The notes under the pieces were generated by a model. It worked only from the letters and a program-made list of their open reading frames with translations. It was not told where the DNA came from and searched no databases. From contig NZ_FXAP01000003.1 of assembly GCF_900177615.1 (NCBI RefSeq), positions 434,001 to 498,000 on the forward strand: a stretch of 64,000 nt of DNA, read 5' to 3'. This DNA comes from Plantibacter flavus. GTDB taxonomy: Bacteria > Actinomycetota > Actinomycetes > Actinomycetales > Microbacteriaceae. The translations under genes and the position numbers were made by a program. Of the stretch, positions 1-64,000 are shown in pieces; within the stretch, counting starts at the first letter, position 1, and the number at the start of each line of letters is the position of its first letter.

Positions 1-1222
1 TGAGCGCCAGCAGGGCGACGAGGACGGTCGATCCGGCGAAGACGACCGCGTTCCCCGAGGTGCCGTTCGCGAGGCCGATGGACTCGTGCAGTTCCACGCC
101 CGCGAGCAGCTGCTTGCGGTGCCGGTTGAGGATGAACAGCGAGTAGTCGATGCCGACCGCGAGCCCGAGCATGACGCCGAGCACCGGCGTGATCGAGAGC
201 ATGTCGACGACGCCCGAGAGCGAGAGCGACGCGGTGACGCCGACACCGACGCCGACGATCGCCGAGACGAGCGGGAGCGATGCGGCGATGACCGTGCCGA
301 GCATGACGAGCAGCGTGATCGCCGCGATGATGAGGCCGATCGCCTCGCCCACGCCGAACAGCTGCGGCAGGCTCTGCGCGAGCTCGTTCGAGAACTCGAC
401 CTCGACGCCCGACGGGACGTCCTCCTTCACCTGGTCGATGACCGACTGCTTGGTCTCCGGCGTGACCTCCTGCTGACGCTTGTCGAAGACGACGTTTGCG
501 ACCGCGGTGGTGTCGTCGGTCGAGACGGTGCGGATGCCCGAAGAGAGGTCGAGGAGCTGGGAGGAGAGCTCGAGCTTCGTGCTCTGCTCGTCGAGCTTCG
601 CGAGGTTCTCGGTGATGGTGGCCTGCTGGGCGTCGAGCGCGGTCTGCTGCTGCGTGAGCGCGGTCTGCTGCGCGTCGAACTGGGCCTGTGCGGCGGCCGG
701 GAGCGTGCCGCCGGCGGCCTGCTGTGCCTGGGCGAGCGCGGCGCTCAGCTGGGTCTGGGCGTCGGTCAGCTGCTGCTGTCCGGCGTCGAGCTGCGTCTGG
801 CCGTCGGTCAGCTGGGTGCGGCCGTCGTCGATCTGCGTCTTGCCGTCGGAGATCTGCTTCGCCTGGTCGGCGATCGTCTCCTGCGTCTCGAAGGGGTTGA
901 CCGTGGTGTCGACGCCCTTCAGGTCGGCCGTCTCGTCGAGCAGCTCGCCGATCGCGGTCTTCTGATCGTCGGTGAAGGCGTCGCCGTCCTTGGTGTGGAA
1001 CACCATCGCCCCGGTGCCGCCGGAGGCGCTCGGGAACGACTCCTCGAGCTGGTCGGTGACCTTCGCGGTCGGTGTGCCCGGGATGGTGACGGCGCTCGAG
1101 AGGGTGCCACCGAAGGCGAGGAACGCACCGACCGAGATGCCGAGGATCACGATCCAGGAGATGAGGACGGCCCACGCGCGACGCGCGGAGAAGCGTCCGA
1201 GGCGATACAGCAGTTCAGCCAA
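1..1222 (-). CDS. MMPL/RND-type membrane transporter (partial, C-terminus outside window)
   Basis: About 407 N-terminal residues are visible. The start is TTG at 1222, with GAGA just upstream; there is no better ATG or GTG. A first membrane helix (about residues 17-37) is followed by an extracytoplasmic region whose residues 112-228 are Gln/Thr/Leu-rich seven-residue repeats of the type DGxTQLxDGxTQL, which predicts a long coiled coil. Helices resume at about residue 285, with the GIDYSLF motif typical of MMPL proteins. MMPL proteins export lipids or drugs using the proton gradient; the substrate here is unknown. The TetR gene lies 63 nt upstream on the same strand and probably controls this gene. 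Confidence 0.85.
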   Translation of the reverse strand, partial: MAELLYRLGRFSARRAWAVLISWIVILGISVGAFLAFGGTLSSAVTIPGTPTAKVTDQLEESFPSASGGTGAMVFHTKDGDAFTDDQKTAIGELLDETADLKGVDTTVNPFETQETIADQAKQISDGKTQIDDGRTQLTDGQTQLDAGQQQLTDAQTQLSAALAQAQQAAGGTLPAAAQAQFDAQQTALTQQQTALDAQQATITENLAKLDEQSTKLELSSQLLDLSSGIRTVSTDDTTAVANVVFDKRQQEVTPETKQSVIDQVKEDVPSGVEVEFSNELAQSLPQLFGVGEAIGLIIAAITLLVMLGTVIAASLPLVSAIVGVGVGVTASLSLSGVVDMLSITPVLGVMLGLAVGIDYSLFILNRHRKQLLAGVELHESIGLANGTSGNAVVFAGSTVLVALLAL

Positions 1223-1285
1223 GGGAGTCTCGATTCTTCGGAAGGTGGTGCTGGTGACGTGTGCGGGGACGGAGCGGGAAGCGGA

Positions 1286-1933
1286 TCAGTGCGTGGACGC
1301 GTAGCCGGTGCGGACGCTCGCGATGAGCCGTTCCAGCAGGTCGGTCCAGAGGGCACGGGCTTCATCGTCCGTGGTGGCGCCGGTACTCGCGATCCAGTGA
1401 TGGGCGAGGACTTCGACGCCGTGCATGAGGGAGGACACCAGGAAGCCGGCTTCGAGTTCGTCGACGTCGGTGTTGCGCTCGGCCAGTTCGTGGGCGAGCT
1501 CCTGGGTGGTGCGGGAGAAGGTGGCCTGGAAGAGCTGCTGCGGGCGCGAGTCGTCGGGTGCGAAGCCGCCGAGCGCGTTCCAGAGGAAGGCGATGACGCG
1601 GGGGATGTCGGTCGTGCGGAGTGCCGCGGCGACGTCCTCGAACATCGAGACGCGCGACCCGGGGCCTGCCGGTCGTGCGTTGACGGCGGACCGGAAGCTC
1701 TCGATCACGACGGCCAGCTCCTCGGTGCAGGAGGTGGTGACGAGGTCGTCGATCGAGGAGAAGTGGTTGAACACCGTGCGGCGCGAGACGTCGGCGTGCT
1801 CGGCGATGACGTCGACGTTGAACCCGGCGATGCCCTGCTCCGCGATCATGACGCGGGCGGCGTCGAGGATCGCGCGATGGTGGCGCGCGCGGAGGGCGGC
1901 GCGTCGATCCTCGGCGGGGGCGGTGGTGGACAC
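1286..1933 (-). CDS. TetR/AcrR family repressor
   Basis: 215 aa from a GTG at 1933. The N-terminal helix-turn-helix covers about residues 15-60 (IAEHADVSRRTVFNHFSS); the C-terminal ligand domain is variable, as usual. It is first in a two-gene unit with the MMPL transporter, the classic drug- or lipid-efflux arrangement. Two near-identical 13-bp palindromes lie 6-35 bp before the start codon, where a Shine-Dalgarno sequence would be expected. The mRNA may therefore be leaderless, and the regulator probably represses itself and the transporter. The inducer cannot be inferred. Confidence 0.88.
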   Translation of the reverse strand: MSTTAPAEDRRAALRARHHRAILDAARVMIAEQGIAGFNVDVIAEHADVSRRTVFNHFSSIDDLVTTSCTEELAVVIESFRSAVNARPAGPGSRVSMFEDVAAALRTTDIPRVIAFLWNALGGFAPDDSRPQQLFQATFSRTTQELAHELAERNTDVDELEAGFLVSSLMHGVEVLAHHWIASTGATTDDEARALWTDLLERLIASVRTGYASTH

Positions 1934-1938
1934 GTGGG

Positions 1939-1968
1939 TACACTACGTGCACCGATGCACTCAGTGCA
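1939..1968 (-). promoter_or_regulatory. Double palindromic TetR operator
   Basis: Two 13-bp palindromes lie 17 bp apart centre to centre: TACACTACGTGCA at 1939-1951 and TGCACTCAGTGCA at 1956-1968. The second is perfect around its central base. The first is a diverged copy of the same TGCACnnnGTGCA pattern. They sit immediately before the TetR start codon and could also reach the divergent MFS promoter. The role as an operator is inferred from symmetry and position. Confidence 0.7.
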
Positions 1969-2009
1969 ACTTGTTGACGCGGTGTTCACCGATCTGCCAG
2001 GAAGGTCCG

Positions 2010-2068
2010 CTGACTTGCCCGAATCTGCACGAATATCCGTGACTTTCGTGCAGGAATGGGCGACTCAG
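2010..2068. repeat. 59-bp palindromic intergenic repeat, copy A
   Basis: Imperfect inverted repeat. The outer left arm CTGACTTGCCCGAATCTG pairs with a right arm ending GGGCGACTCAG, and the inner arms CACGAA/TTCGTG pair perfectly. It lies between the divergent TetR and MFS genes. Three other copies of exactly the same length are at 4580, 28589 and 50546. Confidence 0.8.
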
Positions 2069-2160
2069 CGACGCCGGGACGGGTGCCGGGGTGGACGGAC
2101 GGTCGGATCGGGCGGACTGGGCGTCGGGTGGAGGGGTCACGGCTCCGGCAAGCTGAGAGC

Positions 2161-3387
2161 ATGACGACAGACGAGAAGCTCGACGCACCACGAACGGGCT
2201 CGGTCCCCACCACGAACGCGGCCTTGTCCGACGCCCCACGCACGCGGACCGCCTGGGCGGCCGTCGCCGTCATGATGGCGACGAGCTTCGTGCTCGTGCT
2301 CGCCGAGTTCCTGCCGCCGAGCCTGCTGCCGTCGATGGCCGCGTCGCTCGGGATCACCGAGGGCCAGGCCGGCCAGGCCGTCACGGCGACCGCCTTCATC
2401 GGCTTCCTCACCGCGCCGACGATCGGCATCCTCGTCCCGCGGCTCGACCGTCGCCTCCTGCTCGTCCTGCTCGCAGCGGCCGCCGCGGTGTCGAGCGCGC
2501 TCGTCGCGATCTCCGCCGACTTCGTGATGCTGCTCATCGCCCGACTCCTGCTCGGTGCGGCGCTCGGCGCGTTCTGGGCGATGTCGATCGCGATCGCCGC
2601 CCGCCTGTCCGCGCCGCACCACCTCGGTCGGGCGATCATGCTCGTGAACACCGGCACCACCGTCGCGACGGTCGCCGGCGTCCCGGTCGGCACCTACCTC
2701 GGTTCGGTCATGGACTGGCGCCTCATCTTCGCCGGTGTCGCGGTCATCACCGCGGTGGTGGCCGTCGCACTGCGGCTCGTTCTCCCGCCCGTCGCGCCGG
2801 CACCGTCGAGCGGCGGTCTGCGGTCGCTCGTCGACACGCTCCGGGTCCCGGGCATCCGCGTCGGCCTCACGGGGCACATCCTGACCGTCCTCGGCCACTT
2901 CATCGCCTTCACCTACATCCGGCTCGCGATCGAGCGGGTGCCGGACCTCGACGCGGCCGGTGTGGCCGTCCTCCTCGCGGCGTTCGGCCTCGGCGGCGTG
3001 GTCGGCAACTTCGTGATCGGGCTCCTCGTCGACCGCCACCTGGCGGCCCTGCGCTACGTCGTCCCAGCCTTCATCGGCATCTCGATCGCGCTCGTGACCC
3101 TGTTCCCGGGGCAGCCCTGGATCGTGACCATCGCGATCACCACCTGGGGCATGGGCTTCGGCGCCTGGCTCACGACCCTGAGCACGTGGATGGGTCGCCT
3201 CGTCCCGGACCGCATGGAGTCCGGTGGCGGACTCGTCGTCGCGGGGTTCCAGCTCGCGATCACCGTCGGTGCCGGAGCGGGTGGACTGCTCGTCGACGCG
3301 GTCGGCATCGTCCCGGCGCTCACGGTCGCGGCGATCTCCGCGATCGTCGGTGGCATCGTCTTCGGGTCGGCACGCACCGCGCGGTGA
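2161..3387 (+). CDS. MFS transporter, DHA1 (12-helix) type
   Basis: 408 aa from ATG 2161, preceded by GAGAG. The open frame extends upstream through repeat copy A, but that part has no membrane or family character, so it is left out. Twelve hydrophobic segments are visible; the first is near residues 25-50 (VMMATSFVLVLAEFLPPSLL). The pattern resembles sugar or drug efflux proteins of the AraJ/YdhP group. It diverges from the TetR-MMPL unit and converges on an AraC gene. The substrate is unknown. Such exporters often neighbour AraC regulators, so control by the AraC protein at 3665-4531 is possible but unproven. Confidence 0.85.
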   Translation: MTTDEKLDAPRTGSVPTTNAALSDAPRTRTAWAAVAVMMATSFVLVLAEFLPPSLLPSMAASLGITEGQAGQAVTATAFIGFLTAPTIGILVPRLDRRLLLVLLAAAAAVSSALVAISADFVMLLIARLLLGAALGAFWAMSIAIAARLSAPHHLGRAIMLVNTGTTVATVAGVPVGTYLGSVMDWRLIFAGVAVITAVVAVALRLVLPPVAPAPSSGGLRSLVDTLRVPGIRVGLTGHILTVLGHFIAFTYIRLAIERVPDLDAAGVAVLLAAFGLGGVVGNFVIGLLVDRHLAALRYVVPAFIGISIALVTLFPGQPWIVTIAITTWGMGFGAWLTTLSTWMGRLVPDRMESGGGLVVAGFQLAITVGAGAGGLLVDAVGIVPALTVAAISAIVGGIVFGSARTAR

Positions 3388-3482
3388 CGTGGTGGCACGG
3401 CGGGAGCACGATCGCACACCCGCTGCGAGAACGGAACGGCCCCGCTAGAGTGTGATATTCGAGCACGCTACGAAGGAGCGCC

Positions 3483-3617
3483 ATGAACACCTTCATCTCC
3501 TGGAACCTCTGGGCGGTCACGGCCGTACTCGGCGCTGGTGCTCTCGTCGTGTGCGGTGCGATCTGCGTGCGTCGACACCTGCGTCGACGCGATTTGCGAG
3601 CGCGTCGACGGGAGTGA
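3483..3617 (+). CDS. Small single-pass membrane protein (44 aa)
   Basis: ATG 3483 has a strong Shine-Dalgarno AAGGAG at 3473-3478 with ideal spacing. The product has one hydrophobic helix (about residues 9-28, WAVTAVLGAGALVVCGAICV) followed by an extremely basic tail (RRHLRRRDLRARRR). The positive-inside rule places this tail in the cytoplasm. It lies between the convergent MFS and AraC genes. No family is recognised. The ribosome site and clean topology argue that it is a real gene. Confidence 0.6.
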   Translation: MNTFISWNLWAVTAVLGAGALVVCGAICVRRHLRRRDLRARRRE

Positions 3618-3664
3618 CCAGAGCCGGCCCGGATGTCTCCCGGGTGCGGTCCGCGCCGCCCCAC

Positions 3665-4531
3665 CTACGCGGCCTGCGCCGCCTCGGCACGCCAGCGGGC
3701 CGGCGTCAGGCCGGTGTACCGCTGGAAGGCGCGCGCGAAGCCGTCTTCCGACACGTAGCCGAGTGCGCCGGCGAGCTCGGCCACGGACGCGTCGCCCGTG
3801 AGGATGAGCCCCTTGGCCGTCTCCATGCGAACGGTCGTGAGGTAGGCGCGCGGGGTGTGCCCGACGACCTCGCGGAACCGCTCGGCGAACGCCGACCGCG
3901 ACATCATGGCGATGCGGGCGAGCGTCTCGAAGGTCCACGGGCGCCCCGGTTCGGCGTGCAGGGCATCGAGGACCGCACCGATGTGCGGGTCGCCGATGCG
4001 CTGCAGCCAGCGATCCGGCGCGCAGCCGGCCTCGTTCCACGTGCGGAGCGCGGCCGACACGATCGTCGTCGCGATGCGACTGCAGATGACGGTGTCGCCC
4101 GCCCGCGGACGCCCAACCGCCTGCGGGCAGCCCATGCCCTCGATGAGCGCCACCATGGACGGCTCCTGCCCGGCGAAGTCGGCGACGTACAGGTGCTCGG
4201 GCAGCGTCTCCGCCACCTGTTGGCGCTGACCCGGCGGAGTGAAGGCGACGTCGAGGAGCTCGGCGTCCTCGAGCGCGACCACCGTCGTGGTGTGGGCGCG
4301 GGGGAAGAAGACGAGGTCGCCGGCGTCGAGGTCGCGGGTGCCGTCGGCGGCGGTGAGGCGGACGCGTCCACTGGAGAGGTAGACGAAGCCCGACGCCGTG
4401 TGAGCGCGTCGCAGCGGGACACCCGCGGCGAGGCGGTCGCGGTCGGTGCCGTGGATCGTCCACTCGAGGCTCGCGAGCGCGCGATCGAAGGTGTCGATCG
4501 TCGACGCTGGAGGGGTCGCGGTGAGGGTCAC
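3665..4531 (-). CDS. AraC family regulator with N-terminal cupin
   Basis: 288 aa from GTG 4531. The open frame runs further upstream but would then read through repeat copy B, so the internal GTG is preferred. Residues of about 10-170 form a Cupin_6-type ligand domain (LSSGRVRL, DAGDLVFFPRAHTTTVV). About residues 190-285 are the double helix-turn-helix (FETLARIAMMSRSAFAERFR, then ELAGALGYVSEDGFARAFQRYTG, written here with gaps). Proteins of this subfamily usually control an adjacent MFS exporter or oxidoreductase; the convergent MFS gene is the nearest candidate. Confidence 0.85.
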   Translation of the reverse strand: MTLTATPPASTIDTFDRALASLEWTIHGTDRDRLAAGVPLRRAHTASGFVYLSSGRVRLTAADGTRDLDAGDLVFFPRAHTTTVVALEDAELLDVAFTPPGQRQQVAETLPEHLYVADFAGQEPSMVALIEGMGCPQAVGRPRAGDTVICSRIATTIVSAALRTWNEAGCAPDRWLQRIGDPHIGAVLDALHAEPGRPWTFETLARIAMMSRSAFAERFREVVGHTPRAYLTTVRMETAKGLILTGDASVAELAGALGYVSEDGFARAFQRYTGLTPARWRAEAAQAA

Positions 4532-4579
4532 ACCGATGCGAACGCGAATGCGTCGTCGGATGTTCCGCGACCCTGCCCG

Positions 4580-4638
4580 CTGAGTCGCCCGGATCTGTCC
4601 AAAATTGGCGTGGATCCCAGCAGATTCGGGCGACTCAG
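4580..4638. repeat. 59-bp palindromic intergenic repeat, copy B
   Basis: The outer arms CTGAGTCGCCCGGATCTG and CAGATTCGGGCGACTCAG are complementary at 17 of 18 positions. It starts 7 bp beyond the stop codon of the membrane-protein gene at 4645-5811 and lies before the AraC start, so it could serve as a transcription terminator on the minus strand. Confidence 0.8.
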
Positions 4639-4644
4639 TCGCGG

Positions 4645-5811
4645 CTAGCGCCCGTCCACCACGGACATGAACCCCGCGAAGGCGAAGGCGGCGGGGATGA
4701 AGTAGAGCAGCGTGCGGGTGACGAGCCAACTGACCGCACCGACGGCCACCCAGATCGCATGGAAGCGCGCCCGCACCGTGAGGCGACGCCCCTCCTCGCC
4801 GACGACCGTCTCCTTCCGGGTCCAGACCTGCTCGGCCTCCATGGCGTCCCGCGCCGCTTCGAGGACGCTCTCGGCGTCCTGTCCCGCAACCCGTTCGTCA
4901 CGGTACCGCTCGGCCCTCGTGATGAGCCGCGGCACGAGGTCGGTGAGGATCGCATCGATGGCGACCCAGGGGGCGGCGTAGGCGAAGTCGGCGGCCGGCT
5001 TACTGAAGAAGACGACCCGATCGTCGACCATCTCCACGTTGTAGTACGCCGCGGTGCTGACGAGCGACGACATCACGTCGGGGGTCAGCACGTACCGCGC
5101 GTCCGTCCCGTACCCGGACGGTGCGTAGACGCGGAACCAGCGGTCGAAGTCGCCCTCGAGTGAGATGCGCAGACCCCGGTCGAGGCCCGGCGGCAGGTCG
5201 CTGCGGACGGTGTCGTTCGTCGTCGCGTCGAGCAGGAGGTGCGGGAGCGGGGCCGGCAGCCGCACGGTCAGGTAGTGCCAGTCCCGCGACCGCTTGACGT
5301 CGTCGACCAGGTTGCCGAACTCGACCCGGTCGCCGACGAACCGCGGGTGGGACTGCACCTGTGGTCCCGGCACGGTGATGAAGGCGTTGTTGTACTTCCC
5401 CGTCGTGGTGATGAGCGAGGAGAACATCGCCCGTCCTTTCGGCTCCTCCTCGAAGCCGTTGGCCACCGCGGTCAGGTGGCGCCGCCATTCGGCGAGGCGC
5501 GCCTTCGGGGACGGCGGACGTCGCGACCAGCGGTACAGGAGCCACGCACCGACGAGCAGCCCGATGAGGACGAGCATGGCGACGATCAGGCCGACGACGT
5601 CATCGGCCTCGACGCGACGGTCGTGATACTCGTCGACGCTGACGCCGACCGAGACGAGGGCGATCGCGAGGTACCAGAGGACGAGGCTGAAGTAGAGGTG
5701 GAAGAGCACGCTCCGCCCGGTGGGCGCCCATTTGGACCGGCCAGAACGACGCTCGTCCGCCATCGCCGCGGCGACCTCGTGTTCGGGCGCCGTCAGCCAC
5801 CGCAGTTCCAC
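4645..5811 (-). CDS. Predicted membrane protein of unknown function
   Basis: 388 aa from GTG 5811, preceded by GAGGGG. The longer open frame upstream looks like non-coding sequence. Two helices lie near residues 30-55 and 70-92, a long soluble region follows (about 95-330), and a hydrophobic C-terminus ends the protein. The central part contains phrases such as FRVYAPSGYGTDARYVLTPDVM, a pattern resembling DUF3137-like proteins, but I cannot assign a function. The neighbours give no pathway hint. The gene ends next to repeat copy B. Confidence 0.7.
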   Translation of the reverse strand: MELRWLTAPEHEVAAAMADERRSGRSKWAPTGRSVLFHLYFSLVLWYLAIALVSVGVSVDEYHDRRVEADDVVGLIVAMLVLIGLLVGAWLLYRWSRRPPSPKARLAEWRRHLTAVANGFEEEPKGRAMFSSLITTTGKYNNAFITVPGPQVQSHPRFVGDRVEFGNLVDDVKRSRDWHYLTVRLPAPLPHLLLDATTNDTVRSDLPPGLDRGLRISLEGDFDRWFRVYAPSGYGTDARYVLTPDVMSSLVSTAAYYNVEMVDDRVVFFSKPAADFAYAAPWVAIDAILTDLVPRLITRAERYRDERVAGQDAESVLEAARDAMEAEQVWTRKETVVGEEGRRLTVRARFHAIWVAVGAVSWLVTRTLLYFIPAAFAFAGFMSVVDGR

Positions 5812-5861
5812 TGATCCAGATCCCCTCGACGCCCTCAGCCTCCCAGCGTAGGGCAGGGCGC

Positions 5862-7532
5862 CTACCGGCTCGCAGCGTTGACGACGGCGCGGACCGACGC
5901 CTCGAGCACGGAGCGGTGGCGCCCGGCTGCCCACACCGTCTCGGCGCCACGGCGGATCTCCAGCAGGGTCAACGCCTCGGCGCCGCTTCCGGCACTGAGC
6001 GAGGTCTGATGCAGGGAGACGATCTCGACGTGGACGCCGTGGTCGGCGAGGAGACGGGTCGCCGCCTCGACCGGACCGACGTCGGCGAAGGTGGCCTCAT
6101 GGCGGTCGCCGTCGATCCGGAGACCGATCGTCGTCCGCGAGGTCTCGCCGGTCGTCGCCACATCGACCTCGAGCAGCTCGACCCGAGACGGCGTCGCCGA
6201 CAGGTAGCTGCGCTCGAACGCCGCGAGCAACGCCTCGGCGTCCAGTTCGCGACCGGTCTCGTCCGCCTGCAGCTGGACGCGACGCGAGAAGTCCACCTGG
6301 AGACGACGGGGCATCTCGATGCCGTAGTCGCGTTCGAGCAGGTAGGCGATGCCGCCCTTGCCCGACTGCGAGTTCACCCGGATGACCGCCTCGTAGCTCC
6401 GACCGAGGTCCGCGGGGTCGACCGGCAGGTAGGGCACCCGCCACGGGAGGTCCTCCGGACGGCTGCCGGTGGCCTCGGCCCGTGCCCGGTGTTCGGCGAA
6501 GCCCTTCTTGATCGCATCCTGGTGCGTCCCCGAGAACGCGGTGTGGACGAGGTCGCCGACGTAGGGGTGGCGCGGGTGGATCTCGATGCGGTTGCTGTGC
6601 TCGACGACCCGACGGATGTGGTCGATGTCGGAGAAGTCGATCATCGGGTCGACGCCCTGCGCGTGCAGGTTGAGCGCAAGGGTCGCGAGGTCGACGTTGC
6701 CGGTCCGCTCGCCGTTGCCGAAGATGCACCCTTCGACACGTTGGGCGCCTGCGAGGACAGCGAGCTCGGCACACGCGATTCCCGTGCCGCGGTCGTTGTG
6801 CGGGTGGACCGACAGGATGACGGCCTCGCGGCGGTCGAGGTTCCGGTGCATGTACTCGATCTGGTCCGCGTAGACGTTCGGGCTCGCCGCTTCGACGGTC
6901 GCGGGCAGGTTGAGGATCACCGGGCGGTCCGGCGAGGCGTCCCACAGGGTCGTCATGGCGTCGCAGAGTTCGAGGGCGTAGTCCGGCTCCGTCAGGTTGA
7001 AGACCTCCGGGGAGAATTCGAACCGCACCCCGTCGAGGTCGCCCGCGAACTCGAGGACGTCGGAGCCGCCGGCGAGGATGAGCGCGCGGAGCGAGTCGCG
7101 GTCGTGTCCGAGGACGACCTCCCTCCAGAGCGGCGCCGTCGCGGTGTACAGATGGATGACGACCGGGTTGCGGATCCCGCGGATCGACTCGACGGTGCGC
7201 TCGATCAGGTCACGACGGGCGGGTGTGAAGACGACGATCGTGACGTCCTCGGGAGCGATGTCGGTCTCGGCGATCAGGCGGACGAAGTCGTAGTCGGTCT
7301 GCGAGGCGGACGGGTAGCCGACCTCGATCTCCTTGTACCCCATGGTGACCATCAGCTCGAAGAAGGCCCGCTTCCGCTCGGGGTCCATGGGCTCGGCGAG
7401 GGCCTGATTCCCGTCGCGCAGGTCCACCGGCACCCAGAGCGGCGCCTCGGTCAGGCGCCTCGACGGCCAGCTGCGGTCGAGGAGGGGGACGTCCACCCGC
7501 GAGTACAGGTCCTGGTAACGATGGGACGGCAT
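5862..7532 (-). CDS. leuA: 2-isopropylmalate synthase (LeuA)
   Basis: 556 aa from ATG 7532; a longer form from GTG 7619 would add 29 residues of unconserved sequence. The enzyme condenses acetyl-CoA with 2-oxoisovalerate, the first step of leucine synthesis. The catalytic TIM barrel carries the signature [25 protein letters not shown], the metal-binding [17 protein letters not shown] and [10 protein letters not shown]. The last 140 residues or so match the leucine-binding regulatory domain. The closest pattern is the long actinobacterial form. Unusually, it is divergent from a FadR-type regulator with a perfect palindrome between them, so it may be a second, specially regulated copy rather than the housekeeping leuA. 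Confidence 0.92.
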
Positions 7533-7637
7533 CTGCGAGTGGCGCTGGCGATTCCAGCTCGGCGCGGAGGACGGAAGGGGGCCGGCGGGTGTGGAGAGTC
7601 GGGAGTCTGCGTGGATCACGCGGCAACGCTAACACAA

Positions 7638-7650
7638 CTTGTCAGACAAG
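7638..7650. promoter_or_regulatory. Palindromic operator between leuA and the FadR-type regulator
   Basis: CTTGTCAGACAAG is a perfect 6-1-6 inverted repeat, 20 bp before the regulator start codon. The TTGTCnGACAA core is the shape bound by FadR-subfamily GntR proteins. Its position suggests that the regulator controls both itself and leuA. Confidence 0.7.
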
Positions 7651-7670
7651 CTGAGGACTATGATCGACAC

Positions 7671-8348
7671 ATGGACACCGTGCACCGCGAATCACTCTCC
7701 GACCAGGTCGCACGCTTGCTCCTGCAGCGCATCCAGGCCGGTGAGTGGGAGATCGGCCAGAAGCTGCCCGGCGAGACGACCCTGGCACCGCAGCTCGGTG
7801 TCGGCCGGTCGACGATGCGCGAGGCGATCCGCCAGCTGGCCGGCCAGGGCGTGCTGTCGACCCGCCAAGGATCCGGGAACTTCCTCCAGGCGCGCACGCC
7901 GGTCCAGGACTGGGACGCACTCGTCCTGCGGACCGCGATCGGCTCGGTCATCGAGGCGCGCATCGCCATCGAGTGTGAAGCGGCAGCCCTCGCCGCACAA
8001 CGCCACACGGCGTCCGATCTGGCCGCCATCCGGGCAGCGCTGGCCCACCGCAACACCGATCGCGCGACCATCGAGGGGCGGGTCGACGCCGACACGGCGC
8101 TCCACCGGAGCATCGTCGCCGCGAGCGGGAACGAGATCCTCACCGAACTGTTCGACACCTTCGCCGAGCGCAGTCGTGAGGCGATGATCCAGATGCTCCG
8201 GCTCAGCGGTGAGCCGGGGACGGACCACGACCAGCTCGTCCACGAGCACATCGTTCAGGCGGTCGTGGATCGCGATACCACCGCGGCCTTCGACCGCAGC
8301 CGCACCCACCTCGTCGCCCTCCGCGACGGGTTGACCCGTTCGGACTGA
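7671..8348 (+). CDS. GntR-type regulator, FadR subfamily
   Basis: 225 aa from ATG 7671. The winged helix is at about residues 8-70 (GQKLPGETTLAPQLGVGRSTMREAIRQL, here abbreviated from the full helix-turn-helix), with the typical LSTRQGSGNF wing. Residues of about 80-215 form the FCD ligand domain, including the metal-site histidines in TALHRSIVAASGN and the following helix. FadR-subfamily proteins sense small carboxylates. The divergent leuA makes a branched-chain keto acid or leucine precursor a reasonable, unproven ligand. Confidence 0.88.
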   Translation: MDTVHRESLSDQVARLLLQRIQAGEWEIGQKLPGETTLAPQLGVGRSTMREAIRQLAGQGVLSTRQGSGNFLQARTPVQDWDALVLRTAIGSVIEARIAIECEAAALAAQRHTASDLAAIRAALAHRNTDRATIEGRVDADTALHRSIVAASGNEILTELFDTFAERSREAMIQMLRLSGEPGTDHDQLVHEHIVQAVVDRDTTAAFDRSRTHLVALRDGLTRSD

Positions 8349-8528
8349 TCGCAGCGCGCGCGTGACTATACGCCTGTCGGCGCACGGATGACACGCCCTC
8401 ACGGATATCGGTCGGCAGGCGCAGGCTGAGCGTGAGTACCGCTTCGCCGGGGCGGGCACCGAGCACTGCACCATCGCACCGAGCAGGCGCCGAACTGGTC
8501 CTCGCGGGGACGGACGGGAACACGAAGC

Positions 8529-9353
8529 ATGGCGAAGACTCCGAACCGGACCAAACCACCCAAACGCATCCGCAAGGACCGTTACGAGGCCGAGCTGGAA
8601 CGACTGCAGATCGAGCTCGTCACAATGCAGCGCTGGGTGATCGAGACCGGCGCACGGGTCGTCGTGGTCTTCGAGGGCCGAGACGCCGCAGGAAAGGGCG
8701 GCGCGATCAAGCGCATCGTCCAATACCTGAACCCACGGGCTGCCCGGGTCGCGGCCCTGCCGACACCCGGTGAGCAGGAACGTGGTCAGTGGTACTTCCA
8801 GCGCTACATCCAGCACCTGCCAACGGCGGGCGAGATCGTGCTGTTCGACCGCTCCTGGTACAACCGCGCCGGTGTCGAACGGGTCATGGACTACTGCACC
8901 CCCGAGCAGCACCGGCTCTTCCTGCGGCAGACCCCCGTGTTCGAGCGGATGCTCGTCGAGGACGGCATCATCCTCGTCAAATACTGGTTCTCCGTCTCCG
9001 ACGACGTCCAGGAGCAGCGCTTCCGCTCACGACTGGACGACCCCATGCGTCGGTGGAAACTGTCCGACACGGACCTCCAGTCGATCACCCGCTGGGAGGA
9101 CTACTCGCGGGCCAAGGACGAGATGTTCGAGGCGACCGACCACGCAGACGCACCCTGGTGGACGATCGAGAGCGACGACAAGCGGGCGTCCCGACTGAAC
9201 GCCATCGCCCATCTGCTCTCGCAGGTCCCCTATCAACACCGCGACCCGAAGCCCATCGACATCCCCGACCGACCGGGCTCCGACACCTATCAGCGACCCG
9301 CGCGGGAACGGTACCGGTACGTGCCCGATCACGCCCGCACGCTCGGGCATTGA
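8529..9353 (+). CDS. ppk2: Polyphosphate kinase 2 (PPK2)
   Basis: 274 aa. PPK2 enzymes transfer phosphate between polyphosphate and nucleotides. The Walker A motif EGRDAAGKGG (about residues 47-56) and the Walker B/lid segment FDRSWYNRAGVERVMDY (about 109-125) are intact. The length matches one-domain PPK2 proteins. The basic N-terminus (KTPNRTKPPKRIRKDRY) is normal for the family. It stands alone between the FadR-type gene and the convergent CGNR gene. The 180 bp upstream show no clear promoter or repeat. Confidence 0.93.
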   Translation: MAKTPNRTKPPKRIRKDRYEAELERLQIELVTMQRWVIETGARVVVVFEGRDAAGKGGAIKRIVQYLNPRAARVAALPTPGEQERGQWYFQRYIQHLPTAGEIVLFDRSWYNRAGVERVMDYCTPEQHRLFLRQTPVFERMLVEDGIILVKYWFSVSDDVQEQRFRSRLDDPMRRWKLSDTDLQSITRWEDYSRAKDEMFEATDHADAPWWTIESDDKRASRLNAIAHLLSQVPYQHRDPKPIDIPDRPGSDTYQRPARERYRYVPDHARTLGH

Positions 9354-9395
9354 GCATCGCGGGCACTGCACGTCGCGGAGGAGGGTCGGCCTGAG

Positions 9396-9944
9396 TCAGT
9401 CGACGCTCGGGGCGGCCTGCCGCGCGCGGTGGGCGCGGACACGGCCCCGACTGGCACAGGCCGGCGACGGACACCAGTGCCGCCTGCCGGAGGTGTCGAG
9501 GAACACCCAGCGGCAGTCGACCTCGGCGCACTGACGCAACAGCTCCCGGTCAGGCCCCTGCAGCATGACCAGCGCCTGGACGGCAATCGCGGCGAGCGCC
9601 GCGTCGAGCGTGACGCCGGCCTGAGCGGGACCACTCCACAGCGCTCCGGCCGACCCTGACGCGTGTCCACGCACCTGCGCGAGAGCGACCGAGGCCGGTT
9701 CGCGCCCGGCGACCGCCGCCATCGCCAGCTCGCGGAGCGCCTCCCGCAGCCGCACGAGGCGGTCGAGATCGTCGGAGCTCAGCTCGTCACCCACCCCGAA
9801 CCCGACCAAGCCGAGCCACCGCCGCCCCGCCTCGGGCGTCCCGATCCGCTCCACCGGCCGCGTTCCGAAGCTCTGCCCCTGCGTGGCGAGCAGGTTCAGC
9901 CAGGTGGCTCCGCCGTCGAAGCGGAAGTCGGGGTCGGTCGTCAC
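9396..9944 (-). CDS. CGNR zinc-finger transcriptional regulator
   Basis: 182 aa from GTG 9944. An N-terminal ABATE-like stress domain (FDGGATWLNLLATQG to about residue 125) is followed by a C-terminal zinc-finger segment with CAEVDC and CPSPAC cysteine pairs, then ASRGRVRAHRAR, a variant of the CGNR signature. Family members act as DNA-binding regulators. A 7-7-7 inverted repeat 9 bp upstream of the start, between this gene and the divergent CMD gene, is the likely binding site. Confidence 0.82.
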   Translation of the reverse strand: MTTDPDFRFDGGATWLNLLATQGQSFGTRPVERIGTPEAGRRWLGLVGFGVGDELSSDDLDRLVRLREALRELAMAAVAGREPASVALAQVRGHASGSAGALWSGPAQAGVTLDAALAAIAVQALVMLQGPDRELLRQCAEVDCRWVFLDTSGRRHWCPSPACASRGRVRAHRARQAAPSVD

Positions 9945-9952
9945 GGTTCGAG

Positions 9953-9973
9953 TGTAACGTGTCAACCGTTACA
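9953..9973. promoter_or_regulatory. Inverted-repeat operator TGTAACG-N7-CGTTACA
   Basis: A perfect 7-bp inverted repeat with a 7-bp spacer lies centrally between the CGNR regulator (start 9944) and the CMD gene (start 9994). It overlaps a TTGACA-like hexamer read on the minus strand. It is the obvious candidate for the CGNR protein's own operator. Confidence 0.72.
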
Positions 9974-9993
9974 AGCGGGACGAGCGAGGGGCG

Positions 9994-10434
9994 ATGATGC
10001 AGGGAGAGACGATGCACGAGGTGTTCGATGTGGCGGCCGGCCGCGAACGACTGGCGGAACTGCAGGACGAGACGACGACCGCGGCTTGGCGCGCGACGGT
10101 CGATGCGGCGGCGCCAGGCTTCGACGAGTGGATCGTCGGCGCCGTGTTCGGTGGCACCTACCAGCGCGGCGGCCTGACCCCGCGCGACCGACAACTGCTC
10201 ATCATCGGCGCGCTGACGGCGCTCGGCGGTGTCGACCCGCAACTCAGCGGTCACCTCACGACGTCGCTCCGGATCGGGATGACCCGGACGGAGCTCGCCG
10301 AGGCGCTCGTCCACCTCGTGCCGTATGTCGGGCTGCCCCGGGTGATGGCAGCCCTGCGACTCCTCCCCGAGCCGGCGACCGAGCCACCGGCGGCCGAACA
10401 ACCGGCGACCGACCTCGACGCCGACGCCCGGTGA
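9994..10434 (+). CDS. Carboxymuconolactone decarboxylase family protein
   Basis: 146 aa from ATG 9994, preceded by GAGGGG; an ATG at 10012 is also possible. The CMD fold is recognisable from GGLTPRDRQLLIIGALTALGG, given here in part, and HLTTSLRIGMTRTELAEALVH. There are no cysteines, so this is the decarboxylase-like rather than the AhpD peroxidase-like branch. The C-terminal 25 residues are an Ala/Pro/Glu/Thr tail of low complexity. It overlaps the next gene by 4 bp (GTGA), so the two are translationally coupled and probably act in one pathway on a lactone or carboxylate. Confidence 0.82.
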   Translation: MMQGETMHEVFDVAAGRERLAELQDETTTAAWRATVDAAAPGFDEWIVGAVFGGTYQRGGLTPRDRQLLIIGALTALGGVDPQLSGHLTTSLRIGMTRTELAEALVHLVPYVGLPRVMAALRLLPEPATEPPAAEQPATDLDADAR

Positions 10435-11393
10435 CCCGGGTGCGGCTCGAGACCCGGGTGATCCGCACGGTGCTCAGCGACATCGACCCGGCCACCGCGG
10501 GCGTGGTCGACTCCCACGACCACCTCTTCCTACGGACACCGGTCCTGGTCGGTCAGGACCTGGTCGACGAGCCTGACGCCACGACCGCGGTCGAGCGGTT
10601 CGCAGCGGCGGGCGGCAGGACCGTCGTCCAGTGGACGCCTCGAGGCCTCGGACGCGGCCTCCCGGCACTCCGGCGGATCAGTGCGTCGACAGGGGTCCAC
10701 GTCGTGGCGGCGACCGGACGACACCTGCGACGCGTCTACCCCGACGGCGCTGCGGAACCCGCGCGCTCGGCCGACGAGCTCGCGGCGGCGTTCATCGACG
10801 ACGTCGACCGGCACGGGTGCGGACTGATCAAGATCGGTGTCGGCCCCGACCGCCTCGCCGAGGACGAGCGGGACGCGGTGCGGGCCGCCGCGATGGCGCA
10901 TCACGCCACCGGTGTGCCGATCGCGGTGCACCTCGAGCAGGGAACGGCGGCCGACCTCGTCCTGGCGGCGTTGGACGCCGACGAGGTGGACCCGAGGTCC
11001 GTCGTCCTCGGGCATCTCGGCCGGAACCCTCACGTCGAGCAGATCCTCGAGGCGGCTCGCTCCGGCGCGTGGGTGTGCCTCGACACGCCGTCGCCCGGCC
11101 ACCCGATGGAGTACTCCCGACTGGCGCGGATCCTCGAGATCCTCATCGACGACGGACACCTGCCCGCCCTGCTCCTCGGCGCCGACACGACCACGTCCGC
11201 CTCCCGCGCGCGGCCGGAGGAGTACGGTCCGGCGGCGCTCCTGACGACCGTCGCACCGCAGCTGACGCAGGCCCTCGGCGCGGAAGCGGTGTCGACGATC
11301 ACCCGCGACAACCCCGCCCGCGCGTGGGCGTTCGAGCCTCGGGATTCGACGCCCGAACAGAAGATCAGCCCGCGCCTTTCGGCAACGGGCTGA
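10431..11393 (+). CDS. Phosphotriesterase-family metal-dependent hydrolase
   Basis: 320 aa from GTG 10431, overlapping the CMD stop. All metal ligands of the family are visible: HxH in DSHDHLF, a lysine in LIKIGVGPD (the carboxylated bridge residue in relatives), histidines in AVHLEQG and VLGHLGRNP, and the aspartate in LLGADTT. Relatives hydrolyse lactones and phosphotriesters. Coupling to a CMD protein and to a CGNR regulator suggests lactone breakdown, but the substrate is not known. Its stop codon lies inside a terminator-like hairpin. Confidence 0.85.
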   Translation: MTRVRLETRVIRTVLSDIDPATAGVVDSHDHLFLRTPVLVGQDLVDEPDATTAVERFAAAGGRTVVQWTPRGLGRGLPALRRISASTGVHVVAATGRHLRRVYPDGAAEPARSADELAAAFIDDVDRHGCGLIKIGVGPDRLAEDERDAVRAAAMAHHATGVPIAVHLEQGTAADLVLAALDADEVDPRSVVLGHLGRNPHVEQILEAARSGAWVCLDTPSPGHPMEYSRLARILEILIDDGHLPALLLGADTTTSASRARPEEYGPAALLTTVAPQLTQALGAEAVSTITRDNPARAWAFEPRDSTPEQKISPRLSATG

Positions 11394-11395
11394 TC
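11363..11395 (+). terminator. Hairpin terminator overlapping the hydrolase stop
   Basis: GATCAGCCCG (11363-11372) and CGGGCTGATC (11386-11395) form a perfect 10-bp stem with a 13-nt loop. The TGA of the phosphotriesterase-like gene is part of the right arm. No T-tract follows. Termination would isolate this operon from kdp. Confidence 0.6.
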
Positions 11396-11613
11396 ATGAT
11401 GACTCCAGCGTAACGGACGGAGACGTGCCGAGGAGCCTGGCGGCATTCGGGCTGTGGACGACACGCACCGTAGGGAGGTCGTGAGGATCCACGCGGAAGG
11501 CGTATGGAAACCGTGAGGACCGCCGTCGGAGGTCGTTGACGGGTGTTGGCTCTGAGCTGTCCCGAACGGGACACCGCACCACGCACCCGCACCACGCACC
11601 CACTGGAGTCCTC
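11394..11613 (+). promoter_or_regulatory. kdp operon upstream region
   Basis: This 220-bp region has no gene. It holds a TTGACG hexamer at 11536, a hairpin with arms TGTCCC/GGGACA at 11558-11573, and a 13-bp direct repeat GCACCACGCACCC just before the first small ORF. The kdp promoter must lie here. KdpE would be expected to bind upstream of it, but I cannot point to its site. Confidence 0.4.
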
Positions 11614-11697
11614 TTGCTCGACCTCGTCTACGTGCTCGGCGTCATCGCCGTGTTCGCTCTGGTCGGCCTCGTCGCCCGGGGAGTGGAGAGACTGTGA
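11614..11697 (+). CDS. 27-aa membrane peptide at the head of the kdp operon
   Basis: A TTG start with GGAG (in CTGGAGTCC) upstream encodes one hydrophobic helix followed by ARGVERL. It overlaps kdpF by GTGA and so is translationally coupled to it. Comparable tiny ORFs, ending in a charged motif like ARGxExL, occur before kdpF in other bacteria and are usually left unannotated. It may help to assemble or regulate the Kdp pump; this is inference from position and shape. Confidence 0.55.
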
Positions 11698-11783
11698 TCG
11701 TCTTCGAACTCCTCGCCGCCGTCCTGGCCGTCGCCGCCGTCGTGTACCTCGTGTACGCGCTCGTGAAACCCGAGAGGTTCTGA
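11694..11783 (+). CDS. kdpF: KdpF, small subunit of the Kdp potassium pump
   Basis: 29 aa from GTG 11694. A single transmembrane helix ends in LVKPERF, the hallmark ending of KdpF proteins. KdpF stabilises the KdpABC complex in the membrane. It overlaps the preceding peptide by 4 bp and shares one base with kdpA (TGATG). Confidence 0.85.
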
Positions 11784-13456
11784 TGCAGACCCTCTTCGCG
11801 ATCCTCCAGGTCTCGACCCTCGTCCTGGTCCTCGTGCTGCTCTACCGTCCGCTCGGTGAGTACCTCGCCCGGGTCTACACCTCGAGCAAGGACTTCGCCG
11901 TCGAGCGCGGCTTCTACCGTGTGATCGGTGTCGACGCCCGCTCCGAGCAGACCTGGCAGGCCTACCTCCGCGGGGTGCTCGCCTTCTCGCTCGTCGGCGT
12001 CCTCCTCGTCTACGCCCTGCAGCGCGCCCAGGCCGTCCTGCCCTTCGCGCTCGGCCTCCCCGCCGTCCCCGAGGGCCTGTCGTTCAACACGGCCGTGTCC
12101 TTCGTCACGAACACCAACTGGCAGTCGTACTCCCCCGAGGTCACGATGGGCTACACCGTGCAGCTCACGGGCCTCGCGGTGCAGAACTTCGTCTCCGCGG
12201 CCGTCGGCATCGCCGTCGCGATCGCCCTCGTCCGCGGGTTCGCGAGTCGCCGCAGCGGCACCATCGGCAACTTCTGGGTCGACCTCACCCGCGGCACCCT
12301 CCGCGTGCTGCTGCCGCTCTCCGTCGTCATGGCGGTCGTGCTCATCGCGGGTGGCACCATCCAGAACCTCAACGGCTTCACCGACGTCACGACCATCACG
12401 GGCGCGACGCAGACGATCCCCGGCGGACCGGTCGCCTCGCAGGAGGCCATCAAGCTCCTCGGCACGAACGGCGGCGGGTTCTTCAACGCGAACTCCGCGC
12501 ACCCCTTCGAGAACCCGACCGCCTGGACGAGCCTCGTGCAGAACATCCTCATGCTCGCGATCCCGTTCTCCCTGCCGCGCACCTTCGGCCGCATGGTCGG
12601 CGACCACAAGCAGGGCTACACGATCCTCGCGGTCATGGGCGTCATCTTCCTCGCCTCGTTCTCGATCCTCACGGCGCTCGAAGCCCGCGGCCTCGGAGCT
12701 GCACCGATGGCGGCCGGCGGAGCGATGGAGGGCAAGGAGCAGCGCTTCGGCGTCTTCGCCTCGACGCTGTTCGGCTCGACCTCGACGCTCACCTCGACGG
12801 GTGCCGTCAACTCGATGCACGACTCGTACACGGCACTCGGCGGCATGATGCCGATGATCAACATGATGCTCGGCGAGATCGCCCCCGGTGGCGTCGGCTC
12901 CGGCCTCTACGGCATGCTCGTGCTCGCCGTCATCGCCGTGTTCATCGGTGGGCTGCTCGTCGGCCGGACCCCGGAGTACCTCGGCAAGAAGATCGGCCCG
13001 CGGGAGATCAAGCTCGCGAGCCTGTACATCCTCGTGACGCCGACCCTCGTGCTCGCCGGCACCGCACTGAGCTTCGCCATCCCGGTCGTCCGCTCGGACG
13101 TGGAGACGACGTCGATCTGGAACCCGGGCCTCCACGGCCTGTCCGAGGTCCTCTACGCCTTCACCTCCGCGTCCAACAACAACGGTTCCGCCTTCGCCGG
13201 CCTCACGGCGAACACCCCGTGGTTCAACACGGCGCTCGGTGTCGCCATGCTCCTCGGCCGCTTCGTCCCGATCGTGCTCGTCCTCGCGCTCGCCGGTTCG
13301 CTGGCCGCACAGGACCGGGTGCCGTCGACCGCCGGGACGCTCCCGACCAACCGGCCGCAGTTCGTCGGCCTCCTCACCGGTGTCGCTGTGATCATCACCG
13401 CACTCACCTACTTCCCCGTACTCGCGCTGGGTCCCCTGGCGGAAGGGCTGTCATGA
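11783..13456 (+). CDS. kdpA: Potassium-transporting ATPase channel subunit KdpA
   Basis: 557 aa, normal family length. KdpA is the potassium-selective channel of the high-affinity Kdp pump. About ten membrane helices are present, with the pore-loop signatures [35 protein letters not shown] and [17 protein letters not shown]. The C-terminus ends in [18 protein letters not shown]. The DNA coding these last 22 residues is repeated twice more immediately downstream (period 92 bp), so the normal kdpA/kdpB junction exists in three copies. Confidence 0.95.
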
Positions 13457-13548
13457 GCCACGTCCACGACGCACACCGCGTGATCATCACCGCACCCACC
13501 TACCTCCCCGTACTCGCGCTGGGTCCCCTGGCGGAAGGGCTGTCATGA
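13453..13548 (+). CDS. 31-aa ORF copying the KdpA C-terminus (first copy)
   Basis: ATG 13453 overlaps the kdpA TGA (ATGA). The peptide is MSHVHDAHR followed by a 22-residue copy of the KdpA tail with two substitutions. GGAAGGG upstream, within the kdpA tail, would serve as the ribosome site. It arose from the 92-bp junction duplication. Whether the peptide is made is unknown, but translational coupling from kdpA looks efficient. It may simply carry ribosomes on to kdpB. Confidence 0.45.
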
Positions 13549-13640
13549 GCCACGTCCACGACGCACACCACGTGATCATCACCGCACCCACCTACCTCCC
13601 CGTACTCGCGCTGGGTCCCCTGGCGGAAGGGCTGTCATAA
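13545..13640 (+). CDS. 31-aa ORF copying the KdpA C-terminus (second copy)
   Basis: ATG 13545 overlaps the previous ORF's TGA (ATGA). The peptide differs from the first copy at one residue (DAHH instead of DAHR). It ends in TAA 3 nt before the kdpB ATG. The chain kdpA - copy 1 - copy 2 - kdpB keeps every stop/start coupled even though each copy changes frame. Confidence 0.45.
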   Translation: MSHVHDAHHVIITAPTYLPVLALGPLAEGLS

Positions 13641-13643
13641 ACC

Positions 13644-15809
13644 ATGTCCACCACGCACACGCTTCCCGCCCCGGCGGAACCCGAGCAGGAGCAGGACCAC
13701 CACCACGAGCCCGCGAAGGCCGCGTTCGGCCCGGCACAGCTGCTCGCCGCGACCCCGGGCGCCCTCCGCAAACTCGACCCGCGGCTCATGGTCAAGAACC
13801 CGGTCATGTTCATCGTCGAGGTCGGTGCGGCGCTGACCACCGTCCTCGCGATCGCCGAACCGTTCCTCGGTGGTGCGCAGGAGTCCGGCGGCTCGGCCGT
13901 GCCGGCGTCGTTCACCTGGGGCATCGCGATCTGGTTGTGGCTCACGGTCGTCTTCGCGAACCTCGCTGAGTCCGTGGCCGAGGGACGCGGCAAGGCGCAG
14001 GCCGACAGCCTCCGCAAGACGCGCACCTCGACCATGGCGAACCAGGTCACGGCCTACGACGCCTCGGCGGACCCGTCCGCGGAGCACGCCGCCATCGGCC
14101 AGGTCTCCTCGGCGGACCTCACCCTCGGCGACGTCGTCGTGGTGACCGCCGGCGAGCTCGTCCCGGGCGACGGCGACATCGTCTGGGGCATCGCCTCGGT
14201 CGACGAGTCGGCGATCACGGGCGAGTCGGCCCCGGTCGTCCGCGAGTCCGGCGGTGACCGCAGCGCCGTCACCGGCGGCACCCGCGTGCTGTCCGACCGC
14301 ATCGTCGTCCGCATCACCTCGAAGCCGGGCGAGACCTTCGTCGACCGCATGATCGGCCTCGTCGAGGGCGCGGCGCGGCAGAAGACACCGAACGAGATCG
14401 CGCTCAACATCCTGCTCGCGAGCCTGTCGATCGTGTTCGTGGTCGTCGCGCTCACGCTCAACCCGATCGCCTCCTACGCGGCGGCTCCCGTCAGCGTCCC
14501 GGTCCTCATCGCCCTCCTCGTCTGCCTCATCCCGACGACCATCGGCGCCCTGCTCTCGGCCATCGGCATCGCCGGCATGGACCGACTCGTGCAGCGGAAC
14601 GTGCTCGCGATGTCCGGCCGTGCGGTCGAGGCCGCCGGCGACGTCACGACCCTGCTACTCGACAAGACCGGCACCATCACCTACGGCAACCGGCAGGCGG
14701 TCGAGTTCATCGCCCTCCGCGGGGTCACGCCGGAGGAGCTCGCGCAGGCCGCAGCCCGGTCCTCGCTCAGCGACCCGACGCCCGAGGGCAAGTCGATCGT
14801 CGACCTCGCGGCCGAGCGTGGCATCCACCTGGACGGGTCCGGGGCCGGCGAGATCGTCCCGTTCACGGCGCAGACCCGCATGAGCGGCCTCGACCAGCCG
14901 GACGGCGCACAGATCCGCAAGGGTGCCGGCTCGGCCGTGCTGGCCTGGGTGGAGTCGTTCGGTGCCCTCGCCGAGGCGACCCGCGCCGAGCTCCAGGAGC
15001 ACGTCGAGGCGGTGTCCGCCGGCGGCGGCACCCCGCTCGTCGTCGCGCAGACCGACACCACCGGCACCGCGCGGGTGCTCGGCGTCGTCCGCCTGAAGGA
15101 CGTCGTCAAGGCCGGCATCGCGGAGCGGTTCGCCGAGCTGCGCGCCATGGGCATCCGCACGGTCATGATCACGGGTGACAACCCGCTCACCGCGAAGGCG
15201 ATCGCCGCCGAGGCCGGAGTCGACGATTTCCTGGCCGAGGCGACGCCCGAGCAGAAGCTCGAGCTCATCCGCAAGGAGCAGGAGGGCGGCAACCTCGTCG
15301 CGATGACCGGTGACGGCACGAACGACGCTCCGGCGCTCGCGCAGGCCGACGTCGGTGTCGCGATGAACACGGGCACCTCCGCTGCGAAGGAGGCCGGCAA
15401 CATGGTCGACCTCGACTCCGACCCGACGAAGCTCATCGACATCGTCCGGATCGGCAAGCAGCTGCTCATCACGCGAGGTGCCCTCACGACGTTCTCGATC
15501 GCGAACGACGTCGCCAAGTACTTCGCGATCATCCCGGCCATGTTCGCCGGGGTGTTCCCGGGGCTCGCACTGCTCAACATCATGCAGTTGCACTCCCCCG
15601 CGTCGGCGATCCTCTCGGCGATCATCTTCAACGCGATCATCATCGTCATCCTGATCCCGCTGGCCCTCCGCGGGGTGAAGTACCGACCGCTCAGCGCTTC
15701 GAAGGTCCTCAGCCGGAACCTGTTGGTCTACGGACTCGGCGGCGTGATCGCGCCGTTCATCGGCATCAAGCTGATCGACCTCGTCGTCACCCTGATCCCC
15801 GGCTTCTGA
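13644..15809 (+). CDS. kdpB: Potassium-transporting ATPase ATP-binding subunit KdpB
   Basis: 721 aa from ATG 13644. KdpB is the P-type ATPase engine of the Kdp pump. The phosphorylation motif DKTGT is at Asp340, the TGES actuator loop is present ([10 protein letters not shown]), and the hinge motif is [18 protein letters not shown]. The N-terminus has an unusual acidic/His stretch ([12 protein letters not shown]) before the first helix. Translation is probably coupled to the preceding junction copies. Confidence 0.96.
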
Positions 15810-15872
15810 GCCGGAACCCGTCCCGTCTCCCCAGCACCGCACCACCCAGCACACGAAAGCAGACAGATCATC

Positions 15873-16481
15873 ATGAGTGCATCCCGCAGCGGCATCGCCC
15901 AGTACTGGGTCGCCATCAGGGCCATGCTCGCCCTCACCGTCGTCCTCGGCGTCGGCTACCCCCTCATCGTCACCGGCATCGGACAGGCGACGATGTCCTG
16001 GCAGGCGAACGGATCCGCCGTCACCGAGGGTGACAAGACGGTCGGCTCGGCGCTCATCGGACAGTCGTTCACCGACGCCGACGGCAAGCCGCTGCCGCAG
16101 TGGTTCCAGTCGCGTCCGTCGGCGGCCGGCGACGGCTACGACGGCGGGGCGTCGAGCGGCAGCAACCTCGGGCCGGAGAACACCGACCTCGTCGCCTCGA
16201 TCGCTGAGCGCCGCGCGGCCATCGCCGCCTTCGAGGACGTCGATCCGTCGAGCATCCCCGCCGACGCGCTGACGGCGTCCGCGTCCGGCCTCGACCCGCA
16301 CATCAGCCCGGCCTACGCGCTGTTGCAGGTGCCCCGCGTCGCCGCCGAGCGCGGCCTCGACGAGGGTGAGGTCCGAGCCCTCGTCGAGCGCCTGACGCAG
16401 GGCCCCGACCTCGGCTACCTTGGGGAGTCCACGGTCAACGTCCTGCAGCTCAACCTCGCCGTGGCAGGACTGGACGGATAA
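15873..16481 (+). CDS. kdpC: Potassium-transporting ATPase subunit KdpC
   Basis: 202 aa from ATG 15873. One N-terminal membrane helix (about residues 14-35) anchors a periplasmic domain with the family signatures GSALIGQSF, WFQSRPSAAG, GASSGSNLGPENTDL and DPHISPAYALLQVPRVA. KdpC assists potassium binding in the KdpFABC complex. The 63-bp gap after kdpB holds no visible hairpin. The gene is followed by a degenerate copy of the kdpD start. Confidence 0.95.
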   Translation: MSASRSGIAQYWVAIRAMLALTVVLGVGYPLIVTGIGQATMSWQANGSAVTEGDKTVGSALIGQSFTDADGKPLPQWFQSRPSAAGDGYDGGASSGSNLGPENTDLVASIAERRAAIAAFEDVDPSSIPADALTASASGLDPHISPAYALLQVPRVAAERGLDEGEVRALVERLTQGPDLGYLGESTVNVLQLNLAVAGLDG

Positions 16482-16485
16482 CACC

Positions 16486-16554
16486 ATGCAGCGCGGACGA
16501 CACAGCGCGGCCCCCGGGGTCGGCAGGCAGAGCGCCATGCTCCAGGAGAACTGA
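16486..16554 (+). CDS. 22-aa ORF mimicking the KdpD N-terminus
   Basis: ATG 16486, 4 nt after kdpC. It encodes MQRGR, then SAAPGVGRQSAMLQEN. This is a shortened, altered copy of the first 25 or so KdpD residues (MQRGR...GAAPGVGKTYAMLEEG), with the Walker lysine changed to arginine. It ends 5 nt before kdpD, and its 3' end contains the AGGAG that serves kdpD. It may be only a relic of a partial duplication, or a leader peptide. Confidence 0.4.
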   Translation: MQRGRHSAAPGVGRQSAMLQEN

Positions 16555-16559
16555 CCACC

Positions 16560-19055
16560 ATGCAGCGCGGACGACTCCGGGTGCTCCTCGGCGCGGCCCC
16601 CGGGGTCGGCAAGACCTACGCCATGCTCGAGGAGGGGCACCGCCTCGCCGGGGAGGGCGTCGACGTGGTCGTCGCGGTCGTCGAGACCCACGGTCGGGCC
16701 GCGACCGCCGCCCTGACGGAGGGGCTCGAGACGCTGCCGCGTCGGGGTGTCGAGCACCGGGGCGTGACGCTCGACGAGATGGACCTCGAGGCCGTCCTCG
16801 CACGCCGCCCCGGACTCGCGCTCGTCGACGAACTGGCCCACACGAACGCCCCCGGCTCCACGAACGACAAGCGTTGGCAGGACGTCGAGGCCCTGCTCGC
16901 CGCCGGTGTCTCCGTGCTCTCGACGGTGAACATCCAGCACATCGAGTCGCTGAACGACGTCGTCCGGCAGATCACCGGGGCGCCGCAGCGGGAGACGATC
17001 CCCGACGCCGTGCTGCGGGCGGCCGACCAGATCGAACTCATCGACCTCGCTCCACAGGCCCTCCGCGACCGGCTCGCCGGCGGCCGGGTCTACCCGGCCG
17101 AGCGGATCGACGCCGCCCTGTCCAACTACTTCCGCCTCGGCAACCTCACGGCACTGCGCGAGCTGGCGCTGCTGTGGCTGGCCGACGAGGTCGACTCCGC
17201 CCTCCGCGACTACCGCGCCGAGCACGGCATCGACAGCACCTGGGAGGCGCGCGAGCGGGTCGTCGTGGCCCTCACCGGCGGCCCGGAGGGCGAGACCCTG
17301 CTCCGGCGCGGCGCCCGGATCGCCGCCCGCTCCTCCGGTGGCGAGCTCATCGCGGTGCACGTGACGACGCAGGACGGCCTCCGCACCGCGAACCCTGGTG
17401 CACTCGCGCAGCAGCGAGCACTCGTCGACACCCTCGGGGGAACGTTCCACCAGGTGGTCGGCGACGACGTGCCGCGCGCGCTCGTGGACTTCGCGAAGGC
17501 GGCGAACGCGACGCAGCTCGTCATCGGCGTCAGCCGGCGCAGTCGCCTGTCCGCCGCGGTCACGGGGCCCGGCATCGGCAACACGGTCATCCGCGAGTCC
17601 GGCAACATCGACGTCCACATCGTCAACCACGAGGCGGCGGGCGGGCGGTTCCGACTGCCGAAGCTCGGCGGCGCCCTGAGCGCACGGCGCCACATCGCGG
17701 GGTTCGCGCTCGCGCTCATCGGCGGGCCGCTCGTCACCTGGCTCCTCCACCTCGCCCGCACCGAGGAGTCGATCACGAGCGAGGTGCTGTCCTACCAGCT
17801 CCTCGTGGTGCTCGTCGCGCTCGTGGGCGGGTTCTGGCCGGCGGTGTTCGCGGCCGTCCTGTCGGGGGTCACGCTCGACTTCGTCTTCGTCCAACCGCTC
17901 TACACCGTGACCATCGACGATCCGGCGCACCTCGTCGCGCTCGTGCTCTACGTCGTCATCGCCGTGATCGTGAGCGGGGTCGTCGACCTCTCGGCGCGGC
18001 GGGCTCGCACGGCGAGGCGCGCGGCCGCGGAGTCCGAGCTGCTCGCGACGGTCGCGGGCAGCGTGCTCCGCGGCGAGGGTGCCCTGCAGGCGCTCGTCAG
18101 CCGGACCCGCGAGTCATTCTCGCTCGCCGGCGTGCGCCTCGTCGCGGGTGAGCAGGTCCTCGCGGTCGACGGCGAACCGACCCGCGGAGGCGACTTCACG
18201 AGCATCCCGATCGGCACCCGCGCGGTGCTCGAACTGCACGGCGGGGTGCTCGCCGCGTCCGACCGCCGACTGCTCGCCGTCATCGCAGCGCAACTCGACG
18301 CCTCGCTCGAGCACACCGATCTGCGCGCCACCGCCCAGGAGGTCGGCCCGCTGGCCGCGACCGACCGGGTGCGGAGCGCGTTGCTCTCGGCGGTCAGTCA
18401 CGACCTCCGGCGCCCCCTCGCCGCCGCGACCGCCGCCGTCACCGGCCTGCGCGCGACCGACGTCGAGCTCACCACGGCGGACCGCCAGGACCTCCTCGAG
18501 ACCGCGGACGACAGCCTGCGCACGCTCGCGGCCCTCGTCACGAACCTGCTCGACGTCAGTCGCCTCCAGGCCGGTGTCCTCGCCGTGACCGTCGCGCCGA
18601 TCGACGTCGAGGACGCGATCCTGCCGGCCTTCGACGAGCTCGGCATCGGGCCGCACGACGCCGAGCTCGATCTCGCACCCGACCTTCCACCCGTCCTCGC
18701 GGACACCGGCCTGCTGCAGCGCGTCATCGTGAACCTCCTGACGAACGCGCAGCGCTTCAGCCCCGACGGTACCCCCGTCCGGATCGCGACGAGCGGCTTC
18801 CGCGACGCCGTCGAGATCCGCATCGTCGATCACGGCCCGGGGATCGCGCCCGACCGGCGGGAGGACGTGTTCGTCCCCTTCCAGCGCCTCGGCGACACCG
18901 ACAACCTCACCGGTCTCGGCCTGGGACTCGCGCTGTCGAAGGGCTTCGTCGAGGGGATGGGTGGCACACTCGAACCGGAGGACACGCCGGGTGGGGGCCT
19001 CACCATGGTGGTGTCACTGCCGGCGGCACGTGATCAGGAGGGGACCGCTCGATGA
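16560..19055 (+). CDS. kdpD: Potassium-sensing histidine kinase KdpD
   Basis: 831 aa from ATG 16560. Domain order: KdpD ATP-binding domain (residues 1-210; GAAPGVGKT at 11-19), universal-stress-type domain (about 230-350), four membrane helices (about 375-480), cytoplasmic linker, dimerisation/phosphoacceptor domain with His614 in SAVSHDLRRPL, and ATPase domain (NLLTNAQRFSP, DHGPGIAPD, GLGLGLAL). It senses potassium limitation and phosphorylates KdpE. It overlaps kdpE by ATGA. Confidence 0.96.
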   Translation: MQRGRLRVLLGAAPGVGKTYAMLEEGHRLAGEGVDVVVAVVETHGRAATAALTEGLETLPRRGVEHRGVTLDEMDLEAVLARRPGLALVDELAHTNAPGSTNDKRWQDVEALLAAGVSVLSTVNIQHIESLNDVVRQITGAPQRETIPDAVLRAADQIELIDLAPQALRDRLAGGRVYPAERIDAALSNYFRLGNLTALRELALLWLADEVDSALRDYRAEHGIDSTWEARERVVVALTGGPEGETLLRRGARIAARSSGGELIAVHVTTQDGLRTANPGALAQQRALVDTLGGTFHQVVGDDVPRALVDFAKAANATQLVIGVSRRSRLSAAVTGPGIGNTVIRESGNIDVHIVNHEAAGGRFRLPKLGGALSARRHIAGFALALIGGPLVTWLLHLARTEESITSEVLSYQLLVVLVALVGGFWPAVFAAVLSGVTLDFVFVQPLYTVTIDDPAHLVALVLYVVIAVIVSGVVDLSARRARTARRAAAESELLATVAGSVLRGEGALQALVSRTRESFSLAGVRLVAGEQVLAVDGEPTRGGDFTSIPIGTRAVLELHGGVLAASDRRLLAVIAAQLDASLEHTDLRATAQEVGPLAATDRVRSALLSAVSHDLRRPLAAATAAVTGLRATDVELTTADRQDLLETADDSLRTLAALVTNLLDVSRLQAGVLAVTVAPIDVEDAILPAFDELGIGPHDAELDLAPDLPPVLADTGLLQRVIVNLLTNAQRFSPDGTPVRIATSGFRDAVEIRIVDHGPGIAPDRREDVFVPFQRLGDTDNLTGLGLGLALSKGFVEGMGGTLEPEDTPGGGLTMVVSLPAARDQEGTAR

Positions 19056-19738
19056 AGATCCTGATCGCCGACGACGACCCGCAGATCCTCCGGGCCCTGC
19101 GCATCACCCTCACCGCCCGGGGCTACGAGATCATCACGGCCGAGGACGGCACCGCTGCGCTCAACGCCGCGACGACGCACCGCCCCGACCTGTACCTGCT
19201 CGACCTCGGCATGCCGGGGCTCGACGGACGGCAGGTGATCGAGGGCCTCCGTGGCTGGACCGACGCGCCGATCCTCGTGGTGTCCGGGCGTGCCGGCTCG
19301 ACGGACAAGGTCGAGGCGCTCGACGCCGGAGCCGACGACTACGTGACCAAGCCGTTCGCCATCGACGAACTGCTCGCGAGGATCCGCGCCCTCACCCGGC
19401 GGGTCCCCGGCGCCGAGGCCGAACCCACCGTCCGGTTCGGCGACATCGTCGTCGATCTCGCCGCGAAGCAGGTCACCAAGCAGACCGCTGGTGCGTCCCC
19501 GGCCACCGTCCGTCTGACGCCGACGGAGTGGCAGGTGCTCGAGCTGCTCATCCGGAACGCGGGCAAGCTCGTGACCAGACAGATGCTGCTCACGGAGATC
19601 TGGGGTCCGACGCACGTGACCGACACCGGCTACCTGCGCCTCTACATCGCGCAGCTGCGGAAGAAGCTCGAGCCGGAACCGGCCACCCCCCGCCACCTGC
19701 TCACCGAGGCCGGCATGGGGTACCGCTTCCAGCTCTGA
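19052..19738 (+). CDS. kdpE: Response regulator KdpE
   Basis: 228 aa from ATG 19052. The receiver domain has the acidic pocket DDDP at 7-10, phosphoacceptor Asp51 in LLDLGMPG, and a conserved Lys in VTKPFA. The C-terminal winged helix (about 130-225; LTPTEWQVLELLIRNAGKLV, TGYLRLYIAQLRKKLE) is OmpR-like. It activates the kdp operon under potassium limitation. A short GC-rich palindrome, GCGAGCGCTCGC, follows the stop at 19739. Confidence 0.95.
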   Translation: MKILIADDDPQILRALRITLTARGYEIITAEDGTAALNAATTHRPDLYLLDLGMPGLDGRQVIEGLRGWTDAPILVVSGRAGSTDKVEALDAGADDYVTKPFAIDELLARIRALTRRVPGAEAEPTVRFGDIVVDLAAKQVTKQTAGASPATVRLTPTEWQVLELLIRNAGKLVTRQMLLTEIWGPTHVTDTGYLRLYIAQLRKKLEPEPATPRHLLTEAGMGYRFQL

Positions 19739-19892
19739 GCGAGCGCTCGCGTCGAGCCGGGCAGGGTAACAGGTCACAGCGCCCGAGGCCATGCCCCCGG
19801 AATCGCAGCTTGCACGCGTACCGTCGCAGTCGCGTCCGGGCTTTCCGGACGAGACCCATGCAGGTACCGCAGAACCAGAGAGGATGGCGCCC

Positions 19893-20345
19893 ATGACCCA
19901 GGTCATCGAAACCATCGACGTCGACGTTCCCGTCTCCGTCGCCTACAACCAGTGGACCCGCTTCGAGGACTTCCCCAAGTTCCTCGACGAGGTCGACTCG
20001 ATCACGCAGGTCACCGACACCCTCACGGAGTGGACGGTCAGCGTCGCCGGACAGACCCGCACCTTCGAGGCGGAGATCACCGAGCAGCACCCCGACGAGC
20101 GCGTCGCCTGGAACAGCACCGGCGGCGAGGCGGACCACGCCGGCGTCGTCACCTTCCACCGCCTGGAGGACGCCAAGACGCGTGTCACCGTACAGCTGGA
20201 CTGGGAGCCCAAGGGCCTCCTCGAGCACCTCGGTGCAGCCGTCGGTGTGGCAGGCCACGCGGTCAAGAAGGACCTCGGCAACTTCAAGCAGCTCGTCGAA
20301 TCCGAGGGCCAGACCGGACAGGGATGGCGTGGCGATGTCGAGTGA
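19893..20345 (+). CDS. SRPBCC family protein (polyketide cyclase/dehydrase-like)
   Basis: 150 aa from ATG 19893. This start is preferred over ATG 19884 because the GAGAGG site lies 9-10 nt upstream. The helix-grip fold is recognisable from IETIDVDVPVSVAYNQWTRF, shown in part, and FPKFLDEVDSI, DERVAWNSTGG and HAGVVTFHRLEDAKTRV. Such proteins bind hydrophobic ligands, and this subgroup is often annotated as cyclase/dehydrase. The reaction, if any, is unknown. The next small gene starts inside its 3' end. Confidence 0.8.
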   Translation: MTQVIETIDVDVPVSVAYNQWTRFEDFPKFLDEVDSITQVTDTLTEWTVSVAGQTRTFEAEITEQHPDERVAWNSTGGEADHAGVVTFHRLEDAKTRVTVQLDWEPKGLLEHLGAAVGVAGHAVKKDLGNFKQLVESEGQTGQGWRGDVE

Positions 20346-20475
20346 CGGCCCCCGCCCCGGTCCCCCGCACACGCACGACGACGACGTGAAGCACGACGTG
20401 CCGAAGCCCGAGGAGGTCGACCCCGAGACAGGGACCGACGCCGACGGCGACCCCGTCGAGAACCCGTCAGGCTGA
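20335..20475 (+). CDS. Small acidic protein (46 aa), 3' end tandemly copied
   Basis: ATG 20335 overlaps the SRPBCC gene by 11 nt in another frame. The peptide is disordered, rich in Asp, Pro and Glu, and ends ETGTDADGDPVENPSG. It has no recognised family. The DNA for its last 17 codons and stop is repeated four more times downstream without start codons. The overlap with the upstream gene and a plausible GGATGG before the ATG support expression. Confidence 0.5.
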   Translation: MSSDGPRPGPPHTHDDDVKHDVPKPEEVDPETGTDADGDPVENPSG

Positions 20476-20828
20476 TCCTCCGGCATCGGTCCCCGTCTCG
20501 GGGCGAGCACGACCCCGAGACGGGAACCGACGCCGACGGCGACCCCGTCGAGAATCCATCGGGCTGATCCTCCGCCGTCGGCCCGTCCGAGGCGAGCACC
20601 GCCCCGAGACGGGAACCGACGGCGACCCCGTCGAGAACCCGTCAGGCTGATCCTCCGGCATCGGCCCGTCCGAGGCGAGCACCGCCCCGAGACGGGAACC
20701 GACGCCGACGGCGACCCCGTCGAGAACCCGTCAGGCTGATCCTCCGGCATCGACCCGTCCGAGGCGAGCACCGCCCCGAGACGGGAACCGACGCCGACGG
20801 CGGCCCCGTCGAGAACCCGTCGGGTTGA
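20421..20828 (+). repeat. Five tandem copies of a gene 3' end (83-92-bp period)
   Basis: The segment from CCCCGAGACgGGaACCGACG through GTCGAGAACCCGTCaGGcTGA recurs with stop codons ending at 20475, 20567, 20650, 20739 and 20828. Linkers (TCCTCCGGCATCGGCCCG, GAGGCGAGCACCG) are also conserved. Only the first copy belongs to an open reading frame with a start. The array fills the 400-bp gap before the MFS gene. Confidence 0.88.
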
Positions 20829-20877
20829 TCCCCTGATTCCTGCCGGCCGGTACTCCCGCCGCCTCTAGGCTCGGAGC

Positions 20878-22107
20878 ATGAGTGCTCGCGCCGGTCAGGC
20901 GAACCCCCGCCCCGCGCTGTCCGCCCCTCTTCGGCGGCGGCGCGGGGCGATCTTCGTGTTCATGCTCACCGTCGGCGTGGGTCTGTCGTCCTTCATCGTC
21001 CGGACGCCCGCCGTCCGCGACCTCGTGCACGCGAGCACCGCCGAGATGGGACTCATCCTCTTCGGCATCTCCGTAGGGTCGATGACGGGCATCCTGTCGT
21101 CCGCAGCGCTCGTCCGTCGGTTCGGCGCGCGTCGCCCGATCATCATCGGTGGGGCGGCGTTCGTCATCGGACTCGCCCTCCTCGCCCTCATGGCGGGTGC
21201 CGGGCAGGGCGTCGGCGTCTTCCTCGGTCTGATCGGCATCGGCCTGGGCTTCGGCCTCGCTGAGATCGCGATCAACATCGAGGGCGCGATGATCGAGCAG
21301 CTGTCCGGGCGGTCCATCCTGCCCGTGCTCCACGGCTGCTACAGCCTGGGTTCCGTCATCGGCTCGGTCGCCGGCATCGCGCTCACGGCGATCGCCTTCC
21401 CGGTGACGATCCATCTGCTGATCGTCGCGGCCGTTGCACTGGCGGCGCTGCTGTGGGCGATCCCGAAGATCCCCGCAGAGACGGGACGACAGTCGGACAC
21501 GGGTGCCGGCTCCCCCGGGATCCGTGCGCAGCTCGCGGTCTGGCGGCAGCAACGCGTGATCTTCCTCGGCCTCATCGTGCTCGCCCTCGCGCTGGCCGAG
21601 GGCGCCGCCGGCGACTGGTTGCCGCTCATCATGGTCGACGGGCACGGCACCACGGCCGCCGTCGGATCGATCGTCTTCGCCGGGTTCGCACTCGCCATGA
21701 CGATCGGTCGATTCGCCGGCGAACCGCTCCTCGCCCGCTTCGGCAAGGCCAACGTGCTGCGGGTGAGTGCGCTGGTGTCGGCGGTCGGGATCGCGCTCGT
21801 CGTCTTCTCCGACAGCGTGCTCGTCGCGGGACTCGCGGTGCTCCTGTGGGGGCTCGGTGCAGCGCTCGGCTTCCCGGTGACCCTCTCGGCGGCGGGTGAG
21901 AGCGACGATCCGACGACGACCGTCGGCGCCGTCGCCTCGGCCGGCTACGTCGCGTTCCTCGTCGGACCGCCGTTGCTCGGGTTCCTCGGGGAGCACTTCG
22001 GTCTGCGTGGCGCGATGATCGTGGTGCTCGCCGTCGTCGTGCTGGCGTCGTTCCTGACGTCCGCGGCGAAGCCGCAGGAGCGGTCGGTCACGCCAGCCGG
22101 TCCCTGA
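20878..22107 (+). CDS. MFS transporter, YbjJ-like
   Basis: 409 aa from ATG 20878 with CGGAG upstream. Twelve membrane helices. GLSSFIVRTPAVRDLV near the N-terminus and GLGFGLAEIAINIEGAMIEQ, given here in part, resemble the YbjJ-type MFS proteins, whose substrates are unknown. The stop codon is supplied by the first unit of the GGTCCCTGA repeat array. A second protein of the same type lies at 59686-60933. Confidence 0.85.
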   Translation: MSARAGQANPRPALSAPLRRRRGAIFVFMLTVGVGLSSFIVRTPAVRDLVHASTAEMGLILFGISVGSMTGILSSAALVRRFGARRPIIIGGAAFVIGLALLALMAGAGQGVGVFLGLIGIGLGFGLAEIAINIEGAMIEQLSGRSILPVLHGCYSLGSVIGSVAGIALTAIAFPVTIHLLIVAAVALAALLWAIPKIPAETGRQSDTGAGSPGIRAQLAVWRQQRVIFLGLIVLALALAEGAAGDWLPLIMVDGHGTTAAVGSIVFAGFALAMTIGRFAGEPLLARFGKANVLRVSALVSAVGIALVVFSDSVLVAGLAVLLWGLGAALGFPVTLSAAGESDDPTTTVGAVASAGYVAFLVGPPLLGFLGEHFGLRGAMIVVLAVVVLASFLTSAAKPQERSVTPAGP

Positions 22108-22445
22108 GTCGAACTCCGGTCCCTGAGCCGCAACCGCCGGTCCCTGAGCCGCAACCGCCGGTCCCTGAACCGCAACCGCCGGTCCCTGAGCCTGTCGAAG
22201 GGCAGCCCCACCCCGGTCCCTGAGCCCGTCGAAGGGCAGCCCCACCCCGGTCCCTGAGCCCGTCGAAGGGCAGCCCCACCCCGGTCCCTGAGCCTGTCGA
22301 AGGGCAGCCCCACCCTGGCCCCTGAGCCTGTCGAAAGGCAGCCCCACCCCGGTCCCTGAGCCTGTCGAAAGGCAGCCCCACCCCGGTCCCTGAGCCTGTC
22401 GAAGGGCAGCCCCACCCCGGTCCCTGAGCCTGTCGAAGGGCAGCC
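22098..22445 (+). repeat. Tandem array: eight 34-bp units preceded by 19-21-bp units
   Basis: Four short units beginning CCGGTCCCTGA (22098-22180) are followed by eight units with exact 34-bp spacing, starting at 22181, 22215, 22249, 22283, 22317, 22351, 22385 and 22419. Each contains GGTCCCTGAGCCTGTCGAAG followed by a GGCAGCCCCACC segment. The core is a motif seen widely between genes in actinobacteria. The array sits between convergent genes and has no unique spacers. Confidence 0.92.
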
Positions 22446-22482
22446 GGACAGACCTCCCCGCAGATGTGCAAGACCCCCGGGG

Positions 22483-22566
22483 GCACTTCGACAAGCTCAG
22501 TGACCGGGAGCGCTCAGCGGCCGGGGACCGCTCAGTGACCGGAGACCGCTCGGTGACCGGGGCTAC
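22483..22566 (-). repeat. Inverted partner of the GGTCCCTGAG array
   Basis: CACTTCGACAAGCTCAGTGAC at 22485 is the reverse complement, with few changes, of the array core. It is followed by four spaced copies of CTCAGtGACCGG-like text up to the end of the ThrE-type gene. Together with the plus-oriented array it can form long hairpins between the convergent genes, a plausible bidirectional terminator. Confidence 0.7.
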
Positions 22567-24027
22567 TCAGCGCGGGTGGCGCTTGGAGCGCCGAATGTAC
22601 CCGGGCAGCAGCACGCGGCCGGAGACGCCCGTGCGGCGGGCGAGGATCTCGCCGAGCGTGACGCCGGCGGCGAGCGCGAGGCCGGTGAGGCCCGCCTGCA
22701 GCAGCTGTTCGACCCCCTCGGAACCTTGCTCGCCGTTCACGAGCGCGAGCATGCCGCGGTAGATCGCGAGTCCGGGCAGCAGCGGCACGATCCCACAGAT
22801 GGTGAGGATGATCGCCGGGATGCGCAGCCGCGGGCCGAGCGCCTCCGCGGCGAAGCCGATGATGAGTGCGGCGAGCGCACTGGCTGCGGCGGGCGCGACG
22901 CCACTGCCGGAGACGAACACGAAGACGGAGAACGCGATCGCGCCGGTGACCCCGGCGAAGAACGCTGCACGGAGGGCCGCCTGCGAAGCCATCGCCCAGG
23001 CGGCGGAGGCCACGGCCGCGCCGACGATCTGCACGGCGACGGGCCACGGGCTCACCGGGAGGTCGAAGAGGACCAGGGAGATGCCGAGGCGCCGGGCGAG
23101 GTCGAGGACGCCACCGATGCCGACCACGATCCCGATGGTGAGGAGCATCACCTCGACGAGCCGTCCGCTCGCGGTGACGGGGAACCCGTTGATCGCGTCG
23201 TCGGCCGCTCCGACGAGCGAAGCGCCGGCGAGGAGGACGACGATGCCCGACGCGACGATGAGGGCGGGCGGCAGGGCCGAGAGGTCGTCCGGCACGTAGG
23301 GGCTGAGGATCGAGATGAGGACGGCGACGGTCGTCGCGATGGCCGCCCCGGTGAGCTGGAGGAAGAAGACCGGCAGCTTCCAGACGTTCAGTGCGCGGAA
23401 CGCGCTGTCGATGAGCGCCGTGGTGGCGGCGGCGAGCAGCATCGAGACGACGCCACCCCCGAGGAGGACGGCGACGGCCGCCGCCATGGTCGACAGCAGC
23501 ACGGTGACGAAGCCGCGGCGGTAGGTGCGGCGTGCGGTGAGGATGCGGTCGAGGTCGCGGTGGGCGGCGCCGAGGCGGGCGTGCAGTTCGTCGCGGAGGT
23601 CGGCCTCCTCGTCGCGGGCGACGTCGGTGACCGTCATGATCGGTTCGGACCTGTTGGTGATGCCCTCGGCGACCACGACGACCTTGGCGAGGCGGTCGAA
23701 GTCGGCGGAGGGCGAGCGGACCACGCGGAGCACGGTGACGCCCGGTGACAGCTCGGACCCGTCGTGAGCGATGAGGATGGAGGTGAAGGTGAGGTCGACC
23801 TGGCATTCGAGGTCGAACGCGCGGCACACCCGGCGGATGGCGTCGGTGACCTCGGCCGCCGCGGCTCCGAGCGCCAGCATCGACTCGCCGATCCGGCCGG
23901 CCAGCTCGAGCACCTCGCGCACGGGCCGTTCCGCGTTGAGGCGGACGACCGCCTGCTCGTCGACGCCCTCCGGCGCCGCTCCTCGGACTCCCCCGGCCAG
24001 CTGACTCAGCAGCGAACGCATACCCAC
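22567..24027 (-). CDS. ThrE-type threonine/serine exporter family protein
   Basis: 486 aa. The N-terminal ThrE domain (about residues 40-270) begins with a cytoplasmic part (LALGAAAAEVTDAIRRVCRAF, in part; TSILIAHDG), then membrane helices. A second ThrE-like helical domain spans about 290-465 (GFAAEALGPRLRIPAIILTICGIVPLLPG, here longer in the protein). About ten helices in total. The family exports threonine and serine across the inner membrane. It converges with the YbjJ-like gene across the repeat array. Confidence 0.85.
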   Translation of the reverse strand: MGMRSLLSQLAGGVRGAAPEGVDEQAVVRLNAERPVREVLELAGRIGESMLALGAAAAEVTDAIRRVCRAFDLECQVDLTFTSILIAHDGSELSPGVTVLRVVRSPSADFDRLAKVVVVAEGITNRSEPIMTVTDVARDEEADLRDELHARLGAAHRDLDRILTARRTYRRGFVTVLLSTMAAAVAVLLGGGVVSMLLAAATTALIDSAFRALNVWKLPVFFLQLTGAAIATTVAVLISILSPYVPDDLSALPPALIVASGIVVLLAGASLVGAADDAINGFPVTASGRLVEVMLLTIGIVVGIGGVLDLARRLGISLVLFDLPVSPWPVAVQIVGAAVASAAWAMASQAALRAAFFAGVTGAIAFSVFVFVSGSGVAPAAASALAALIIGFAAEALGPRLRIPAIILTICGIVPLLPGLAIYRGMLALVNGEQGSEGVEQLLQAGLTGLALAAGVTLGEILARRTGVSGRVLLPGYIRRSKRHPR

Positions 24028-24286
24028 CCGCTCATCGTACGAGCCACCGGTGACGACGGAGTCGCCCTGGTGTTCGGCGGCGGTCTGTGCGAGGCGATGG
24101 GCGGGTCAGAGCGGCCCGGATCCTCGTGATCATCTCGAATGTCAGTGGTCCATGTTGGACTGGAGTCATGACCGAGACCGCCACGTTCGAGGGCCCCGAG
24201 GTGCACGAGCGCTCGGGGATCCGGAGCACCCGGAACACCCGAGCGATGTGTTCGCCGCTCGGATGGCGTCGTTCACCGACCGCTTC

Positions 24287-24448
24287 GTCGTTCATCGTCG
24301 TCGGCAGGCCGACGTTCGCCGGGTACTCGTCGATCGAGCCCGTGCCGCCATCGACGGCCGGGAACGGCATGAAGCCGACGTTGTCGATGCCGATCTGGTT
24401 CGCCGTCTCGTCGTTCATCGACTCGAGGATCCAGCTGCCGTGTGTTGT
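24287..24448 (-). pseudogene. Fragment of an ABC sugar-binding protein gene
   Basis: Read on the minus strand, 54 codons give HGSWILESMNDETANQIG and then FMPFPAVDGGTGS and VGLPTTMND. This is the central GSW...GFMPFP segment shared by family 1 extracellular solute-binding proteins (compare LGSWAVSQMQDA...GFWPMPW in the intact one at 46929-48227). There is no start, signal peptide or C-terminus. Homology begins right at the edge of the 28-bp palindrome and stops abruptly, so this is a deletion remnant. Confidence 0.7.
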
Positions 24449-24475
24449 TGACGCGCATCAATTGATGCGCGTCAA
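24448..24475. promoter_or_regulatory. 28-bp perfect palindrome upstream of LacI gene
   Basis: The half-site TTGACGCGCATCAA is followed by its exact reverse complement, with TCAATTGA at the centre. It lies 92 bp before the LacI start and touches the sugar-binding-protein remnant. It is longer than typical LacI operators and could be an operator for the lost divergent operon, or a recombination scar. Confidence 0.75.
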
Positions 24476-24514
24476 GTGATGAGACTAGGTAAACTGGCCT
24501 CGATCCGCAAGGTG

Positions 24515-24530
24515 GAATCGGTAACGATTC
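24515..24530. promoter_or_regulatory. Inverted repeat GAATCG-GTAA-CGATTC
   Basis: Perfect 6-4-6 inverted repeat, 37 bp before the LacI start codon. It overlaps a second repeat with arms ATCGGT/ACCGAT (24517-24536). It is a likely autoregulatory operator for the LacI protein. Confidence 0.6.
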
Positions 24531-24566
24531 ACCGATCGACGCGGATCACGACGAGGGTGGGCGAAG

Positions 24567-25604
24567 ATGTCGGAAGCGAGAGCACGACGCGGGCAGCAGG
24601 GCGACTCGCGGATGGGCGACGTCGCCGAGCGCGCAGGGGTGTCGCACGGCACCGTGTCGAACTTCTTCAACCGACCCCACCTGCTCAGCGACGCGACGCG
24701 CGAGAAGGTCGCCGCCGCGGTCGACGCCCTCGCCTTCGTCCCCAACGACGCAGCCCGCACGCTCGCGAAGGGGACCGGCAACACCGTCGGCGCCGTGCTG
24801 GTCGACATCGGGAACTCGTTCTTCGTCGACATCGCGCGCGGGATCGAGTCCTCAGCGGCGGAAGCCGGACTCAAGCTGCTCCTCGCCAACAGCGACGTCG
24901 ACCTCCAGCGCCAGAACGACTACCTCGACCTGTTCGACGAGACCCGCGTACGCGGCATCATCCTCGCTCCACTCGACGGCGAACAGCGGGGCGCGGCCCG
25001 TGTGCGCAGCCACGGCCGCCCGGTGGTGTTCGTGAACTGGCCGGGCGACCCCGCGCAGTCCTGCGGCGTCATCGTCGACGAGGAGTTCGGCGGCTACCTG
25101 GCGGCGAGCCACCTCATCGGCCTCGGACGGACCAGGTTGCTGTACGCCGGCGGGCCACTCCACCTGCACGCCGTCGCCGACCGGCTCGCGGGCGTGCGAC
25201 GCGCCGTGTCCGAGCACACCGGCGTCGAACTCGAGGTCGCCGAGACCCACAGCCTCACCACGCGGGTCGGCCGTATCCTCGGTGAGCAGCTGGCCGACCG
25301 CGCGGTTGCGGATCGGCCCGACGCGATCGTCTGCGCCGCGGACTCACTGGCCGTCGGGTGCATCGAGCACCTCGTCGCCGCCGGGATCAGCGTCCCCGAC
25401 GACATCGCCGTCACGGGCTACGACGACAACCACTACGCCGCCGAGAGCGCCGTCCCGGTGACGACGATCGCGCAGCCCGGTCGGGAGATGGGCGTGATCG
25501 CAGCCGGACTGCTCGCCGAGGAGGTCGACGAACCGGCGACGCACGAGCACCGCACAGTCGTCCTCAAGCCGGAACTCGTCGTCCGGCGCAGCTCGGTGCG
25601 GTGA
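24567..25604 (+). CDS. LacI family transcriptional repressor
   Basis: 345 aa from ATG 24567. Helix-turn-helix and hinge at about residues 14-70 (DVAERAGVSHGTVSNFFNRP, PNDAARTLAKG); sugar-binding domain 75-345 (VGAVLVDIGNSFF, VFVNWPGDP, DAIVCAADSLAVGC, VTGYDDNHYAAES). It probably controlled a divergent sugar ABC operon of which only a fragment remains. Its present target is therefore unclear and may be only its own promoter. It is not obviously linked to the downstream permease. Confidence 0.9.
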   Translation: MSEARARRGQQGDSRMGDVAERAGVSHGTVSNFFNRPHLLSDATREKVAAAVDALAFVPNDAARTLAKGTGNTVGAVLVDIGNSFFVDIARGIESSAAEAGLKLLLANSDVDLQRQNDYLDLFDETRVRGIILAPLDGEQRGAARVRSHGRPVVFVNWPGDPAQSCGVIVDEEFGGYLAASHLIGLGRTRLLYAGGPLHLHAVADRLAGVRRAVSEHTGVELEVAETHSLTTRVGRILGEQLADRAVADRPDAIVCAADSLAVGCIEHLVAAGISVPDDIAVTGYDDNHYAAESAVPVTTIAQPGREMGVIAAGLLAEEVDEPATHEHRTVVLKPELVVRRSSVR

Positions 25605-25647
25605 CCGCGGCAAGCTCCGCAGATCCCCACGGTTACCATGGATACCC

Positions 25648-27117
25648 GTGACTGATCGCCGACTCCCGCTCCTCGCGCAGCTGCGCCGGCGTATGCCGCT
25701 CGTCCGACTCGGGACGGATCCCGCCGAATCCGGGACGTCGCTCCGCCGTTCGCTCGGCGTCTGGCAGCTCACGATGATCAGCGTCGGCGCGACGCTCGGC
25801 ACCGGCATCTTCGTCGTCCTCGGCACCGCCGTCCCGCTCGCCGGACCAGCCGTCTGGATCGCGTTCGCGGTCGCCGGACTCGCTGCACTCCTGTCGGCCC
25901 TGTCCTACGCCGAGATGGCCGGCTCGGTGCCGGTCTCCGGATCCAGCTACTCCTACGCCTACGCGACGATGGGTGAGGGCGTCGCCTGGGTGTGCGGGTG
26001 GTGCCTCGTGCTCGAGTACGGGGTCTCCGTCGCGGCGGTCGCCGTCGGCGCCGGGCAGTACGTGAACGAGGCGCTCGCGGTCTTCGGTCTGGGACTGCCG
26101 CCGGCACTCGCGAACCCGATCGGCGTCGCCGACGGACTGATCAACCTGCCGGCCGCCGCCCTCGTCCTCCTCGCGATGCTGCTGCTCGTCCGCGGCGCGA
26201 AGGACAGCGCCTGGGCGAACACGATCATGGTGTTCGTGAAGCTCGCCGTGCTCCTCGTCTTCGTCGTCATCGCGTTCTCGGCCTTCTCCCTCGGCAACTT
26301 CGAACCGCTTGCACCGATGGGCGTGGCCGGCATCGCCGCAGCGTCCAGTCGACTCTTCTTCTCCTACATCGGGTTCGACGCGGCGTCGACCGCCGGCGAT
26401 GAGGCGACGAACCCGCGTCGCGACCTGCCGCGCGCGATCATCCTGTCGATGGTCATCGTCACCGCCGTCTACATCCTCGTCGCCATCGCCGCGATCGGTG
26501 CCCGGCCTTGGACCGAGTTCGCCGACGACGAGTCCGCGTTCGTCGGCATCCTCACCGAGATCACCGGACAGCCGATCGTCGCCCTGTTCTTCTCCATCGG
26601 CGCGGTCATCGCCATCGCGAGCGTGGTGCTCACCGTCTACTACGGGCAGACGCGCATCCTGTACCGGATGGCGCAGGACGGCATGGTGCCGCGGGTGTTC
26701 TCGCGCGTCGGTCGCCGGAGCGGGACGCCCGTCGCCGGGACCGTCATCGTCGGAGCGGTCGTCGCGGTGGTCGCGGCCCTCATCCCCCTCGGCGAGCTCG
26801 CCGACGCCACGAGCATCGGCACACTGTTCGCGTTCGCCCTCGTGAACCTCTCGGTCATCCTGCTGCGTCGCCTGCGTCCCGATCTCGACCGCAGCTACTC
26901 CGTCCCGCTGTTCCCGGTGGTCCCCGCGCTCGGCATCGTCATGTGCCTCGGGTTGATGGTGTCGCTCGGCTGTACGACCTGGATCGTGTTCCTCATCTGG
27001 ATGCTCGTCGGAGCGGCGCTCTACCTCGGGTACGGGCGGCGGCACTCGACGGTCGGCGCGCTCAGCGATGCGGAGTACGCCGAGGCGATCGCCGCGGAGG
27101 ACCCCTCGCGCAGGTAG
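25648..27117 (+). CDS. APC superfamily amino acid permease (cationic type)
   Basis: 489 aa from GTG 25648. An ATG at 25638 opens only five codons. TACCAT at 25634 is a possible -10 box very close to the start, which suggests a leaderless message. Twelve or more helices carry the APC signatures ISVGATLGTGIFVVLG, LSALSYAEMAGSVPVSGSSY and FFSYIGFDAASTAGDEATNP. The pattern matches the cationic amino acid transporter branch. The substrate is inferred only from family. Confidence 0.88.
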   Translation: MTDRRLPLLAQLRRRMPLVRLGTDPAESGTSLRRSLGVWQLTMISVGATLGTGIFVVLGTAVPLAGPAVWIAFAVAGLAALLSALSYAEMAGSVPVSGSSYSYAYATMGEGVAWVCGWCLVLEYGVSVAAVAVGAGQYVNEALAVFGLGLPPALANPIGVADGLINLPAAALVLLAMLLLVRGAKDSAWANTIMVFVKLAVLLVFVVIAFSAFSLGNFEPLAPMGVAGIAAASSRLFFSYIGFDAASTAGDEATNPRRDLPRAIILSMVIVTAVYILVAIAAIGARPWTEFADDESAFVGILTEITGQPIVALFFSIGAVIAIASVVLTVYYGQTRILYRMAQDGMVPRVFSRVGRRSGTPVAGTVIVGAVVAVVAALIPLGELADATSIGTLFAFALVNLSVILLRRLRPDLDRSYSVPLFPVVPALGIVMCLGLMVSLGCTTWIVFLIWMLVGAALYLGYGRRHSTVGALSDAEYAEAIAAEDPSRR

Positions 27118-27200
27118 TGCGCTGCGCCCAGATGACGCCCTGTTACGGGCGAAGCCGATTGACAGGCGACGTCCGGGACTCGTGATGCAGGATCGTGCGT

Positions 27201-28574
27201 ATGACCCGACAGATCCGATTCAACGCCTTCGACATGAACTGCGTCGCCCACCAGGCGTCGGGCATGTGGCGTCACCCCGACGACCGCTCGAGCACCTACA
27301 AGGACCTCTCCTACTGGACGGACCTGGCGCAGCTGCTCGAGCGCGGCAACTTCGACGGCATCTTCATCGCCGACGTCCTCGGCACGTACGACGTCTACGG
27401 CGACAGCAACGAGGCCGCGATCCGCAACGGCGCGCAGGTGCCCGTGAATGACCCGATCCTGCTCGTCTCGGCGATGGCCGCGGTGACGAAGCACCTCGGC
27501 TTCGGCGTCACGGCCGGCACCGCCTATGAGCACCCGTACCCGTTCGCGCGGCGCATGTCGACGCTCGACCACCTGACGAAGGGGCGGGTCGGCTGGAACG
27601 TCGTCACCGGCTACCTGCCGAGTGCGGCGCGCAACATGGGGCACGATGACCAGCTCGAGCACGACGAGCGGTACGACGTCGCCGACGAGTACCTCGAGGT
27701 CCTGTACAAGCTGTGGGAGGGCTCGTGGGAGGACGACGCCGTCGTTCGCGACCGCGAGACGGGCGTGTTCACCGACCCGACGAAGGTCCACGAGATCGGC
27801 CACTTCGGCAAGCACTACACGGTGCCCGGCATCCACCTGTCCGAGCCGTCCACGCAGCGGACGCCGGTCATCTACCAGGCCGGTGCGTCGCCGCGCGGCA
27901 TCCAGTTCGCCGCCGGCAACGCGGAGGCGATCTTCGTCGGTGCGTCGACGAAGGCGGGCCTGAAGGCGACGGTCGGACGCATCCGTGACGCCCTCGAGGC
28001 CGCCGGTCGCGACCGGTACTCGGCGAAGATCTACACGCTGCTCACGATCATCACCGACGAGACGAGCGAGCAGGCCCAGGCGAAGCACGAGGACTACCTG
28101 CAGTACGCGTCGCAGGAGGGTGCGCTCGTGTTCATGTCGGGCTGGATGGGCATCGACCTGTCGCAGTACGACCCGGAGGAGCCGATCGGTAACGTCAAGA
28201 GCAACGCCATCCAGTCGGCGGTCGCCAACTACCAGGCGGCCAACGAGGAGGGTGGCGAGTTCAAGGTGAAGGACATCGCGCGCATGGGCGCGATCGGTGG
28301 GCTCGGTCCGCGGATCGTCGGCAGTGCGTCGGAGATTGCCGACACCCTGCAGGAGTGGGTGGAGGAGACCGACGTAGACGGCTTCAACCTCGCCTACACC
28401 ATCACGCCCGGCACCTTCGAGGACATCGTCGAGTTCGTCATCCCCGAGCTGCGACGTCGTGGTGCCTACCCCGAGGAGTACGTCGAGGGCAGCCTCCGCC
28501 ACAAGCTCCACGGCCGTGGCGACCGTCTCCCCGAGGAGCACACCGGGGCCCGCTACCGCTACGCGAAGGAGTAG
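27201..28574 (+). CDS. LLM-class flavin-dependent monooxygenase (NtaA/SnaA/DszA type)
   Basis: 457 aa from ATG 27201, with AGGA upstream. Family text includes FNAFDMNCVAHQASGMWRHP, DLAQLLERGNFDGIFIADVLG (in part), GRVGWNVVTGYLPSAARNMG, GASPRGIQFAAGNAEAIFVG and DGFNLAYTITPGTFEDIVEFV. These enzymes use reduced FMN from a partner reductase to attack C-S or C-N bonds. No reductase gene is adjacent. It is followed by repeat copy C and the tRNA gene. Confidence 0.9.
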   Translation: MTRQIRFNAFDMNCVAHQASGMWRHPDDRSSTYKDLSYWTDLAQLLERGNFDGIFIADVLGTYDVYGDSNEAAIRNGAQVPVNDPILLVSAMAAVTKHLGFGVTAGTAYEHPYPFARRMSTLDHLTKGRVGWNVVTGYLPSAARNMGHDDQLEHDERYDVADEYLEVLYKLWEGSWEDDAVVRDRETGVFTDPTKVHEIGHFGKHYTVPGIHLSEPSTQRTPVIYQAGASPRGIQFAAGNAEAIFVGASTKAGLKATVGRIRDALEAAGRDRYSAKIYTLLTIITDETSEQAQAKHEDYLQYASQEGALVFMSGWMGIDLSQYDPEEPIGNVKSNAIQSAVANYQAANEEGGEFKVKDIARMGAIGGLGPRIVGSASEIADTLQEWVEETDVDGFNLAYTITPGTFEDIVEFVIPELRRRGAYPEEYVEGSLRHKLHGRGDRLPEEHTGARYRYAKE

Positions 28575-28588
28575 GCCTCCCAGCGCCC

Positions 28589-28647
28589 TCGAGTCGCCCG
28601 GTTCTGCGCGGGATTCGCGATATTCCGAGCAGAGTCGGGCGACTCAG
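28589..28647. repeat. 59-bp palindromic intergenic repeat, copy C
   Basis: Arms TCGAGTCGCCCGGTTCTG and CAGAGTCGGGCGACTCAG pair imperfectly. The total length is exactly 59 bp, as in the other copies. It starts 15 bp after the LLM monooxygenase stop and lies before tRNA-Gly. Confidence 0.78.
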
Positions 28648-28731
28648 TCACGCTTCGACCCCGCCCGCGACCTGCGCTTGTCGAGACGCCCGCCGGGTCA
28701 TGTACGATTACTCAGGACGCTCCGGCGCCAC

Positions 28732-28805
28732 GCGGATGTAGTTCAATGGTAGAACTTCAGCTTCCCAAGCTGATAGCGCGGGTTCGATTCCCGTCATCCG
28801 CTCCA
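28732..28805 (+). tRNA. tRNA-Gly (anticodon CCC)
   Basis: Acceptor arms GCGGATG and CATCCGC pair fully. The D-loop contains AATGGTAGA, the anticodon stem TCAGC/GCTGA encloses TTCCCAA (anticodon CCC), and the T-arm contains GGTTCGATTCC. The CCA end is encoded. A TACGAT hexamer at 28703 may be the -10 box. The sequence after it differs in character, consistent with a tRNA-linked accessory region, but no second copy of the tRNA 3' end was found in the window. Confidence 0.97.
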
Positions 28806-29157
28806 AATGCCTGGTCAGGGTGGATTTTATCATGACCATCAGGTCGTCTCCGGACTGCAGCGTGAGCAAGCGTCATTCTCAAGCCGATGCCTGCAATATG
28901 GTCCCTCATCAGGGTATTCGCGCCCTACTGAATGACTCTCTCGACGGTGGGTCACGCGTTACTCACCAGAAACTCGCGACCCGTGCCCGCCGCACTGCTG
29001 GGCACCCCTCGAAGTGTGATGCCGAGAGGCGATCGGCTCCCCGATCCGGAGCCAGGCGGACTCTCCCGACACGGCGACGGCCTTCGCGATCGAGAACGGG
29101 AGGTCTGCTTCGACGTCGCGGCCGGGGTAATGAAGTTGTGGCTCTTCCGTTGGGCAC
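28806..29157. other. Non-coding stretch after tRNA-Gly
   Basis: 352 bp with no convincing gene on either strand and visibly lower GC than the flanking genes. It holds a small hairpin (GGCTCC/GGAGCC, 29035-29053). No integrase, attachment-site repeat or transposase trace is recognisable. Confidence 0.6.
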
Positions 29158-30327
29158 TCAGTTGTGGGTGGTTGCGTGGAGTTCTGCTTGGGGGGTCGCC
29201 CGTGCGGTGACCGGGTTGACGTCGGTGTTCGGGCGCCCAGTACCGCTCAGCCGGGTCGTGGCGTCCCGTCGGCTTCTCATGAGCATCGCCGTCAGGGTGA
29301 GCAGGATGCCTGCAACCGCCCAGATCCCCAGTCGGATGATCGGGGCGGACACAGCGGCGCCGTCGAAATATTCGACGGATCGAAGGAGGTCGAGAGCGTC
29401 CCCCTGCGGGAAGACGTAATACAGGGCCTGGAAGAAGTCGTTGAGGACGTGAATGCCGAGGGGCCCGCCCGAGGACGTATTGCCAAGAATGACCAGGGCC
29501 AGGGTCATGACCAGCGCGGCGATGGTTCCGCCGAGCGCGGCCACGCCGGTCACTGCCCCGCCAATGGCGACGGCGGTCAGCCAGAGGACCGCGAACACGG
29601 CGGGGGGATCAACGGTGATCGCGTTGAGGGCGGAGTCGATCCAGAGGGAGATCAGTCCGGCGAGCATTCCCGAATAGGCGACGAGGACCACACTGCGCTC
29701 GACGAACTTCGCCGACGTGTCCACCGTTCCCAGGATGCGCCCGAAGATCGTTGCACCAAGAGCCGCCCCGAGCCCCGCGAAGAGGATCGCGTAGAACTCG
29801 ATGGATCCGACCGGGTCGTTCTTCCCCAATGGGGCAAGATCGGTGGTTTCGTTGGCGGCACTGAGCTTCCCGGCAATGGAGTCGCCGATACCAGCGACCG
29901 CCTGACTGAGGCCGCGGCCCCCACCGCTGGCGACGTACGTGGTGACAACGGCGTCCGCCCCGGGGGTCGGCAGCACGATAGCGCCGTCCGCATCTCGATC
30001 GAGGACCGCAGCTCGCGCCTCCGCCGCGGAGCCCACCACGGTGAGCTCGAGGGAGTCCTGCTGCTCGAGCGCGACGATTGTGGCTGCATCGCCCGTTACA
30101 GCGAGGTGGACGTTGTTCGGAGTCGGGTTGCCGAACGCACTCGAATAGCTGATGAGCATCGCCATAGCCAGCAGGAGGATGGCGAGACCGCCAAGGATGA
30201 GGTTCCGATATCGATGCGTGGATCCTGGTCCCTCAGAGGTCAGTGGGCCACCGGCCACTGCCGCTTCGAACTCCGGGTGCTGCGGAACGCTTTTCTGCTG
30301 CGGGGCCGGATCGTTTGCGTGCGTCAT
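29158..30327 (-). CDS. Multi-pass membrane protein, ABC-2 permease/YhgE-Pip-like
   Basis: 389 aa from ATG 30327, with AAAGGA upstream; the frame extends to 30348 but without support. One helix (about 44-66) is followed by an extracytoplasmic domain (about 70-160) and five C-terminal helices starting with GSIEFYAILFAGLGAALGA. This layout matches YhgE/Pip-type or ABC-2-like exporters, often found with TetR regulators. There is no ATPase gene nearby. It diverges from a TetR gene across an inverted repeat that is shared with the 34.9-kb region. Confidence 0.7.
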   Translation of the reverse strand: MTHANDPAPQQKSVPQHPEFEAAVAGGPLTSEGPGSTHRYRNLILGGLAILLLAMAMLISYSSAFGNPTPNNVHLAVTGDAATIVALEQQDSLELTVVGSAAEARAAVLDRDADGAIVLPTPGADAVVTTYVASGGGRGLSQAVAGIGDSIAGKLSAANETTDLAPLGKNDPVGSIEFYAILFAGLGAALGATIFGRILGTVDTSAKFVERSVVLVAYSGMLAGLISLWIDSALNAITVDPPAVFAVLWLTAVAIGGAVTGVAALGGTIAALVMTLALVILGNTSSGGPLGIHVLNDFFQALYYVFPQGDALDLLRSVEYFDGAAVSAPIIRLGIWAVAGILLTLTAMLMRSRRDATTRLSGTGRPNTDVNPVTARATPQAELHATTHN

Positions 30328-30342
30328 GACGTCCTTTACGAT

Positions 30343-30358
30343 TGTCAATTAGATGACG
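30343..30358. promoter_or_regulatory. Inverted repeat TGTCA-N6-TGACG (shared operator, site 1)
   Basis: TGTCAATTAGATGACG lies between the divergent membrane-protein and TetR genes. Its reverse complement, CGTCATCTAATTGACA, matches CGTCATCTACTTGACG at 34942 at 14 of 16 positions. It is probably a binding site for one of the neighbouring TetR proteins. Confidence 0.62.
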
Positions 30359-30397
30359 AATGTACATCATGCGGTCGAATCCTGGCAAGATGGAGGC

Positions 30398-31015
30398 ATG
30401 TCGGAACGAGCATTGACCATGGAGGCAGGAGAACAGCGCGTCGACCCGCGGGTGACCCGGACCCGGGCTGCCCTCATTCGGGCATTGACGGCACTGGTCT
30501 CCGAGTCGCCGAAGGGCGAGACGATCGCGATGAGCACGGTGGCTGACCGGGCAGGCTTGAGCAGGCAGGCGCTGCACAACCACTACAGCAACGTCGGCGA
30601 CCTCGCGACCGATGCTTGGATCAGCCGCCTGCTCAGCGACTGGCTTTCCCTCGATGAGGCTGCTGCGAATCTCGATGCGGCCCTCATCGAAGCCGTTCGA
30701 GCGCGCGGAATCGAGCCGCTACTCGCGGCCGGTCGAGAAGACCGCGCGTTCTTCGAGAAGCTTCGCGCCATCCCCCGCGGCGAGCGTGTTGCCGAGGTCA
30801 TCGCGGCGGCGGTCACCGCCTGGTTGACGGAGTCGGACCGCGATCCAACCGGATCCACGATCGCGCTCGATGGCGACGCTCGCATCTTCACCATCGGCGG
30901 GATGGTAGCGCTCGTGTCCACGTGGCAGACCGCGGACACCCCGCCGCCCATCGCCCAGCAGATCGCAACGCTCCGCGCTTTTGCGACCGGGGCAGCCGCC
31001 GTCACTACTGAATGA
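30398..31015 (+). CDS. TetR family regulator (30.4 kb)
   Basis: 205 aa from ATG 30398, chosen because of a perfect GGAGG 1-2 nt before the spacer GC; the frame from 30353 lacks such a site. Helix-turn-helix at about residues 20-62 (STVADRAGLSRQALHNHYSN). It diverges from the ABC-2-like membrane protein and likely represses it. It converges on the SDR gene across a strong terminator hairpin. Confidence 0.85.
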   Translation: MSERALTMEAGEQRVDPRVTRTRAALIRALTALVSESPKGETIAMSTVADRAGLSRQALHNHYSNVGDLATDAWISRLLSDWLSLDEAAANLDAALIEAVRARGIEPLLAAGREDRAFFEKLRAIPRGERVAEVIAAAVTAWLTESDRDPTGSTIALDGDARIFTIGGMVALVSTWQTADTPPPIAQQIATLRAFATGAAAVTTE

Positions 31016-31045
31016 GCGCAACCGGAGCTCCAGCACTCTGAACGG

Positions 31046-31080
31046 CTTCCCGTCCGGCGCCGAGGGCACCGGACGGGAAG
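31046..31080. terminator. Bidirectional hairpin terminator
   Basis: CTTCCCGTCCGG and CCGGACGGGAAG form a perfect 12-bp stem with an 11-nt loop. It lies exactly between the convergent TetR (ends 31015) and SDR (ends 31085) genes. Confidence 0.82.
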
Positions 31081-31084
31081 GATG

Positions 31085-31750
31085 TCAGTGGTCGTAAGCG
31101 ACGTAGTGCAGTTCCGCGTCACGTCGCTCGGTGTAGAGCTTCACATACGCCTGCGCAATGACAGCGGGCTCGGCATCCGGGCGGCCTCCGCCGATGAGGG
31201 CGGTGATCGCGACGAACGCGACGTAGACTCCCGTGTCCGTCAGGGCGCTGTTGAGATTGAGCGTCCAGTTGCGGAGTCCCGCTGCAGCAATGTTGATGTT
31301 GCCACGAACCGGTGTCGGGGCAAGTGAGCCGCCGCCGGTTGTCACGAGGATGGTCCCGGTGCCAGTGGAGATCATGTCCGGCAGCACTGCGCCGATGGCG
31401 GTGATAGCGCCGCCGAGGTAGAAGTCGATCTGCGGCTGGAGGTTTTCCATCGTCACCTCCAGCGCATCGACGGATTCCAGGGTCCGGTCCGCCGGCGAGA
31501 ACTCGAGGACATCGATCGGGCCGAGTGCTTGCCGAATCGACGTGAGCGCATTCGTGATCGTGGCCGGCTCGCTGACGTCCGCAGTGAAACCCTGAGCATG
31601 GATGCCTTCACCTGCAAGGGTTCGCGCAAGTGCGTCGAGCTTGGTCTGGTCTCGGGCGACGAGCGCGACATCGAAGCCCTTCTGCCCGAAGGCCCGCGCG
31701 ATGTCCAGACCCAGTCCAGGGCCAGCGCCGATGATGGTGATGAGGGGCAT
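31085..31750 (-). CDS. SDR-fold protein lacking the usual catalytic residues
   Basis: 221 aa from ATG 31750, preceded by GGAGGAAG. The Rossmann motif IIGAGPGLGLDIARAFG and the ADVSEP and TTGGG segments are typical of short-chain dehydrogenases. The YxxxK active-site helix is replaced by NIAAAGLRNWTLNLNSA, with neither the tyrosine nor the lysine in place. It may bind NAD(P) without normal dehydrogenase chemistry or act as a sensor. It diverges from a TetR gene with two matching operators between them. Confidence 0.8.
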   Translation of the reverse strand: MPLITIIGAGPGLGLDIARAFGQKGFDVALVARDQTKLDALARTLAGEGIHAQGFTADVSEPATITNALTSIRQALGPIDVLEFSPADRTLESVDALEVTMENLQPQIDFYLGGAITAIGAVLPDMISTGTGTILVTTGGGSLAPTPVRGNINIAAAGLRNWTLNLNSALTDTGVYVAFVAITALIGGGRPDAEPAVIAQAYVKLYTERRDAELHYVAYDH

Positions 31751-31801
31751 GACGTCTTCCTCCGTGGCCCACCGCCGAGCCGGTTGTGTTCTGGTGCGGT
31801 A

Positions 31802-31852
31802 AGTTGAGATGATCCTCAACTCGTGCCAATCATATGTTGAGGTGCCCCTCAA
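31802..31852. promoter_or_regulatory. Two TetR operators with consensus TTGAGrTGmyCCTCAA
   Basis: TTGAGATGATCCTCAA (31804-31819; extended arms AGTTGAG/CTCAACT) and TTGAGGTGCCCCTCAA (31837-31852) are 33 bp apart, about three helical turns. Both lie between the SDR and TetR starts, so the TetR protein probably represses both genes. Confidence 0.8.
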
Positions 31853-31869
31853 TTTCTACTGGAGTTGCC

Positions 31870-32445
31870 GTGACCACCACGCCTGGCCTGCGCCGAGACG
31901 CACAGGCGAACCTCGAGAAGCTGCGTGCGGCCGCCCTGGCCGTGTTCTCACGTCGAGGACTTTCCGCCCCACTGGAGGACATCGCCCGAGAAGCCGGCGT
32001 GAGCATCGGGACGCTCTACAACCGCGTGGGCTCCCGCGAGGAGCTCATCGATGCCGTGGTTGACAACCTCGCCGGAGAGAAGCTCAAGGCACTCAGAGAG
32101 CGGACATTGGAAGCGGAGACTCCTCGCGCACAGCTGGAGACGTTCATCACCGAGATGATCGACCTCCAGCTCAGCGACCCGGCGATGAACGACGCGATGC
32201 TGCGCCGCTATCCAGACGCCGTGCTGCTCATCAATGCATGCGAACGATCCATGGAACTCGGGGCCGAACTCGTTCAGAACGCCCACGACGCTGGCGCGTT
32301 GTCCGAGGAGTTCACCCCCGACGACCTCATGACCGTGCTGTGGATGGCGGGGATGGCCAGCCACGACCCTGCCGCCCCCCACGGCTGGCGTCGCGTTGTC
32401 GATCGCAGCGTCTCTGCCGCCTGGACCGATCAACCCAACCGCTGA
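31870..32445 (+). CDS. TetR family regulator (31.9 kb)
   Basis: 191 aa from GTG 31870, with TGGAG upstream. Helix-turn-helix at about residues 28-68 (LEDIAREAGVSIGTLYNRVG). The C-terminal domain resembles TetR proteins that carry a SbtR-like ligand domain. It is divergent from the SDR gene across two operators and convergent with the MFS gene. Confidence 0.87.
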   Translation: MTTTPGLRRDAQANLEKLRAAALAVFSRRGLSAPLEDIAREAGVSIGTLYNRVGSREELIDAVVDNLAGEKLKALRERTLEAETPRAQLETFITEMIDLQLSDPAMNDAMLRRYPDAVLLINACERSMELGAELVQNAHDAGALSEEFTPDDLMTVLWMAGMASHDPAAPHGWRRVVDRSVSAAWTDQPNR

Positions 32446-32508
32446 GTCTCGGCGTACCGCCTCGATCGACACGCCATCACCGTCGTCGAGGTTGGCTGGA
32501 GCGCGCCG

Positions 32509-34158
32509 CTAGGGCATCGTCCTGCCGGAGTCCTTTCGGACGTCGGGCGCGGGTACCGCCTGCGGAATCGATGCGAGGGCGAGGCTGTCTGCGCCGTCGA
32601 TCTCGACCGCCTTGGGGAGGATGTCCCGTTCGATCGTCGTGGCCAGCGGCTTCTCCGTGACGAACAGCAGCAACACCGCCGCCGCGAGGACCAGGGGGAC
32701 CATGTACATGAACACGGGCGCAAGGGCATCGTTGTACGCGCCGACGATCACGTCGCGGATCGCATCGGGTAGATCTCGTACCAGTGCCGGAGTGAACGAG
32801 TTGCTTCCCCCAGCCGCAGTGGCGGCGCCGGCAGGGAGACGAACTGCGAGCAGATCCGTGAGGTTCGCAACGAACAGGCTGCCCACGATCGCAGTGCCCA
32901 GGCTGGCACCGATCTGTCGGAAATAGTTGTTTGCCGCGGTCGCAGTGCCCACCTGGGAATTGGGGAACGAGTTCTGCACGATCAGGATGAGGATCTGCAT
33001 GCTCATACCCAAGCCGAGACCCATGATCGCCAGGTAGGAGCAGAGTATCCAGATCGGCAACGTCGGCGTCATCGTGGACAGGAGGAACAGGGACACGGCG
33101 ATGATTGCCGTTCCCACGACCGGAAGCCACTTGTATCGACCGAATCTGCTGACGAGCTGACCGGAAACGATTGAGCTGACCAGCAGGGCGGCCATCAAGG
33201 GAATCATCAGCAGACCTGCCTCTGTCGCGTCGACGCCGGTGACCATCTGCAGGTAGGTGGGGATGTAGGCGATAGCGCCGAACATCGCAATGCCCGTGAT
33301 CAAACCGGCGATCGTGGTCAGGTTGAAGTTGCGATCCTTGAAGAGCTGAAGCGGCATGATCGGCTCGGCGGCGCGACGCTCGACCAGGACGAAGGCGACG
33401 CCCGCCACGATGGTCGCGACGATCAGCGAGATGATCACGGCCGAGTCCCAGTCATAGGTCCTCCCGCCCCAGGTGGTGACCAGGACCAGGCCGGTCGACG
33501 CAGCGGCCAGCAGGCCCATCCCGGCGAAGTCGACGTCGGGTCGCCCTGCCGTGTTCTTGGGCAGATGCAGGAACACCGCCGCAGAGACGATGGCGAGGAC
33601 TCCTAGAGGGATGTTGATCCACAGGCCCCACCGCCACCCGGGCCCTTCTGTGAACCAGCCTCCGAGCAGGGGTCCGGCGACGGACGAGATCGCGAACACG
33701 CCGCCCATGATTCCCATGTATCGGCCGCGCTCACGGGCGGGGACGACGTCGGCGATGATCGCCTGCGACAGGATCATGAGCCCACCGCCGCCGAGTCCCT
33801 GCACGGCTCGACCGACGATGAGCACCGTCATGTCCTGTGCCATACCGCCGATGATGGAGCCGAGGACGAACAGGCTGATCGCACCGATGAACAGCCCTTT
33901 CCGACCGATCAAGTCGCTGAGCTTGCCATAGACAGGCAGCATGATCGTGGAGGCGAGGATGTAGGCGGTCGTCACCCACAGCATGCTGTCGACACCGTTG
34001 AGTTCCCCGACGATCGTCGGCAACGCAGTGGAGAACATGCTCTGATCGAGTGAGGAGAGCAGCATGGTCAGGATGAGGCCCGCGAAGATGAGCAGAATGT
34101 TGCGATTCGAGGCCGGCAACGCGGTTGTGCCGTGCTCGCTGAGAGAGGTGTCGGTCAT
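32509..34158 (-). CDS. MFS multidrug exporter, DHA2 (EmrB/QacA) family
   Basis: 549 aa from ATG 34158, which lies 2 nt after the TetR stop; the longer frame upstream overlaps TetR and is rejected. Fourteen helices carry the DHA2 signatures LDQSMFSTALPTIVGELNG, GRAVQGLGGGGLMILSQAII (in part) and RWGLWINIPLG. It exports drugs or amphiphilic compounds with proton exchange. Co-transcription with the upstream TetR gene indicates inducible resistance or export. Confidence 0.92.
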   Translation of the reverse strand: MTDTSLSEHGTTALPASNRNILLIFAGLILTMLLSSLDQSMFSTALPTIVGELNGVDSMLWVTTAYILASTIMLPVYGKLSDLIGRKGLFIGAISLFVLGSIIGGMAQDMTVLIVGRAVQGLGGGGLMILSQAIIADVVPARERGRYMGIMGGVFAISSVAGPLLGGWFTEGPGWRWGLWINIPLGVLAIVSAAVFLHLPKNTAGRPDVDFAGMGLLAAASTGLVLVTTWGGRTYDWDSAVIISLIVATIVAGVAFVLVERRAAEPIMPLQLFKDRNFNLTTIAGLITGIAMFGAIAYIPTYLQMVTGVDATEAGLLMIPLMAALLVSSIVSGQLVSRFGRYKWLPVVGTAIIAVSLFLLSTMTPTLPIWILCSYLAIMGLGLGMSMQILILIVQNSFPNSQVGTATAANNYFRQIGASLGTAIVGSLFVANLTDLLAVRLPAGAATAAGGSNSFTPALVRDLPDAIRDVIVGAYNDALAPVFMYMVPLVLAAAVLLLFVTEKPLATTIERDILPKAVEIDGADSLALASIPQAVPAPDVRKDSGRTMP

Positions 34159-34160
34159 GG

Positions 34161-34802
34161 TCAGTACGCCGTGCCCTTCGGCTGCCGAGGGTGATCGTTG
34201 GTGATGCGTTGGATGAGTTCGATGGAACTGCTCAGGAGATCCCGCGTGGACGCTCCTGGGCGCGCGCTCACCCATCGGCGCCTCACGTAGTGCAGGACGC
34301 CGGTGGCGAGTGCGACGACCATCCGGGCTTCGTCCTCCAGCTCGGGATGGTCGGCGCGGTGTCGTCCTTGGAGCCCATAGCGGGTGATGATGATCGCGAC
34401 GAACTGGTCTTCGGATTCGCCCATGCGAGCCGTTTCTCTGGCGAGAAGCTCCGGAGTGCGCATGATCAACTCCCGTCGAGCCTTGAAGAGCGCGGCATCT
34501 GGTTCACGCTCCAGGAGCGATGAGGTGATCATCGTGAGGAAATCGGCAAGGACATTCGAGCCCGTCGACCGAGTGAACGCGTCGATGTGTTCGTCGCTCG
34601 GCATCAGTGGTGCTCCGCCGACGATGACCCCCTCCTTCGATCCGAAGTAGTTGAAGAACGTGCGCTGCGACACCGCACTTGCCGCGCAGATCATGTCCAC
34701 GGTGACGTTCTCGAAGCCGTGCTCGAGCGCAAGCGAGATGGCGGCACGTTCGATGTGTTCCTGTGTCGCCGCTCGCTTCCGTTCACGCAACCCGCCATCC
34801 AT
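34161..34802 (-). CDS. TetR family regulator of the DHA2 exporter
   Basis: 213 aa from ATG 34802, preceded by GGAGG with ideal spacing; the ATG at 34826 has no usable site. Helix-turn-helix at about residues 25-65 (DMICAASAVSQRTFFNYFGSK). It is followed 2 nt later by the exporter gene. A 32-bp imperfect palindrome lies 36 bp upstream, the likely operator. Confidence 0.88.
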   Translation of the reverse strand: MDGGLRERKRAATQEHIERAAISLALEHGFENVTVDMICAASAVSQRTFFNYFGSKEGVIVGGAPLMPSDEHIDAFTRSTGSNVLADFLTMITSSLLEREPDAALFKARRELIMRTPELLARETARMGESEDQFVAIIITRYGLQGRHRADHPELEDEARMVVALATGVLHYVRRRWVSARPGASTRDLLSSSIELIQRITNDHPRQPKGTAY

Positions 34803-34837
34803 GTTCGCCTCCGCTCGTTCCGACATTCCTGCGATTC

Positions 34838-34869
34838 GTGCAGTCTATGCATTTATGCAGCGTCTGCAC
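34838..34869. promoter_or_regulatory. 32-bp imperfect palindrome upstream of the exporter regulator
   Basis: Arms GTGCAGTCTATGCAT and ATGCAGCGTCTGCAC surround TT; 11 of 15 positions pair, including the GTGCAG/CTGCAC ends and ATGCAT core. It lies between the TetR-exporter operon and the divergent amidohydrolase and can serve both. Confidence 0.65.
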
Positions 34870-34941
34870 AAGTCGGCTCGTCGGGGCCCTGGAGTTCGCG
34901 GCCGGAGGAGCCTTGCCGGAGCTCCGCAACAGACGTACACT

Positions 34942-34957
34942 CGTCATCTACTTGACG
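34942..34957. promoter_or_regulatory. Inverted repeat CGTCA-N6-TGACG (shared operator, site 2)
   Basis: CGTCATCTACTTGACG lies 72 bp before the amidohydrolase start and is nearly identical to the site at 30343-30358. It links the two modules to one regulator. Confidence 0.62.
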
Positions 34958-35029
34958 AATGTCAAAGAACAGGTTGGCCAAGTCGGGGCAACTGACCAGC
35001 GTCGCCGAGAACACATGGAGGGTGTCACT

Positions 35030-36067
35030 ATGCCGGGCAAGATCGATGTTCACCAGCACCTGCTTCCGCCTCGCTACCTGGAGGCGCTGGCGGCGGCGGG
35101 GGATCTGATGGCAGGGAGCGGAGCCGGGGCACAGGCCGTTGCTGGGGGGTCCGCGCAATGGAATCCGTGGGCTGAAAGCGGTGGCACAGCGGCGCGCACA
35201 GGTCCGCAGGCCGTCGGCGGATGGCTGATGCCCGAGTGGGACCCTGAATCGGCGATTGCCATGATGGACGAGAAGGACATCGAGACCGGGATCCTGTCGA
35301 TCAGCGCACCCGGTGTGCATTTCGGCGACGATGCCGCTGCCCGCGAACTCGCCCGCGAGCTGAACGACTACCAGGCCGAGCTGGTCAGGGAACAGCCTGC
35401 CCGTTTCGGACATTTCGCTGTGCTGCCGCTGCCGGATTTCGACGGCGCGGTCGCCGAAGCCGTGCGGGCCCTCGACGAGCTCCATGCCGACGGCGTGCTC
35501 CTCCTGTCGAACGCGCACGGGCGCTACCTCGGCGATCCCGCATACGAGCCGTTGTGGACAGAGCTCGCCGCGCGTTCGGCCGTGGTGTTCGTGCATCCCA
35601 CGGCACCGCCGATCCAGCAGTTGCCCGGAATGCCCACTGCGCTGCTGGACTTCCCATTCGACACGACCCGCACTGCCGTGGACCTCGTGGCGCACGGGGT
35701 GTTCGACCGCCATCCGGAACTCCGCGTGATCCTGTCACACGCAGGCGGTTTCCTGCCCTACGCTGCAGACCGATTCAGCGCCGCCGCACTGTTCAACCCC
35801 GGCACGACGCCGGAAGGCATCCAAGCCGGCCTTCGCAAGTTCTACTTCGACACGGCCCTCTCTGCCACCCCCACCTCGCTGCCGTCGCTTCTGGCATTCG
35901 CGGAACCCGGCCACATCCTCTACGGCAGTGATTTCCCCTACGCGCACCCAGATTGGAGCGCCCGTTTCGACCACTCACTGACCACCTACGACGGCCCAGG
36001 TGCGGAACGACTCGGCGCGGTGCACCGCTCCGCTGCCGAGCGGCTCTTCCCCCGCTTGGCAACATAG
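35030..36067 (+). CDS. Amidohydrolase 2 family protein (ACMSD/LigW-like)
   Basis: 345 aa from ATG 35030, preceded by GGAGGG at the right distance; ATG 35015 is weaker. Metal ligands: HxH in IDVHQHLLPP, FVHPTAPP, ILSHAGGFLPY and LYGSDFPYAHP. This family catalyses non-oxidative decarboxylation or hydrolysis of aromatic and related acids. Placement opposite a drug-type exporter and TetR gene suggests a small detoxification or catabolic module; the substrate is unknown. Confidence 0.85.
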   Translation: MPGKIDVHQHLLPPRYLEALAAAGDLMAGSGAGAQAVAGGSAQWNPWAESGGTAARTGPQAVGGWLMPEWDPESAIAMMDEKDIETGILSISAPGVHFGDDAAARELARELNDYQAELVREQPARFGHFAVLPLPDFDGAVAEAVRALDELHADGVLLLSNAHGRYLGDPAYEPLWTELAARSAVVFVHPTAPPIQQLPGMPTALLDFPFDTTRTAVDLVAHGVFDRHPELRVILSHAGGFLPYAADRFSAAALFNPGTTPEGIQAGLRKFYFDTALSATPTSLPSLLAFAEPGHILYGSDFPYAHPDWSARFDHSLTTYDGPGAERLGAVHRSAAERLFPRLAT

Positions 36068-36113
36068 TCCGCGACGCCGCCGAAACGCCCATACGAGCGG
36101 GTGCATCTGCACC

Positions 36114-36360
36114 ATGGGCCGCGTGACGCTCCTCGACGTCGCGGAGAACATCTTCGAATACGAAGGTGAGCCGGGCCATGAGATCGCCCATATCTTCGCC
36201 GTCGAGTCCGCCGAGATCGATGCCATCCCGCTCGACGCGCGCCTCCACATCCTGGACGAGGGAAGTCCTGCTCGGTGGGTGTCGATCAGCGAGACCGATC
36301 ACCCCTTCTATCCGGCAGGTGTCACGCGCTTCCTGCGTTCCCCGGAACCTCACCGCCTCA
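36114..36360 (+). pseudogene. C-terminal remnant of a NUDIX hydrolase gene
   Basis: The frame encodes ENIFEYEGEPGHEIAHIFAVE, then LDEGSPARWVSI and FYPAGVTRFL, which match the second half of NUDIX hydrolases. The NUDIX box (GX5EX7REUXEE) and N-terminus are missing, and upstream sequence shows no trace of them. The open frame runs on to 36440 over the GNAT gene, but only the first part has coding character. It marks the right edge of the TetR-rich region. Confidence 0.6.
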
Positions 36361-36903
36361 TCGTGCCAGGTCGTTCTCCACATCGACTCGCCGTGACAAC
36401 ACCTGACCCGGCCACGCGTCAGCCCCGTCGCCGACCGTGAACGTCACATCACGGTCATAGCCAGCGGCCTCGTAGAACCGCACGAGATCCCCCGAGCCAC
36501 CCGCGTAGCAGTCGACCCGCATGCGACCGACCCCGGCGGCCCGCGCGCGCTCCTCGGCGAATGCCAGCAAGCGGCGGCCGGTGCCCTTCACCCGCGGGTC
36601 GCGCGAGCCGATCAACACGCGGACGTAGACCTCCGGCTCGGTGGCGGCCGGCACGTACTCGAGCGCCTCGCCCAGCACGAGCGCTCCGCAGACGCCGACC
36701 GTGGGATGCTCGGCGACCCAGGCATCGGATGAGGCACACCACTGCTCGACACGCGTGATCCAGCGCTCCTGTGCGGATGCAGGTTCGGTACCCCACTGCT
36801 GCGTGTTGCCGATCCGCACGAACCAGGCGATCGCTGCATCGAAGAGCGCCAGCACCGCTGCTGCGTCCGCCGGGACGGCCCGACGGATCTTCAACTCGTC
36901 CAT
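36358..36903 (-). CDS. GNAT family N-acetyltransferase
   Basis: 181 aa from ATG 36903, with a TTG directly before it. The acetyl-CoA motif is visible as DPRVKGTGRRLLAFAEERAR, followed by DCYAGGSGDLVRFYEAAGY, the usual GNAT ending. The target amine is unknown. It lies 8 nt after the VOC protein gene on the same strand, so the two are likely co-transcribed. Confidence 0.88.
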   Translation of the reverse strand: MDELKIRRAVPADAAAVLALFDAAIAWFVRIGNTQQWGTEPASAQERWITRVEQWCASSDAWVAEHPTVGVCGALVLGEALEYVPAATEPEVYVRVLIGSRDPRVKGTGRRLLAFAEERARAAGVGRMRVDCYAGGSGDLVRFYEAAGYDRDVTFTVGDGADAWPGQVLSRRVDVENDLAR

Positions 36904-36911
36904 CAAGGCGC

Positions 36912-37364
36912 TCAGCTGTGCGTCGTGTTCGCCCGCATCTCCTCGACGGTCATCTCCGGCGCGCCACCGGCCGCCGCCTCCGGGTCCATCCAGACGAAGT
37001 CCCAGTGGTGGCCGTCGAGGTCGTCGAAGCTCTTCGAGTACATGAAGCCATGATCCTGCTCGCCGGCCGGGGTAGCCCCGCTCGCGATGGCCTGCTCGAC
37101 GATCGAATCGACGTCGCCCTTGCTCTCGGCACTGAGAGCGAGCTGCACCTCGGTGGAGGTGGTGGCGTCGATGATCGACTTGCTCGTGAACTCCGCGAAG
37201 AACTCCCGCGTGAGCATCATCGCCGTGATCGTCTCGCTGATGACCACGCTGATCGCGTTCTCGTCACTGAACCCCTCGTTGATCGAGTACCCGAGCGCCT
37301 CGAAGAACACCCGTGACCGCGCCAGGTCGCTGACGGGAAGGTTGACGAAGATCATGGTGGGCAT
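36912..37364 (-). CDS. VOC family (glyoxalase-like) protein
   Basis: 150 aa from ATG 37364, the methionine before PTMIFVNLPVSDLARSRVFF. The fold ends in DGHHWDFVWMDPEA, where relatives have the metal-binding glutamate. The pattern matches the VOC subgroup often labelled as extradiol dioxygenase or glyoxalase-like, with no proven activity. It is first in a two-gene unit with the acetyltransferase. Confidence 0.85.
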   Translation of the reverse strand: MPTMIFVNLPVSDLARSRVFFEALGYSINEGFSDENAISVVISETITAMMLTREFFAEFTSKSIIDATTSTEVQLALSAESKGDVDSIVEQAIASGATPAGEQDHGFMYSKSFDDLDGHHWDFVWMDPEAAAGGAPEMTVEEMRANTTHS

Positions 37365-37524
37365 CTGGGCCGTCTCTCTCGAGGGTGCCGGCGGCCCGGT
37401 GCCGTCGATCGTTGTTGAATGATGGCGAGGATGGTCGACGACGTCAAGAGCGATACGACGCGAAGCGGCTCGAGGAGCGCAGGGATTCACGCGTACAGGT
37501 GACGGACAGCAGGCACCGACAGTG

Positions 37525-38730
37525 TCAGCCGGTGGCGACGAAGACCCGCCCGTCCGTGGACACCGTCACCGGGTCCGGACCCGGAGAGACGAACACCGCT
37601 GTCCCGCGCTCGAGCACGACGGTCTCCGCACCCTGTTCCACCCGCGCGGTACCACCGGTCACGACGATCACGGCCGCCTGGCCGCGAGCAAGGTCGGTCG
37701 CCGTCCCGGGATCGATCCGGACGAGCCGGAAGTCGTCGACCGGCACCGGGTACATGACCCCACCGCCGGTTCGCACGATCGGCTCGACGAACGGGACCGG
37801 CGACGGTTCGAAATCGAGAACCGCGAGGAGCTCCGGGACGTCGACGTGTTTCGGCGTCAGTCCGCCGCGCAGCACGTTGTCGCTCGAGGCCATGACCTCG
37901 ACCCCGAAGCCGGAGAGGTAGGCGTGGATGTTCCCCGCGGGCAGGAACAACGCCTCACCCTCCCGCAGCGTCACGAGGTTGAGGAGCGCCGCGACGACGA
38001 TGCCGGGGTCCCCCGGGTACTCCTCGGCGAGCTGCAGGATGAGCTCGCGCTCGGCCGACCAGCGCGATCGACCGTCGGCGTCCGGGACCGCTCCGCTGTC
38101 GGTGCCGACACCGGCGGCCGTCACCAGGGCGGCGACCACGCCGGGCGTCCGTCGTTCGAGCACCGCTCGCACCGTCGGTTCCAGACCGGCGTCACGCAAC
38201 TCCGCCTCGAACGCCTCGAGCACCATCCGGTCCGGCCCCGCGACGAGGGCGGACAGGTGCATGAGGAATGCGCACGACTCCTCGACCGCCCGGAATCCGC
38301 AGAGGGCGCGGAAGCCGTCCTGCAGGGCGACGATGATCTCCGGCTTGTGCCAGGCGTCCTTGTAGTTCCGATGCGGTGCGTCCAGTGGCACGCCGCGGCG
38401 GTCCTCGTCCTCGAATCCCACCCTGGCCCGGTCGGGCGTGGGGTGGACCTGGAGGGAGAGCGGCCTCGCGGCGGCCAACAGCTTCACCAGGAACGGCATT
38501 CTGGAGTGCCCACCGAGAGCCGCGTCGGGGTCCGACGCGATCCAGTCGTTGAGGCTGTCGGGAAGACCGTGACCCGGCTCGACGAACTCGGTCACGCTGC
38601 CCGGGTGTGCCCCGAGCCAGAGCTCCGCCTGGGGCGAACCGTCAGCGGGTACCCCCAGCAGCTCCGGGATCGCCGTCGTCGACCCCCAGGCGTACCGCTT
38701 GGGGTCGCTGGTGATGCGATGCAGCGCCAT
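37525..38730 (-). CDS. manA: Mannose-6-phosphate isomerase, class I
   Basis: 401 aa from ATG 38730, sharing one base with the upstream stop (TGATG). ManA interconverts mannose 6-phosphate and fructose 6-phosphate. Zinc-site motifs are visible: LSLQVHPTPD, WHKPEIIVAL and LPAGNIHAYLSGFGVEVMASSDN, the last including the catalytic-site signature. As last gene of the mannan operon it passes mannose into glycolysis. Confidence 0.95.
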   Translation of the reverse strand: MALHRITSDPKRYAWGSTTAIPELLGVPADGSPQAELWLGAHPGSVTEFVEPGHGLPDSLNDWIASDPDAALGGHSRMPFLVKLLAAARPLSLQVHPTPDRARVGFEDEDRRGVPLDAPHRNYKDAWHKPEIIVALQDGFRALCGFRAVEESCAFLMHLSALVAGPDRMVLEAFEAELRDAGLEPTVRAVLERRTPGVVAALVTAAGVGTDSGAVPDADGRSRWSAERELILQLAEEYPGDPGIVVAALLNLVTLREGEALFLPAGNIHAYLSGFGVEVMASSDNVLRGGLTPKHVDVPELLAVLDFEPSPVPFVEPIVRTGGGVMYPVPVDDFRLVRIDPGTATDLARGQAAVIVVTGGTARVEQGAETVVLERGTAVFVSPGPDPVTVSTDGRVFVATG

Positions 38731-41480
38731 CAGAGCGTGCGCCGTCGACCGCGGACCAGCAGCAGACCACCCATCGCGAGCAGCGCGAACGCGCCGACGA
38801 TCCAGGGCGCGGCTTCCAGGCCGGTGCGGGCGAGGTCGCCCGCGGGTGTGCTGGTGGCGCCACCGTCGGAAGCACCCGGCTGTCCGGTACCAGGCTGTCC
38901 CGTGCCCGGCTGTCCCGTGTCCGGTTCCGGCTCCGCCGCCGCAACCGCCGTGACGACGTCGTCGACCAGCAGGGTGCCGGTGCCCTCGCCACCCAGGTAG
39001 AACCCGATCTGGGTCACCGAGGTGGGGTCGAACGCCGCCTCGCCGGCCCACGCCGGCGGAGCGAAGTCCGCGAACGGGATCTCAACGAGCTGCCAGCCGT
39101 CGCCTTCGATGGGCGCGACCGTCTCCCAGTAGGTCCCACGCGTCACGAACTGGACGGTGACGTCGTCGCCCGGTGTCCCCTGCACCCAGAACTGGAGCCC
39201 GGTGTACCCCCACCAGTCCTGCGGCGTCTGGAAGGTGCGGACGACGCCGGCATAGCCGGGACCGGCGAGGTCGTACGCGGCCGACATCGCGTTCGTCCCG
39301 GTGTCGGGGTTCGTCGTGAGCGTCGGTGTCACCGCACCGCCCCCGGTGTTCCGCACGTACGCGGCCTGCACCGCGGCGTCATCGGCGTACGACTCGAAGT
39401 CCTCGACGACGAGCGGTTCGCTCGGCAGCGCCTTCATGAGGAAGTCCGCCGCTCCCGTGCTCGAGGCGGTCGTCCCGGCTCCGTTGACCGCGGTGACCGA
39501 CCACCAGTACCGCTGCCCCGGCGTGAGGGAGACCGTCGGGGTGACGGAGGGGGTTCCGACACCGTCGACGACGGCGACCGGGTCCCCGAGGTCGGCCTGC
39601 GCCGCGAGCGTGAAGCGGTAGTACGCCGCGCCGGCTGCCGGCTCCCAGGTGAAGGTCGGTGTCGCGGTCACGTCGACGGTGCCGGGTGCGGGCGAGGTCG
39701 ATGCGAACGCCGCCGGTGGCCCGCTCGGGGCGTCCACAGCCGACCAGATGGTGGCCCGCGACACGGTCGCGTCGGCGGCGAGCGTCACCCGGAGGTAGGG
39801 CCCCAGGAGATCGCGAGCGATCACCGTGCCGCCGGGTCCGACCTCGGACGCGGCGGTCTCCCAGGTCGAACCGTCAGCGCTGGACTCGACCACGACCGAC
39901 CCGGAGACGATGAACGACGCCGCCGACAGACGGTCCTGTCTCCAGGTGATGGTGGCCCCATCGGAGGCGGCGACCACACTCGTCCCGTCCGCGCGTGGCG
40001 CGATCGTCGCACCGTCGTGTGCCTCGGTGAGCAGCCAGGACTCGAGCGGATCCACGAGCACGCGTGTGTCGGTCTCGGTCGCAACCGGGTCGGAGACCGA
40101 GGCTGCAGAGCCGGCCGCGTCGAGCGCGACCACCCGGTAGACGGCACCGACCGGGGAGGCGAAGTCCGTGGCGGATCCGGCGTCGGCTCCCAGTGCTCCG
40201 GTGTCGACCGCCGTCCAGCTCGTCCCGTCGATCGTCCGCTCGATGCGGTAGGACACCGCACCGCCCACCCCACGCCAACGGACGGTGTTGATGCCGTCCG
40301 ACCGGTCGACCGCCGTGATGAGCGGTGCCCCGACGGCGGGAGCAGCCGGCACGGCACCGATCGCAGCGGCATAGGCGGTGATCGCGGAGACCCGGGCGCG
40401 CTCGGCGTCGGTCGCACCGGGTGCATGGATCGTGAACCCGTCGTCGTGCGGGACGAGCCCACCACGGTCGCTGTTGCCGAACAGCGACCAGAACAGCATC
40501 CCGGTCACGTTCGGGTCGGCGACGAGCGGTTCGAGGAGCGCCGCGCTCGCAGCCGTCGAAGCGTACTCGCCGGCCAGGTAGACCTTGCCCGCGGCGGTGA
40601 CCGTGGCCGCGTCCGCGGACACGCGTGCGGCGGTGGGCGGGTAGTAGTGCACGTCGACGATGTCGAGCCCCGGCGCCGAGAGGGTGTCCGGGTCGATGTC
40701 GAATCGACGACCGGCCGCGACGAGCTGCTGCGGGGCGCGTTCCTTGATGAACGCGACCTGCCGGTCGATCCACGGCGCGGTCATCCCCTCCAACTCGTTC
40801 CCGAGCTCCCACGCCATGATCGTCGGGTCCTCGGTGTACCGGACGCCGGTGAGCGCGTTCGTCCGCTGCAGGATCGCGTCGACGTAGGCCTGGTACGCGG
40901 CGATCGGCCGCTCGTCGGTGTAGAAGTCCGCCGACGTCAGCCCGTACGGGGTCGTGAAGTCGCGATGCCCGCCGTGGTAGTACTCCCACTCGTCGGTGAG
41001 CGGGAGCACCAGCCGGATGCCGAGCTTGCCGGCGTACGCGACGGCGAAGTCGATCGTCGCGAACGCCTCCTCGTTCAGCTGCCCGAGAGCCGGCATGATG
41101 GCGAGGGGGTTCGCGCCGTCCTGGCTCGTCGAGGTCATCATGTGCGTCCGGACGACGGTCGAACCCATCCTGGCCGCCGCATCGAGGGTGTCGGCGATGC
41201 GGAAGGCAGTCGGGTAGTCGACCCCGCCCACGTTCTCGTCCAGACCGAGCCAGTAGATGTTCGGGCCGCTGAAACGGAAGGTCTCGCCGTCGAGCACGAG
41301 GCGGGAACCGTCACGCTCGACGAACGAGGTGTTGAGCGAGGTCCAGTCGGCCGGGGCGGCAGCTGCCGGCGCCGCGAGCGCCGGGAGCAGTGCGGCGGTG
41401 ACGGCCGCCGCGAGCATGCCGGCGGCGAGACGGCCGCTCGTGTTGCGGTGCGGTGGGCGGGGGTCGGGGGTGCGATTCAT
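38730..41480 (-). CDS. Cell-wall-anchored GH5-type beta-mannanase, multidomain
   Basis: 916 aa. Signal peptide (about 1-43). GH5 catalytic domain (about 48-400) with acid/base Glu229 in WELGNELEG and nucleophile Glu305 in YLAGEYAST; NIYWLGLDEN near the start is typical of mannanase-like GH5 proteins. FN3-like and beta-sandwich domains (about 420-715) and a CBM-like domain (about 730-865; DFESYADD, GLQFWVQGTPGDDVTVQF) follow. A TGQPG-repeat linker then precedes LARTG (883-887), a hydrophobic helix and a basic tail, the LAxTG sorting signal used by actinobacterial sortase E. It overlaps the ROK kinase gene (ATGA) and manA. Substrate is inferred from the operon. Confidence 0.88.
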   Translation of the reverse strand: MNRTPDPRPPHRNTSGRLAAGMLAAAVTAALLPALAAPAAAAPADWTSLNTSFVERDGSRLVLDGETFRFSGPNIYWLGLDENVGGVDYPTAFRIADTLDAAARMGSTVVRTHMMTSTSQDGANPLAIMPALGQLNEEAFATIDFAVAYAGKLGIRLVLPLTDEWEYYHGGHRDFTTPYGLTSADFYTDERPIAAYQAYVDAILQRTNALTGVRYTEDPTIMAWELGNELEGMTAPWIDRQVAFIKERAPQQLVAAGRRFDIDPDTLSAPGLDIVDVHYYPPTAARVSADAATVTAAGKVYLAGEYASTAASAALLEPLVADPNVTGMLFWSLFGNSDRGGLVPHDDGFTIHAPGATDAERARVSAITAYAAAIGAVPAAPAVGAPLITAVDRSDGINTVRWRGVGGAVSYRIERTIDGTSWTAVDTGALGADAGSATDFASPVGAVYRVVALDAAGSAASVSDPVATETDTRVLVDPLESWLLTEAHDGATIAPRADGTSVVAASDGATITWRQDRLSAASFIVSGSVVVESSADGSTWETAASEVGPGGTVIARDLLGPYLRVTLAADATVSRATIWSAVDAPSGPPAAFASTSPAPGTVDVTATPTFTWEPAAGAAYYRFTLAAQADLGDPVAVVDGVGTPSVTPTVSLTPGQRYWWSVTAVNGAGTTASSTGAADFLMKALPSEPLVVEDFESYADDAAVQAAYVRNTGGGAVTPTLTTNPDTGTNAMSAAYDLAGPGYAGVVRTFQTPQDWWGYTGLQFWVQGTPGDDVTVQFVTRGTYWETVAPIEGDGWQLVEIPFADFAPPAWAGEAAFDPTSVTQIGFYLGGEGTGTLLVDDVVTAVAAAEPEPDTGQPGTGQPGTGQPGASDGGATSTPAGDLARTGLEAAPWIVGAFALLAMGGLLLVRGRRRTL

Positions 41481-42490
41481 CGTGCCAGGCTCCTTCGTCT
41501 GGGATGGTGCATCGGGTCGAGCGGTGGGAGGCCGAGTGCCTCCGGTCGGTGGACGAGTGCTGCGGCGCCGAGGATCGGACCCGCGCCGTCGAGAGCGGAA
41601 CCGGTCACGACGACGCCGGCCGCGTAGTCGAGGACGATGGCGTCCTGCACGGCGACACGGACGAGGTCGAGGTAGTCGGTGCTGACAGCGGTGAACCCGC
41701 CGCCGACGGCGACCGCCTCCAGGTCGAGCAGGGTCGCGGCACTCGCGATCGCCTGTCCGACCGCGGTGGCCGAACGGACGACGGCGGACCGCGCGACGGG
41801 ATCCCCCGCCGCGGCGTCGACGGCGAGCTCCTCCCCGGTGTGTCCGTCCCAGCCGCGGGTTCGCGCCCAAGCGACGCTCCGTGGTCCGGAGGCGATGCGC
41901 TCGAGCGTCGCGTCGTCGGCCGACTCTCCAGGTACGCGTGAGGCGATCTGCACCTGACCGATGTGGCCGGCGTTGCCGCTCCGGCCGGCGATCAGCCGCC
42001 CGTGCAGGATGATCCCGCCGCCGACACCGGTCGAGACGATCATCGCCATCGAGTTCTCGGTGCCGCGGGTCGCTCCGAGCCAGTGCTCTGCGAGCGCGAT
42101 GCAGGTCCCGTCGAGACGGACCACCACCGGGGCGTCCGGCAGCAGCCGCGCGACGTGTGTCCGGAGGTCGAAGCCGTGCAGTCGGGGGAGGTTCTTCGGG
42201 CTCACGGTGCCTCGGCCGAGGTCGACGGGACCCGCCGAACCGACGCCGACGCCGACGAGCGCGGAACCGTCCGGCAGGTGCGCGATCGAGGCGAGGACCA
42301 CTCGGTCGACGGCGTCTTCCAGTGCACGGCGCCCGGCATCGGGCCCCGTCGGCGCCCGATGCGCGCTGCCGTCGACCACGACGCCCTCGGCCGTGACGAG
42401 TGCGGCCTCCACTTTGGTGCCGCCGAGGTCGACCGCGAGCGCGACCGACCCCGACGGATCCCGCTCCGCGGTCATGTCCGCCAGGGTCAC
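41477..42490 (-). CDS. ROK family sugar kinase (mannose kinase candidate)
   Basis: 337 aa from GTG 42490. The phosphate loop is VDLGGTKVEAAL, and the catalytic aspartate sits in VVRLDGTCIALAEHW, a diverged form of the usual ENDANxAALxE. The zinc motif CxCGxxGCxE normally found after GHI is absent: the region reads ESADDATLERIASGP. In this operon, mannose from the GH2 enzyme would be phosphorylated here and passed to ManA. It overlaps GH2 by GTGA and GH5 by ATGA. Confidence 0.85.
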   Translation of the reverse strand: MTLADMTAERDPSGSVALAVDLGGTKVEAALVTAEGVVVDGSAHRAPTGPDAGRRALEDAVDRVVLASIAHLPDGSALVGVGVGSAGPVDLGRGTVSPKNLPRLHGFDLRTHVARLLPDAPVVVRLDGTCIALAEHWLGATRGTENSMAMIVSTGVGGGIILHGRLIAGRSGNAGHIGQVQIASRVPGESADDATLERIASGPRSVAWARTRGWDGHTGEELAVDAAAGDPVARSAVVRSATAVGQAIASAATLLDLEAVAVGGGFTAVSTDYLDLVRVAVQDAIVLDYAAGVVVTGSALDGAGPILGAAALVHRPEALGLPPLDPMHHPRRRSLAR

Positions 42491-44973
42491 CGCGCCCAGT
42501 CCTCGACCAGCTGGTTCGCGGTGCGCACGACCCGGGTCGACAGGAGCTCGTCCTCGCCGAGTTCCATCTCGGTCCGCACGTGGAACGTCACCCGCTCTCC
42601 CGGCAGGAGGGTCACGAGCTGGTCGTCGACGACGGCGGCCGGGTCCAGCTTGTCGACGAGCAGCGTGAGGTCGCGGAGGAAGGACTCGGCCGTGATGGTC
42701 ACGGCGTAACCGTCCTCCTGGCGGGCGACCTCGGCGCTGAACCGAGGGGCGGGGATCGTTGAATCACGTGCCTCGGCGAAGGACCAGAAGCCGCGTTCCG
42801 CCCCGGCTGTGGCGACGAGCACTTCATCGGGTGCCGAGCCCGCGACCGCGACCGCTTCGGGGATCTGGACGAGCGTCGAGGAGCGTCGGTCCAGGTCGAC
42901 GGGGACGCGCACCGAGGCGAGTTCGGTCCCGTCGAACCGGAGGCGCCGGATGACGAGGTCGTCCGCCCAGGCGTCCGGGCCGTCGTTGAGCACGGCGACC
43001 ACGAGGGACTCCCCTCGCGGCTGCACGGTCACGAGCCGGTCGGCGTAGACGTGTCGCAGGGCGTAGAGCAGCGGCTTCGCGCGCTCGTCGCCGTCGACGG
43101 CCGCCCAGGACGTGACGGGCCAGCAGTCGTTCAGCTGCCAGACGATCGACCCCATGCAGCGGGGGCTCCACGACCGGAAGTGCTCGATCGCGACGGTCAC
43201 CGCGTTCGCCTGGTTGAGCGACATCGCCCAGTGCCAGTCCTCGGTGTCGTCCGGGAGCGGCAGGTGCGCGACGAGTCCGTCGGTCAGTTTGTCGTTCCCG
43301 TCCGTCGCCTTCTGGTGGTGGATCATGCCGGGCGACTCCGGCGTGAGCGGGGAGTCCGAGATGGCACGGTCGATCGTCGACCACGTCGCCGGGCCCTGCC
43401 AACCGAACTCGGCCACGAAGCGCGGCGAGACGTCGCGGTAGGCGGGGTAGTCGACGCGGTTCCACAGCTCCCAGAGGTGCACGGATCCGTGGTCCGGGTC
43501 GTTGGCCGGGATGTCCGGGGTTCCCGACCAGGGGCTGCCGGCGGTGTAGTTGCCGGCCGGGTCGAGCTCGGCGACGAGCCGCGGCAGCAGGTCGAGGTAG
43601 TAACCCATGCCCCAGGTGCGACCCTGGACGCGCTTCTCCCAGCCCCACTCCTCGAAGCCCCAGATGTTCTCGTTGTTGCCGTTCCACAGCACGAGGCTCG
43701 CGTGCGGCATGATGCGCGTGATGTTGTCGCGCGCCTCAGCCTCGACCTCGCTCCACAACGGTTCCTCCTCGGCGTAGGCCGCGCAGGCGAAGAGGAAGTC
43801 CTGCCACACCATGATCCCGCGCTCGTCACAGAGTTCGTAGAAGTCGTCGGACTCGTAGTAGCCGCCGCCCCAGATACGGAGCAGGTTGAGGTTCGCGAAC
43901 TCGGCCTGATCCATCCGGCGGGCGAGCCGCGCGCGGTCGACGCGGGTCACGAAAGCGTCGTCGGGGATCCAGTTCGCGCCGCGCACCCAGACGGCCTCGC
44001 CGTTCACGACGAAGCGGAACGAGGTGCCCTCGGCGTCGGGTTCGAGTTCGACGGCGACGGTCCGGAACCCGATCCGCTTCGACCACTCGCCGAGGCGTGC
44101 CTCGTCCTGCCCGAGGACGACGTCGAGGTCGTACAGCGGCTGCTCACCGTACCCGCGCGGCCACCACAGTTCGACGTCCGGCACGGTGAGCTCGACCACG
44201 GCGGTGTCGGCACCGGCCGCGAGGACGACATCAGCGTTCGCACCGATGACCGTCGCCGTGAGCGCGAGCGCCGCGTCACCGTCGCCGGCGCGTTCCACGT
44301 CGACGTGCACGGCCACTCGGCCCTCGCCGCCGTCGACCGTCACGACCGGCCGCACCGAGGCGAGGCGGGCCGTCGACCACGACTGCAGGCTGACGGGCTT
44401 CCAGAGTCCCGACGAGGCGGCGTCGAGTCCCCAGTCCCAGCCGAAGTTGCAGGCGGCCTTGCGGATGGCGTTGAACGGGTGGGAGTAGGTGTGGGGGCGG
44501 TAGCCGATCTCCAGGCTGGCCAGGTCGGCGGCCGCGACGGGCGAAGCGAAGTGCACGACGAGTTCGTTCTCGCCCTCGCGCAGGACGGCACCGACGTCGA
44601 TGCGGTAGGTGCGGTGCTGGTTCCGCGTGGTCGCGACCACCGAGCCGTTCACGGACACCGTCGCGACGGTGTCGAGTCCTTCGAACACGAGGTCGTGCCG
44701 CTCGTGGCCGTCCGGCTCCCAGTCGAACGTGGTGCGGTACTCCCAGTCCGTCGATCCGATCCACGTCACGAGGTGCTCGTTGCGGTCGAGGAAGGGGTCG
44801 GGGATGAGCCCGGCGTCGAGGAGGTCCGTGTGCACGAGGCCGGGTACCGTCGCGGGGATGCTCGTCCCGACGAAGGCCTCGGGGACGGCCCCACCGACCG
44901 CACGCAGACTCCACCCCTCGTGCAGGAGGCGGGTGGTCAGGGGACGGACGGTGGCGGTGTCGATGATGCTCAC
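42487..44973 (-). CDS. GH2 beta-mannosidase
   Basis: 828 aa from GTG 44973, overlapping the permease stop (GTGA). No signal peptide, so it is cytoplasmic and acts on imported manno-oligosaccharides. Sugar-binding jelly roll at the N-terminus (VPGLVHTDLLDAGLIPDPF, NAIRKAACNFGWDWG); TIM barrel with LRIWGGGYYESDDFYELCDE, WNGNNENIWG (acid/base Glu) and FVAEFGWQG (nucleophile Glu), all typical of beta-mannosidases. Length is normal for the family. Confidence 0.94.
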   Translation of the reverse strand: MSIIDTATVRPLTTRLLHEGWSLRAVGGAVPEAFVGTSIPATVPGLVHTDLLDAGLIPDPFLDRNEHLVTWIGSTDWEYRTTFDWEPDGHERHDLVFEGLDTVATVSVNGSVVATTRNQHRTYRIDVGAVLREGENELVVHFASPVAAADLASLEIGYRPHTYSHPFNAIRKAACNFGWDWGLDAASSGLWKPVSLQSWSTARLASVRPVVTVDGGEGRVAVHVDVERAGDGDAALALTATVIGANADVVLAAGADTAVVELTVPDVELWWPRGYGEQPLYDLDVVLGQDEARLGEWSKRIGFRTVAVELEPDAEGTSFRFVVNGEAVWVRGANWIPDDAFVTRVDRARLARRMDQAEFANLNLLRIWGGGYYESDDFYELCDERGIMVWQDFLFACAAYAEEEPLWSEVEAEARDNITRIMPHASLVLWNGNNENIWGFEEWGWEKRVQGRTWGMGYYLDLLPRLVAELDPAGNYTAGSPWSGTPDIPANDPDHGSVHLWELWNRVDYPAYRDVSPRFVAEFGWQGPATWSTIDRAISDSPLTPESPGMIHHQKATDGNDKLTDGLVAHLPLPDDTEDWHWAMSLNQANAVTVAIEHFRSWSPRCMGSIVWQLNDCWPVTSWAAVDGDERAKPLLYALRHVYADRLVTVQPRGESLVVAVLNDGPDAWADDLVIRRLRFDGTELASVRVPVDLDRRSSTLVQIPEAVAVAGSAPDEVLVATAGAERGFWSFAEARDSTIPAPRFSAEVARQEDGYAVTITAESFLRDLTLLVDKLDPAAVVDDQLVTLLPGERVTFHVRTEMELGEDELLSTRVVRTANQLVEDWAR

Positions 44974-45890
44974 TTGGTTGCTCCAGAGGTCAGGCCGTTG
45001 TAGATGTATCGCTGCAGGAAGAGGAAGGCGACGAGCGTCGGGATGATCACGAGGATCGTCCCGGCCGCGATGATCTGCCACTGGGCGCCGAACGGTCCCA
45101 TGAACCGGAACAGCGAGGTGGAGATCACCCCCAGGTCCTGCGACGGCATGTACAGGAAGGGGATGTAGAACTCGTTGTAGATGGCGATGCCCTTGATGAT
45201 GACCACCGTCGCGACGGCGGGCTTCAGCAGCGGGAGGATGATGCGCCAGTAGATCGTGAAGCGGTTCGCGCCGTCGAGCATCGCGGCCTCGTCGAGGGAG
45301 ACGGGGATCGACTGCATGAACTGCAGGAAGATGTAGATCGCGACGATGTCGGTCCCCATGAAGAGCAGGATCGCGGCGCCGCGGGTGTTGAACAGCTCGA
45401 GTGCTGACACCACCTGGAACGTGGCCACCTGGGTCGTGACCGACGGCACGAGCGTCGCCAGGAGGAAGAGGCCCATGACGAGCTTCCGTCCGCGGAAGCG
45501 GAACCGGTCGAGGGCGTAGGCCGACATGGTGCCGATCAGGATGGTCCCGGCGACGGACACGAGCAGGATGATCGCGGTGTTGAGGAAGCCGGTGACCATG
45601 CCGCCCTGGTCGAAGGCGACGACGAAGTTGTCGAAGTTGAACCAGTTCGACGGCGGGGTGAGCGGACCGGTCGTCCGCTGCTCGCGGTCGGTCTTGAACG
45701 CGAGCATGAAGATCGTGGCCAGGGGGACGACGGCGAAGAGGCTCGCGATGATGAGCGAGGCGTACTTGATCGTCGTCGCGGTGAGGGCGGCGGCACCCTG
45801 TGGGCGCTTCGGCCCGCGGCGCGTCCGTCGCAGCGCGCGTCCGGGCTCGGGCGTGGCAGCGGAGACCGGTCGGTCGGCGGTGGCGGTCAC
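44970..45890 (-). CDS. Sugar ABC transporter permease (second subunit)
   Basis: 306 aa from GTG 45890, overlapping the first permease gene (GTGA). Six helices. The EAA loop reads SLDEAAMLDGANRFTIYWRIILP, given here in part. It resembles MalG-type permeases. The first 45 or so residues are a hydrophilic Arg/Pro-rich extension. It imports manno-oligosaccharides together with 45887-46846 and the binding protein. No ATPase gene is present, so a shared MsiK-type ATPase elsewhere is assumed. Confidence 0.93.
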   Translation of the reverse strand: MTATADRPVSAATPEPGRALRRTRRGPKRPQGAAALTATTIKYASLIIASLFAVVPLATIFMLAFKTDREQRTTGPLTPPSNWFNFDNFVVAFDQGGMVTGFLNTAIILLVSVAGTILIGTMSAYALDRFRFRGRKLVMGLFLLATLVPSVTTQVATFQVVSALELFNTRGAAILLFMGTDIVAIYIFLQFMQSIPVSLDEAAMLDGANRFTIYWRIILPLLKPAVATVVIIKGIAIYNEFYIPFLYMPSQDLGVISTSLFRFMGPFGAQWQIIAAGTILVIIPTLVAFLFLQRYIYNGLTSGATK

Positions 45891-46846
45891 GATTCGCCTC
45901 CCTTCTCGTCGGGGAAGACCCGGCGTTGGACGAAGGTGATGATCAGGACGATCAGCAGCAGGACGACGGCCATCGCGGACGCCAAGCCCACCTTCGAGAA
46001 CTTGAAGGCCGTGTTCACCGTCTGGATCACGAAGGTCTCGGAGCCGTTGGCACCGCCGGTCATGACGTACGGCATCTCGAAGGCGGACAGCGCTCCGGCG
46101 ATGGCCAGGATGAACGAGAGGCCGAGGATGCGCCGGATGCTCGGCAGGATGATGAAGCGGAACTTGTGCCACGAGTTGGCACCGTCGAGGTCCGCGGCCT
46201 CGTACTGCTCGGACGGGACCGACTGGATCGCGCCGAGGAACAGGACGAAGTTGAGGCCCATGTACCGCCAGACGGATGTGGCGGCGAGGGAGGCGTTCAC
46301 GAACGACGGATCGCCGAGCCACTGCGGGGTGTCCTGCACGCCGACCGCCGCGAGGAGGGCGTCGAGGGTGCCGCCTGGGCGGAGGAAGTAGAGGAAGACC
46401 AGCCCGATTGCGACCCCGTTGATGAGGTAGGGGAAGAAGATGACGCCCTTGAAGAGGTTCTTGAAGCGGGTGCGGAAGCTCAGCAGCGTCGCGAGGTACA
46501 GCGCCAGGACGAGCTGGGCGACGGCTCCGACGAGGTAGTACAGGCTCACGAAGAAGACCTGGAAGATCTCCGGCTTCGTGAAGATCTGCACGAAGTTGTC
46601 GATGCCGACGAACTCCTGCTCAGGCTCCAGTCCGTCCCACGAGGTGAGGCTGTACCAGAACATGTTCGCGACCGGCACGTAGGTGAGCACGATCAGGAAG
46701 GCGAGCGGCACCACGAGGAAGAGCCAGGGGGTGACGCGCGACCCGGTGGCCTTCGGGGGTCTGCCCGGGCGCAGGGTCCGCGGCGGGCGTGGATGGTTCG
46801 TCACCACCGCTCGGGTGGCGGGTGACGCTCCCTGGACTGTGACCAT
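45887..46846 (-). CDS. Sugar ABC transporter permease (first subunit)
   Basis: 319 aa from ATG 46846 (residue MVTVQG). MalF-type permease with six or seven helices and an EAA loop in PSEQYEAADLDGANSWHKF. It follows the binding-protein gene by 82 nt, a gap that could reduce expression relative to the abundant binding protein. Upstream frame extension lacks coding character. Confidence 0.93.
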   Translation of the reverse strand: MVTVQGASPATRAVVTNHPRPPRTLRPGRPPKATGSRVTPWLFLVVPLAFLIVLTYVPVANMFWYSLTSWDGLEPEQEFVGIDNFVQIFTKPEIFQVFFVSLYYLVGAVAQLVLALYLATLLSFRTRFKNLFKGVIFFPYLINGVAIGLVFLYFLRPGGTLDALLAAVGVQDTPQWLGDPSFVNASLAATSVWRYMGLNFVLFLGAIQSVPSEQYEAADLDGANSWHKFRFIILPSIRRILGLSFILAIAGALSAFEMPYVMTGGANGSETFVIQTVNTAFKFSKVGLASAMAVVLLLIVLIITFVQRRVFPDEKGGES

Positions 46847-46928
46847 GCTGATCGCCTTCTTCGCTGCGTGGGATGGAGGACACCCGGGCCCGCCATGGGG
46901 ACGGGCCCGGGTGTCGATCGGATGGGTG

Positions 46929-48227
46929 CTACTCGGCGACGTCGGCGCGGGCGGCTGCCCAGCGCTCGTTGAGGTCGGCGAATGCGCTCTCCTTGTCGCC
47001 GTCGGCTGCGCCACGGGCGATGTCGATGAGCTTCTGGCGGTAGGTGTTGCCGAAGAGGTCGATCTCAGCGGCGTTCGCGATGTCGTTGATCACGGCTTCC
47101 TTGCCCACCGGGTCCGGAGCGAGTTCCAGGTAGGTGACGCCGAGGTCGGAGAAGTCGGCCAGCGTGTCGGGTGCCGGGTCGCTGATGACGGGGCTGATGG
47201 CACCCTGGCTCGCGGCGAATCCTGACTCGTTCGTGAACCAGTCGATCCAGGCCTTCGCGGTCGCCTTGTTCTTCGAGTACTTGCTGACCGCCAGGAACTT
47301 GTCGGAGGCGGTGACGGAGGTGAACCCCTCGTCGGTCTTCCACGGCATCGGCCAGAAGCCGATCACGTCGCGGGACTCGCCGGCCTTCTCGGCGGCGTCC
47401 TGCATCTGCGAGACGGCCCAGGAGCCGAGCACCATCGAACTGATCTCACCGGAGGCGAGGAGGTTCTTCGACTCCTCCCAGTTGGTGGTGGTGGGGTCCG
47501 GCTCGCTCAGGCCGGCGGCGACGGTGTCGAAGAGGAGACCGTCGATGTCGTACTGGTCGTTGCCCTCGGTCCAGGGACTGTCGGTGGCGATCATCTCGGT
47601 ACGGACCTTCGGTCCCTGCGTGGCGCCGAGGTTACCTTCGAGCGTCGCGAGCGGCCAGCCGTCCTTGTAGTTCGTGTAGTACGGGATCGAACCGTTCGCC
47701 TTGATCTTCTCGAGTGCGGCGAGGTACTCCTCCTCGGTGGCGGGCGGCTCGGTGATCCCGGCCTTCGTCCACACGTCGCGGTTGAAGACGTAGCCCATGG
47801 CGGAACCGAAGGTCGAGACGCCGTAGGCCGTGCCGTCGAAGGAGGCCTCGTTCGCGAAGCGGTAGGTCTTGGACTGCTCCTCGGTGCTGCCGAGTGGCTC
47901 GAAGAAGTTCGCGTACTGGTCCTTGGTGACGTTCGACGAGGGGATGAGGAGCACGTCGCCGTAGTCCTTCGAGTTGAGGCGGATCTTGGCGTCGCCCTCG
48001 TAGTCGGTCAGTGCCTCGAACTTCACGGTGGTGCCGGGGTACTGCTTCTCGAACTCGGCCGCATAGTCCTTGAAGGTGGTGTCGACGAGGTCGGTGCGGT
48101 TCGTGAGGACGGTGATCTCGCCGCTCGGGTCGCCGTCGTCGTTGGCGGCTCCACCGGAGCAACCGCTGAGGACGAGTGCCGCGGCCGCAGCCGTCGCGGC
48201 GAGGCCGATGATCGGTCTCCGGGACAT
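46929..48227 (-). CDS. Extracellular sugar-binding lipoprotein (family 1)
   Basis: 432 aa. Lipoprotein signal peptide with lipobox LSGC (cysteine about 23). The solute-binding fold carries FGSAMGYVFNRDVWTKAGI, MVLGSWAVSQMQDA and GFWPMPW. It delivers oligosaccharides, probably mannan fragments, to the two downstream permeases. It is first in the seven-gene operon ending in manA. Its promoter region contains an unusual AT-rich block. Confidence 0.93.
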   Translation of the reverse strand: MSRRPIIGLAATAAAAALVLSGCSGGAANDDGDPSGEITVLTNRTDLVDTTFKDYAAEFEKQYPGTTVKFEALTDYEGDAKIRLNSKDYGDVLLIPSSNVTKDQYANFFEPLGSTEEQSKTYRFANEASFDGTAYGVSTFGSAMGYVFNRDVWTKAGITEPPATEEEYLAALEKIKANGSIPYYTNYKDGWPLATLEGNLGATQGPKVRTEMIATDSPWTEGNDQYDIDGLLFDTVAAGLSEPDPTTTNWEESKNLLASGEISSMVLGSWAVSQMQDAAEKAGESRDVIGFWPMPWKTDEGFTSVTASDKFLAVSKYSKNKATAKAWIDWFTNESGFAASQGAISPVISDPAPDTLADFSDLGVTYLELAPDPVGKEAVINDIANAAEIDLFGNTYRQKLIDIARGAADGDKESAFADLNERWAAARADVAE

Positions 48228-48321
48228 GGGAACTCCTTCGTTCGTGGGGGCGAAGGGCCGGGTCGCCTCGTCGCTCGCTGTCCAGCATCGTCTGCCGTCT
48301 CACGCCCGTCAAGACTAAACA

Positions 48322-48330
48322 TTATTAATT
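48322..48330. promoter_or_regulatory. AT-rich putative operator of the mannan operon
   Basis: Within about 25 bp of almost pure A/T (48314-48340), TTATTAATT (AATTAATAA on the minus strand) recurs exactly upstream of the GH26 gene at 51723-51731. ROK repressors favour AT-rich inverted sites. The link to the ROK repressor at 49326 is inferred. Confidence 0.5.
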
Positions 48331-48381
48331 TATATAACAAATCGGTCACGGGGAATCCACCCCACTCGCGCCCTCGAAGCC

Positions 48382-49251
48382 TCAAACGACGGGGACGGGA
48401 CCCGAGGTGGAGCGCTCGATGACCACGGCGTGCGGCGCCTCACGAGTGGTACCGGGGCGACCCGCGAGCAACTCGAGCAGTTCCTCACCCGCCATCTCGC
48501 CGATGCGTTGCACGTCGTGGCTGAGCGCCGACATCGGCGGATCGGACAGCTGGCACTGCGCCGAATCGTCCCATGCCACGATCGAGAGGTCGTCTGGCAC
48601 CCGCAACCCGGCCTCCTGCACCGCTTGCAGCCCGCCGAGCGCCATCACGTCGCTGTCGAAGACGACCGCCGTCGGCCTGGGGTCGCGCGCGAGCAATGCC
48701 TGCATCGCCCCGACGCCTGAGGCTCGGGAGTAATCGCCGCCGATCGAGACGGTGTCCACGTCGGGCAGGTCGGCGGCCAGGGTGAACGCCTCCATCCGCG
48801 ACAGCGTGTGCGTGAGTTCGCGCGGACCCGTGACGTGCGCGAGCCGCCGGTGCCCGAGCGAGACGAGGTGGTCGACGGCCTCGTGCATCGTGACCGCGTC
48901 GTTGGTCCAGACCGCCGGAAGGCCCTGCGCCGTCGCCGGTGCACCGATCACGATCGCCGGGATCCCGGACCGCTCGACGAAGGCCACCCGCTCGTCGTCG
49001 TCGATGAGGTCCACGAGGATGACGGCGCTCACCGTGCCCTCCTGCTGCCAGCGCCCGAGCTGCAGCAGCTCATCCTCCCGCGTCGGCAGCACGCGGAGCA
49101 ACACCGACAGGCCGTGCGGGCGGACCACACGATCGATGCCGGCGATGAGCTCGTGGTAGAACGGCTCCTCCCCGTAGATCTCCGAGGCCCGGAACAGCGT
49201 GAGGCCGATCGGCCGGGGCTGCGCGATAGTCTGTTCGGCATCGAGACCCAT
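48382..49251 (-). CDS. LacI-type sugar-binding domain protein without HTH
   Basis: 289 aa from ATG 49251, preceded by GAAAGG. The protein begins directly with the sugar-binding domain (PIGLTLFRASEIYGEEPFYHE, in part; PAIVIGAP, LGHRRLAHVTGP, DPRPTAVVFDSDVMALGG, LSIVAWDD). The DNA-binding helix-turn-helix that starts every normal LacI protein is missing, and there is no room for it because the divergent ROK gene starts 75 bp away. It may be a sugar sensor partnering another regulator. It lies just upstream of the mannan operon. Confidence 0.85.
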   Translation of the reverse strand: MGLDAEQTIAQPRPIGLTLFRASEIYGEEPFYHELIAGIDRVVRPHGLSVLLRVLPTREDELLQLGRWQQEGTVSAVILVDLIDDDERVAFVERSGIPAIVIGAPATAQGLPAVWTNDAVTMHEAVDHLVSLGHRRLAHVTGPRELTHTLSRMEAFTLAADLPDVDTVSIGGDYSRASGVGAMQALLARDPRPTAVVFDSDVMALGGLQAVQEAGLRVPDDLSIVAWDDSAQCQLSDPPMSALSHDVQRIGEMAGEELLELLAGRPGTTREAPHAVVIERSTSGPVPVV

Positions 49252-49325
49252 CGGGACGCGGCCTTTCGTGAGGAGTGGTCGTGTGGCCCTCACACTACGC
49301 GCTCGAAGATCGCCGGGAGGGACAG

Positions 49326-50549
49326 TTGGCCAGACGTGAGTCCGTGCAGTCGGGTCCCGGCAGCCAGGCGCTCATCGTCGACCTCATCCGCTCGGCCGGC
49401 ACGATCAGCCGCACCGAGCTCACCGAGGCGACGGGCCTGACCCAGCCGTCGATCTCCAACATCGTCCGCCGCCTCATCGAGGACGGACTCGTCCGCGAGA
49501 CCGGTCGGGCCGCGCCCCGCGGTGGCAAGCCGCGGACCCTCCTCGAGATCAACGCGAGCGCCAAGTACGGCGTCGGGATCCAGCTCGGGTTCGAGTCGAT
49601 CACGCTCGTCGCCACCGACGTCCGCGGCGGCGTCGTCGGCCGGCAGCTCGTCGACGGCGCAGGCTCGGCCACGCCGGAGCAGGTGACCGACCGACTCGTC
49701 ACGCTCTACCGCGGCTTCGTCGCCGGCGTCGGGCTCGCGGCGCCGTCGATCGCGGGCGTCGCCGTCGTCGCTCCCGGCCCGATCGCCCAACTCGGCGGCG
49801 TCCTCCTCGGTCCGCCCACGCTCGTCCGCTGGGACGACTTCCCCCTGCAGCAGGCGTTGCAGGAGAGCCTCGACGTCCCGGTGGTCGTCGACAACGATGC
49901 CGCAGCCGCAGCTGTCGGCGAGTTCTGGAGTCGCCAGGTGTCGCGCACGGAGTCCTTCGCCTGCGTCTACATGGGCACCGGGATCGGCGCCGGAATGGTG
50001 CTGGGCGGGGCCCTCTATCGCGGTTCGAGCTCGAACGCCGGTGAGCTGGGTCACATCAGCATCGAGGTCGACGGCGTCCCCTGCCACTGCGGCAACCGTG
50101 GGTGCCTGGAGCGCTACGCAGCACCGGCAGCCGTGATGGCGGCGGCCGAGGCCTCGCGGGATCGCCTCGACGGACTCGGGCTCGGCTTCGCACCGGAGAC
50201 GCTCAGCCGCGACTTCGATCAGCTCGCGCGCGCCGCCGTCAGCGGTCACGAGGCGGCGCTCGATCTCATCCGCTTCTCGGCCGACCGCGTCGCCGCCGCC
50301 TCGGTGACCCTCGCGAACCTGCTCGACCTCGATCGACTCGTCCTTGCCGGCCCTGGCATGGCGGTAGCCGGTTCGCTCTATGCCCGCGCGATCCGCGAAC
50401 GCCTCGAGCAGCGCTTCTTCGCCAGACGTGCCCACCCGATCGTGGTCGAGCTCTCCGCCAACCCGCGCGACGCAGCAGCGATCGGCGCCGCGTCACTTGT
50501 CCTCCAGGGCACGATCGCGCCAGGGCACGGGCCGGCGCTCACCCGCTGA
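49326..50549 (+). CDS. ROK family transcriptional repressor
   Basis: 407 aa from TTG 49326, chosen because GGGAGGG lies just upstream; GTG 49275 is the longer alternative. Winged helix at about residues 12-75 (GTISRTELTEATGLTQPSIS), then a ROK sugar domain with DNDAAAAAVGE and the zinc motif CHCGNRGCLE. Such proteins repress sugar operons and respond to the sugar or its phosphate. It is divergent from the mannan operon and is the best candidate regulator. Its stop codon lies within repeat copy D. Confidence 0.9.
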   Translation: MARRESVQSGPGSQALIVDLIRSAGTISRTELTEATGLTQPSISNIVRRLIEDGLVRETGRAAPRGGKPRTLLEINASAKYGVGIQLGFESITLVATDVRGGVVGRQLVDGAGSATPEQVTDRLVTLYRGFVAGVGLAAPSIAGVAVVAPGPIAQLGGVLLGPPTLVRWDDFPLQQALQESLDVPVVVDNDAAAAAVGEFWSRQVSRTESFACVYMGTGIGAGMVLGGALYRGSSSNAGELGHISIEVDGVPCHCGNRGCLERYAAPAAVMAAAEASRDRLDGLGLGFAPETLSRDFDQLARAAVSGHEAALDLIRFSADRVAAASVTLANLLDLDRLVLAGPGMAVAGSLYARAIRERLEQRFFARRAHPIVVELSANPRDAAAIGAASLVLQGTIAPGHGPALTR

Positions 50550-50604
50550 GTCGCCCGAATCCGTCCAGAATCGCGTCGAAATCGAGCGGTTCCGGGCGAC
50601 TCAG
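50546..50604. repeat. 59-bp palindromic intergenic repeat, copy D
   Basis: Arms CTGAGTCGCCCGAATCCG and CGGTTCCGGGCGACTCAG pair at 16 of 18 positions. The TGA at 50547-50549 in its left end is the stop codon of the ROK repressor. It lies between convergent genes (ROK and GH26) and may act as a terminator for both. Confidence 0.8.
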
Positions 50605-50626
50605 CGCTGTGGTCACGGCATCCCAG

Positions 50627-51634
50627 CTACGGCAGGACCACTTCACCCTGATTGAACACCCGCGGATGGAAGTACGCGTTCTGGATCTCGGTGTTGGAGT
50701 TGTTGCCACGCAGTTGCTCCGACCAGATCATGAAGTACGACCAACGCGTCTGCGACTGGAGGAGGTTCGCATCCGGCGCCTTCCCCAACTCCGCGATCGC
50801 GATCGGCTTCGTACCGGCGATCGTCTGCATCTGCTGATAGTCGGCGGCACTCGGATAGTTCTTGTACCAGACGTCGAGTGAGACCACGTCGACGTAGGAG
50901 TTCCCCGGGTAGTAGTTCGCCCACCCTCCCGCCGGGTTGTCCTGCACGTTCCAGACCCAGATGAGGTTGTCGAGCCCCTGTGAGTCGAAGTAGTCACGCA
51001 TCTGCTGGAAGATCTTCGCCCCGCCGTTCGCTCCCGATCGGCCGCCCCACCAGTTCCAGGTCTCGTTCATCTCATGGAAGGGCCGGAAGAGGACCGGGAC
51101 TCCGGCGTCCTTGAGCTGCCGAAGATATGGGACGACCTCGGCCATCCGCTGCCGCCACGTGGTGTTGAGAGCGGTGCCGCCCGTGACGATCTGGGTGAAC
51201 TGTGCGTTGGTGATCTGCGTCTTGACACCGCCGTCGAACTCACAGGTCGAGGGCCCGGTCGGTGAGCATGCATGCCACGTCAACGCGACGAGCGAACCGT
51301 TCGCCCACTCGGTCTTCGCCTGATCGATCACCCGCTGACGGTTGGCGGCATCCTGAGCTCGGAACATCAGGTCACCGCCCCACAGACCGGGATACTGACC
51401 GGTGATGTCCTTCACCTGCTGCGTGTATTGGCCCGGCGCACTGGCGGGCTCCTTGTTGTGCTGGCCCGACACGACGTTCGAGCCGGTGATCGAACGGAGG
51501 TACTGGATCACCGACGCTTTCGTCTTGGCCGGGAACGCCTCCGCGGGCGCCGGTTGCCCGACCGCCGCTCCTGCCAAGCCGAGCACGAGCGCGGTGGCGA
51601 GCGCCAGTCTGCCGGCACGAACCTGTGATTTCAT
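50627..51634 (-). CDS. Secreted GH26 beta-mannanase
   Basis: 335 aa from ATG 51634, preceded by AAGGAG. Signal peptide about 1-33. Catalytic domain: VVSGQHNKEP, acid/base Glu188 in LFRPFHEMNETWNWWGG, VSLDVWYKNYP and nucleophile Glu282 in IAIAELGK. No carbohydrate-binding module or wall anchor, so it is released. It would cut mannan chains for the GH5 enzyme and ABC importer. It is transcribed separately, with AATTAATAA upstream as in the main operon. Confidence 0.93.
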   Translation of the reverse strand: MKSQVRAGRLALATALVLGLAGAAVGQPAPAEAFPAKTKASVIQYLRSITGSNVVSGQHNKEPASAPGQYTQQVKDITGQYPGLWGGDLMFRAQDAANRQRVIDQAKTEWANGSLVALTWHACSPTGPSTCEFDGGVKTQITNAQFTQIVTGGTALNTTWRQRMAEVVPYLRQLKDAGVPVLFRPFHEMNETWNWWGGRSGANGGAKIFQQMRDYFDSQGLDNLIWVWNVQDNPAGGWANYYPGNSYVDVVSLDVWYKNYPSAADYQQMQTIAGTKPIAIAELGKAPDANLLQSQTRWSYFMIWSEQLRGNNSNTEIQNAYFHPRVFNQGEVVLP

Positions 51635-51722
51635 CGTCGTCTCCTTCCCGCGCTTCCTCGTTGAAGCGGCGGTCCCAACAGGCTCCCCTGTCCTCCTTCA
51701 CAGGTCAAGGACTTTCATGAGT

Positions 51723-51731
51723 AATTAATAA
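51723..51731. promoter_or_regulatory. AT-rich putative operator upstream of the GH26 mannanase
   Basis: AATTAATAA within a short A/T-rich block, 89 bp before the GH26 start, identical to the core in front of the binding-protein gene. It suggests joint control of both mannan units. The divergent TSUP gene starts 49 bp away. Confidence 0.5.
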
Positions 51732-51779
51732 AAGTTGTTGCCCGATGGATCATCACTCTGACGATTAGGCTGGGCGACT

Positions 51780-52601
51780 GTGCTCGATGGACCGCTGATC
51801 GCCGAATGGCTCCCCGTCTCGGTGGCCGCGCTCGTCCTCCTCCTCGTGGCGGCGGGAGTGGCCGGCTGGGTCGACGCGGTCGTCGGTGGCGGCGGACTCA
51901 TCCAGTTGCCCGCGCTCGTCATCGCCGTTCCGGGCGACGTCGCGACCCCGTTCATCCTGGGCACGAACAAGCTGTCGTCGTTCTTCGGCACCCTGTCGGC
52001 GAGCTGGGTGTACCTGCGCAAGATCAGGGTGCAGCTCGTGCTGCTGGCGCCTCTCGTCGCCGGGGCCTACGCCGGCTCGACCGTCGGTGCCGCCTTGTCG
52101 CGGTACGTCCCTCGCGACGTGTTGACGCCCGTCGTGCTCGTGGCCGTGATCGCCGTGGCGTTGTACACCCTCTTCAAGCCGACCATGGGCCTGCACCACG
52201 AACCCCGTCATGACCGCGCCACCGCCGTCGCCTGGCGGGCGGCGATGATCGGGCTACTGGTGGGCTTCTACGACGGCATCCTCGGACCGGGAACGGGCTC
52301 GTTCTTCGTCATCCTCATCGTCGGTGTGCTCGGGTACGGCTTCCTGCAAGCCAGCGTGAACGCGAAGATCGCCAACCTCACCACGAACCTCGCCGCTCTC
52401 GTCGTGTACGGGGTGCACGGCGAGGTCCTGCTCGCGCTCGGTCTCGCCATGGCCGTCATGAACATCACCGGCGGGTTCATCGGCGCCCGTATGGCGACGA
52501 AACGCGGAAGCGGCTTCGTGCGGATCGTGTTCCTGGTGACCCTGTCCATCCTCATCGTGAAGCTGGCCTGGGACACCGTGGTGCAGTTCACCGGTTCATG
52601 A
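51780..52601 (+). CDS. TSUP (TauE/SafE) family membrane transporter
   Basis: 273 aa from GTG 51780. Eight or so helices with the two repeated family motifs AGWVDAVVGGGGLIQLPAL and GFYDGILGPGTGSFFVI. TSUP proteins export sulfite, sulfonates or organic acids; the substrate is unknown. There is no Shine-Dalgarno sequence, and a GATTAG hexamer lies 15-20 nt before the GTG, suggesting a leaderless message. Its 3' end overlaps the convergent esterase gene by 6 nt. Confidence 0.88.
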   Translation: MLDGPLIAEWLPVSVAALVLLLVAAGVAGWVDAVVGGGGLIQLPALVIAVPGDVATPFILGTNKLSSFFGTLSASWVYLRKIRVQLVLLAPLVAGAYAGSTVGAALSRYVPRDVLTPVVLVAVIAVALYTLFKPTMGLHHEPRHDRATAVAWRAAMIGLLVGFYDGILGPGTGSFFVILIVGVLGYGFLQASVNAKIANLTTNLAALVVYGVHGEVLLALGLAMAVMNITGGFIGARMATKRGSGFVRIVFLVTLSILIVKLAWDTVVQFTGS

Positions 52602-53600
52602 TGCACCCGGCAGAGCGACCTCGCCGGCGGGTGTTCCGAGCAGTCGCCTCGTCCAGTCGGCCAGGGCCGCGATGGCGGTCCGCGAGATGGCGGCACTCGG
52701 CACCATGCTCGTGAAGCCGTGGAACGCCCCCGGCCAGACGTGCAGTTCCGCGTCCCCACCCGCAGCCCACATCGCGCTGGCGTAGGCGACCGTCTCGTCA
52801 CGGAACACCTCGGCGCTGCCACAGTCGATGTAGGTGCGCGGAAGGCCGGCGAGGTCGGTCGCCCGCGCGGGTGCGGCGGAGATCGACACGTCTTCACCGG
52901 CACGGCGGGGTCCGAGGTACGCGTCCCAGCCGAACCGGGTCATCTGCCGATCTGCGACCCCGACCCCGTCGATCTGCATCGTCGACACGGTGGCATCGCG
53001 GTCGTCGAGCATCGGCGAGACGAGGATCTGCCCGAACAGGGCCGGCCCACGGCGGTCCCGGGCGAGCAGGGCGGTCCCCGCGGCGAGCCCGGCACCCGCA
53101 CTCTGGCCCGCGATCACGATGCGGCCCGGGTCGATGCCGAGCTCATCCGCGTGGGCCTCGACCCAGACGAGTCCGGCGTAGCAGTCCTCGACCGGGTACG
53201 GGTCGGGGTACTCCGGGGCGAGGCGGTAGTCGACGCTGACGAGCACCACGTCGTGGTCGTCCAGGAGCCAGTCGTCGTAGGAGTCGAGATTCCCGAGGTG
53301 GTGGCCGAACATCATCCCGCCGCCGTGGATCGTGTAGACCGCGGCCGTGGGCCGCGTCCGTCCGATCCGCTGGATGAGCGCGAGCGTGATCGGCTCCCCG
53401 AGATGGCCGGGCACCGTGAGCGAACGCCGCTCGAACCCCCGCGACCGCAGCCGTTCGTCGAGAGCCTCCTCGGTCGTGTCGAGGCCGCGCATCCTCGGCA
53501 GCATCTCGGTCGTCAGGGTGAACGGTCCGCGTGCATCGAGAGCGTCGAGGAAGGGGGTGAGTTCGGGATCGAACGGGGGACGGGGCATGAGGTCAGACAT
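52596..53600 (-). CDS. Alpha/beta hydrolase (HSL-type esterase)
   Basis: 334 aa from ATG 53600, with AGGAG upstream. Oxyanion motif HGGGMMFGHHLG, nucleophile in GQSAGAGLA, and the His of the triad in GAFHGF; the Asp is probably in YIDCGSAEVFRDE. It hydrolyses short-chain esters in characterised relatives. It overlaps the MFS gene by 8 nt, so esterase and exporter are expressed together. Confidence 0.9.
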   Translation of the reverse strand: MSDLMPRPPFDPELTPFLDALDARGPFTLTTEMLPRMRGLDTTEEALDERLRSRGFERRSLTVPGHLGEPITLALIQRIGRTRPTAAVYTIHGGGMMFGHHLGNLDSYDDWLLDDHDVVLVSVDYRLAPEYPDPYPVEDCYAGLVWVEAHADELGIDPGRIVIAGQSAGAGLAAGTALLARDRRGPALFGQILVSPMLDDRDATVSTMQIDGVGVADRQMTRFGWDAYLGPRRAGEDVSISAAPARATDLAGLPRTYIDCGSAEVFRDETVAYASAMWAAGGDAELHVWPGAFHGFTSMVPSAAISRTAIAALADWTRRLLGTPAGEVALPGAS

Positions 53601-55062
53601 GGGAAGGCTCCTGGGTTGCAGGCTGAGATGGGAGGTGATGTGAACGGAGGACACCGACAGCCACCAGGGCTGCAGCGAGGACGGTGATGGTCGATCCCGC
53701 AATGAGGACCGCTTGCTGGAATGACGCGACGAGGGCCGGGGTGAAGTACTCGGTCGCGATGCCGCCGCCGACGACCGCAGCGAGGATCGTCCCGGTCGCG
53801 GCGATCCCGACAGCGGTGGCGATCTCGCTCGCGGTGTCGACCAGGGCCGCACCGATGGACGTGCGGTCCGTAGGGAGACCACGGAGGACGTTGTTGCCGG
53901 CGACGACTCCGACCACCCGCATCCCGGCGGCGACGAGGACGAGTGCGATGAGGACCCAGGGGTAGCCGAACCGGCTCAGGAGCGCGAACACGGCCAGCCC
54001 CGAGACGACCGCGGCAGCGCTCATCCACGCGGCATGATCGAGTCCCACGCGGTGCACGAACGGACCGACGAAGCGACCGCTCGCCAACAGCACCACGACC
54101 TGCGGGAGCATCGCCACAGCGGCCAGGGCCGGCGGCCACCCCCAGGCGAACTGCAGCTGCAGGGTCGCCAGATACGACACGCCTGCCATCGCCAGCCCGG
54201 CGGCGGCCTTGTACGCCAATCCGGAGGCGACGAGCGGCTGCGCGACGAGACGGAGGTCCAGCAGCGGGTGACGCGTCGTGCGCTCCCTGACGACGAACCC
54301 GATCATGGCCGCCACGGTCATCGCCGCCGTGCCCCAAGCCAGAGCGAGGTCGATGCCGGCGACGAACAGGGTCGGGGTGAGGAGGACGCCGACGACGGTC
54401 GCAGTCCCGAGGACGGCTCCGAGCACGTCGATCCGGTCCTGGTGCAGGTGCGACCGCTCGTCGGTAACAATCCCGGCGCGGATCCCGATCCAGGCGATCA
54501 CCGCGATCGGGGCGTTGGCGACGATGAGCACCTGCCAGGGCGCCACGGCGAGCACGAGTCCACCGATCGTCGGCCCGGCGGCGAGGCCGACCAGCCCGGC
54601 GGTCGAGATGACCGTCAGCGCGCGGACGCGCAGGTCGTCCCGGTCGAACAGACGGAACGCCAACGCCATCGATCCCGGAGTCGTCATCGCCGCGGCGACA
54701 CCCATCAGGGCGCGCACGGCGATCAACTGCTCCACCGAGGCGACGAACACAGTCAGCACGCTGGCGACGGCGAGCAGCGTCAGGCCGATCAGCATTACCC
54801 GACGACGGCCGAACCGGTCGGCGACCGCACCGAAGAGCAGCATCAGGCCACCGAAGGCGACCGAGTACGCCCCCGACACCCACTGCAGTGACGCGGTGGA
54901 AGCGGTGAGGTCACGGCCGATCGTCGGGAGCGCGACGTTCAGGACGGAGTTGTCGAGCATCTCGAACAGGAAGACGGCCGAGAGGCCGGCCAGCGCGACC
55001 CACGCGTCGCGGAGGCGTGGCGGCGAGTCTTCGACGACCGCGGAGGTTGAGGGTTCGGACAT
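53593..55062 (-). CDS. MFS exporter, DHA2 (14-helix) family
   Basis: 489 aa from ATG 55062, preceded by a perfect AAGGAG. Signatures LDNSVLNVALPTIGRDL, LQWVSGAYSVAFGGLMLLFG (in part) and DRFGRRRVMLIG. Multidrug-type proton antiporter; the substrate is unknown. It is first in a two-gene unit with the esterase. The pairing suggests modification plus efflux of an ester compound, a speculation from context only. Confidence 0.9.
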   Translation of the reverse strand: MSEPSTSAVVEDSPPRLRDAWVALAGLSAVFLFEMLDNSVLNVALPTIGRDLTASTASLQWVSGAYSVAFGGLMLLFGAVADRFGRRRVMLIGLTLLAVASVLTVFVASVEQLIAVRALMGVAAAMTTPGSMALAFRLFDRDDLRVRALTVISTAGLVGLAAGPTIGGLVLAVAPWQVLIVANAPIAVIAWIGIRAGIVTDERSHLHQDRIDVLGAVLGTATVVGVLLTPTLFVAGIDLALAWGTAAMTVAAMIGFVVRERTTRHPLLDLRLVAQPLVASGLAYKAAAGLAMAGVSYLATLQLQFAWGWPPALAAVAMLPQVVVLLASGRFVGPFVHRVGLDHAAWMSAAAVVSGLAVFALLSRFGYPWVLIALVLVAAGMRVVGVVAGNNVLRGLPTDRTSIGAALVDTASEIATAVGIAATGTILAAVVGGGIATEYFTPALVASFQQAVLIAGSTITVLAAALVAVGVLRSHHLPSQPATQEPSHV

Positions 55063-55178
55063 GGGCGCACTCCTTCGATGAAGAAGTGACGGCTCCCATG
55101 AGCCGCGTGCGCGTTTCCGTCGGCCGGAGCACGACGGGATTTTTCCCTCTGCGACGAGGATAACGCTCATTCCGGCGA

Positions 55179-55229
55179 GAGTGCACGAAACGCTCCTAAA
55201 CGCCGCTCATGGGAGCGTTTCGCGCACTC
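55179..55229. repeat. 51-bp inverted repeat (GAGTGCGCGAAACGCTCC type)
   Basis: Arms GAGTGCACGAAACGCTCC and GGAGCGTTTCGCGCACTC match at 17 of 18 positions around a 15-nt loop. It lies between the MFS promoter and the end of the nuclease-like gene (55247) and may terminate the latter. It is unrelated in sequence to the 59-bp family. Confidence 0.75.
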
Positions 55230-55246
55230 CCGTCCCGCTGACGGAC

Positions 55247-56113
55247 TCACCGCAGATACGCGTCGACGAACAACGGACCCCGGACGGCTCTGAGCGTGTC
55301 GACCAAACGGTCGAGCGCTCGACGGTTCCAGGAGGAGAGCTGGAGATCGAATGGGCCGATGGGTTCGAGCTTCCCGGTGCGGAGGCGGACGACCTCCCAT
55401 CCGGCAGACCGCAGCGCGCGGTCCTTCCGTCGGTCCACCTCCTCGCGGCCTCCGACGTGCTCGAGACCGTGCCGGCCGATGCTGTCGTACTCGATGGCGA
55501 TGCGCAGTTCCGGATAGACCAGGTCGGGCCACACCTCCAGGTGTTGGAAGAACGGACGCTGCACCCGCACCGCGTTCAGTCCCTCGGTCAGCGCGAGTCG
55601 CTCGTGGACGTCCGCGCGCAGCTGAGCCTCGACAGCGGATGCCGGCTTCGGTGCGCACTCGGAGGAGAAAGCCTCCCCCACCGGCAGGTCAGGGGTCTTC
55701 TCGCACAGTGACGGCTTCGGGCGCGCACGACGCTCCCGGATGATCCCGGCGACCGCGGGCACCGGATCGGTCACCGACTCCCGCATCGGCAGTGCGACGA
55801 CCCTCGACGGATCGGCCGCATCGGAACACTCGGGACACCAGGCGCTGCGGCGACGCTCGCGTCCAGGCCGCGAGCGCTGCTCGGCCGGCGTCGCGACGAA
55901 CCGGTGTCCCCGGTCACACTGCCACTGCAGCAAGACGTCCGCCGCCGGCGGCACCTGACTGAGGACGATTCCGGCGTTGAGATCCGCGTGGTACTGACGC
56001 CACAGCGCGGGGAATGCCGCCCACGCCTGCCGGTAGGCGCCCACTGGGTACGGCGTCTCGAGACCCTTCGACCACTGACGGCGGGCCCACCACGCTTCCA
56101 CCCGTTCCGGCAC
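55247..56113 (-). CDS. Zinc-ribbon protein with nuclease-like C-terminal domain
   Basis: 288 aa from GTG 56113. The N-terminal half has a probable zinc ribbon: WQCDRGHRFVATPAEQR with one CxxGH element, then CPEC. The C-terminal half (about 165-270) resembles VSR/DUF559-type endonucleases of the PD-(D/E)XK fold: VWPDLVYPELRIAIEYDSIGRHG, then DRRKDRALRSAGWEVVRLRTG, shown in parts. Zinc ribbons of this kind occur in actinobacterial proteins of unknown role. No methylase or restriction partner is adjacent. Confidence 0.72.
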   Translation of the reverse strand: MPERVEAWWARRQWSKGLETPYPVGAYRQAWAAFPALWRQYHADLNAGIVLSQVPPAADVLLQWQCDRGHRFVATPAEQRSRPGRERRRSAWCPECSDAADPSRVVALPMRESVTDPVPAVAGIIRERRARPKPSLCEKTPDLPVGEAFSSECAPKPASAVEAQLRADVHERLALTEGLNAVRVQRPFFQHLEVWPDLVYPELRIAIEYDSIGRHGLEHVGGREEVDRRKDRALRSAGWEVVRLRTGKLEPIGPFDLQLSSWNRRALDRLVDTLRAVRGPLFVDAYLR

Positions 56114-56194
56114 GAGCCGAACCTACGACGGGCCCCCGACACCGGCCACGAGTGAGGACACGGTGGTCGTCACTGCAGCACCACCGCTCGACCG

Positions 56195-56896
56195 TCAGAC
56201 CGCGAAGTCGCTCGGCCACCCGTGGTCGGCGAGCGACCGCCGCACCCGCTCCACGTCCTCGTCGCTCGGCAGCTCCGCGGTGACCCGCGCGATCGCGGTG
56301 GCGACGTCGACCCGGCTGAGCGACGTGTCGCCCTCCGCCGCGAGGCGTGCGCCCACTTCGGCCACCTCGGCGTCGCTCAGCCGCCGTCGGAGGAGCGCCA
56401 CGAGCGGGACGAAGTCCTGGTCGGGGAATCCGGCAGGGTACCCGGCCCGGAGCCAGCGCACGATGCGGGCGACCAGGCCCCCGCGTTCCTCGAGGTAGGT
56501 CGCACGCGCCTCCCGGCCGGCGTCGTCATGGTCGGTCGCCACCGCGCGGACGTCGTCCGGGCTGCCGAGCGGCCACCCCGCACTCGCGAGCCGGGCGGAG
56601 ACACGGACGAGGTCCTCCGGGAGCGCCGGACCGAGGAGGAGCTCTTCGACACGCGCCCGCAGACGATCGTGACCGACCGGCTCACCGCTCGCATCGGCGT
56701 TCTCCGCCTCGACGAGCAATCCGTCGACGACCTGGTCCAGCTCATCGGGGGTGAGGCTCCGTCGGAGGATGCCGAGCAGCGGCACGTAGTCGTGCTCCGG
56801 CACACCCGTCGGGTATCCGGCGCGGAGCCAGCCGACGACACGCGCCACCACACCGGACCCGTGGGCGGTGAGGTCTGTCCCGTTCTCGGATGACAT
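56195..56896 (-). CDS. Protein with two tandem DUF3349 domains
   Basis: 233 aa from ATG 56896, 2 nt after the stop of the small membrane protein. Two homologous units, each beginning with VGWLRAGYPTGVPEHDYVPL or VRWLRAGYPAGFPDQDFVPL and continuing LLGILRRSLTPDELDQV or LVALLRRRLSDAEVAEV, lie at about residues 20-115 and 130-230. This is the DUF3349 signature, usually present once per protein. The function is unknown. It is probably co-transcribed with the PiT transporter and the membrane protein. Confidence 0.8.
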   Translation of the reverse strand: MSSENGTDLTAHGSGVVARVVGWLRAGYPTGVPEHDYVPLLGILRRSLTPDELDQVVDGLLVEAENADASGEPVGHDRLRARVEELLLGPALPEDLVRVSARLASAGWPLGSPDDVRAVATDHDDAGREARATYLEERGGLVARIVRWLRAGYPAGFPDQDFVPLVALLRRRLSDAEVAEVGARLAAEGDTSLSRVDVATAIARVTAELPSDEDVERVRRSLADHGWPSDFAV

Positions 56897-56898
56897 CC

Positions 56899-57207
56899 TC
56901 AGTCCTTCGGAGTGAAGGTCGGGAACACGTGGTCGAAGCTGACCTCCTGCCCCAGACCGGTGGCCACGATGATCGTGAGTCCGACCAGCACCGCGGCGAC
57001 GACGACGGCGAAGCACAGCACGCCGATGGCCCGGAGAAGCCCCGATGGGATCGTCGGCGTGCCCGACCCGCTCCGGTCGTCCGACCCGGCGCCTCCGGCG
57101 ACCGCGAACGAGCGGACACCCAGCGCGAAGAGCGCAGGAAGCCCGGCGCCGAGCACGAGCGCGATGACGGCCACCTGGGCGGCGGCTTCGAGGAAGAGCA
57201 TGAACAT
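56899..57207 (-). CDS. Small two-helix membrane protein
   Basis: 102 aa from ATG 57207, preceded by AAGGA. Helices near residues 6-30 and 58-82 flank a hydrophilic, Gly/Ser-rich loop. It lies 11 nt after the PiT gene and 2 nt before the DUF3349 gene, so it is part of that operon. Similar small proteins accompany PiT genes in actinobacteria. A role in phosphate uptake is inferred from context only. Confidence 0.68.
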   Translation of the reverse strand: MFMLFLEAAAQVAVIALVLGAGLPALFALGVRSFAVAGGAGSDDRSGSGTPTIPSGLLRAIGVLCFAVVVAAVLVGLTIIVATGLGQEVSFDHVFPTFTPKD

Positions 57208-57218
57208 GTCCGACGTCC

Positions 57219-58430
57219 TTACGCTGCGGTCTTCTGCGACGAGCGGGCGGGGGCGTCCTGCCAGTCGTCGTTCACGTTGTGGGATCCGATGCTGTCGCGG
57301 CGCGACCGCAGGTAGATGGCGAGCGCGACACCCACGAGGATCGCGACCATGAGGATTCCACCGATCGCCCCGCCCGCGAGGTGACCGATCCACCACATCA
57401 CCGCGCCCATGAGCGCCGCGGCCGGAAGGGTGATGATCCAGGCGACGACCATCCGCAGGGCCACCCGCCAGCGCACCTGCGCACCTGGCCGTCCGACCCC
57501 GGAGCCGAGGATCGATCCGGTCGCGACGTGCGTGGTGCTGAGGGCGAAGCCGAGGTGGCTCGAGGCGAGGATGACGGCGGCGGATGAGCTCTCGGCGGCC
57601 ATGCCCTGCGGCGTGTTCAACTCCACGATGCCCTTGCCGACGGTGCGGATGATCCGCCACCCGCCGATATACGTGCCGAGCGAGATCGCGAGGGCACACG
57701 CGAGCTTCACCCAGAGTGGGACCGACTCGGTGTCGTCCCAGCCGCCGGCCGCGATGAGCGCGAGGGTGATGACACCCATCGTCTTCTGTGCGTCGTTCGT
57801 GCCGTGGGCGAGCGAGACGAGGGACGCGCTGCCGATCTGCCCGATCCGGAAGCCGCGGTGGAGACGCCCCTGGGCGAGGTTGCCGATGACGCGGAAGACG
57901 AGCCAGGTACCGATCGCAGCCACCGCGCCGGCGAGCAACGGCGACATGAGCGCCGGGAGGATGACCTTGCCGACGACGCCGTCGAGCTTCGAGCCGTCAC
58001 CGGCCCAGTTCACGCCGTTCAGGCCCAGGCCCGCGAGCGTCGAGCCGATGAGACCGCCGAAGAGCGCGTGCGACGAGCTCGACGGCAGGCCGAGCAGCCA
58101 GGTGAGCAGGTTCCAGATGATGCCACCGATGAGCCCGGCGAGCACGATCAGCAGGAGCGCCGAGCCGCCTCCCTCGAGGAGCGCGGGATCGGGAGCTCCC
58201 GACGAGTCCTGGATCTTCACGACCGCGTTCGTGACGGTGAGCGCGACTTCGATGCTGAGGAACGCGCCCACGAGGTTCAGCACCGCCGAGAGGGTGACCG
58301 CGATCTTCGGCGACAGCGCACCGGTGGCGATGGAGGTCGCCATCGCGTTCGCCGTGTCGTGGAAGCCGTTGGTGAAGTCGAAGGCGAGTGCCGTGATCAC
58401 GACGAGCGAGAGCAGGATGATGGGGTCCAC
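57219..58430 (-). CDS. pit: PiT family inorganic phosphate transporter
   Basis: 403 aa from GTG 58430, the usual family start (VDPIILL), although the frame extends to 58517. The two inverted PiT signatures are clear: FDFTNGFHDTANAMATSIATG (in part) and SLAHGTNDAQKTMGVITLAL. The LPSSSSHALFGGL and LSTTHVATGSI motifs are also present. It imports metal-phosphate with protons. It heads an operon with the small membrane protein and DUF3349 protein. Confidence 0.94.
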   Translation of the reverse strand: MDPIILLSLVVITALAFDFTNGFHDTANAMATSIATGALSPKIAVTLSAVLNLVGAFLSIEVALTVTNAVVKIQDSSGAPDPALLEGGGSALLLIVLAGLIGGIIWNLLTWLLGLPSSSSHALFGGLIGSTLAGLGLNGVNWAGDGSKLDGVVGKVILPALMSPLLAGAVAAIGTWLVFRVIGNLAQGRLHRGFRIGQIGSASLVSLAHGTNDAQKTMGVITLALIAAGGWDDTESVPLWVKLACALAISLGTYIGGWRIIRTVGKGIVELNTPQGMAAESSSAAVILASSHLGFALSTTHVATGSILGSGVGRPGAQVRWRVALRMVVAWIITLPAAALMGAVMWWIGHLAGGAIGGILMVAILVGVALAIYLRSRRDSIGSHNVNDDWQDAPARSSQKTAA

Positions 58431-58557
58431 GGCGACGAGCTTGCTCCTCGATCGCTGGATCGACAACGGGCGAGCGGGCGGATTCACCCGTTGTTCACGT
58501 TCCGTGGAAGCCGACACCCTCCATGGCGAGCGAGTCGGTCATCGTCCTCCTGGCCCG

Positions 58558-59346
58558 CTACGACGTCGGACGATCGGTGCCCTCGACGACGGACACCTCC
58601 ACGCCGGCGGCACGCAGTCGATCGAGCACCGCAGGAGGGGCTGAAGCGTCGGTGACGAGGACGTCGACGTCTTCGAGCGCACACACGATGGCCATGGAGC
58701 GCAGGGAGAACTTCGACCCTTCCGCGATCAGGATGACGCGCGCCGCCGATGCGACGATCGCCTGCTTGATCGCGGCGTCGCCCAGGTCGAACGCGGTCAC
58801 GCCGGCGGTCGGATCAGCCGCACAGCAGGTCAGGATGGCCGTGTCGAATCGGAGCGAAGCGATGGTCCGCTCCGCGATCGGCCCCACGATCGTTCCCTCT
58901 GCGCCACGCACGGTTCCACCAGACAGGACGAGGCTGACCGTCTGACTCGACGACAGCGCGGCGATGCCCTGCACCGACAGGGGCATCGCGGTCACCCTGC
59001 GGTGGGCGAGTTCCGCGGCGGCAGCCGCTCCGGTCGTGCCGCTGTCGACGACCACCGCTTCACCGTCGTCGATGTAGGCCACGGCTGCCGCCGCAAGCCG
59101 CGCCTTCAGGCCTTCGTCATCGACCGCTCGAACAGAGAAGGGCAGCCCCTCGCCATGCAGGGCGGTCCCGACAGCGCCACCCCTGACCCGCCGCAACGCA
59201 CCGACCGCGGCAAGATGCTCGAGGTCGCGTCGGACGGTCATCGACGACGTGCTCAACTGCTTGGCGAGCTCGTCGACCTGGACGCGGCCGGAGCGACGGA
59301 GCTCATCGAGGATCTCGCGGTGCCGGACTTCCATCTGCATGGACAT
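58558..59346 (-). CDS. DeoR family transcriptional regulator
   Basis: 262 aa from ATG 59346; ATG 59340 is equally possible. The helix-turn-helix (about residues 6-58; RHREILDELRRSGRVQVDEL, TSSMTVRRDLEHLAAVGALRRVRGGA in part) is followed by the sugar-phosphate sensor domain (VVVDSGTTGAAAA, LSGGTVRG, DTAILTCCAADP). Target sugar phosphate unknown. TGTTC/GAACA repeats lie directly upstream, shared with the divergent LacI fragment. Confidence 0.9.
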   Translation of the reverse strand: MSMQMEVRHREILDELRRSGRVQVDELAKQLSTSSMTVRRDLEHLAAVGALRRVRGGAVGTALHGEGLPFSVRAVDDEGLKARLAAAAVAYIDDGEAVVVDSGTTGAAAAAELAHRRVTAMPLSVQGIAALSSSQTVSLVLSGGTVRGAEGTIVGPIAERTIASLRFDTAILTCCAADPTAGVTAFDLGDAAIKQAIVASAARVILIAEGSKFSLRSMAIVCALEDVDVLVTDASAPPAVLDRLRAAGVEVSVVEGTDRPTS

Positions 59347-59359
59347 ATCGTACCCGATG

Positions 59360-59386
59360 TGTTCGAATGAACATCGTGAATGTTCA
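59360..59386. promoter_or_regulatory. Overlapping DeoR-type operators TGTTC/GAACA
   Basis: TGTTCGAATGAACA (59360-59373) and TGAACA-N7-TGTTCA (59368-59386) overlap. The first is a classic DeoR-family half-site pair. The start codon of the LacI-like gene (59367) lies inside it, so binding would block both promoters. Confidence 0.7.
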
Positions 59387-59600
59387 AAACTCGTCTCGTC
59401 CGATCACCATCAAGGATGTCGCCCGCATGGCGGGCGTCTCGCACTCCACCGTTTCGCGAGTGCTCAACGGAGTCGACCTCGTCACACCAGCGACGCGAGC
59501 GCGGGTGCGGGAAGCCATCGACTCCTCCGGATGGACCCCCGACGAGACCGCAGCCGCGCTTGGACGTCGCAAGACCCCCAGACCCGGGCCGATGTCCTGA
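59367..59600 (+). pseudogene. LacI regulator truncated to its DNA-binding domain
   Basis: 77 aa from ATG 59367. Complete LacI helix-turn-helix and part of the hinge (ITIKDVARMAGVSHSTVSRV, NGVDLVTPATRARVREAI), then a short unrelated tail and a stop. The sugar-binding domain is missing and no trace of it is seen in other frames downstream. It is either a decayed gene or an HTH-only regulator. It lies inside the DeoR operator and 85 bp before an MFS gene. Confidence 0.7.
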
Positions 59601-59685
59601 AGCTGCACCACTCGGTTCGACAACGCTCGTCTGAGCCCATTCCGCGTCACCGCACCCGACCGCCCTTCCAGATCGGAACAGCCAC

Positions 59686-60933
59686 ATGACCACGTCCTCC
59701 CTCAGGAGCACGCCTCCGCCCGCGTCCCTGGACGCCCGACACGCTCGAGTCGCCGTCAGTGTCCTGTTCTTCACGAACGGCGCACTGATCGCCAACATCC
59801 TCCCGCGGTACCCGCAGATCAAGGCGGATCTCGACCTGACCAACGCCGCCTTCGGCGCCGCGGTCGCCGCCTACCCCTTGGGCGCACTCATCGCCGGACT
59901 CAGCGCAGGACTCCTCATCCGCCGCTTCCGCTCCTCCCGGGTCGCCATCGCCGCGACGCTCGTCACCGCCGCAGGGCTGCTGCTCACCGGTGTCGCGCCC
60001 GGCTGGCTCATCCTCGCCCTCGCGCTCTTCCTGGCCGGCGCCATGGACTCCATCACCGATGTCGCGCAGAACTCGCACGGCCTCCGCGTGCAGCGTCTCT
60101 ACGGTCGGTCGATCATCAACTCGTTCCACGCCGTCTGGTCCGTGGGCGCCGTGACCGGAGGCGCGATGGGCGCCGTCGCCGCGCAACTCGAGGTACCCCT
60201 GCTGATCCACTTGACCATCTCGGGCGGGCTGTTCGGGATGGCAGCCCTCCTGTCCTACCGCTGGCTCCTGACAGGCCCCGAACCGGACCTCGGCGCTGAG
60301 TCCCTGCTGACCATGGATGGTGATACCCAGCGGGATTCGGGCGCCACACCGACGGACGCGCCGAAGGCCCTCGGCCTCGTGGCTCGCTACAGCGTCCTGC
60401 TCGCCCTCGTCGTCATCGCCTCCGCCGGGGCCATCGTCGAAGACGCGGGGAGCTCCTGGTCCGCGATCTACCTCTCCGACAGCCTCGGAGCATCCGCCTT
60501 CGTCGCCGGTCTCGGGTTCATCTCCCTGCAGGGGATGCAATTCGTCGGGCGCGTGTTCGGCGACCGAATGACCGATCGGTTCGGCCAGCGGACGATGGCC
60601 CGCGGTGGCGGTGTCCTCGTCCTCGTCGGCATGGGTGCTGCGCTCGCCTTCCCGAGCGTCATCGGCACCATCATCGGTTTCGGCATCGCAGGCTTCGGTG
60701 TCGCCACCCTCATCCCCTCGGCCATGCAGAACGCCGATGAGATCCCCGGCTTCCGCCCCGGCAGCGGGCTGACCATCATCGGTTGGCTCCTGCGGCTGGG
60801 GTTCCTCCTGTCCCCGCCGCTCGTCGGGGCGATCGCCGACGCCACGGCACTCCGATTCGGACTGATCGTGGTCCCCGCCGCCGGTCTGCTCGTACTGCTC
60901 TTCGCCCGGGTCCTCTCGACGCGTCGTCGCTGA
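59686..60933 (+). CDS. MFS transporter, YbjJ-like (second)
   Basis: 415 aa from ATG 59686. Twelve helices; SVLFFTNGALIANILPRYPQ, AMDSITDVAQNSHGLRVQRLYGRSI (in part) and FHAVWSVGAVTGGAMGA follow the same pattern as the protein at 20878-22107. Substrate unknown. The upstream LacI fragment and divergent DeoR gene suggest it belongs to a sugar- or nucleoside-related locus. It is convergent with the esterase at 61033. Confidence 0.86.
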   Translation: MTTSSLRSTPPPASLDARHARVAVSVLFFTNGALIANILPRYPQIKADLDLTNAAFGAAVAAYPLGALIAGLSAGLLIRRFRSSRVAIAATLVTAAGLLLTGVAPGWLILALALFLAGAMDSITDVAQNSHGLRVQRLYGRSIINSFHAVWSVGAVTGGAMGAVAAQLEVPLLIHLTISGGLFGMAALLSYRWLLTGPEPDLGAESLLTMDGDTQRDSGATPTDAPKALGLVARYSVLLALVVIASAGAIVEDAGSSWSAIYLSDSLGASAFVAGLGFISLQGMQFVGRVFGDRMTDRFGQRTMARGGGVLVLVGMGAALAFPSVIGTIIGFGIAGFGVATLIPSAMQNADEIPGFRPGSGLTIIGWLLRLGFLLSPPLVGAIADATALRFGLIVVPAAGLLVLLFARVLSTRRR

Positions 60934-61032
60934 GCGACGCGGTTGTGCCGATACCTCCGGGCACTGACAGCTTGCGAATCGATCGACGCCAGTGAGGCAC
61001 GACATGCCCGTCCTCCGGCCGACGGGTTCCCC

Positions 61033-62274
61033 TCAACCGATGACGTACCGCTCCATGAAGCTCATCACCTCGGCGCGGGCGGCCTGCCCCGCGAGCGTTC
61101 CCCAGATCATGTCGAAGCCGTGTTGTGCGCCGCCGATGAGCACGAGGTGGTTCTTGACGCCGGCATCGTCCAGCGCTGCGGCCAGTCGTTCGCTCTGGTT
61201 CGTCGGGACCATGCCGTCGTGCGTGCCGTGGATGATGAGCGTCGGTGGTGACGAAGGGGACACGTGCGTGAGCGGTGACAGCTCGGCGTACCGTTCGGGC
61301 TCTTCGGCCGCGGTCGCACCGAGGTAGGTGTGCAGCATGTCCACGACGGTCGAGCCGGCCTCTGCTTCGACCGCGGCGAGATCGGTCGGCCCGTAGTAGT
61401 CGATGACCGCCCGCACGGAGGTGTCCGTCCCGCAGCCGTCCGGAGCGGGCTCGTCGCTCGTGTACCCGGCGAGCAGGGCGAGGTTCGCCCCAGCCGAGCC
61501 GCCGCTGATGGCGATGCGCTTCGGGTCGATGTCGTAGGTGTCGGCTTCCTCATGCACCCAGCCGATGGCGCACCGGACGTCGCTGATCGATGTCGACCAC
61601 GATGCCTGCTCGGCGGTGGACAGGCGGTAGTCGATCGAGAACACGGTGATGCCCTGGGCCGTCAGATACTGGAAGAACGGCGACCACATCGTCCGGTCGC
61701 CGGCGACCCAGCCTCCCCCGAAGACGTAGACCAGGGAAGCGTGATTCGCCTTCTCGGCGGCCTCCTCGCTGACCGGGGCCCAGACGTCGACGTCGAGATC
61801 CTCACCGTCGACGGTCCGGTACGTCTGCGTCTCGAGCGGGGCCGGAGACCCCTCCGTCGGCGCTGATTGCAGCAGCTGCGAGACCGACAGCTGCGTCTTC
61901 GCCTGCTCGGCCGCCGCCACAGCTCCGACCGTCGGCCAAGCGATTCCGATGGCGAGGAGCACGGAGAGAGCCGCGGCGACCGTGGCGACGACTCGCCTGC
62001 CACGCTTCCAGGCCAGCAGCACGATCACGATGCCGACGATGACGGCCACGGTCAGGAACGGGTAGACCAGTCCGGTGAGCAGGCCAGCCGCCAGGAGGAA
62101 CTTCCCTGGATACGCGGGCAGCAACAGTCCCAGGATCGAGATGGCGACCACAACAACCCATAGCGTCACCATGACGATGGTGAACACCTTCTTGGTGCGA
62201 GACCAGGCAGGTCTTGCCGGGGTGGCTGTGTCATCCACAGGCGTGTGTGACGTTGACGTTGGCGACGGGCGCAT
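61033..62274 (-). CDS. Membrane-anchored alpha/beta hydrolase (carboxylesterase-like)
   Basis: 413 aa from ATG 62274, preceded by GGAAGAAAG. Three N-terminal helices (about residues 28-120) precede an extracytoplasmic or cytoplasmic hydrolase domain. The oxyanion motif is YVFGGGWVAGD, the nucleophile is in ISGGSAGANLALLAGY, an Asp lies in HGTHDGMVP and the His in GAQHGFD. It resembles BD-FAE-like esterases that act on acylated sugars or peptides. The substrate is unknown. Confidence 0.87.
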   Translation of the reverse strand: MRPSPTSTSHTPVDDTATPARPAWSRTKKVFTIVMVTLWVVVVAISILGLLLPAYPGKFLLAAGLLTGLVYPFLTVAVIVGIVIVLLAWKRGRRVVATVAAALSVLLAIGIAWPTVGAVAAAEQAKTQLSVSQLLQSAPTEGSPAPLETQTYRTVDGEDLDVDVWAPVSEEAAEKANHASLVYVFGGGWVAGDRTMWSPFFQYLTAQGITVFSIDYRLSTAEQASWSTSISDVRCAIGWVHEEADTYDIDPKRIAISGGSAGANLALLAGYTSDEPAPDGCGTDTSVRAVIDYYGPTDLAAVEAEAGSTVVDMLHTYLGATAAEEPERYAELSPLTHVSPSSPPTLIIHGTHDGMVPTNQSERLAAALDDAGVKNHLVLIGGAQHGFDMIWGTLAGQAARAEVMSFMERYVIG

Positions 62275-62351
62275 GATGTTCTTTCTTCCGGTGATGTGCT
62301 TCGATTCCACCACCGGGTGCGGCACTGAGGGTGGTCCCTGGGTCGTCGACC

Positions 62352-62437
62352 AATGGCACCTCGGTACCAATCGGTCGCGGCGGCCGGCCACTCGCGAGCC
62401 AGCGAGAGACAAACGGCACCCAGGTACCAGCGGGTCG
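62352..62437. promoter_or_regulatory. 26-bp direct repeats, 60 bp apart, before the ABC genes
   Basis: AATGGCACCTCGGTACCAAT (62352) and AACGGCACCCAGGTACCAGC (62412) each continue into CGGTCG or GGGTCG. Repeat starts are exactly 60 bp apart, and each has a central GGTACC. They lie 50-135 bp before the ABC ATPase gene and close to the divergent esterase start, so they are likely sites for an unidentified regulator. Confidence 0.6.
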
Positions 62438-62486
62438 GCACCACGCGCTCATTGAAGCGACCAACACGCTCCCTAGCGTGGGAGAC

Positions 62487-63404
62487 ATGATCGAAGCACG
62501 CCACCTCACCAAACGCCACGGCGCCTCCGTTGCCGTCGACGACGTCTCATTCACGGTCGCTCCGGGTACCGTCACCGGTTTCCTCGGGCCGAACGGCGCC
62601 GGCAAGTCCACCATCATGCGCATGATCGTCGGCCTCGCCCGCCCCACCTCGGGAACGGTGACCATCGACGGCCGCCGTTACGCGGGCAGTCCCGCTCCGC
62701 TCCAGCAGGTCGGTGCACTCCTGGATGCCGGCGCCGTCCACCCGGGGCGCACCGCACGCAACCATCTGCGCACGATCGCACGCACCCATGGCATCCCCGA
62801 TCGCCGCGTCGACGAGGTCATCAGCCTCACCGGCCTCGAGTCGGTTGCACGGCGCCGCGCCGGCGCGTTCTCGCTCGGCATGGGCCAGCGGCTCGGCATC
62901 GCGACCGCGTTGCTCGGAGACCCGGACACGCTCGTGCTCGACGAACCCGTCAACGGTCTCGATCCTGAGGGCGTCATCTGGGTCAGGCAGCTCTGCCGAC
63001 ACCTCGCGTCGGAGGGTCGTGCCGTGCTGCTCTCCAGCCATCTGATGAGCGAGATGGCTCAGACAGCCGATCACCTCATCGTCCTCGGACGAGGACGGGT
63101 GATCGCAGATGCCTCGGTCGCCGATGTGCTCGCGCGCGCTGGAGGCGGGACGGTGGCCGTGCGGACCGACGCGGTCGATCGTCTCGCGGACTTCGTTCGG
63201 CCGATGGGTGCGACCGTGACCTACCTGGCGGCGGATCGCATCGAGATCTCCGGACTCGATGCTGACGAGATCGCGCTGGCGGCCAGCCGCATCGGCGTGA
63301 CGCTGTTCGAGTTGACGCCACAGCGAGCGTCGCTTGAAGCAGCGTTCCTCGGCCTCACCGAGGACTCGGTCGAATACCGCTCCGGATCAGCTGGTCGGGC
63401 CTGA
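62487..63404 (+). CDS. ABC exporter ATP-binding protein
   Basis: 305 aa from ATG 62487, preceded by GGGAGA; the open frame upstream crosses the direct repeats and is not used. Walker A GPNGAGKST (about 35-43), signature SLGMGQRLGIA, Walker B DTLVLDEPVNGLDPEG and H-loop SSHLMSEM. The ABC signature is SLGMG rather than LSGGQ, as in lantibiotic-immunity/BcrA-type exporters. It forms an exporter with the next gene. Confidence 0.93.
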   Translation: MIEARHLTKRHGASVAVDDVSFTVAPGTVTGFLGPNGAGKSTIMRMIVGLARPTSGTVTIDGRRYAGSPAPLQQVGALLDAGAVHPGRTARNHLRTIARTHGIPDRRVDEVISLTGLESVARRRAGAFSLGMGQRLGIATALLGDPDTLVLDEPVNGLDPEGVIWVRQLCRHLASEGRAVLLSSHLMSEMAQTADHLIVLGRGRVIADASVADVLARAGGGTVAVRTDAVDRLADFVRPMGATVTYLAADRIEISGLDADEIALAASRIGVTLFELTPQRASLEAAFLGLTEDSVEYRSGSAGRA

Positions 63405-63459
63405 TCGGCAGCAGCGCGACCTCCGCACACTTCCCGTTCCTTCCGCTTGGAGAATCACC

Positions 63460-64000
63460 ATGACCAGTACTCGAACTGCACCTCTGCCCCGCTCACACGA
63501 CCAGACGCCGCGCCTGACCTTCGCGGGGATCGTGCAGGCTGAAAGCACGAAACTGACGAGCGTCCGCTCGACCTGGCTGCTCGCGCTCCTGGCCATCGGC
63601 CTCGCAGCCGCCGCGGGCGCGGCGGTCGCCGCCACCGAGCTGACCAGCCCCGCAGATGCGGTCGCGGGCGGTGTGGCGACGACGCTGCGGACCATGGCCC
63701 CAGCCAGCACGGTCGTCGCACTGTTCGTCGCCGTGATCGCGGTCCTCTTCGTCACGCAGGAGTTCACCTCCGGCCAGATACGCACGACCTACGCCGCCGT
63801 ACCCACTCGGCTCCCCGTCCTCGGGGCGAAGACGGTCGTGGCGGCGGGAACAGCCCTCGTGCTCTCGATCCTGTCGTCCATCGCGGCCTGGGCGGGCTCA
63901 AGCCTGCCCCTCTCGACCGCGGGGCTGCGGACCTCGCTCTTCGAGCCGGCCGTGCTCCAGAACATCGCCGCCTCAGCTGCGTGGCTGGTCATCCTGACCA
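63460..64000 (+). CDS. ABC-2 type permease (partial, C-terminus outside window)
   Basis: The first 180 residues are visible from ATG 63460, with GGAGA upstream. Starts with a cytoplasmic segment (GIVQAESTKLTSVRSTWLL), the usual entry of BcrB-like permeases, then helices at about 40-60, 85-105 and 130-150. FVTQEFTSGQIRTTYAAVP is a conserved ABC-2 motif. It pairs with the ATPase at 62487. Confidence 0.9.
   Translation, partial: MTSTRTAPLPRSHDQTPRLTFAGIVQAESTKLTSVRSTWLLALLAIGLAAAAGAAVAATELTSPADAVAGGVATTLRTMAPASTVVALFVAVIAVLFVTQEFTSGQIRTTYAAVPTRLPVLGAKTVVAAGTALVLSILSSIAAWAGSSLPLSTAGLRTSLFEPAVLQNIAASAAWLVILT

Follow-up and report, generated by a model that had tools for sequence, protein, structure and literature searches.

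The window analysed here, a 64,000-nucleotide stretch of the Plantibacter flavus genome (contig NZ_FXAP01000003.1), carries four dispersed palindromic elements, and a nuclease gene to which they can be related lies before it on the same contig (Table 1). A preliminary description of this DNA had reported four elements of exactly 59 bp, and all four were recovered at the same positions and at that length. The conserved ends described for them were confirmed: with up to three mismatches allowed, the end motif matches six times in the window against 0.12 expected, a number reached by none of 100 shuffled sequences, but copy 3 starts with TCGAG and not with the consensus CTGAG. A search of the window at Rfam gathering scores returned the tRNA gene as its sole match and nothing at the palindromes. 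Other repeats were also noted in the window: a 34-bp tandem array of CGGTCCCTGAGCCTGTCGAAGGGCAGCCCCACC type at 22113-22513, which forms a separate repeat family, three copies of a 92-bp unit at 13388-13663, and five copies of a unit spaced at 83-92 bp at 20407-20887.

Table 1. Palindromic elements of the window, adjoining features and the bracketed nuclease gene (window coordinates unless a genome and contig are given)
Feature	Position	Strand	Context
Palindrome copy 1	2010..2068	.	59 bp; between divergent TetR-type gene (1286-1933, -) and MFS transporter gene (+)
Palindrome copy 2	4580..4638	.	59 bp; 6 bp off the stop of gene 4645-5934 (-)
Palindrome copy 3	28589..28647	.	59 bp; stop of luciferase-like monooxygenase gene (27195-28574, +) 14 bp before
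tRNA gene	28732-28802	+	next after palindrome copy 3
Palindrome copy 4	50546..50604	.	59 bp; between convergent ROK (49275-50549, +) and GH26 (50627-51634, -) genes
TGA stop codon of ROK gene	50547..50549	+	bases 2-4 of palindrome copy 4
DUF559 (Vsr-like, PD-(D/E)XK-type) nuclease gene	G000:C7:334238-335104		same contig, about 99 kb before the window

To count the family, a covariance model was built from 18 copies of the window's genome (G000). Across the whole of G000 it found 22 clear copies and two weak ones, so the four copies of the window are not the only ones in the genome. Five of the seven genus genomes compared (G000 and G001-G006) are rich in copies, with 33-46 strand-wise matches each; the model matched two places in G002 and found no palindrome copies in G005. 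The set analysed below comprises 95 located copies: 22 from G000, 19 each from G001, G003 and G004, and 16 from G006. About four further copies of G001, which has 46 strand-wise matches, lie outside this set, as do four weak matches, two in G000 and a single one each in G004 and G006. By the model, 93 of the 95 copies are 59 bp long and two are 58 bp. The palindromes are GC-rich and are predicted to form stable hairpins. Only one of the 95 copies lies inside a called gene, and the earlier picture of dispersed, mostly intergenic, REP-like elements of constant length is borne out. Named records that share the palindrome ends include Plantibacter, and Rathayibacter has 60-bp versions.

In four genera, copies recur in pairs separated by about 0.96-1.1 kb, and the gene between them encodes a DUF559-type protein of about 290 residues. 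In G000 this is the nuclease gene on contig C7, bracketed by two of the best-preserved copies. Eight such bracketing copies from four species retain 24.75 of 29 arm pairs and differ from the consensus at 5.6 positions, compared with 19.97 pairs and 14.2 mismatches in dispersed copies. The assignment of the protein is based on a PF04480 match of 23.4 bits against a cut-off of 20.6, with 9/9 members matching at E 0.1 or better. A search profile built from nine bracketed nuclease proteins had a single PDB match up to E 5, namely 3r3p, a "mobile intron protein", at E 0.0064 and over the C-terminal part. Of 64 relatives, at least 60 retain the putative catalytic residues E192, D225, E236 and H242; structure prediction for two sequences gave a mean pLDDT of 43.4 and was not used as evidence. 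In 10/10 loci read, TGTGGA, which we take to resemble the DnaA-box core on the other strand, stands after the upstream palindrome and before the nuclease start (e.g., L003:1566-1574).

The C7 gene is one of seven DUF559 genes of its kind in G000, five of which are bracketed by their own palindromes. The sixth (C3:15644) has one palindrome by the scan described below and a similar second one, and the seventh (C10:189295) has no matching palindrome pair. A second palindrome family, of approximate sequence CTGAGGTGAGGCAACTCGTCG, was observed beside another DUF559 gene of G000 (L366:1572 and 2579). It has at least two dispersed copies in the 230 kb covered, at L141:1189 (G000:C7:431188) and L138:2658 (G000:C7:314657), and both are further members of the family of the C3:15644 palindrome.

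Relatives of the nuclease are common, as the profile matches 273 of 398 genomes of the bacterial family at E 1e-20 or better. The flanks of 103 nuclease genes were scanned for palindromes without presupposing their sequence, and a gene was considered paired when its left and right palindromes agreed in 26 or more of their 44 outer letters. Protein score alone selected 30 top matches from the family and 28 genes from other families of the order; another 35 genes (15 + 20) came mostly from genomes picked for holding elements, and the last 10 comprised six from G000 and four from the order; L353, which duplicates L366, is not counted. At a lax setting, a palindrome was found on both sides of 71 of the 103 genes, and left and right matched in 64. 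The top family matches, which include close relatives and are not independent, were paired by palindromes of 58-59 bp in 27 of 30 cases spanning 12 of 13 genera, with L169, L170 and L175 failing. The other sources gave 11/28 for the other families of the order, 4/15 for eight chosen genomes (of 29 loci 15 were counted, the remainder being fragments, weak partial matches and one locus at a contig end, 14 in all), 15/20 for further regions and 7/10 for the last set. The bracketing palindromes of these relatives measure 58-60 bp and have their own sequence in each lineage. A stricter scan found palindromes on both sides of 36 and on one side of 18 of 65 family genes; for 29 loci of the order the numbers were 7 and 6.

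Controls were much lower, with matches in 4.3% of mispaired genes and 1.0% of zones inside genes. A matching pair surrounded 3 of 230 control genes; one of these is the nuclease itself, and the other two lie between the copies of an array. Single control zones elsewhere in the loci gave 5/100 and 2/58. Since the lax setting yields one-sided palindromes fairly often by chance (59/230 and 67/230 control genes), evidential weight is placed on the matching pairs. Protein and palindrome identities are correlated (Mantel r 0.66; the maximum of 2000 permutations was 0.22), and palindrome identity is 0.93 among C7 orthologues from four species and averages 0.45 among five paralogues of G000. Shared host ancestry may lie behind part of this co-divergence. 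The pairing does not extend to every carrier of the pattern. In genus g57, pattern copies number 16 in G138, 8 in G194 and 8 in G285, but the palindrome is present at none of the nuclease genes found; one of these eight genes is weakly paired, with other ends. G146 and G200 hold 19 and 16 pattern copies, and another palindrome accompanies the nuclease gene that was examined in either genome. Among the copies listed from other genera, a nuclease lay nearby in 3 of 24 loci.

To describe the position of the copies, gene contexts were assigned with a home-made gene caller. Dispersed copies are found mostly at the 3' ends of genes. Convergent genes enclose 43 of the 95 copies, tandem genes 42 and divergent genes nine. 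The stop codon of a neighbouring gene coincides with bases 2-4 of the element in 57 copies, and in 14 both convergent stops do so. Counted per independent site, stop overlap occurs at 16 of 28 sites, five of them with both stops; 13/28 sites are convergent and 2/28 divergent, against 193/845 and 197/845 gene junctions in the DNA examined. Of 37 copies from other genera, 17 are convergent and two divergent, with exact stop-codon overlap in 2/37 as called by a gene caller trained on Plantibacter. On a larger scale, 18 of 19 copies in G004 and 15 of 16 in G006 lie within 0.75 Mb of dnaA, where a fraction of about 0.37 is expected. These two genomes are the complete ones on which the clustering rests; in other genera, dnaA was found in 3/10 contig starts.

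The preliminary description had also proposed covarying arms. Within G000 this was not confirmed: 81.1% of arm positions in the 18 copies are paired against 79.8% after shuffling, and 59 of 500 shuffles were as high. The symmetry inside one genome is, judged by these counts, that of a symmetric consensus. When copies were grouped into 28 orthologous sites, 19 of which have at least two copies in different species, substitution rates were 0-0.02 at positions 3, 4, 8-11 and 18, whereas many other positions reached about 0.2, and the rate was inversely correlated with information content (-0.89). Both sides had changed in 58 pair cells, whereas 886 cells showed pairs made or broken, a pattern that fits a symmetric protein site better than an RNA helix. 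At many sites positions 3-4 are part of stop codons, which may add constraint there. What is kept in each arm is approximately GA-N3-GCCC-N6-G, and retention of so short a symmetric motif suggests that the copies are still read by a protein, for which the nuclease is the simplest candidate. Strong covariation appears only between the palindromes of different nuclease genes: across the 64 paired genes it extends to all 24 arm positions (z 4.8 to 11.4), each with 3-4 Watson-Crick pair types.

Comparison between species revealed both retention and absence of copies. Among the matches listed, orthologues of copy 1 are present in G001, G003 and G004 and absent from G006, G005 and G002, and those of copy 2 are present in G001, G003, G004 and G006; G002 has no palindrome at the place aligned with copy 2. 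At the site of copy 3, the matches listed from G001, G004 and G006 hold 1.6-1.85 kb of other DNA and no element, and for copy 4 a counterpart site in relatives was not resolved among them. Single and inverted copies of the CGGTCCCTGAGCCTGTCGAAGGGCAGCCCCACC-type core were seen in relatives at the site of copy 3 (L210, L212, L214). G005 and G002 have no orthologue of the C7 nuclease, their best matches being 4.5e-23 and 3.6e-46 compared with about 1e-157, and both are without the palindrome at five aligned orthologous sites; G002 keeps its two copies at another site. The empty sites anticipated in relatives thus exist in two genus members without the nuclease, but their junctions are blurred. 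No target-site duplication or sharp insertion junction was seen in the aligned sites. The REP/MITE-like character proposed earlier stands for its REP-like side, with presence and absence between species and a linked enzyme gene, and not for target-site duplication. The neatest case of presence and absence is a 74-bp block centred on a palindrome, by which two Rathayibacter genomes differ at one site, with further indels adjoining it. No nuclease of this kind occupies the locus in G006 (best match 3.5e-60), a genome that retains 16 copies, and these decay no faster than others (motif mismatch 0.027, against 0.019-0.045 elsewhere). Of all the results, this one argues most against the copies simply depending on the C7 nuclease, unless its loss was recent or a paralogue serves in its place.

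Considering the bracketing and the lineage-specific pairing, we hypothesize, with a probability of roughly 60%, that the four repeats of the window are dispersed members of a palindrome family belonging to the C7 DUF559 nuclease, which would recognize them and would have brought about their spread. The nuclease would recognize its own palindrome, either as a symmetric site or folded into a hairpin. By cutting or nicking it could have enabled copies to spread to stop codons, where they would do no harm, analogous to what has been proposed for RAYT enzymes and REP/REPIN elements. The copies now seen in Plantibacter would be mostly old and vertically inherited. A broader extension is offered tentatively, as we regard it as possible and no better than that. 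Each DUF559 nuclease of this kind would form a self-maintaining pair with its own 58-60 bp palindrome, which it would recognize as folded or symmetric DNA and copy to stop codons at gene ends, and lineages would keep changing to new palindrome sequences together with the enzyme. The dispersed sites would later acquire a use or become indispensable, possibly by marking the origin half of the chromosome. Such pairs would be a convergent counterpart of REPIN-RAYT systems on a restriction-enzyme fold, widespread in Microbacteriaceae and reaching other families of the order.

The alternative that fares best, though we consider it rather improbable, is that the palindromes are fixed binding sites of a nuclease-like or other protein, which serve gene regulation or organization of the origin half and either never moved or have ceased to move. 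Orthologous sites of long standing, strongly constrained at a small number of symmetric positions, would be expected in that case, and the equal constraint in G006, which lacks the gene, and the crowding of copies around dnaA fit as well. Fixed sites leave unexplained, however, the private palindrome that flanks each nuclease gene left and right, and also the position of copies at the 3' ends of genes and seldom between divergent genes (9/95), and the clustering at the origin comes from two genomes only.

It is unlikely that the palindromes act as bidirectional transcription terminators or as hairpins at mRNA 3' ends, a role the preliminary description had considered. The predicted hairpins, the share of convergent contexts and the stops inside the elements would suit such a role, but the U-tract of an intrinsic terminator is missing: TTTT occurs in 0/190 flanks, and the T fraction of the flanks is 0.108 against 0.152 in the background. 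The arm comparisons weigh against an RNA helix too, given that covariation within G000 does not exceed that of shuffles and that orthologues conserve sequence rather than pairing. Still less probable is a function as passive or site-specific recombination boundaries, similar to integron attC sites, between which segments are gained and lost. It could account for two segments that have a copy at either end in G001 and G004 and, among the matches listed, are replaced by a single copy in G000 and G003 (both segments) and G006 (one), as well as for an array of the form copy-gene-copy-gene-copy in G000. Yet just two such segments were found among the matches listed, deletion between repeats explains both, and the core sites of attC (RYYYAAC/GTTRRRY) are missing from the palindrome consensus. 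Classical REP/REPIN elements moved by a RAYT, the mobilization first suggested, would likewise be dispersed multi-copy palindromes whose ends supply stop codons, but this can be practically dismissed, as the Y1 transposase family PF01797 is found in 0/7 genus genomes (a control search matched 5/14 named genomes), the bracketed gene encodes a different nuclease and the consensus has no GTAG tag; PF01797 0/7 refutes RAYT mobilization, barring a RAYT too divergent for that family.

The proposed partnership of nuclease and palindrome was also compared with known systems. The C-terminal part of the nuclease resembles, by a weak sequence match (E 0.0064), the structure 3r3p, which we take to be I-Bth0305I, a Vsr-like (EDxHD) homing endonuclease. 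In contrast to I-Bth0305I, the Plantibacter nuclease gene has no intron and has palindromes on both sides, and homing is not claimed for it. The chromosome-domain sites of the matS/MatP and Noc type are palindromic and constrained, number about 20 and are enriched in one part of the chromosome; they measure 13-14 bp, whereas the Plantibacter sites measure 59 bp, lie around the origin and bracket a nuclease gene. The DUF559 family is common and, to our knowledge, has no settled role. No paper tying DUF559 to palindromes was found in the open-licence literature, although one may be in print elsewhere, and the enzyme-repeat partnership looks new.

According to the available portions of two papers (PMC3116915, PMC3733652), REP/RAYT systems consist of dispersed extragenic palindromes and a single-copy enzyme gene with its own palindromes adjoining, the element ends supply stop codons (TAG), and co-evolution of enzyme and repeat has been proposed. 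As far as these portions go, the Plantibacter system shares with such REPtrons an enzyme gene flanked by its own repeats (64/103), dispersal to gene ends and co-divergence, with TGA as the stop codon instead of TAG. It differs in the enzyme, a DUF559/Vsr-like nuclease as opposed to the HUH Y1 transposase of RAYT, and in the repeat, a single 58-60 bp palindrome without a GTAG tag as opposed to GTAG-tagged REPs of 20-40 bp in doublets. Because the enzyme is unrelated to RAYT, the palindromes are not members of the REP/RAYT family; if recognition and copying by the nuclease hold, they would work like one. Another DUF559 protein, VsrA of Caulobacter, is described in the available part of its report as a Vsr-like member of the PD-(D/E)XK superfamily with a proposed function in mismatch repair at methylated motifs (PMC12907096). 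The DUF559 domain is what the two share in that part of the report, in which the word stem palindrom is absent.

A large set of DUF559 proteins physically tied to private palindromes provides a direct and testable hint of what these proteins recognize. Each pair also links a protein sequence to its likely DNA target, which makes the set useful for deciphering a specificity code. Should the pairing be functional, REP-like systems would have arisen at least twice from unrelated nucleases, and the persistence of vertically inherited enzyme-repeat pairs could be addressed in an independent system.

Several arrangements of the copies were noted in passing. The array in G000 lies at L138:5198-6705 (G000:C7:317197-318704) and contains a DUF1349 gene and a UPF0029 gene. 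The two segments bounded by two copies hold two genes each in G004, named by eye as a hydrolase and a regulator-like gene (L235:3367-5566) and as TetR and a dehydrogenase-like gene (L227:11471-13027). In another genus, near-identical copies stand in tandem at a spacing of 83 bp (G112:C1:682744-682965 and 338115-338253; G340:C3:3840-3978).
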